IMG/VR virus record: IMGVR_UViG_3300009428_000100
Coordinates: 1 to 21,085 of that record
Reading direction: 5' to 3' (one strand)
DNA length: 21,085 nucleotides
DNA from: a virus
Position numbers and translations under genes: made by a program. Shown one piece after another: positions 1 through 21,085 of the stretch. The notes under the pieces are model-generated. The model was given only the letters and a program-made list of their open reading frames with translations, did no database searches and had not been told where the DNA came from. Each line of letters begins with the position of its first letter. The stretch's first letter is position 1.

Positions 1-150
1 CATCTCTGGCAGATGCCCTTTCAGCCCCAGTCGTGACTTGTGGGCAGCCACTCGCCGCGGGTGCAAGCCCAGGATCTCGGCCGCAGCAGTAACGGTGCGC
101 CCCGTCAGCGCCGCTATGATTGTGTCGTCGTCGTGCTTGCGTGCGGCCAT
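1..150 (-). CDS. Partial small HTH protein, runs off the left edge
   Basis: Fifty codons are visible from the ATG at 150-148; the C-terminus is outside the window. The protein begins MAARKHDDDTIIAALTG and then has a helix-turn-helix-like segment (residues about 17-45, AAAEILGLHPRRVAAHKSRL), suggesting a DNA-binding protein. Its start overlaps the rusA stop by one base (TGATG), so it is translationally coupled to rusA. The slot after rusA in lambdoid phages often holds a late-gene regulator or a NinH/Q-like protein; that is context only and I do not recognise the family. Confidence 0.75.
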   Translation of the reverse strand, partial: MAARKHDDDTIIAALTGRTVTAAAEILGLHPRRVAAHKSRLGLKGHLPEM

Positions 151-509
151 CAGGCTGCCTCCCCGTCTATCTCTGAAATGGTCACCTCGACGCACCCCAG
201 GGCCTTGATAGGGCCTCTTTTGATGGTCAGATGGTCGATCTGGCTGTCGTCTTCCCAGGCTCCGCCGTGGGTTAGGGCATCGAGCAAGCCCTTGAGCATG
301 TTGTCGAGGTCACGACGGCGGCGGTCTGGCGGGCACGCTTTGATCACCACCGCCAAACGTCCGTCCTGCCTGCTTATGCGCGCTTCGGCGCATGCTTTGA
401 TCACCGCGGCGCAGTAGTCGCGGCCCTTGGCGCTGATCAGCGTCTTGGCGCCAACACGGCGGTAATAGGTGTTCGTCGAAGGCGGAAAAGGCAGGGTGAT
501 GGCTGTCAT
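150..509 (-). CDS. rusA: RusA-family Holliday junction resolvase
   Basis: The 119-aa product has the RusA length and signature. RusA cuts four-way DNA junctions symmetrically as a dimer with Mg2+, resolving recombination and replication intermediates of phage DNA. Visible hallmarks are the N-terminal PPSTN (residues 9-13) and the block RDLDNMLKGLLDALTHGG (66-83) followed by WEDDSQID, with acidic residues D67, D69 and D88 matching the catalytic aspartates of E. coli RusA. The ATG at 509 overlaps the stop of the upstream 75-aa gene (ATGA), giving a coupled start. It lies in the nin-like portion of the leftward operon with NinB and Ref, which suits a role in processing recombined DNA. Confidence 0.95.
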   Translation of the reverse strand: MTAITLPFPPSTNTYYRRVGAKTLISAKGRDYCAAVIKACAEARISRQDGRLAVVIKACPPDRRRRDLDNMLKGLLDALTHGGAWEDDSQIDHLTIKRGPIKALGCVEVTISEIDGEAA

Positions 510-733
510 CTACTCCCCCTCGCCTTCGCTTCCAGCGCAGCGCGAACCATCGACCGGAGCAGCGGACTCATCCTCGACAGCTCGGCCGATACCCACTGGC
601 GCCACGGCTGCAGGCCCATCGATTTGCACCGATCCCTCAGCTTGTCCGCTATTACCACGGCAAGCTGCTCCGCATTGGCCTTGGCAATCAGGCCGTCCGC
701 TGTTAATCCACGCCTCGCCGCAGAGGAAGTCAT
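506..733 (-). CDS. Hypothetical 75-aa phage protein
   Basis: Short, mostly helical, basic protein (starts MTSSAARRGLTADGLIAKAN, ends AKARGSR) with no domain I recognise. It is supported by its place in the operon: its ATG at 733 directly follows the stop of the DUF3310 gene, and its stop overlaps the rusA start by 4 nt. Such small proteins just upstream of rusA are common in Pseudomonas phages; a helper role for RusA is only a guess from position. Confidence 0.8.
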   Translation of the reverse strand: MTSSAARRGLTADGLIAKANAEQLAVVIADKLRDRCKSMGLQPWRQWVSAELSRMSPLLRSMVRAALEAKARGSR

Positions 734-1207
734 TCAATTGCTTCTCTCCACTGCGCCGCACTTCAAGCAAATCTTGAAATAGGCCCCTCTGGCGTAGAAC
801 GACTTCTCGGGTCTGTATGTCGGGGCAGCTATGCCGAAATCGTGGTCGCACTCTTCCTGCTCCGGTGCAAAGCTCATGTGCTTCTCTGTCTCAAACGACA
901 CGTCTACGCCGGCAACGGTGCGAGGGTCGGTGAAACCCTTCTCGGCCTCGGTGCGATAGTCGATGGTGTTCTGCTGGCCAAACTCGGCTTTCGCGTCCTC
1001 TGCCCGCATTGCCTGCCAGCGCACAAGGCTGTCGATGGCGTCCTGTATGTCCCGGTCAAGATCCTTGTGGCCACGGTTGCCAGCGCAGAGCAGCTTCTTG
1101 ACGGCGTGGTCAATCGGGCCGGCCGGCACTTCGAACAGCTCAATGACCCGGTACACGTCGATCTGCTGGAGGCCGGAAACGTCTTTGTAGTAGTGGTTGT
1201 GGGTCAT
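734..1207 (-). CDS. DUF3310-family protein with C-terminal zinc-knuckle-like motif
   Basis: The ATG at 1207 is preferred because it overlaps the ref stop by 4 nt (ATGA); the frame is open further upstream but that part overlaps ref and is shadow. The 157-aa product starts MTHNHYYKD and has the DUF3310 pattern: HYY, IDVYRVIELFEV, IDHAVKKLLCAGNRG, then a DLDRDIQDAIDSLVRW helix. DUF3310 proteins are widespread in phages and are sometimes annotated as nucleotide kinases without firm proof. The C-terminus carries CDHDFG and CLKCG, a likely metal-binding pair fused to the DUF3310 core. Function unknown. Confidence 0.85.
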   Translation of the reverse strand: MTHNHYYKDVSGLQQIDVYRVIELFEVPAGPIDHAVKKLLCAGNRGHKDLDRDIQDAIDSLVRWQAMRAEDAKAEFGQQNTIDYRTEAEKGFTDPRTVAGVDVSFETEKHMSFAPEQEECDHDFGIAAPTYRPEKSFYARGAYFKICLKCGAVERSN

Positions 1208-1506
1208 GCTGCCTGCTCCTGTCCGGTGAGCTGTTGCACCAACTGCAACAACTTCTCCTCTGTTCCGAATCGCTCGATGAAGGCCAGCTTTGCCAGGTGG
1301 ATGCTTGGCACGGCCGGGTGATGGGTGCCACGGTGATGCGGCGGGCATAGGCCTATTGCACGGTGATGGCTTGATCGCTGACCCATGCCTACCCCGGCGC
1401 GAATGTGGTGAATCTCGGCTGGCGTACCCGGCGTGCCTTGCAGGTAGCAGGCAATGCAGCCCAGGGCGGCAACGCGGTTGAGGTGCTGTTTCTCGGCCTT
1501 GGTCAT
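1204..1506 (-). CDS. ref: Ref-like recombination enhancement nuclease (HNH type)
   Basis: The 100-aa product resembles the catalytic C-terminal part of phage P1 Ref, a RecA-dependent HNH-type nuclease that cuts within displacement loops. Visible features are GCIACYLQG (Cys pair), EIHHIRAGVGMGQR (residues 31-44), GLCPPHHRGTHH (52-63) and a helical tail. Ref-family genes are usual in nin-like regions of Pseudomonas and enterobacterial phages. The ATG at 1506 is chosen because it overlaps the stop of the membrane-protein gene (ATGA); a longer in-frame reading upstream only mirrors that gene. It is shorter than P1 Ref (about 186 aa), lacking the disordered N-terminal DNA-binding arm, as is common for nin-region members. 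Confidence 0.85.
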   Translation of the reverse strand: MTKAEKQHLNRVAALGCIACYLQGTPGTPAEIHHIRAGVGMGQRSSHHRAIGLCPPHHRGTHHPAVPSIHLAKLAFIERFGTEEKLLQLVQQLTGQEQAA

Positions 1507-1718
1507 TGCCGTCTCCCTGTTACCAGCGCCTTTGTCGCGGTTTTCACAGCGTCGGCCCATCCGCAGTAGCAATGTCGAACCTCTTGAGAAAACCAGCGCC
1601 ACGACCGCATGATCGCTATCACGAAAGGAACCCATGCCAGCGCCAAGAGAGCCAAGATCGCCAGAAGTGAGCGAGGACGCATCGGGATTGCCAAACAAAG
1701 CTTTCTTAGCCACTTCAT
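1503..1718 (-). CDS. Small membrane protein, 71 aa
   Basis: The ATG at 1718 overlaps the ninB stop (ATGA) and begins MKWLRKLCLAIPMRP; a hydrophobic stretch LLAILALLALAWVPFVIAIM (residues about 18-37) gives one transmembrane helix with a positive N-terminus. The C-terminal half is basic. Its stop overlaps the ref start by 4 nt. The overlaps on both sides argue for a translated gene although no family is recognised. A membrane protein inside a recombination-gene cluster is a little out of place; role unknown. Confidence 0.7.
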   Translation of the reverse strand: MKWLRKLCLAIPMRPRSLLAILALLALAWVPFVIAIMRSWRWFSQEVRHCYCGWADAVKTATKALVTGRRQ

Positions 1719-2119
1719 GCGGCAATCCCCCAATGATCAGCCGTGGTGAACTTCACGCCCTGCTCAGCCGCGAAGGCTTCCATCACCTCGAACATGTCCG
1801 CGAACCACTTCTTGCTCTGTTTGCGGGTGGAGATGCCCAGGACGACGAAGCCGCCATTCAGGCCGGGCACGGCGCGCTGTTGCTCTACAGAGGCGCTGAA
1901 AATGTGTTTCCAGTCCTCGTCCTTCAGCATCTGGCCGTACCACTCAACCTGGCGGGAGATATCGCGCAACATGGCCCACATGCGGCGGTTCTGCTGGTCG
2001 CTGCGGACCTCCTCGCGCATGGTCCAAGTCCAGCCGGCGTCGAGGTCGATCTTCTGAAGGCAGGCGATAGCGCGCTGGCGGTCCATCTCGTTGCGAAGGG
2101 GGAAGGTTGGGTTAGCCAT
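1715..2119 (-). CDS. ninB: NinB (lambda Orf) recombination mediator
   Basis: The 134-aa product matches NinB in length and pattern: a basic N-terminus, RSDQQNRRMWAMLRDISRQV near residues 39-58, then WKHIFSASVEQQ, and a C-terminal region with STRKQSKKWFADMFEVMEAF. Lambda NinB (Orf) binds single-stranded DNA and SSB and can stand in for RecFOR in loading recombinases. Here it would act with Ref and RusA on replicating phage DNA. Its start overlaps the TraR-like gene by 8 nt. No unusual residues are seen. Confidence 0.93.
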   Translation of the reverse strand: MANPTFPLRNEMDRQRAIACLQKIDLDAGWTWTMREEVRSDQQNRRMWAMLRDISRQVEWYGQMLKDEDWKHIFSASVEQQRAVPGLNGGFVVLGISTRKQSKKWFADMFEVMEAFAAEQGVKFTTADHWGIAA

Positions 2120-2378
2120 TGCGGCGCCCCTCCCGCTTGTCGTGGTCGTCCTGGCATTCCTTGCAGCGCACGGCGTTCTCTACCGCCTTGCGGCGAGCCG
2201 GGAGGATGTCCTCGCCACAATCAAGGCAGTCCGGCCGGCCCTGCCCCTGCAGCCTGGCCTGTACCAGCGCCACGCCACCGATGCGGTCTGCCTCCTCTAG
2301 CCCTGTGGCGCGATCTGTTACATCGGGAGCGGTGCGGGCCTGCTCGAAGGCTTCTGTCATCTCCGAAAAATCAGACAT
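2112..2378 (-). CDS. TraR/DksA C4-type zinc-finger protein
   Basis: The 88-aa product begins MSDFSEMTEAFEQA and ends with a C4 zinc finger, C51-x2-C54 and C72-x2-C75, with the TraR/DksA spacing (DCLDCGEDI, then RCKECQ). TraR-family proteins enter the RNA polymerase secondary channel and mimic DksA plus ppGpp; plasmid and phage copies can reshape host transcription during infection. The acidic N-terminal tip needed for that is plausible here but unproven. The ATG at 2378 overlaps the preceding stop by 8 nt; the frame extends upstream to 2438 but that portion mirrors the neighbouring gene. Confidence 0.88.
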   Translation of the reverse strand: MSDFSEMTEAFEQARTAPDVTDRATGLEEADRIGGVALVQARLQGQGRPDCLDCGEDILPARRKAVENAVRCKECQDDHDKREGRRNG

Positions 2379-2793
2379 GGCGCACCTCCAATCCGAGCAG
2401 TGGCCGGGCCTCGTTAACAAGGTCATTCCACAACTCATAGCTGCGGATCGGGCCGCGCCCGCTGTTTTGCAGGTCGACTAGACGCATCAGTAGTTCGCGC
2501 ATCTGGTCGCGCTCAGCCTTTAAGCCATCGCTCTCCAAGCGGTGCTGGTGAGTGATTTCAATCTGATCGTAGAGAGCCGCTGTGATCTGCTCATTGGTAG
2601 CGGCCAGCCGCTCGTTCTCCGCGATCAGCTCGAGCAGGTCGAAAGCCGGAACAGACGCCTCTCCTTGCTGCCACTTCTCACAGCACATCATTTCGCGATC
2701 GCCGCCGTGCTCGACGCCGGTCGGTATTTTCTCGCCGCAGCACGCGGGCAGCCCGGCCTCAGCCAGCCGTTTCAGTTCGTCGTACTTGCTCAT
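2371..2793 (-). CDS. Ead/Ea22-like phage protein with coiled coil
   Basis: The 140-aa product begins MSKYDELKRLAEAGLP, a start typical of the Ead/Ea22 family of lambdoid accessory proteins. A Cys-rich patch (PACCGEKIP, MMCCEKWQQG) follows, then a heptad-rich helix from about residue 55 (LLELIAENERLAATNEQ) to 105. The C-terminus ends with an SYELWNDLVNEARPLL helix. Function of the family is unknown; these genes are non-essential in known phages. Start overlaps the preceding stop (ATGA). Confidence 0.82.
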   Translation of the reverse strand: MSKYDELKRLAEAGLPACCGEKIPTGVEHGGDREMMCCEKWQQGEASVPAFDLLELIAENERLAATNEQITAALYDQIEITHQHRLESDGLKAERDQMRELLMRLVDLQNSGRGPIRSYELWNDLVNEARPLLGLEVRHV

Positions 2794-2966
2794 TTCCCCG
2801 CCCCCAATGCCTTAACCAAACCGTTCCAGCAGATTGCTATCCGGCGAGCGCCCTTGGTCATCTCTACCGATTCGCTGGATTTAGTAGGGTCGATGACGTA
2901 ACCCTGTGCCTTGTATTCGCTCACCTTGGCCAGCTGGGGACCGGTGAGGGAGTGAGAGCGGTTCAT
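2790..2966 (-). CDS. Hypothetical 58-aa protein
   Basis: A small gene recognised from operon geometry: its ATG (2966-2964) overlaps the stop of the upstream 89-aa gene and its TGA (2792-2790) overlaps the start of the Ead-like gene, both as ATGA. The product begins MNRSHSLTGPQLAKVSEYKA and ends VKALGAGK, with a polar N-terminal helix and an IAICWNGLVKAL segment near the C-terminus. No family recognised. Confidence 0.72.
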   Translation of the reverse strand: MNRSHSLTGPQLAKVSEYKAQGYVIDPTKSSESVEMTKGARRIAICWNGLVKALGAGK

Positions 2967-3232
2967 GCCTTCACCTCGCGGGACTGTTGGCGCTCTGGCT
3001 GGAAGTCGCCACGCAGAGGCATGAGATAGCGCTCCGGAACGTAGAGTGGCGTCACGCCGTCATCCGTGACCCACCATGCATTGCAGCCAGCCTCGTAGGT
3101 CGTCCGGTCGTATTCGAATAACGAGCCGGCAGGAATCCGCTCTAGAAGCTCTACTTGCTGGTAGGCCAAAAGTAAGCCGTCAAAATCCTTGGTCGTCAGC
3201 GCCAGATCGCCCGGCTTGAATTGGTTGTTCAT
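2963..3232 (-). CDS. Hypothetical 89-aa phage protein
   Basis: Begins MNNQFKPGDLALTTKD and has several aromatic, beta-rich segments (LLLAYQQVELLERIP, CNAWWVTDDGVTPLYVPERYL), the style of a small SH3-like or beta-barrel fold, which is only inferred. It overlaps the nuclease gene upstream and the 58-aa gene downstream by 4 nt on each side, so it is a genuine operon member. Proteins of this kind recur in Pseudomonas phage early regions without known function. Confidence 0.82.
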   Translation of the reverse strand: MNNQFKPGDLALTTKDFDGLLLAYQQVELLERIPAGSLFEYDRTTYEAGCNAWWVTDDGVTPLYVPERYLMPLRGDFQPERQQSREVKA

Positions 3233-3870
3233 GCGGCCACCTTCTGGCGCTTGGTGTGAATGAGGCGCACGAACTCAGCCGCGATGAACTCAGCGCGGCT
3301 TGCCTGGCCTTCGGTGTTTTGTGTTTTGGTGTTCAGCGGCGCATGGAGCAGGCGCTTGGTCAGCTCAAGCGTTTCGCGATCCATCCAACGATTCAGCATC
3401 TCGGAAACCAGCTCGCCGGCCATGCGGGTACCGTCGAAGTACTCGATGCTGCGCGACTGCAGGACGCGGGCGTATTCGCGGTCACCGTAGAATTTGCGAA
3501 CCAGCGTGCAAGCCTCTGTCATGCTCATCGTTACCGCGCCGGCCGGGGCGAAGTAGGCAAGCGTTCCCTGATACCAAAGGTTGCCTCGGCAATGACTGCC
3601 GCCATGCGCAAACACAACCGGGCATCCTGTCTTGGCCTCGACATCCGCCGCCTTTTCGATCTCTTTGGTGTCCGGGCATGGCCCTTTCACTTCGAGATAC
3701 ATGCCGCACGCGGGCAGGTAGAAATCAGGCAGGTACCAACCGTGGCGGGTTTCGATGACTCGCGGCTCGTAGACCCAGCGCACGCGCAGGGCATCCATGA
3801 ATTTTGCCCAGATGGTTTCAGAGTGAGAACGCATCTCGTAGCCGGCGTAATGAAAAATGGTCTGGTCCAT
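3229..3870 (-). CDS. Predicted PD-(D/E)XK-type endonuclease
   Basis: The 213-aa product has a PD-(D/E)XK arrangement in its first third: E18 in RSHSETIWAKF, E35 in VYEPRV, D49 in YLPDFYLP and E60-x-K62 in MYLEVKGP. This resembles the nuclease core of phage replication-associated or Vsr/TnsA-like endonucleases, which need divalent metal. The C-terminal half is helical and basic. Its ATG overlaps the helicase stop by one base (TAATG). The position next to the replicative helicase suggests a role in DNA replication or recombination. The fold call is from motif reading only. Confidence 0.78.
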   Translation of the reverse strand: MDQTIFHYAGYEMRSHSETIWAKFMDALRVRWVYEPRVIETRHGWYLPDFYLPACGMYLEVKGPCPDTKEIEKAADVEAKTGCPVVFAHGGSHCRGNLWYQGTLAYFAPAGAVTMSMTEACTLVRKFYGDREYARVLQSRSIEYFDGTRMAGELVSEMLNRWMDRETLELTKRLLHAPLNTKTQNTEGQASRAEFIAAEFVRLIHTKRQKVAA

Positions 3871-5249
3871 TAGCGTTTCCCCAGCATCGAGCGAAGGGAG
3901 GACGGCGCCGACTGCTGACGCTCGCCCTGATCTTCCTCGCGCTGCTGAGCACAGGAGACGAACCGGGCGAACTCACCCTGGAACTGCAGAAGGCAGAAAT
4001 CAGGCTTGGCGTGACGGCACTTCACGACGTCGATTTCGGTGATGCCGTTGCGGCCGCGATCGGTGTTGATGTCGCGGTGCGCCATGATGATTACGTCAGC
4101 GTCCTGCTCGATCTCGCCGGAGTCACGCAGGTCGCTCATCTTGGGCTTGCTGTCGGCGCGGGACTCGATGCCCCGGTTCAACTGAGCAAGTGCAACAACC
4201 GGAATGCCAAGCTCCTTCGCCAGTGCCTTGAGTCCTCGGCTGATCGCGCCAAGCTCTTGGTTGCGATTCTGAAGACGGCTGTTCTGGTCTGGAGCGATCA
4301 AGCCCAGGTAGTCGATAACGATCACACTCAGCGGACGAGCGCGATGCTCGAAGCGGGCGATGGAGCAGATGCGCGAGAAGGTCAGCGCCGGCTTGTCGCA
4401 GATACGCACGTCAGCAGCAGCCAGCTTGTTGACCGCCACGTTCATGCGCAGACAGTACTCATCGTTGTCCAGCGCCTTGCCGGAGTCGATTAGGCCTTGG
4501 GCGACCTCGGACAGCGAGGCCAATGAGCGCTTGGCAAGTTCTGACTGGCTCATCTCAAGAGAGAAGATCAACGCCGAGCCACCCTTGCTGACGGCGATAT
4601 GGTCAGCAAGTCCAACGCCGAGCACCGTCTTACCGGTACCGGGGCGACCCGCGATGATTGCTAGGTTCCCGGGACGCAGCCCTTGAACGACGCGATCAAG
4701 ATCCGGCAGATTGAAGTCCAGGCCAACGGCCTTGATACCTTTCCAGCGGCTTTCCATCTCGTCGAAGACTGGCACCAGTGCTTCACGGATCGACACAACG
4801 TCCGGTCGCTCTTCGTGCGAGACGAGGTCCATGGTCATTTGCTGGGCTTGGGCAATCTGCTCGGACACAGTGCCGCGCTGCTGAGCTAGCTGCATCAGGG
4901 CTTGGCCGACCTCGTACAGCTTGCGAGCGCGGGACCGCTCCAGAACGATGCGGGCATAGTGCGGGCCGTTCGCGGCGCTCGGCATGTTGCGCATGATTTC
5001 CGATGCGTAGACGATGGTCAGCTCACCGCTCGGCAATTCGTCGCGGATCTCGGAAAGCGTGATGCTGTCCGGGCGCATCTTCTTCGAGTGGGCGCCAAGG
5101 ATCATGGAGTACAGCGCGGAATGGTCTTCGCTGGAGAAGTCAGCCGGAGCCAGGAAGGAGCCGATCGATTCGCACAGCTCAGGCTCGTGCATCAGGGCGC
5201 CAAGCACACCGTGTTCAGCTTCGAGGGCGATCAGAGGACGTTCGCTCAT
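3870..5249 (-). CDS. dnaB: DnaB-like replicative DNA helicase
   Basis: The 459-aa protein has the two DnaB domains. The N-terminal helical domain spans about residues 1-110 (starts SERPLIALEAEHGVLGALM). The RecA-like ATPase domain has Walker A GRPGTGKT (201-208), FSLEMSQ (229-235), Walker B VIVIDYLGL (309-317), the VALAQLNRG motif (352-360) and DLRDSGEIEQDADVI (373-387). It should act as a hexamer unwinding phage DNA at the fork. The phage encodes its own helicase rather than a lambda P-type loader, the P22 gene 12 strategy. ATG 5249 overlaps the O-like stop (TGATG); GTG 5252 is possible but less likely. Confidence 0.97.
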   Translation of the reverse strand: MSERPLIALEAEHGVLGALMHEPELCESIGSFLAPADFSSEDHSALYSMILGAHSKKMRPDSITLSEIRDELPSGELTIVYASEIMRNMPSAANGPHYARIVLERSRARKLYEVGQALMQLAQQRGTVSEQIAQAQQMTMDLVSHEERPDVVSIREALVPVFDEMESRWKGIKAVGLDFNLPDLDRVVQGLRPGNLAIIAGRPGTGKTVLGVGLADHIAVSKGGSALIFSLEMSQSELAKRSLASLSEVAQGLIDSGKALDNDEYCLRMNVAVNKLAAADVRICDKPALTFSRICSIARFEHRARPLSVIVIDYLGLIAPDQNSRLQNRNQELGAISRGLKALAKELGIPVVALAQLNRGIESRADSKPKMSDLRDSGEIEQDADVIIMAHRDINTDRGRNGITEIDVVKCRHAKPDFCLLQFQGEFARFVSCAQQREEDQGERQQSAPSSLRSMLGKR

Positions 5250-6049
5250 CACACGGCCTCCAGAACTTTCAGAACCTTGTCCTGGCGGGTCAGGAACTCG
5301 ATGTCAGCAGTCCAGCCCCGGTCGTTCTGGCCAACCCAGTGAGCGTTGGTCAGGCACTGAGCGAAATACGCTTCCCAGAACTCACCTTTGCGGAACGGGA
5401 AACCGCCTTCGATCTCCAGGTTCCAGCAAGCCTTGATCTGGCGCTGACGCTTAGGGTTGAGCTTGATGCACGCCGGCAGCTTGGAACCACAGACCCGGTT
5501 GTAGATCTCCATGATCTTCGAGTACGGGATGCGCTCAGCTTTGGCAGAATCGGGTTGATCAGTGCCGGTGGTGTCTTGGGTTTCTGCTTCCGGCTTCTCG
5601 ACCGATGGGGTCGAAGCGACAGCGGCGACAAGCTCCGTAGGAGCTATATTTCTTTCTTTCTTTATAAGGTGTCCGATTTCACGGACTTTTTCCTTCCCGG
5701 TATTCGGAATGTTTCCAGCTTTCGGAGCGGCTTGTTTTGCCCCCCAGGAAGAGGTTTCGCACACGCCGATTTCACCAGCAGAACCACCGATCCGGTACAG
5801 GACGTTACGGCGCAGCAATGCGTCCAACGCCTCAGCGATGTGGTTGGCCTTCTTGCCGGTGCGAGCTTCAAACTCTTTGCCACGGATGCGAGCCGTGGGA
5901 CGCTGGTAGCCTGCAGTCAGGCGAACCACTACGTCGATAATCTTCCGCTCGGTCTGCGTGAAGTCATGCAGAGCCAGCGCGTCAAGAAGATCGTTGTCCA
6001 TCCGGGTAAACCCCCGCTGGGTGTTGCTTATGTGAATCACGTTGTCCAT
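5249..6049 (-). CDS. Lambda O-like replication initiator
   Basis: The 266-aa product begins MDNVIHISNTQRGFTRMDN, followed by a winged-helix-like N-terminal domain (LLDALALHDFTQTERKIIDV, then RIRGKEFEARTGKKANHI to about residue 90) of the phage replication protein O type that binds origin DNA. A low-complexity acidic linker (about 140-180) joins a C-terminal domain (YSKIMEIYNRVCGSKLP onward) that probably contacts the helicase. The ATG at 6049 has a GAGAGAG ribosome site just upstream; codons further up overlap an antisense RNA candidate. It is directly coupled to dnaB, the O/P-like pair of the leftward operon. In lambda the origin lies inside O. Confidence 0.9.
   Translation of the reverse strand: MDNVIHISNTQRGFTRMDNDLLDALALHDFTQTERKIIDVVVRLTAGYQRPTARIRGKEFEARTGKKANHIAEALDALLRRNVLYRIGGSAGEIGVCETSSWGAKQAAPKAGNIPNTGKEKVREIGHLIKKERNIAPTELVAAVASTPSVEKPEAETQDTTGTDQPDSAKAERIPYSKIMEIYNRVCGSKLPACIKLNPKRQRQIKACWNLEIEGGFPFRKGEFWEAYFAQCLTNAHWVGQNDRGWTADIEFLTRQDKVLKVLEAV
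5643..5705. other. AT-rich strip in the O linker, candidate replication origin
   Basis: Within the linker-coding part of the O-like gene the sequence turns AT- and pyrimidine-rich (runs of ctttctttcttt and TTTTT), in contrast to the GC-rich surroundings. It contains an inverted repeat, GTCCG-ATTTCA-CGGAC (5671-5686). Lambda and P22 place their origins inside the initiator gene, including an AT-rich unwinding element. I could not find clear iterons beside it, so this is a weak, position-based call. Confidence 0.25.
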
Positions 6050-6052
6050 AAT
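6024..6052 (+). promoter_or_regulatory. Candidate antisense promoter (pO-like)
   Basis: TTGCTT (6024-6029), a 17-bp spacer and CATAAT (6047-6052) form a plausible sigma70 promoter on the plus strand. It lies over the first codons of the O-like gene and fires against the leftward operon, ending at the strong terminator at 6082-6110. This is the geometry of lambda pO/oop. The -35 box is poor, the -10 good. Confidence 0.5.
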
Positions 6053-6058
6053 CTCTCT

Positions 6059-6110
6059 CGCAAGTAGTACTGCTGTTGAAGAAGCCACCCTCGTCCGGTG
6101 GCTTTTTTAT
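6059..6110 (+). ncRNA. Candidate OOP-like small antisense RNA
   Basis: From the predicted start near 6059 to the terminator U-tract near 6110 gives an RNA of about 50 nt, mostly a terminator hairpin. It is antisense to the leader of the O-like gene, including its ribosome site, and touches the last codons of the small gene at 6107-6328, which sits in the lambda cII position. Lambda OOP RNA (77 nt) is made from the same place and direction and downregulates cII. Here the overlap with the cII-position gene is only a few bases, so the main target might be the O translation start. Inferred from sequence only. Confidence 0.42.
6082..6110 (+). terminator. Rho-independent terminator (tO-like)
   Basis: Stem AAGCCACC (6082-6089) pairs with GGTGGCTT (6097-6104) around a 7-nt loop, followed by TTTTTTAT on the plus strand. 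The minus-strand copy lacks a U-tract, so it should not stop the leftward replication operon. It terminates plus-strand (antisense) transcription, fitting an OOP-type RNA. Confidence 0.85.
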
Positions 6111-6328
6111 TGGTCCTTTTCAGGCCCTCGCTTCCTTGCCCTGATTAGGGCTAGGTCTGTTACTTCTGCTGTTACCACCCGGCTCTTAATGACCTTGTGG
6201 TTCTCTGCGATCATCTTCAGGATCTCTCCTGCCGCGTCCTCGACTGACTGGTTCAGGCCGCTAGCCATCTCTCTCAGGAACCTCCGTTCCTCATCGTCAA
6301 ACTCCCCTAGATCAATCAGCTCACCCAC
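6107..6328 (-). CDS. Hypothetical 73-aa protein in the cII position
   Basis: GTG start at 6328 with GGGGA a few bases upstream. The product (MGELIDLGEFDDEERRFLRE...) is acidic at the N-terminus, has two helices (EERRFLREMASGL, VEDAAGEILKMIAENHKVI) and a basic tail. It occupies the place of cII between cro and O but shows no CII-type helix-turn-helix that I can see. It is the only gene of this stretch whose 3' end meets the candidate antisense RNA. Function unknown. Confidence 0.7.
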   Translation of the reverse strand: MGELIDLGEFDDEERRFLREMASGLNQSVEDAAGEILKMIAENHKVIKSRVVTAEVTDLALIRARKRGPEKDQ

Positions 6329-6350
6329 AAACTTCCCCTGCTCAGTGCCT

Positions 6351-6545
6351 CTAAACGGCGGTACGCTGCTCGGTAGTGGCAGACTGCCCCTTGGCCTCGC
6401 GGATGAACTCTTTAATCAGGTGGCGGGCTAACACGGCTGGCTGCATGCGCATCTGGTTGGCTAACTTCCTGAACTCGCTGTCGTCGTAGTAATCCAGGCG
6501 GGCTTTAACGATCTGTTCTTTCTTGTGGCGGGGGTTGTCATACAT
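6351..6545 (-). CDS. Small protein, possible ribbon-helix-helix fold
   Basis: The 64-aa product has a short strand-like segment (KKEQIVKARLDYYDD) followed by two helices (EFRKLANQMRM and QPAVLARHLIKEFIREAKG), the order seen in Arc/CopG ribbon-helix-helix DNA-binding proteins. AAGGAG about 10 nt upstream of the ATG at 6545 supports translation. It is the second gene of the P_R operon after cro, so a regulatory role is plausible but unproven. Confidence 0.75.
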   Translation of the reverse strand: MYDNPRHKKEQIVKARLDYYDDSEFRKLANQMRMQPAVLARHLIKEFIREAKGQSATTEQRTAV

Positions 6546-6582
6546 GGCGAGGAAACTCCTTATCTCTGGTCAAAAATCCGGT

Positions 6583-6795
6583 TTAGGCGACGGCGCTGAG
6601 GCGCTTAAGGGCTGGGCACAGCTCTACGGCCGGGAAAGCCCCACTGGTGATCTGCTCGGCCCGCATGGCGGTGATAGCGGACATGCCGTGCTCGCCGCGG
6701 ACCCAGCCAGAGACAGTTGCTTGGCTGACAGCCAAAGCCTCAGCGACACGGTCTTGGGTTCCGAAGTGCTTAACGAGGCGGTCGAAGATGTCCAT
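6583..6795 (-). CDS. cro: Cro-like repressor
   Basis: The 70-aa product has a compact helix-turn-helix (residues about 12-36: GTQDRVAEALAVSQATVSGW) as in Cro and YdaS-type proteins. ATG 6795 follows GAGG by about 7 nt and lies about 20 nt downstream of the predicted P_R start. An in-frame extension upstream to 6897 would cross the operators and is rejected. It is transcribed divergently from cI and should bind the O_R sites to favour the lytic course. Could also be called a YdaS-like regulator; the position makes Cro the better name. Confidence 0.88.
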   Translation of the reverse strand: MDIFDRLVKHFGTQDRVAEALAVSQATVSGWVRGEHGMSAITAMRAEQITSGAFPAVELCPALKRLSAVA

Positions 6796-6808
6796 TTGCA
6801 GACCTCTA

Positions 6809-6822
6809 ATAGGAATGCCTTT
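6809..6822. promoter_or_regulatory. Operator O_R1 (cro-proximal)
   Basis: ATAGGAATGCCTTT, first of three 14-bp sites whose starts are exactly 24 bp apart. The AGG-nnnn-CCT core is an imperfect palindrome. It lies just downstream of the P_R -10 box, where bound CI or Cro would block the cro promoter. Confidence 0.8.
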
Positions 6823-6852
6823 ATAATAGGCGATAGGAATGCCTGTTTGCAA
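6823..6852 (-). promoter_or_regulatory. Promoter P_R (cro and replication operon)
   Basis: On the minus strand TTGCAA (6852-6847), an 18-bp spacer and TATTAT (6828-6823) form a good sigma70 promoter. Initiation would be near 6816, about 20 nt before cro. O_R2 lies in its spacer and O_R1 over its start. Confidence 0.75.
6833..6846. promoter_or_regulatory. Operator O_R2
   Basis: ATAGGAATGCCTGT, the best palindrome of the array (ATAGG against ACAGG on the other strand). It sits in the spacer between the P_R -35 and -10 boxes. An extra ATAGG half-site (6826-6830) lies just beside it. Confidence 0.82.
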
Positions 6853-6876
6853 GAATATAGGTGTCCCTGTGATGAT
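6847..6876 (+). promoter_or_regulatory. Candidate promoter P_RM (cI maintenance)
   Basis: The palindromic TTGCAA (6847-6852) can also serve as a -35 on the plus strand, with an 18-bp spacer and a weak -10 GATGAT (6871-6876). Initiation would fall at about 6883, the A of the cI ATG, giving a leaderless mRNA as in lambda; consistent with this, cI has no visible ribosome site. A perfect TATAAT on this strand at 6822-6827 is an alternative, but its upstream -35 is badly spaced. Confidence 0.45.
6857..6870. promoter_or_regulatory. Operator O_R3 (cI-proximal)
   Basis: ATAGGTGTCCCTGT, 24 bp after O_R2. It keeps both half-sites and differs in the centre. It lies between the proposed P_RM -35 and -10 boxes, so occupancy would shut off cI, as O_R3 does in lambda. 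Confidence 0.8.
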
Positions 6877-6882
6877 TCGCCC

Positions 6883-7656
6883 ATGGACTACAAACACCGC
6901 GTCAAAGCCGCGCGCAAATACGCCGGCCTTACCCAGGGCGAACTCGCCGAAAAGATCGGAATCAAGCAGGCCTCGATTTCGGATCTTGAGCGCGGCAAGT
7001 CAGCGAGCTCGTCTTATACGGCGAGCATTGCGCGTGCCTGCGGAGTGAGCCCCTATTGGCTGGAAACAGGCCAAGGTGAGATGCTGTCCGATTCGAAAGA
7101 CCCGACAGGCGGCATGGAGAATGTCGTGCTGCTGCCGACACAGCAGGCTAACGAGTTTCAAATCGTTGGCGACCTGTCGGTATGGGACAGCGATACGCCC
7201 CTAGAGAATGACGAGGTGTATGTGCCGCTGTACAAAGAAGTAGAACTATCGGCGGGGAACGGGTCGACCTCCATTCAGGAGTCCCCTGGAAGGATGGTGC
7301 GATTCGCCAAGAGCACGCTGCGAGAGGCTAGCGTTCAGCCAGAGAATGCTAAGGCTGCGCAGGTTTCCGGCAACTCCATGGCGCGCGTGATCATGCCTGG
7401 CGCCACTATCGGAATCGACATAGGTACGACACAGATTTACGACGGCGACATTTACGCCATCGATCATGGTGGAATGCTGCGGGTAAAGTATGTTTATAGG
7501 CTGCCAAATGGCGGGCTGCGCTTGCGCTCGGAGAACTCCGAGGAGCATCCAGACGAGATATTCAGCGGGGAAGAAGTGGTGTCGGAAGGCATCCGCATTA
7601 TTGGCTGGGTCTTCTGGTGGTCAACGGTCCAGCGCCGGCGCGGATCGCCGTACTAG
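6883..7656 (+). CDS. cI: CI-like phage repressor, S24 self-cleaving
   Basis: The 257-aa protein has an N-terminal XRE-type helix-turn-helix (residues about 6-58, with LTQGELAEKIGIKQASISDL) and a C-terminal LexA/S24 peptidase domain (about 112-250). The likely self-cleavage site is A124-G125 in ELSAGNG; the catalytic dyad is S165 in SGNSM and K202 in LRVKYVY. It should dimerise on the ATAGG-type operators at O_R and O_L and be inactivated by RecA-stimulated cleavage after DNA damage. The ATG at 6883 is chosen because the HTH starts right after it and no upstream start has a ribosome site. It ends in front of a strong terminator. Confidence 0.96.
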   Translation: MDYKHRVKAARKYAGLTQGELAEKIGIKQASISDLERGKSASSSYTASIARACGVSPYWLETGQGEMLSDSKDPTGGMENVVLLPTQQANEFQIVGDLSVWDSDTPLENDEVYVPLYKEVELSAGNGSTSIQESPGRMVRFAKSTLREASVQPENAKAAQVSGNSMARVIMPGATIGIDIGTTQIYDGDIYAIDHGGMLRVKYVYRLPNGGLRLRSENSEEHPDEIFSGEEVVSEGIRIIGWVFWWSTVQRRRGSPY

Positions 7657-7674
7657 CCGCATAGAAGACAGAGA

Positions 7675-7700
7675 AGCCCCGCACTTGGCGGGGCTTTTTT
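7675..7700 (+). terminator. Rho-independent terminator after cI
   Basis: AGCCCCGC (7675-7682), loop ACTTG, GCGGGGCT (7688-7695) and a run of six T. It ends the cI transcript. The minus-strand copy has no U-tract, so it does not serve the convergent 72-aa gene. Confidence 0.93.
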
Positions 7701-7707
7701 GTTTCCG

Positions 7708-7926
7708 CTACTCGTCTCTACTGTCATCCCGGCCCGCGCCCAGGTAGTCGTTCGGGTACTTCCTTAACTCCCGTCTTAGCAGCCTCCCCGCCCCTCCCGT
7801 ACCAAGCTCCTCCACGGCGAGCTGGATACCCGCTGCGGCCACCTCCTGCGCCGTCGTGGGCTGCATATCAAGCTGGCCTCCTGGCCACGTTGCCTTTATT
7901 TCGGCGTGAACGAACACCTTCGCCAT
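7708..7926 (-). CDS. Hypothetical 72-aa protein of the immunity region
   Basis: ATG 7926 with GGGAG 7 nt upstream. The product begins MAKVFVHAEIKATWPGGQLD and continues with a helical VAAAGIQLAVEELG segment and a basic, then acidic tail. It converges on cI and diverges from P_L, so it is outside both early operons and could be expressed in the lysogen, the position held by rex-type genes in lambda. I do not recognise the family. Its own promoter is not obvious; TTGTGT with a weak downstream box is the only candidate seen. Confidence 0.75.
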   Translation of the reverse strand: MAKVFVHAEIKATWPGGQLDMQPTTAQEVAAAGIQLAVEELGTGGAGRLLRRELRKYPNDYLGAGRDDSRDE

Positions 7927-7941
7927 AGATTTCTCCCTGCA

Positions 7942-7995
7942 TTGCATGCAAAACCGACCATTCGTCGGCCAGTGAGCGGCTAAATATCGGCCGCT
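7942..7995. repeat. Cluster of three palindromes between the 72-aa gene and P_L
   Basis: Three separate dyads lie within 54 bp: TTGCATGCAA (7942-7951, perfect), CCGAC-CATTC-GTCGG (7954-7968) and AGCGGC-TAAATATCG-GCCGCT (7975-7995). None has a U-tract. They lie in the leader of the minus-strand gene and upstream of P_L, so they could be protein binding sites or hairpins in that leader. Function not known. Confidence 0.6.
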
Positions 7996-8016
7996 AACTA
8001 CTGATTACACAAAAAT

Positions 8017-8030
8017 ACAGGAGTTCCTAT
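8017..8030. promoter_or_regulatory. Operator O_L1
   Basis: ACAGGAGTTCCTAT matches the reverse complement of the O_R2 site (ACAGGCATTCCTAT) at 12 of 14 bases. It abuts the -35 box of P_L, whose first T is its last base. Confidence 0.75.
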
Positions 8031-8058
8031 TGACTAATAAAAAAGGTTTGCCTATATT
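8030..8058 (+). promoter_or_regulatory. Promoter P_L (recombination/excision operon)
   Basis: TTGACT (8030-8035), exactly 17 bp, TATATT (8053-8058): a near-consensus sigma70 promoter, the strongest seen in the window. Initiation is expected near 8065. Two operators flank and overlap it. It should drive all plus-strand genes from 8325 to the integrase. Confidence 0.88.
8042..8055. promoter_or_regulatory. Operator O_L2
   Basis: AAAGGTTTGCCTAT keeps the AnAGG-nnnn-CCTAT pattern and starts 25 bp after O_L1. It overlaps the -10 box of P_L, so CI bound here would directly exclude RNA polymerase. Confidence 0.65.
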
Positions 8059-8086
8059 TCACTCCATCGAAGCGCAACAAGCTTCA

Positions 8087-8133
8087 AGGCCCCGAAACGG
8101 GCCTCGGGTGAATCCCGAAACGCTCTTTACACA
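8087..8133 (+). promoter_or_regulatory. Antitermination-type leader element: tandem hairpins plus boxA
   Basis: Just downstream of the P_L start lie two adjoining hairpins, AGGCCC-CGAAAC-GGGCCT (8087-8104) and TCGGG-TGAAT-CCCGA (8104-8118), followed by CGCTCTTTACACA (8121-8133), which matches the bacterial/lambdoid boxA core CGCTCTTTA. The hairpin-then-boxA order is that of rrn leaders rather than lambda nut (boxA then boxB). The repeat CCCGAAAC occurs in each hairpin region (8091 and 8114), allowing alternative pairing. Likely a Nus-factor loading site for reading through the long operon. Confidence 0.55.
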
Positions 8134-8324
8134 ATCTGCCGCAACACAAACCGCATTGCCTCGACGGCGACCGGCGCACTGGAAAAGCCATTGAGGGGCT
8201 GGAACAGGCGAGGTGCTGACCGAACCGAGCGAATGACCCGAACGGGCAGTGCGGAGAGAAACACCGACGAATCACTGATGCCGCTTCGATGAGGCGGCAT
8301 TGGGATCAAACCGGAGTAACCACA
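8134..8324 (+). other. Rest of the untranslated P_L leader
   Basis: No standard gene is visible here. The stretch holds a possible short reading frame that starts at GTG 8108 and ends at TGA 8192-8194 (see findings), and a hairpin ATGCCGC-TTCGATGAG-GCGGCAT (8278-8300) that ends just before the ribosome site (GGAG, 8313) of the first clear gene. No U-tract follows, so it is not a simple terminator; it may affect translation or RNA stability. Confidence 0.5.
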
Positions 8325-8672
8325 ATGGCTCAACGCAAAGGAATCATCGTCAAGTACGAATGCGGCAGCTGCAATGAACAGCACGACTACGAAGACGAGG
8401 CACGCGACTGCTGCATGCCCAGCGTATCGGAAGTCTACTTCTGCCCAGTTTGCGACTGGGAGCACTCCACCATGGAAGCGGCTGAGGGTTGCGTTGCTAG
8501 CCACGCAGACCTTCCTGATTTGCCTGATAGCTGCCCGAGCTGTTTAAGGCCAGCAGAATCAGCCATGCATCGTGTCGAGGTCGCAGTTGCCGGTCATTGC
8601 AGTACATGCAACCCGATCTATACCCCCGAAGAAAACATCGCCATTAAGTACGCGCTTGAGCCTAAGGAATAG
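8325..8672 (+). CDS. Cys-rich multi-zinc-ribbon protein, first gene of the P_L operon
   Basis: The 115-aa product begins MAQRKGIIVKYECGSC and contains four CxxC knuckles: C13/C16, C40/C43, C70/C73 and C92/C95, plus CC at 29-30 and C56. The pattern suggests two or more zinc ribbons, in a protein rich in acidic residues (DYEDEARD). GGAG 8 nt upstream supports ATG 8325; an in-frame ATG at 8289 lacks a ribosome site. Being the first translated gene after P_L, it occupies the place where lambdoid phages encode the N antiterminator, but it is not Arg-rich. Function unknown. Confidence 0.82.
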   Translation: MAQRKGIIVKYECGSCNEQHDYEDEARDCCMPSVSEVYFCPVCDWEHSTMEAAEGCVASHADLPDLPDSCPSCLRPAESAMHRVEVAVAGHCSTCNPIYTPEENIAIKYALEPKE

Positions 8673-8743
8673 CGGGCTCCGAGCACTCACAGATACGCCC
8701 CATACGCCGTCCAGACGCACCCCGGCAGCAGACGCTGACAAGG

Positions 8744-8780
8744 GTTAAGCGAGTGGATGAGGTGGAGTTGGTGGCTTAAC
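8744..8780 (+). repeat. Inverted repeat in the intergenic gap
   Basis: GTTAAGC (8744-8750) and GCTTAAC (8774-8780) form a perfect 7-bp dyad with a 23-nt G-rich loop. It is the only structure seen in the 124-bp gap 8673-8796 and ends 16 nt before the next gene. Confidence 0.5.
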
Positions 8781-8796
8781 GAACGGAGATACGGAG

Positions 8797-9024
8797 ATGG
8801 CAAACCTGCACGTTGCGACATCGCCGCTTACCAACCGCATCTACTGCGGCGGAGTGGCAAAGAATGGCCGGAGCTGGAACAGCAACAAGACCGATGTAAC
8901 GGGCGAAGCAAGCGCCGCTGTCGCGCAGCATGTTCTGGCGAACAAAGAGCCGGTTGTCATCACCTGCAATGGCGTGCCGACCTACCGCATTACTGTGGAG
9001 CGGCTCAGCGCCGCAGACGAATGA
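8797..9024 (+). CDS. Small conserved phage protein, 75 aa
   Basis: Begins MANLHVATSPLTNRIYCGG and continues with KNGRSWNSNKTDVTGEASAA, VAQHVLANKEPVVI and a YRITVERL strand. I have seen this pattern (VATSPLTNRI... DVT... V.QHV) repeatedly in small early proteins of gammaproteobacterial phages, probably the DUF7446 family, but I cannot confirm the number. GGAG just before the ATG supports the start. Mixed alpha/beta fold; function unknown. Confidence 0.85.
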   Translation: MANLHVATSPLTNRIYCGGVAKNGRSWNSNKTDVTGEASAAVAQHVLANKEPVVITCNGVPTYRITVERLSAADE

Positions 9025-9116
9025 CCCCCTATCACGGCTTACTCCTCCTCACCGCTATCTGGATCGTATGGATCATTGCTGAGTGGTGGGGGAGGAATTG
9101 GAAAGGAGATGGATGA
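9021..9116 (+). CDS. Tiny Trp-rich membrane protein, 31 aa
   Basis: ATG 9021 overlaps the preceding stop (ATGA), and the TGA (9114-9116) overlaps the next ATG (9113). The peptide MTPYHGLLLLTAIWIVWIIA plus EWWGRNWKGDG is one transmembrane helix with five tryptophans, three of them at the membrane edge. The double overlap makes it a likely true gene despite its size. Confidence 0.65.
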   Translation: MTPYHGLLLLTAIWIVWIIAEWWGRNWKGDG

Positions 9117-9376
9117 TGTGGCCTTGGAAGAAGACAGCCCCGGTTAGGGCCCCAGCCCCGCCGTTGTCCCGCGAGTGGGTCGCTGTGAAGGATCAAATGC
9201 CTCCGACGAGTCACCAGCAAATCCTGTTGTGGAACGGGCGCTTCCCTCGCCTAGGCCTATGCCTCGGGCTGCGAAATATGCCTGTCTCCCGCAACAACAC
9301 AGGGTTTTACACCTTCTACGAAGAACGGATTCACGACGTGACCCACTGGGCACCGATACCTGAATACCCGCAGTAA
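9113..9376 (+). CDS. DUF551-like phage protein
   Basis: The 87-aa product has the DUF551 outline: REWVAVKDQMPP near residue 21, a strand QQILLWNGRF, and the C-terminal VTHWAPIPEYP that matches the family's THWMPLPEPP ending. DUF551 proteins are common small early phage proteins of unknown role. ATG 9113 is preferred because it overlaps the preceding stop and follows AAGGAGAT closely; ATG 9116 is also possible. Confidence 0.82.
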   Translation: MMWPWKKTAPVRAPAPPLSREWVAVKDQMPPTSHQQILLWNGRFPRLGLCLGLRNMPVSRNNTGFYTFYEERIHDVTHWAPIPEYPQ

Positions 9377-9541
9377 CAGGCGAGCGCAGCGCCCCGGTTT
9401 ACCGGATATCTGCGACAGGGATAAGCCGGTAGTGCCCTGATTGCGTAAAACACCGGCAGCCGTTGGCGGGCTCTCACAGCTTGCCCGTTGAGATGGCCGA
9501 CTTGCCGCCGATAGCGGCCTTCCTACACCCCAGCACTCACC

Positions 9542-9579
9542 GCAAAGCCTCTGCCTGTACCTCACAACGGGGGCTTTGC
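9542..9579 (+). repeat. Inverted repeat upstream of the 66-aa gene
   Basis: GCAAAGCC (9542-9549) and GGCTTTGC (9572-9579) form an 8-bp perfect dyad with a 22-nt loop, in the 231-bp gap 9377-9607, which holds no other gene that I can support. It lies about 15 nt before the ribosome site of the next gene. Confidence 0.55.
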
Positions 9580-9607
9580 AGTGGGTGCCATTCCGAGGCA
9601 AATCACT

Positions 9608-9808
9608 ATGGCAATCATCAAGACCAACTGCTCTTGCGGGCAGCCGGTAGAGATTCGCACGGCCGCAGATTCGAAAAGCGACTTCCGGCGCGACGGTAAA
9701 CAAGCGGTTTACCCGGGCGAGGACGGCTACTGCATTTTCCGATGCAGATCATGCCGCCAGCCTCTCCACGAAACCTGTCCCGAATACGCATTCGAGGTGA
9801 ACCCATGA
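9608..9808 (+). CDS. Small zinc-ribbon-like protein, 66 aa
   Basis: Begins MAIIKTNCSCGQPVEIRTAA and has two Cys pairs, CSCG near residue 8 and CRSC near 50, with another Cys in HETCPEY. This suggests a single zinc ribbon. GAGG 9 nt upstream supports ATG 9608. No family name is recognised. Confidence 0.78.
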   Translation: MAIIKTNCSCGQPVEIRTAADSKSDFRRDGKQAVYPGEDGYCIFRCRSCRQPLHETCPEYAFEVNP

Positions 9809-10023
9809 ACGCACTAGCACGCGGCCAGCGGCGCCGAGAGTCGTCCCTGCCTCCTGATAACACAACGCTTGAGGAAGCCATTCGTGAGCAGTTGCAAGAT
9901 CACGACGAGGACACCGTCAACGCCTTCATCGACTACTGCGATGACCGGATAGATGACTTCCTCGAACACGAGGCCAACCGGCGCCGCGAACACGCCGAAG
10001 AGATCAGGAGGGACGCAGCATGA
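9805..10023 (+). CDS. Hypothetical 72-aa acidic helical protein
   Basis: ATG 9805 overlaps the preceding stop (ATGA) and follows GAGGTG. The product begins MNALARGQRRRESSLPPDN, then an acidic helix (EEAIREQLQDHDEDTVNAFI), then a charged ERHAEEIRR-like tail. No known domain. Its stop overlaps the next start. Confidence 0.75.
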   Translation: MNALARGQRRRESSLPPDNTTLEEAIREQLQDHDEDTVNAFIDYCDDRIDDFLEHEANRRREHAEEIRRDAA

Positions 10024-10235
10024 AGACCGACGACACCATTCGCGAGCACTTCAAGCACCTGCGGGGCGCCCGATACGCAGCCACTGCCGACTATCACTGC
10101 AACGTGCTGTACGGCTACCTGAAAGCCTTGCGCGACACCGGCCAGATCGAAACGAGCCTTTACCTGCGGATGAATCACGCAGTCACGAAGGCATGGACGC
10201 TCAAGACGAAATTCACCGTGAGGACTGCGGCATGA
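10020..10235 (+). CDS. Hypothetical 71-aa phage protein
   Basis: ATG 10020 overlaps the previous stop and has GGAGGG upstream. The product begins MKTDDTIREHFKHLRGARYA and includes NVLYGYLKALRDTGQIE, a helical protein. Similar small proteins occur in Pseudomonas phages, but I cannot name a family. The stop overlaps the next ATG. Confidence 0.75.
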   Translation: MKTDDTIREHFKHLRGARYAATADYHCNVLYGYLKALRDTGQIETSLYLRMNHAVTKAWTLKTKFTVRTAA

Positions 10236-10651
10236 GCACGAATCGCTACATCGACAAGCTCAAGGCGCGACTGGCAAAGGAAGCCGACCAGCGCATGCAG
10301 CTGCAGGCCCTTCTGGACGATCAGGTCGCTCGGAATCGCGCCCTTCTCGCTGAGCGGGATGATCTGTTGCGTCAGGTTGAGACGCTGACCGATTGGTATT
10401 CGAACAGCTTGAACGTGATCAACGAAGTAACGGCAGCTCTGCCTGGCGTCCAGTACATGGACCCGCCAGACGGCGGCGACGTATCGGTGCCTGAGCAGGT
10501 GCGGCGCATGGCGAAGGACGCCGAGCGGTATCGGTTCCTTATGCGTGAGCTAGGCGGATCAGTATCTCAGGTCGTAATGGGGTCACTTGTCTTCAGTAAC
10601 GAAGACGTAGACGCAGCCATTGACGCCGCCCTGCAAGGAGAGCAGCCATGA
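10232..10651 (+). CDS. Coiled-coil phage protein, 139 aa
   Basis: ATG 10232 (after GAGG, overlapping the prior stop) gives MSTNRYIDKLKARLAKEADQ, a heptad-rich coil to about residue 55 (LLAERDDLLRQVETL), then a C-terminal part with VRRMAKDAERYRFLMREL, the DAERYR-LR pattern frequent in Ead/Ea-type phage proteins, and EDVDAAIDAAL at the end. Function unknown; likely accessory. Confidence 0.82.
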   Translation: MSTNRYIDKLKARLAKEADQRMQLQALLDDQVARNRALLAERDDLLRQVETLTDWYSNSLNVINEVTAALPGVQYMDPPDGGDVSVPEQVRRMAKDAERYRFLMRELGGSVSQVVMGSLVFSNEDVDAAIDAALQGEQP

Positions 10652-10887
10652 ACGATGTGAGCGGTTTCTTCTTAATGATGTTTGTCACGGCTTTTGCGAC
10701 GGGAGCAGCAGTCCTGTTCTCAGACCAGAGCGTGAGGCCCGTTGACATCGATTGGGCAACGAGCAGCTGCACGCCAAACGGCGGAATCAAGACCCTGTCC
10801 GCAGATATAGAGGACCTAGAGGTGCGCTGCGTAAACGGAGCCGCCTTCACTGCGGAAAAGAAATCGACGAAAGGATCTCAGCCATGA
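10648..10887 (+). CDS. Small membrane-anchored protein, 79 aa
   Basis: MNDVSGFFLMMFVTAFATGA starts with one transmembrane helix (about residues 6-24) followed by a soluble domain with two cysteines (C41 in SSCTPNG and C61 in EVRCVNG) that could form a disulphide outside the cytoplasm. It may be an anchored periplasmic protein or have an uncleaved signal. Start overlaps the prior stop. Function unknown. Confidence 0.75.
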   Translation: MNDVSGFFLMMFVTAFATGAAVLFSDQSVRPVDIDWATSSCTPNGGIKTLSADIEDLEVRCVNGAAFTAEKKSTKGSQP

Positions 10888-11072
10888 ACGCCACTACCGC
10901 ACCAGTTAAATCGCTGATCGACGAACAGCTAGAGGAAGTCGCCGCAGCCACGCCACGCGAGGCGCTAGAGCTAGCCCGGTCCATCGGCCTTGTTGGCTGG
11001 CCAGTACGCGCCTATCGCGAGCCAAACGGCTTATGGGTGCATCGGTATGACAAGCGAGGGATTCAGGTATGA
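10884..11072 (+). CDS. Hypothetical 62-aa protein
   Basis: ATG 10884 overlaps the previous stop; the product begins MNATTAPVKSLIDEQLEEVA, has an EALELARSIGL helix and ends with GLWVHRYDKRGIQV. Frame continuity with its neighbours through ATGA overlaps on both sides supports it. No family recognised. Confidence 0.72.
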   Translation: MNATTAPVKSLIDEQLEEVAAATPREALELARSIGLVGWPVRAYREPNGLWVHRYDKRGIQV

Positions 11073-11224
11073 CAACCGCCTACCTCCCCCTCGACCCCTA
11101 CGAACACGACGACACCCCCACAGGCCACAGCTATGCGGCTGCGTGGATTGCGCTGATCGGCTTCTTCGCCCTAGACGTGCTGATAGCGGTTCAGATCGGC
11201 GCGCTGAATCACTTCTTCGGATAA
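11069..11224 (+). CDS. Small membrane protein, 51 aa
   Basis: ATG 11069 overlaps the previous stop (ATGA); TAA at 11222-11224. The product begins MTTAYLPLDPYEHDDTPTGH and has one hydrophobic helix (AAWIALIGFFALDVLIAVQI) near the C-terminus. It is the second one-helix membrane protein in this stretch after the one at 10648. Function unknown. Confidence 0.65.
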   Translation: MTTAYLPLDPYEHDDTPTGHSYAAAWIALIGFFALDVLIAVQIGALNHFFG

Positions 11225-11268
11225 ACCAACCTACTGACAGGCTGCGCGATGCGGCCGAGGGAGCAACT

Positions 11269-12339
11269 ATGTCCACGGAAAACCAACTGGTAGCGCTTGA
11301 CGACATCAGCATCGACAAGGCGCCGGCCATCTACGGCCATAACAAGCTGACCGCCTACGTAGCCCTGGCTCGCGAGCAGGCAGCCAATGAGGTGCCGGAT
11401 CTGACGACCAAGAAGGGTCGCGACCGTATCGCCTCGCTGGCAGCGCAAGTCAGCCGGTCGAAGACGGCAGTAGAGAAGCCGGGCCGCGAGTACCTGAAGC
11501 GCATCAAGGAGATGCCCAAGGCCATCGAGGCTGAGCTACGCGAGTTCGTGAACAGCATGGATGCGCTGCGCGACGAGGTTCGGGCGCCGCTGAATGAGTG
11601 GGAGCAGGCTGAAGCGGATCGCGTGGCGAAGCATGAGCAAGGCATCGAGCACATGAAAACGCTTGCCGCATTTCTCGATCACGCAGACAGCGCAACCATC
11701 AAGGCGCAGCTGGCCGAACTGCAAGAGATAACCATCGGCGACGACTGGCAGGAATTCGAGGCAGAGGCGCACCGCGTCAAGGCAGCATCGGTCACCGCGC
11801 TACAGGTGGCACTGGTAGCCCGCGAGAAGCACGAAGCCGAGCTTGCGGCAATCGCTAAATTCCAGGCTGAGCAGGCCCAGCGCGAGCAGAAGGAGCGCGA
11901 GGAACGCATCGCCCGGGAAGCAGCAGAGCAAGCCCAGCGCGAAGCCGAGCAGCGCGCACATGCCGAGCGTGACGCAGCAGCCAAGCGGGAAGCCGACGCC
12001 AAGGCAGCCGCCGAACAACGCGAGTTGCAGTTGAAGCTGGAAGCCGAGCAGTCAGCCCGTCGTGAACTGGAAGCTCAGCAGCGCGCCGAGCAGGCCGAGC
12101 GTGACGCCGAAGCAAAAGCCCAGGCCGCAGCAGCAGCCGAACGCCATCGTCAGGCAGACGAGCAGGCTCGCATTGAGCGTGAAGCCAAGGCGCGCGAGGC
12201 GGACATTGCACATAAGGGCGCAATCAACCGCGCCGCACTGGAAGCATTCATCGCTGGCGGTATGCCCGAAGCGTGCGCCAAGCAAGCCGTGACGCTGATC
12301 GCCAAGCGCCAGATCCCGAACGTATCAATCGCCTACTAA
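11269..12339 (+). CDS. Long coiled-coil (TolA-like) phage protein
   Basis: The 356-aa product has a globular N-terminal region (residues 1-180, MSTENQLVALDDISIDKAPA onward), a very Ala/Glu/Gln/Arg-rich coiled coil (about 185-315) and a short C-terminal helical domain (about 317-356, INRAALEAFIAGGMPEACA to NVSIAY). That C-terminal module, ending in an I-x-V-x-I-x-Y strand, is found on several recombination-region phage proteins. The coil makes database hits to TolA likely but they reflect composition. GGGAG precedes ATG 11269. It stands at the head of the Sak4/SSB/exonuclease module, so a DNA-recombination role is a reasonable guess, not shown. Confidence 0.85.
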   Translation: MSTENQLVALDDISIDKAPAIYGHNKLTAYVALAREQAANEVPDLTTKKGRDRIASLAAQVSRSKTAVEKPGREYLKRIKEMPKAIEAELREFVNSMDALRDEVRAPLNEWEQAEADRVAKHEQGIEHMKTLAAFLDHADSATIKAQLAELQEITIGDDWQEFEAEAHRVKAASVTALQVALVAREKHEAELAAIAKFQAEQAQREQKEREERIAREAAEQAQREAEQRAHAERDAAAKREADAKAAAEQRELQLKLEAEQSARRELEAQQRAEQAERDAEAKAQAAAAAERHRQADEQARIEREAKAREADIAHKGAINRAALEAFIAGGMPEACAKQAVTLIAKRQIPNVSIAY

Positions 12340-12348
12340 AGGCCAACC

Positions 12349-12510
12349 ATGCAAACAACCACAGCACAGGTTCCGCCTGCCGTTGCGGCTCAGCTCGACT
12401 GGATGAAAGTCGGGGCATTCGAGCCAGAACGGTTCGAGGGCGAGCAGAGACGGCAGTACGAAGACGAGGCCGCACGCATAGAGCGGCAATGGGACAACCA
12501 AGAGAGGTAG
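12349..12510 (+). CDS. Hypothetical 53-aa protein
   Basis: ATG 12349 to TAG 12508-12510, between the coiled-coil gene and the Sak4-like gene with 5-9 nt gaps. The product is MQTTTAQVPPAVAAQLDWMK followed by a charged tail (FEGEQRRQYEDEAARIERQW). The ribosome site is weak, so support is mainly the tight fit in the operon. Function unknown. Confidence 0.6.
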   Translation: MQTTTAQVPPAVAAQLDWMKVGAFEPERFEGEQRRQYEDEAARIERQWDNQER

Positions 12511-12515
12511 CCACG

Positions 12516-13166
12516 ATGAGCATTGCAACTTTGGTCCTTGGGAGTTCAGGTAGCGGCAAGTCGACCAGCCTGCGCAACCTCGACCCATCCAAGACCCTCC
12601 TGATTCAGTGCATCAAGAAGCCTCTGCCTTTCCGTGCGACGGGATGGAAGACACGCAAGGATATTCGCGACGAGGGCAACGTGATCCGCACCGACAGCCC
12701 GGCGCTGATCGAGAAGATCATGCGGTCATCGCCCCACGAAATCATCGTGATCGATGACTACCAGGCGGTCATGGTTAACGAGCTGATGGGGCGAAGCACT
12801 GAAACCGGCTTCACCAAGTTCTCGGACATTGGAAAAAACGCTTGGAACATCTTCACCGCGGCCGGCGGCCTAGCAGACCATCGCCGCGTCTACATCCTCG
12901 CGCACACGCAGACCGATGACTTCGGAAACGTGCGAATGAAGACCGTAGGCAAGATGGTCGATCAAACCCTCGTGCCGGAAGGCTATTTCACCATCGTGCT
13001 GCGCACAGAAGTGCGTGACGCGCAGTACTACTTCAGCACGCAAACTAACGGGCAGGACTGCTGCAAGAGCCCGATTGGCATGTTTGCAGATCGCCACATC
13101 GACAACGACCTCGCCCTCGTTGACGAAGCGATCACGAGCTTTTATGAGCTGGAGGCGGTCGCGTGA
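12516..13166 (+). CDS. Sak4-type single-strand annealing / recombination ATPase
   Basis: The 216-aa RecA-fold protein has Walker A GSSGSGKS (residues 9-16), Walker B IIVIDD (76-81) and the YILAHTQ motif (126-132), and ends with NDLALVDEAI, as in Sak4 (Rad51-like) recombinases of Pseudomonas and lactococcal phages. Sak4 proteins anneal single strands and work with a phage SSB. ATG 12516 fits with AGAGAGG upstream. It is followed, after an endonuclease gene, by an SSB-like protein and an exonuclease, the expected partners. An AAA ATPase label would also be given by general searches. Confidence 0.88.
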   Translation: MSIATLVLGSSGSGKSTSLRNLDPSKTLLIQCIKKPLPFRATGWKTRKDIRDEGNVIRTDSPALIEKIMRSSPHEIIVIDDYQAVMVNELMGRSTETGFTKFSDIGKNAWNIFTAAGGLADHRRVYILAHTQTDDFGNVRMKTVGKMVDQTLVPEGYFTIVLRTEVRDAQYYFSTQTNGQDCCKSPIGMFADRHIDNDLALVDEAITSFYELEAVA

Positions 13167-13771
13167 GGCCGCTAGACCTCACAGGGCAGCGCTTCGGGAT
13201 GCTCGTTGCGCTTTCCCTGCACAGCCGAGAGAAAGGCCAAGCCGTATGGCTTTGCCGCTGCGACTGCGGCGCCGAGTCAAAAGCAATGCTCGGCAACCTG
13301 AGGCGCGGCCACACCACAAGCTGCGGCTGCCAGCGGGCGGCTGTTACCGCTCGGAACAAGACGCGGCACGCTATGTACGGCACGCCGACCTACAGGTCTT
13401 GGTCGTCAATGCTCACCCGCTGTACCAACCCTGCAAATCACAAGTTTGCTGACTACGGCGGTCGCGGAATCGCAGTCCATGAGGCCTGGAAGTCCTTCGA
13501 GGGGTTCTATGCGGACATGGGCGAGCGGCCAGCCGGAACGACGCTTGGCCGCAAGGACAACGACGGCGATTACGAGCCAGGCAATTGCCGATGGGAGTCA
13601 GCGAAGCAGCAAGGCCGCAACAAGCGCAACACGGCCAGCTTCGAGCATGACGGCATCACAGCAACCATACCCGAACACTGCGAACGGCTAGGGCTGAGCC
13701 CGAGCACTGTCCGCAGCCGAATCTACACCCATGGCTGGCCTATAGAGCGAGCCCTGAAGGCGTCCGCCTAA
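13163..13771 (+). CDS. HNH/AP2-type homing endonuclease-like protein
   Basis: GTG start overlapping the Sak4 stop (GTGA), with GGAGG upstream. The 202-aa product has an N-terminal Cys cluster (C31, C33, C35, C54, C56), a central block (74-153) with TYRSWSSMLTRCTNP, FADYGGRGI, and the TLGRKDNDGDYEPGNCRW motif typical of this phage endonuclease family, and a C-terminal helix-turn-helix-like segment (165-198). Such genes are mobile and insert between essential phage genes. It separates sak4 from the ssb-like gene. Cleavage activity is assumed from the family. Confidence 0.78.
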   Translation: MRPLDLTGQRFGMLVALSLHSREKGQAVWLCRCDCGAESKAMLGNLRRGHTTSCGCQRAAVTARNKTRHAMYGTPTYRSWSSMLTRCTNPANHKFADYGGRGIAVHEAWKSFEGFYADMGERPAGTTLGRKDNDGDYEPGNCRWESAKQQGRNKRNTASFEHDGITATIPEHCERLGLSPSTVRSRIYTHGWPIERALKASA

Positions 13772-13788
13772 CCCCCAAGGAGACACAC

Positions 13789-14436
13789 ATGTTCGCACTC
13801 GACCAGAACGCCGCCCGCGCGGCTGATAACAAATCGGCATTCATCGACGAAGCCGGCAAGTACATCGGCACCTTCACCCGCGCCGAGTACATGGAGAAGC
13901 AGGAAACCGGGTCGACCGGGATTGGCTTCACCTTCAAGTCACGCGAAGGCGCAGAAGGCCAGTTCTACGTGAACCTGAGCTATCAACACGGCACCCGCAA
14001 CAAAGGGGGCTATGACCTGATCAACGCAATGATGGCCTGCATGCATTTGCCTAAAGTCGGCAACCCTCAGCCAGTCGAGGTTGAAAAGTGGGATGGCGAG
14101 ACAAAGCAGCGCGTCAAATCAACTGTTCAGGGCTTCCCAGAGCTGATGGGGAAGCCGATTGGCCTCCTGCTGCAGATGGAGATTGAGAAGAACAGCCAGA
14201 ACGGTAACGCCCGCCCAACCATCTATGCGCCGTTCAGTGCTGAATCCGAGAAGACTGCCTCCGAGATCTGCGACAAGGCGGCTACACCCGCGAAGCTGGA
14301 GAAGATGGTGCAGGCCGTCATGCAGCGACCACTAATCGATCGCCGCCCGAAGGACAAACAAACCAGTAGCGGCACGGCGACCGAATACGGCGACAACTAC
14401 GCCCGCCCGGACGACGCAGACGACATTCCTTGGTAA
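13789..14436 (+). CDS. Phage single-stranded DNA-binding protein (SSB-like)
   Basis: The 215-aa product begins MFALDQNAARAADNKSAFID, includes an OB-like beta-rich middle (GFTFKSREGAEGQFYVNLSY) and ends with the acidic tail DDADDIPW, the hallmark of SSB C-termini that recruit partner proteins. AAGGAG precedes the ATG closely. The family accompanies Sak4 or Erf-type recombinases in phages and binds ssDNA during annealing. A strong candidate for the Sak4 partner. The OB fold is inferred from pattern, not proved. Confidence 0.83.
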   Translation: MFALDQNAARAADNKSAFIDEAGKYIGTFTRAEYMEKQETGSTGIGFTFKSREGAEGQFYVNLSYQHGTRNKGGYDLINAMMACMHLPKVGNPQPVEVEKWDGETKQRVKSTVQGFPELMGKPIGLLLQMEIEKNSQNGNARPTIYAPFSAESEKTASEICDKAATPAKLEKMVQAVMQRPLIDRRPKDKQTSSGTATEYGDNYARPDDADDIPW

Positions 14437-14445
14437 GCATATCTA

Positions 14446-14469
14446 GGGCGCTTCGGCGCCCTTCTCTTT
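14446..14469 (+). terminator. Hairpin with UUCG loop and U-rich tail, possible partial terminator
   Basis: GGGCGC (14446-14451), loop TTCG, GCGCCC (14456-14461), followed by TTCTCTTT. The C(UUCG)G loop is unusually stable. It lies between the ssb-like gene and the inserted endonuclease gene; antitermination from P_L would be needed to read on, or it may protect mRNA ends. Confidence 0.55.
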
Positions 14470-14479
14470 GGGGCTGAAT

Positions 14480-14986
14480 ATGAACACTTGCTCTATTGAG
14501 GGGTGCGCCAAGCGCGCCGAAAAGCGCGGGTGGTGCGCAATGCACTACCGGCGCTGGCGGGTTCACGGCGACACATCCATCACGAAGAAAGCAGCGAACG
14601 GCGCTGGCTACCTACAGAACGGATATCCAGGCCACCAGGTAGATGGCGTTCGAGTGTTCGACCATGTGCGAATCGCCGAAAAGGCACTTGGCAAGCCGCT
14701 GCCGCCAGGTGCTGTCGTGCACCACGTCAACGAGATCAAGACGGATAACCGGAACGAGAACCTGGTCATCTGCCCAGATCGCGCATACCACAACCTGATT
14801 CATGCCCGAACGGACGCATACAACGCGACTGGCGATGCCACAAAGCGCAAGTGCAGACACTGCAAGCAATACGACGACTTGGAGAACCTGCGGGTCTACG
14901 AGCGGGAAACAACAACAAGCTATTGGCATGCCCAGTGCGCAAGGGATAACGCCAACGAAAAATACTGGAGACAGAAAAATGGTTAA
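14480..14986 (+). CDS. HNH homing endonuclease
   Basis: The 168-aa product begins MNTCSIEGCAKRAEKRGWCA with an N-terminal zinc-binding motif (C4, C9, C19, H22), then a typical HNH core: GAVVHHVNEIKTDNRNENL (residues 78-95; H81, H82, N90) and YHNLIHAR (103-110), and a C-terminal Cys pair (CRHC, 125-128). It is placed between the SSB-like gene and the exonuclease, whose start overlaps its stop by 8 nt. ATG 14480 is chosen over an upstream TTG in frame. Likely a selfish insertion. Confidence 0.9.
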   Translation: MNTCSIEGCAKRAEKRGWCAMHYRRWRVHGDTSITKKAANGAGYLQNGYPGHQVDGVRVFDHVRIAEKALGKPLPPGAVVHHVNEIKTDNRNENLVICPDRAYHNLIHARTDAYNATGDATKRKCRHCKQYDDLENLRVYERETTTSYWHAQCARDNANEKYWRQKNG

Positions 14987-15731
14987 CGTGTACTTGGACA
15001 TCGAGTCGATACCCGGCCAGTCACAGGCAGTGATGGAGCTGTTCCGCGAGGACGCACAAGCCGACATGGATGCCGTGCGCGCCCCGGCCAACTACAAGGA
15101 CGAAGCGAAGATCGCTGAGTACATCGCTGCCAAGCGTGCCGAGATCGAAGAAGGCATCGAAGAGCGCTGGCGTAAAACCAGCTTCGACGGCGCGCTGGGC
15201 CACGTTGCAGTGATTGGTTACGCCATTGGCGATGATGAGCCGGTGACGCTCTACCACGACGCATACGGAACGCCAGAGGCGGAGCGCGACATGCTTGCCG
15301 GGTTCTTCGCAGCAGTCGATAGCGCGGGCGGCAGGATGCTTGCCGGTGGCACTCGAGCCGGATCGGTGCCGACCATCATCGGGCACAACGTGCTGGACTT
15401 CGATCTGCGCTTCATCTTCCAGCGCGCGGTGATGCTCGGCATTCGCCCGCCGCAGTGCCTGCCCTTCGACGCGAAGCCCTGGGACAAGACGGTATTCGAC
15501 ACCATGACCGCATGGGCCGGCGCCCGTAACCGGGTCAGCCTCGACAAGCTGTGCCGCGCCTTCGGCATCGCAGGCAAGGGCAGCGAGATCGGAGACGACA
15601 TCGACGGCAGCAAGGTTTGGGACTTCGTGAAGGCTGGTCGCATCGCTGACGTTGCCCGGTACTGCGCCGGAGACGTAGAGCGAGTTCGACAGATTCACCA
15701 GCGCCTCACCTTTCAATCTGCCGCAGCCTGA
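14979..15731 (+). CDS. DnaQ-like 3'-5' exonuclease
   Basis: The 250-aa product has the three exonuclease motifs: Exo I D7-x-E9 in YLDIES, Exo II IIGHNVLDFDLRF (133-145; N137, D140/D142) and Exo III YCAGD (Y228, D232). This marks a DEDDy-type 3'-5' exonuclease, of the kind found beside phage recombinases. With Sak4 and the SSB-like protein it forms a plausible resection-annealing module. GGAGA precedes ATG 14979; an upstream in-frame reading mirrors the HNH gene. Confidence 0.88.
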   Translation: MVNVYLDIESIPGQSQAVMELFREDAQADMDAVRAPANYKDEAKIAEYIAAKRAEIEEGIEERWRKTSFDGALGHVAVIGYAIGDDEPVTLYHDAYGTPEAERDMLAGFFAAVDSAGGRMLAGGTRAGSVPTIIGHNVLDFDLRFIFQRAVMLGIRPPQCLPFDAKPWDKTVFDTMTAWAGARNRVSLDKLCRAFGIAGKGSEIGDDIDGSKVWDFVKAGRIADVARYCAGDVERVRQIHQRLTFQSAAA

Positions 15732-15738
15732 CCCACCC

Positions 15739-15756
15739 GGGCGCCCCTCGGCGCCC
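15739..15756 (+). repeat. GC-rich hairpin after the exonuclease gene
   Basis: GGGCGCC (15739-15745), loop CCTC, GGCGCCC (15750-15756), a strong dyad that resembles the one at 14446 in its stem. There is only a C-rich tail (TCCTCCCC), so it is a weak terminator at best. Confidence 0.5.
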
Positions 15757-15775
15757 TCCTCCCCGGACAATAACC

Positions 15776-15997
15776 ATGAACAAACCGACCGGCACCCGCC
15801 TGGGCAGGCTGATAAAGCGTGTCTCGGATTCGGGTATCACAGAAAAACGCTGCCCCTGCTGCGACGAATGGAAACCCCATGACGACGCGCATTACCAGTT
15901 TTTGAAGACCCGCGGCTACCGGCGCAGCGAGTGCCGGAAGTGTGTGGCTGCAAAGCAGGTTGCCTATCAGCGAGCGAAGAGGCAGGCAGCAGCATGA
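15776..15997 (+). CDS. Small zinc-finger protein, 73 aa
   Basis: The product begins MNKPTGTRLGRLIKRVSDSG and carries CPCC (26-29) and CRKC (53-56), a pattern like the zinc finger linked to HNH endonucleases and some phage regulators, without the HNH core. It is basic, so DNA or RNA binding is plausible. The stop overlaps the next start (ATGA). The ribosome site is weak. Confidence 0.75.
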   Translation: MNKPTGTRLGRLIKRVSDSGITEKRCPCCDEWKPHDDAHYQFLKTRGYRRSECRKCVAAKQVAYQRAKRQAAA

Positions 15998-16200
15998 CAC
16001 GAGACGAATACCTAAGCCGCGCTTATGAGTTCGCGCGCCGTGGCGAACAGCTGCCGCACGCGAGGCTGAATGCCGGCCTGGTGCGAGAGATCAGATCCAA
16101 TCGCGGCATGACCGCAAAGCAATGGGCCGAGAAGCTGGGCGTTCACGTCCGAACCATCACTGGAGCCCGCGAGTACAGAACCTGGCGGCATGTGGCGTAA
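15994..16200 (+). CDS. Small HTH protein, 68 aa
   Basis: ATG 15994 overlaps the previous stop. The product begins MTRDEYLSRAYEFARRGEQL and contains a helix-turn-helix (residues about 35-58: MTAKQWAEKLGVHVRTITGA), so it is probably a DNA-binding protein. Similar small HTH proteins with this N-terminus occur in phage early regions. Function unknown; could regulate the operon. Confidence 0.78.
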   Translation: MTRDEYLSRAYEFARRGEQLPHARLNAGLVREIRSNRGMTAKQWAEKLGVHVRTITGAREYRTWRHVA

Positions 16201-16210
16201 CGGAGGAAGC

Positions 16211-16858
16211 ATGAACCCCGAATCAGGCAGGCGAAAAACCGGCTGGAAGGCTTGGAGCGCAGCGGATGACGCGCAACTGGTTGAGTACTGGAAGACGCTC
16301 CCGCTCGGTGACGTGGCTCAGCGGATGGGCCGCAGTACCAGCTCCGTCTACAACCGCGTCCAGAAGCTCGGACTGAAGCGCACCGAGGAATACAAAGCCA
16401 TTACCGGCTGCGGGCGTATCAAGAAAGGTTCCGAGCCCTGGAACAAAGGCAAGAAGGGCTGGCAGGCAGGAGGTCGGGCCAAGGAAACACAATTCAAGCT
16501 AGGCGACAGGCCATCGAACACATGGCGACCCATCGGCGCCGAACGCACCGGAAAGGGTGGCGTGCTGTATCGCAAGGTGGCTGATACAGGTGACAAGAAG
16601 GTCGACTGGCGCGCAGTTCACGTCCTGATATGGGAAGAGGGCAACGGCCCGCTGCCACCCGGTCACATCGTCGTGTTCGGAGACAAGAACCCCGACAACC
16701 TATCCCCTGACAACCTGCTAGCCATCACCCGCGCCGAAAACATGCGGCGCAACTCAATCGACCGCTACCCGCCAGAGTACCGCAGCACGGCGCTGACGCT
16801 CGGCTGGTTCCGCCGCAAGCTCAACAAATTGGAGACAGCACATGAACAACCTATCTGA
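16211..16858 (+). CDS. HNH endonuclease with Myb-like N-terminal domain
   Basis: GGAGG just before ATG 16211 fixes the start; a start at 16190 is possible but lacks a site. The 215-aa product has an N-terminal SANT/Myb-like segment (AWSAADDAQLVEYWKTLPLG, then GRSTSSVYNRVQKLGL), a basic linker, and an HNH core at 130-181 (WRAVHVLIWEEGNGPLPPG, HIVVFGDKNPDNLSPDNL, AENMRRN). It is the third mobile-type endonuclease in this stretch. Its C-terminus overlaps the next gene by 17 nt. The usual second His is replaced by Val/Phe (HIVVFGD), as is common in this subfamily. Confidence 0.85.
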   Translation: MNPESGRRKTGWKAWSAADDAQLVEYWKTLPLGDVAQRMGRSTSSVYNRVQKLGLKRTEEYKAITGCGRIKKGSEPWNKGKKGWQAGGRAKETQFKLGDRPSNTWRPIGAERTGKGGVLYRKVADTGDKKVDWRAVHVLIWEEGNGPLPPGHIVVFGDKNPDNLSPDNLLAITRAENMRRNSIDRYPPEYRSTALTLGWFRRKLNKLETAHEQPI

Positions 16859-17081
16859 CCTGCGCGCGATCCTCGGCGAAACCATGCGCAAGGTGATGGA
16901 CGGACAGATCAGCGTCGACCAGGCAAAGGCCGTTGCGATGGTGGCGGGCGAAGTGAACGCCACCGCCCGGCTGGAAGTGGACATGGCACGTGCTACCGAT
17001 GGCGATTTCAGAGGATCCGGCTTTATCGACGTAGAGCCGCGCATCGGCCAGCGCGAGTCTCTACGCAGGATTGCAGGGTGA
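16842..17081 (+). CDS. Hypothetical 79-aa phage protein
   Basis: ATG 16842 with GGAG upstream overlaps the endonuclease end. The product begins MNNLSDLRAILGETMRKVMD, a mostly helical protein (DQAKAVAMVAGEVNATARLE) ending IGQRESLRRIAG. The overlap with the endonuclease gene suggests the insertion ended just at this gene's start. No named family. Confidence 0.8.
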   Translation: MNNLSDLRAILGETMRKVMDGQISVDQAKAVAMVAGEVNATARLEVDMARATDGDFRGSGFIDVEPRIGQRESLRRIAG

Positions 17082-17290
17082 TGGCGGAGCTATCCGATAC
17101 CGCCAAGGCCATCTGCGCCAAGCACTACAACTTCAAATCACGCAGCAGCTGCAACGCCTGCCCTCTCCAACCTGAATGCCATAGGCCATGCGAGACGCTT
17201 ACCCAGGCGTCCCTCAATGAATGGCGCGGACGAGTGGATAGGCTTGCCGAACAGCACACAAGGGGCGACACATGCGCACCTACACCCTGA
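17081..17290 (+). CDS. Small Cys-rich protein, 69 aa
   Basis: ATG 17081 is used (TGATG with the prior stop); GTG 17078 in frame is an alternative. The product begins MAELSDTAKAICAKHYNFKS and has C12, C24, C27, C33 and C37 (CNACPLQPEC), a cluster suited to zinc or iron-sulphur binding. Its C-terminus overlaps the next gene by 19 nt. Function unknown. Confidence 0.75.
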   Translation: MAELSDTAKAICAKHYNFKSRSSCNACPLQPECHRPCETLTQASLNEWRGRVDRLAEQHTRGDTCAPTP

Positions 17291-17676
17291 CCCTAACTGA
17301 ACGCCAAGCCGCCGAACTGCAAGAGGCCTGCGAGCTGCTAGCGCGGATCAAGATCGGCCAGATCGACCACGCCATTGAACGGCTACCGGGCTATTACGAC
17401 CTACGCGACTACGAGCGCAGACACGCGGCTCAAGACGAGATAAAGCGTTTGGCGAACACGCTGATGTCCGAGGCGACCCGGCGTCGCGAGGATGGTGCTG
17501 CATGGGATCTGTATCAGGTTATCCGGCATCGGCTGGCATGGGATCGCGCGTATGACCAAGGCGTGATCCAGCCCGGCGAAGCACGGAAATGGCCCGAGAT
17601 GATGGGCGTCTGCTATGACGACCCGCTGGCAATGAGCGGACTGCCGTTGGCTACGATCAAGGAGATTGAGCAATGA
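17272..17676 (+). CDS. Hypothetical 134-aa phage protein
   Basis: AGGGGCG precedes ATG 17272. The product begins MRTYTLTLTERQAAELQEAC, a strand-helix start also seen in many phage early proteins, then a helical region (EIKRLANTLMSEATRRREDG) and a C-terminal part with WDLYQVIRHRLAWDRAY. No known function. Stop overlaps the next start (ATGA). Confidence 0.8.
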   Translation: MRTYTLTLTERQAAELQEACELLARIKIGQIDHAIERLPGYYDLRDYERRHAAQDEIKRLANTLMSEATRRREDGAAWDLYQVIRHRLAWDRAYDQGVIQPGEARKWPEMMGVCYDDPLAMSGLPLATIKEIEQ

Positions 17677-18161
17677 ACGAGACACTGAAGGCAGCAGGAA
17701 ACTTAGGCGCTGAGCTGGGGGCTGCGAGGGCGGAGATTGAGAAGTTGCGTAAGGCGCTGCAAGGCATGGTCGACTTCTACGGCTATGCCGAGCAAGGGCC
17801 AATTGAAGCCGCCCGCGCCGCGCTATCCCAGCAGGCCGAGCAGCAGCCTGCTTGCTGGGCTTCCAGCACTGCACTGGCAAAGCTGCAGAACGGGCGCAAC
17901 AACTCGCCGTGTGTGCTTACTGACGGGCCTGCAGAGTTCAACGATACGCCGCTCTACGCCGCCCCGCAGCCGGAGCAGAGCGTGCCGGAAGGCTTCGCAC
18001 TGGTTCCAGTGAAGCCGACCGTGGAAATGATTGCCGCATTGGGCTTCGAAGGAGATGAAGTCGCGGCAATAGGTCATGCATCAATATTTTCTGAGATGAC
18101 CGAGTGCTACGGCGCAATGCTAGCTGTCGCACCCAGCCCCGCCATGGATGCCCAACAATGA
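17673..18161 (+). CDS. Ead/Ea-like phage protein, 162 aa
   Basis: ATG 17673 overlaps the prior stop. The product begins [20 protein letters not shown] with a coiled coil to about residue 55. Its middle and C-terminus have the repeated lambdoid accessory pattern: [47 protein letters not shown] and a final [13 protein letters not shown]. Proteins with these blocks occur in many phages as modular accessory genes of unknown role. Its stop overlaps the dfrB-like start. Confidence 0.85.
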
Positions 18162-18355
18162 AAATGAAGTTCAAACACGGCGACCTAGTACGCAAGACCG
18201 CCGGCAGCGAGTGGGAAGGCCATATCTGCGGCACCTACTCCACGGAATTGACGCCAGAGGGCTACGCAGTCGAGAGTTCGGCGCATAAAGGCAGCGTGCA
18301 GATCTACCCGGCTAAGGCGCTGGAACTGGTGCCTATGGATGCGAAGGAGGAGTGA
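18158..18355 (+). CDS. dfrB: DfrB-like (R67-type) dihydrofolate reductase
   Basis: The 65-aa product is nearly the whole SH3-like core of type II DHFR. From memory of plasmid R67 DHFR, the blocks [17 protein letters not shown] and [12 protein letters not shown] match, including active-site V47-Q48-I49-Y50 (R67 V66-Q67-I68-Y69) and K13 (R67 K32). DfrB enzymes are homotetramers that reduce dihydrofolate with NADPH at a central pore and resist trimethoprim. The disordered N-terminus of R67 is missing but is dispensable there. ATG 18158 overlaps the prior stop (ATGA). It belongs to the P_L operon, so it should be silent while CI is bound. Activity is inferred, not shown. Confidence 0.87.
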
Positions 18356-18688
18356 ATGGATAGTCAACTCAAGCAATGGCGAGACGATCAGAAGCACCTG
18401 CCGGAATTCATGCGGGACTTCCAAAACTGCAAGCAACTGTTCAAGGGGATCGCTGACTACATCGAGTTGGAAGACGATCATCCAGCCAAGGAGGTCAACT
18501 GGCGGCAGGCTCACTGCTACACCATTGACGTGTTCCTCTGGTTCATGGCCCGGCACGGGTTCACGCTGCAAAGATCCAGGGCAAAGCAGAACTTCGACGA
18601 TCTGGATGCGCTGCTGGATGAGCTGGATCGCTTGCGTCGACAAGCATTCACGGACGCGATGCTGAAGCACAGCTCACCAACCCCCTAA
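18356..18688 (+). CDS. Hypothetical 110-aa phage protein
   Basis: ATG 18356 directly abuts the dfrB-like stop, with GGAGGAG inside that gene's end. The product begins MDSQLKQWRDDQKHLPEFMR and includes KEVNWRQAHCYTIDVFLWFM and a C-terminal helix (FDDLDALLDELDRLRRQ). Helical, acidic; such genes accompany phage early accessory genes. Function unknown. A link to folate metabolism would rest on position only. Confidence 0.8.
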   Translation: MDSQLKQWRDDQKHLPEFMRDFQNCKQLFKGIADYIELEDDHPAKEVNWRQAHCYTIDVFLWFMARHGFTLQRSRAKQNFDDLDALLDELDRLRRQAFTDAMLKHSSPTP

Positions 18689-18710
18689 CCCACACACCAC
18701 ATCACAGCCT

Positions 18711-18726
18711 GCCGGCGAGAGTCGGC
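18711..18726 (+). repeat. Hairpin with GAGA loop
   Basis: GCCGGC (18711-18716), loop GAGA, GTCGGC (18721-18726), with one G-U pair. It lies in the short gap before the 115-aa gene, close to its ribosome site (GGGGAGG). Confidence 0.45.
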
Positions 18727-18740
18727 GGGGAGGTAGAGAC

Positions 18741-19088
18741 ATGTTCGCTGAATCTGAAATGACGGAGATAATGCGCAAAGCCAACGAGGCGGAAACAGCG
18801 TATCGCCTTGAGCAATCACGGAAGCTCGACGAGGCCTTGGCCTACGTGTCGACGCTTGTCAGCCCGCGCAAGCTGCAGCACATCAAGGAGTACATCGCAG
18901 AGTCCGAGATCACCAGCGACTTTGAGATAACCGAAACCCACGGCGGCCACAAGGAAGACTGCATTGGCTATGCGTTCCGATACGCCTACATCGACCAGCG
19001 AAACGGATATCTCGGCGACGACTGCAGCGGGGAAATCTGGATTCCGCTGCCAAAAGGCAAGTTCCTGAAATTCCACTTCGCGATGTAG
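18741..19088 (+). CDS. Hypothetical 115-aa phage protein
   Basis: GGAGG about 7 nt upstream of ATG 18741. The product begins MFAESEMTEIMRKANEAETA and is helical to about residue 55, then has a beta-rich C-terminal half (YAFRYAYIDQRNGYLGDD, GEIWIPLPKGKFLKFHFAM). No family recognised. Confidence 0.8.
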   Translation: MFAESEMTEIMRKANEAETAYRLEQSRKLDEALAYVSTLVSPRKLQHIKEYIAESEITSDFEITETHGGHKEDCIGYAFRYAYIDQRNGYLGDDCSGEIWIPLPKGKFLKFHFAM

Positions 19089-19106
19089 TCGCAGCAGGAG
19101 ATAGAC

Positions 19107-19355
19107 ATGCAGCACACAGACACGGCGATAGCAGAGTTCGAGGCGTGGTGGATTCGTCAGCCTCACCGCGAGCAGTTCGAGGACGTGAAGGACCAGATGC
19201 GGAATGTGTGGGTGGCCTCGCGGAGGGAGTTGGTGATTCAGCTGCCAGCAAAGCCGGGCGCCGACACGTTCACGCGAGTCCAGAGCGCTTACTGGCAAGG
19301 CATTGACAAGGTTGCAGGCCAAGCCGAAGCAGCCGGCGTAACGGTGAGGGGGTGA
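19107..19355 (+). CDS. Hypothetical 82-aa phage protein
   Basis: GGAG precedes ATG 19107. The product begins MQHTDTAIAEFEAWWIRQPH and includes EQFEDVKDQMRNVWVASRRE, a phage protein pattern (FEAWW, WVASR) found in early accessory genes. It ends only 3 nt before the xis start. Function unknown. Confidence 0.8.
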   Translation: MQHTDTAIAEFEAWWIRQPHREQFEDVKDQMRNVWVASRRELVIQLPAKPGADTFTRVQSAYWQGIDKVAGQAEAAGVTVRG

Positions 19356-19358
19356 GGG

Positions 19359-19709
19359 ATGGGCGCACGAGAGAAACCAGAGCCGATTGAAGGCCAGCAG
19401 GTCGATAAGGTTTACGAGAGGAAGTTGGCCGAACTGATCGGCACGACGCCGAAGGCCTTGGAGCGGAAGCGTCAGCGCGGAGTGTTGCCGCCTGGCGTAT
19501 GGGAGAAGATCGACGGCTGTATCATGTACAGCCTGGAGAGGTACAACGAATGGGCAGAAAGTCAGTGGGGCTCCCCCAAGGCGTCGAGATCGCTGGGGGC
19601 TCCGTCCGCATCCGCTTCACATGGAAGAAAGAGCGACGTTGCGAAACGCTCCCCTATCCTCAAACGCCCAAGGGATTTGCAGCAGCAGCAGGTTTACGAG
19701 CTCAGGTAA
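19359..19709 (+). CDS. xis: Excisionase (directionality factor)
   Basis: The 116-aa product has a MerR/excisionase-type winged helix in its first 70 residues: KLAELIGTTPKALERKRQRG (22-41), VWEKIDGCIMYSLERYNEW (48-66), matching excisionases of the Pseudomonas/enterobacterial type that bind attP arms and turn the integrase towards excision. It precedes int and overlaps it by 160 nt in another frame; the winged helix ends near where int begins, leaving a basic, low-complexity tail. GTGAGGG precedes ATG 19359. It is in the P_L operon, so excision follows induction. Confidence 0.85.
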   Translation: MGAREKPEPIEGQQVDKVYERKLAELIGTTPKALERKRQRGVLPPGVWEKIDGCIMYSLERYNEWAESQWGSPKASRSLGAPSASASHGRKSDVAKRSPILKRPRDLQQQQVYELR

Positions 19710-20689
19710 CGCAGCTGATCAAGCTCGGTATGCTCACGGACGACAAGTATGCCGAGCTCTTCCCCTCCTCCCGCTACACCTTGGCACGCATCACCCCGAC
19801 CTTTGGGCACTTCGCGCAGCTCTGGCTGGACAGCCGGCAGATCGTGTTCAACACCCGCCGCAACTACCTGCGAGTCCTCAATAAATACTGGATGCCTCAC
19901 TGGGCCACGAAGCGCCTGGACGAGATCCTTCCGGTAGATGTTCGGGTTCTGATGACCAAGATCGAATGGAACTCGGCAACCGACCGGAACGCCGCGGTAC
20001 AGGCAGCAAAGGCAATCTTCGAGGCGGCGACCAAAGACGGCATCATTGCCGAGAACCCGATGCGCTCAGTTGAGAAGGCCAGGGAGGCCGAGCGCGACAT
20101 TGACCCATTCACCCCGGCTGAGCGTGACGCCATCCTGGCCGACCTGTACGGGCGCCTGACGGGCATTCGCCGGAGTTACGCATCCTTCTTCAAGCTGGCG
20201 TTCTACACCGGGCTGCGGACAGGTGAGCAGCTTTCGTTGCGCTGGTCAGACGTGGACCTTCCCGCTCGGACGATTCGCATCCGGTCGACGCTCGAGAAAG
20301 GCAAGGCGCGGGACAACACGAAGACCAAGCGCATTCGCAAGGTGCTATTGGTGGATCAGGCCATCGAGGCGCTGGAAGAAATGGCCGAGCTCACTCGCGA
20401 CTGGAATGAGTTCGTGTTTGCGCCCACCAGCGGCGCGAAAGGCAACATCAGCAACGTGGTCAGCACGGCCTATCATCTGAAGCAGTCGATGAAGCGGCTG
20501 GGCATTCGCCCGCGTCGGCAGTACGATACGCGGCACACCTACGCAACGGTTTGCCTGTCGGCTGGTATCGCTCCGGCCTTCATTGCGCAGCAGCTTGGCA
20601 ACAGTATCGAAACGCTGCTGAAGCACTACGCCAAGTGGATCTCTTCCAGTGCCGACTGGGCCGAACTGGACAAGCTGAAAAACAGCTAA
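19550..20689 (+). CDS. int: Tyrosine recombinase integrase
   Basis: The 379-aa protein begins MGRKSVGLPQGVEIAGGSVR, an arm-binding N-terminal domain (DUF3596 type) to about residue 75, a core-binding domain (about 82-180) and the catalytic domain (about 187-379). Catalytic residues: R223 in GLRTGEQL, the TKTKR lysine near 260, R328 and H329 in YDTRHTYAT, and Y360 in LLKHYAKW. Y325 takes the place of the usual first His of HxxR, and LGN (349-351) replaces the usual LGH. It catalyses integration and, with Xis, excision. ATG 19550 has GGAGAGG upstream; longer starts in frame lie inside xis. Confidence 0.95.
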   Translation: MGRKSVGLPQGVEIAGGSVRIRFTWKKERRCETLPYPQTPKGFAAAAGLRAQVTQLIKLGMLTDDKYAELFPSSRYTLARITPTFGHFAQLWLDSRQIVFNTRRNYLRVLNKYWMPHWATKRLDEILPVDVRVLMTKIEWNSATDRNAAVQAAKAIFEAATKDGIIAENPMRSVEKAREAERDIDPFTPAERDAILADLYGRLTGIRRSYASFFKLAFYTGLRTGEQLSLRWSDVDLPARTIRIRSTLEKGKARDNTKTKRIRKVLLVDQAIEALEEMAELTRDWNEFVFAPTSGAKGNISNVVSTAYHLKQSMKRLGIRPRRQYDTRHTYATVCLSAGIAPAFIAQQLGNSIETLLKHYAKWISSSADWAELDKLKNS

Positions 20690-20690
20690 A

Positions 20691-20707
20691 TGGTACGAAA
20701 TTGGTAC
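20691..20707. repeat. Direct repeat, candidate integrase arm sites
   Basis: TGGTAC occurs at 20691-20696 and again at 20702-20707, 11 bp apart (one helical turn), directly after the int stop. Such paired repeats next to int are typical of arm-binding sites. The attachment core itself should lie a little further right, before 20821. Confidence 0.45.
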
Positions 20708-20716
20708 AGAGGCGAA

Positions 20717-20737
20717 GCGGCAAACCTTAAAAGCCGC
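20717..20737 (+). repeat. Weak hairpin after int
   Basis: GCGGC (20717-20721) and GCCGC (20733-20737) pair across an 11-nt A-rich loop. No U-tract follows, so not a clear terminator. It could belong to the att region. Confidence 0.3.
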
Positions 20738-20773
20738 ACAGCACTAGACGTACAGCGATTTCTTTGAACTTCG

Positions 20774-20792
20774 CGGTATAGTAAAAATACCG
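20774..20792. promoter_or_regulatory. Inverted repeat upstream of the TetR gene, likely operator
   Basis: CGGTAT-AGTAAAA-ATACCG is a perfect 6-bp dyad with a 7-bp AT-rich spacer, 28 bp before the TetR ATG. TetR-type regulators usually control their own promoter through such dyads. It may also overlap the phage/host junction. Confidence 0.5.
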
Positions 20793-20820
20793 AACTCACC
20801 AGTCTAGTATTAAAAACACC

Positions 20821-21085
20821 CATGACCGACAGCTCACCCGCACCGTCCGGCCCAGGCCGCCCAAAGGACCCCGCCAAGCGCGAGGCAATCCTCGCGGCTG
20901 CCCAAACCCTGTTTCTCGGCAATGGCTATGAAGGCAGCAGCATGGACGCCATCGCCGCCGAAGCCGGCGTGTCGAAGCTCACGCTGTACAGCCACTTCAA
21001 GGACAAGGAGGCGCTGTTCGGCGCAGCGGTAAAGGCAACCTGCGAAACGCGTCTGCCGCGCCGGCTGTTCGTGCTGGAGGATGGG
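20821..21085 (+). CDS. TetR/AcrR-family regulator, partial (host flank)
   Basis: Eighty-eight codons are visible, running off the right edge. After a Pro/Ser-rich start (MTDSSPAPSGPGRPKDPAKR) comes the TetR helix-turn-helix: EAILAAAQTLFLGNGYEGSS, MDAIAAEAGVSKLTLYSHF, KDKEALF. The family represses transcription and releases DNA on ligand binding; efflux pumps are frequent targets. The high GC and codon use suit the chromosome rather than the phage, marking the right flank. No clear ribosome site precedes the ATG. Confidence 0.93.

Follow-up and report, generated by a model that had tools for sequence, protein, structure and literature searches.

The window, by which we mean the whole stretch of DNA analyzed here, is an IMG/VR virus record of 21,085 bases. 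Toward its right end, the gene order runs rightward from early phage genes through accessory ORFs, which include a dfrB-like gene, to an excisionase, an integrase ORF, and a TetR-family regulator (Table 1). The integrase probably starts inside the overlap with the excisionase gene, and the TetR gene at the window end is probably host flank. Pfam and PHROG searches gave no match for the 134-aa ORF that precedes the gene directly upstream of dfrB. We saw no integron integrase or resistance gene within the window, and we recognized no nucleotide-metabolism gene beside dfrB there. We found no tRNA in the window that could be an attachment site, and a sigma-70 promoter scan of positions 15500 to 21085 gave no match. 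An earlier note on this DNA had reported a 65-aa DfrB-type gene lying in a prophage early region and not in an integron. Its coordinates, reading frame, and motifs (VQIY and K13, the equivalent of K32 in R67) proved exact, and the ssb, exonuclease, xis, and int genes around dfrB bear out the setting.

Table 1. Features of the window around dfrB
Feature	Position	Strand	Evidence or remark
Single-strand DNA-binding protein	13789..14436	+	phrog_743, E = 5e-42; marks the early replication/recombination region
DNA polymerase exonuclease-type protein	14802..15731	+	phrog_403, E = 3e-19
Early-operon ORF, 134 aa	17272..17676	+	ORF and position conserved in related prophages
Upstream ORF, 162 aa	17673..18161	+	Mosaic early-protein family; N-terminal LGAELGAA[K/R]AE module; TGA overlaps dfrB ATG
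dfrB-like CDS, 65 aa	18158..18355	+	R67/DfrB SH3-like domain, residues 4-58
K13 codon (= R67 K32)	18194-18196	+	R67 alignment
W19 codon (= R67 W38)	18212-18214	+	R67 alignment
VQIY codons, V47-Q48-I49-Y50 (= R67 V66-Y69)	18296..18307	+	Invariant across phages
ORF directly 3' of dfrB, 110 aa	18356..18688	+	phrog_15705 (family without functional label)
Early-operon ORF, 115 aa	18741..19088	+	phrog_33960 (family without functional label)
Excisionase	19359..19709	+	phrog_9668, E = 5e-45
Tyrosine-integrase ORF	19499..20689	+	Translation; aligns with Pseudomonas phage integrases
TetR-family regulator, cut by window end	20822..21085	+	PF00440

At the DNA level the region matched 22 phage records. All of them are Pseudomonas phages, with PS-1 the best match, and we therefore infer that the host is Pseudomonas or a near relative. 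A second IMG/VR contig (L002) is not an independent observation, because it is identical to the window over 11,658 bases. When terminase (phrog_2) was used as a phage-hallmark test, few of the virus records, many of which are fragments, gave a match, and 11 of 14 control genomes did. By eye, the ORFs at 13163-13771, 14468-14986, and 16190-16858 resemble HNH-type endonucleases and are possibly free-standing homing endonucleases.

The product is a DfrB-family protein

DfrB confers drug resistance and is not known to be related to any other dihydrofolate reductase (DHFR). We found that the window protein aligned with the R67 chain 1vie in a PDB search (E = 1.6e-18 over 55 residues) and scored 78.4 bits (E = 3.7e-22) against Pfam PF06442 (DHFR_2), where the cut-off is 25; the DfrB identity given earlier is thus upheld. 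DHFR_2 was the sole Pfam match, and canonical FolA/DfrA DHFR (PF00186) was not matched. The protein also matched PHROG 31682, a phage family without a functional label (E = 2.5e-18). An AlphaFold monomer model made from a 54-sequence alignment (A5) had a pLDDT of 89.5. In Foldseek, this model matched 1vie and 6nxz with a TM score of 0.95 and an rmsd of 0.5 Å; over the R67 crystal structures the rmsd ranged from 0.5 to 0.7 Å, and TM reached 0.98 by target length. The DfrB fold has been described as lacking a characterized relative (PMC9835603). Other Foldseek matches (PWWP, Tudor, and ribosomal SH3 domains) were generic SH3-like barrels with E > 0.01. We took a PDB match to the kinase PkwA (E = 2e-5) as chance, since no single stretch passes alone and the match vanishes with a profile. 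DUF2158, aligned by HHalign at 15% over only 16 columns with one sequence, was dropped as a relative.

Compared with R67/DfrB1 (PF06442; 1vie, 2rk1), the window protein is 60 to 65% identical over the domain and is predicted to have the same SH3-like protomer fold. It keeps VQIY, K32 (ligand charge), W38 (tetramer interface), and H62, which is H43 in the window protein. It differs from R67 in having T26 in place of W45, in lacking the N-terminal tail of 21 residues that plasmid DfrBs (78 aa) carry, and in being encoded in a prophage and not in an integron. W45 is reported not to be conserved in distant homologues, and its replacement to be tolerated (PMC9835603). Unlike the named resistance determinants, the window protein falls below the curated cut-off of NCBIfam NF000331, trim_DfrB (90 versus 137 bits), and it is therefore not to be called an acquired resistance gene. 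Annotation pipelines should avoid labeling such phage genes as acquired trimethoprim resistance.

The dfrB gene starts with an ATG at 18158 and ends with a TGA at 18353-18355; an alternative in-frame GTG at 18104 would give an 83-aa protein. The ATG overlaps the stop codon of the upstream ORF (ATGA), and an obvious Shine-Dalgarno sequence is absent, which together suggest termination-reinitiation at dfrB. Because of this overlap, both proteins are probably produced jointly by translational coupling.

DfrB as one end of a mosaic early protein

Two parts of this region are conserved at about 78 to 85% among related prophages: positions 17673-17758, where the gene upstream of dfrB begins (~86 bases), and the DfrB domain at 18179-18324. 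The stretch between 17758 and 18179 had no match to related prophages, and the order of the flanking parts is fixed. In 62 of the examined loci, the DfrB domain forms the C terminus of a longer protein, and the N-terminal parts of these proteins belong to one family with an LGAELGAA[K/R]AE-type start. The window's upstream ORF carries the same start as these fused proteins. As seen in the identical contig L140, it is also one of eight proteins that have this start and no DfrB domain. We concluded that in the Pseudomonas relatives a mosaic early protein usually ends in DfrB, whereas in the window DfrB is split off. A Pfam scan of 98 extended DfrB proteins found a Lar restriction-alleviation domain in two and DUF551 in one; KIF9, reported in three, was taken as spurious. 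By eye, the end (WVAVKDQMP...THWAPIPEYP) of a 97-aa ORF at 9083-9376 of the window looks like DUF551, which is a further module shuffled among the early proteins of phages.

The closest named phage relative is BAR92343 of Pseudomonas phage PS-1 (72% identity over 50 aa). Its locus has the same order before the excisionase and integrase as the window, but its DfrB domain is the C terminus of a 167-aa mosaic protein, whereas the window DfrB is free-standing. BAR92343 is probably the DfrB-H3 of PMC9835603, whose source is described there only as a Pseudomonas phage, beside a DNA methyltransferase. A 218-aa protein of Vibrio phage 1.030.O is 63.5% identical to the window DfrB over 52 aa, and we infer that it is DfrB-H4 of the same study. 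It differs from the window DfrB in being fused, in the type of phage, and in its neighbors, which include a nearby DNA methylase.

A split of this kind could have left a nonfunctional domain, and the window dfrB would then be a decaying relic. Most relatives are indeed fused, the gene relies on the overlap for its start, and the dN/dS against the closest relative, L005, is 0.56, a value that comes from only ~14 differences. The ORF is nevertheless intact with its pore residues kept, and dN/dS against most other close relatives is 0.11 to 0.29, so that the gene is under purifying selection. Moreover, free-standing DfrBs (about 59 to 70 aa) are common elsewhere in phages, where 68 of 181 viral loci carry no extension at all. 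We therefore consider decay improbable.

Phage DfrBs and the resistance genes

IMG/VR held at least 156 relatives of the window protein, at least 263 when searched with the family alignment, and more with other seeds. At least 26 INPHARED records and 98 plasmids also carried DfrBs, and at least 42 loci were present in bacterial and archaeal genomes among 84,980 species. After removal of near-duplicates, at least 181 viral loci remained. The pattern searches returned the best 80 matches each, so these counts are minimum values with a bias toward sequences like the seeds. The phage copies come mostly from environmental samples. Three contigs (L012, L013, and L100) had more than one DfrB-profile match, as duplicates in one phage or genome stretch.

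Phage DfrBs have been published before. DfrB2 matches at 67% identity were reported in four freshwater phage contigs in 2020 (PMC7265639); these dfrB2-like ORFs lie on phage contigs as the window gene does, but the contigs are from environmental viruses. DfrB-H4 from a Vibrio phage conferred trimethoprim resistance in 2023 (PMC9835603), and eight lytic-phage DfrB candidates were counted in 2025 (PMC12466917). The earlier note had pointed to phages as a natural reservoir of the family. The large and diverse viral pool agrees with this; phage DfrBs themselves are not new, and what is added here is the scale and a near-invariant pore.

We built a tree of 126 DfrB domains over 54 columns, in which many forks are unresolved. 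The plasmid variants DfrB1 to DfrB10 and the Burkholderiales chromosomal genes formed one group of 19 (support, 85/75), which lies inside a supported set of 52 rows with 30 phage sequences (99/91). Phage sequences stand on both sides of the tree midpoint. With a remote outgroup, the GDYxF family described below, the plasmid group again nested among phages; this root is unsafe because the outgroup branch carries about 10 changes per column. Fifty-four columns are too few, and the DfrB tree therefore cannot be rooted. Hardly any neighbors of the Burkholderiales loci are phage-like, and these loci are not prophage genes. A Stutzerimonas locus (L102) is a prophage, with viral matches for 24 of its 28 genes. 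It has been argued that Burkholderiales, whose chromosomes hold dfrB outside mobile elements, are the original hosts (PMC11662351). Our Burkholderiales loci agree with such a chromosomal setting, and to that picture our data add that the wider DfrB family is mostly phage. In the tree, clinical and Burkholderiales genes make up a single small group placed, with weak support, among sequences from phages. An origin of the resistance family in phages is suggested by this place of the clinical clade. Against it stand the weak support, the alternatives that AU tests leave standing, and the chromosomal copies of Burkholderiales.

The window protein itself groups with L003 to L011, and its nearest relatives are all from phages (89% identity to L005). 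These relationships bear on whether the window gene could be a recently captured plasmid or integron resistance gene, carried as prophage cargo. Temperate phages can carry cargo genes, and the protein is 64.8% identical to DfrB1 over 54 aa. However, the low trim_DfrB score does not fit such a capture, and the same locus is found in many related prophages. Tree neighborhood and synteny already contradict a recent capture, and we give it almost no credence.

We found one phage-type DfrB in resistance plasmids. This 67-aa protein, L089, is encoded on Pseudomonas aeruginosa plasmid pXM8-2 (4959-5177), has no N-terminal tail, and shares 73.6% identity with the window protein across 53 aa. Its gene sits between arr-3 and catB3, reversed relative to its neighbors, in an array with sul1 and qacEdelta1 that is typical of a class 1 integron. 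The cassette is present in six plasmids. L089 is absent from the AMRFinder calls listed in PLSDB, and a phage-type copy in resistance integrons thus went uncalled. With L089, the mobile pool of clinical genes contains a DfrB family member that is not one of the numbered variants. In the tree it groups with phage sequences. AU tests rejected neither a tree with the L089 cassette placed in the DfrB1-10 clade (p = 0.22) nor one that unites all plasmid copies (p = 0.086), so independent captures stay a suggestion. Apart from integrons, plasmid DfrBs of Rhizobium sp. (L092) and Ensifer adhaerens (L093) group with viral contigs L271 and L273 (100/95); the L092 gene lies beside a Tn3 transposase and a recombinase, in another mobile pool.

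The pore and folate supply

H62 tunes the R67 tetramer. To avoid circularity, we determined residue conservation only in those unique viral domains, 141 in number, that could be found with a pattern free of VQIY; the ranking of this set still favors sequences resembling the seeds. V66, Q67, I68, Y69, Y46, and T51 were invariant in all 141 domains. K32 and W38 were each present in 140, and S65 differed twice. Position 62 was H in 71 domains and E in 69. Engineered DfrB1 with three or four of the VQIY residues replaced is still active (PMC9835603), and the invariance of VQIY therefore goes beyond what the enzyme needs. The same study proposed that, before trimethoprim was used, the ancestors of DfrB had their activity adventitiously. 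Pore residues that are nearly unchanged across so many phage copies argue instead that the pore is selected, whatever its task. The native role of DfrB thereby becomes testable.

We consider it probable, though well short of certain, that the window gene encodes a free-standing type II (R67-like) DHFR of a Pseudomonas prophage. Judging from R67, four copies would form a tetramer with one central pore, in which K13 would hold the charges on NADPH (phosphate) and dihydrofolate (glutamate), and VQIY would align both ligands for direct hydride transfer. Perhaps, once the prophage is induced, the protein appears early and supplies extra tetrahydrofolate and, through it, dTMP and purines from which phage DNA is synthesized. 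Its fold may also make it insensitive to trimethoprim, which would not be the reason that phages carry DfrB.

ThyA makes dihydrofolate, and ThyX does not. A DfrB with a supply role might therefore accompany ThyA and not ThyX. We found ThyA in 5 of 42 long DfrB-positive records and ThyX in none of the 42. Canonical DHFR was likewise found in none of these records and hence in none of the five with ThyA. Among 50 control contigs with ThyA, 23 had canonical DHFR, and DfrB over the cut-off was found in none. The difference in canonical DHFR (0 of 5 versus 23 of 50) had a one-sided Fisher p of ~0.06, calculated by hand. This hints that one DHFR type replaces the other in ThyA-positive phages. In most DfrB carriers, including the Pseudomonas-type phages, no phage-encoded thymidylate synthase was seen, and a phage DHFR in them would therefore feed host enzymes. 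The role in nucleotide supply suggested by the earlier note draws weak support from the five records with ThyA, and the 37 without it weigh against it.

The 37 records also fit another account, in which the window DfrB is a ligand-binding module whose pore binds a molecule resembling a nucleotide or folate, either to soak up a host signal or to regulate the mosaic protein, and DHFR activity is a by-product. The mosaic architecture, with conserved bookends and a hypervariable middle that can carry Lar or DUF551, is what such a module would look like. Moreover, DfrB-H3 gave no trimethoprim resistance in Escherichia coli, where no expression was visible (PMC9835603). On the other hand, the residues that position NADPH and dihydrofolate are those that hardly vary, the isolated domains of DfrB-H4, -H5, and -H6 act phenotypically like DfrB1 (PMC9835603), and the DfrB fold is tied to no known defense signal. 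We regard a binding module as possible but rather unlikely, and we keep a DHFR as the preferred reading.

A wider scenario, which as a whole we put forward tentatively and regard as rather unlikely, is that phages are the main reservoir and probable home of type II DHFR. The clinical and Burkholderiales genes would be a small offshoot, L089 an independent capture by integrons, and the pore a selected folate-handling device and not adventitious, with a root in an SH3-like domain linked to ThyA. Such a domain appeared in our control search as a small family (GDYxF...LH[V/I][Y/F]) that lies beside phage ThyA or is fused to it, in some ThyA proteins as a small N-terminal domain (loci L350, L352, L430, L431, L432, and L436 to L515). 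In HHalign against the DfrB profile, it scored 94% (E = 1e-7) with 8 sequences and 92% with 42 unique sequences, over 54 to 55 aligned columns. The family keeps the K32-equivalent lysine and the closing IY/VY, and it differs from DfrB in having LH[V/I][Y/F] for VQIY and F for W38. Two members that we scanned had no Pfam match above the cut-off (DHFR_2 was not reached) and no PHROG match. The loci are closely related, the E values are from single comparisons, and SH3-like barrels are easily confused; the GDYxF domain as a remote DfrB relative beside ThyA is therefore a lead and not a finding. In Rhizobium phages RHEph10 and RHph_N1_10, the reading frame of the domain continues into the ThyA gene or overlaps it, and in Pelagibacter phage Kolga its ORF ends 4 bp before ThyA. 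Among the matches listed, ThyA directly followed the GDYxF ORF in 29 of 80 viral loci, one of them fused.
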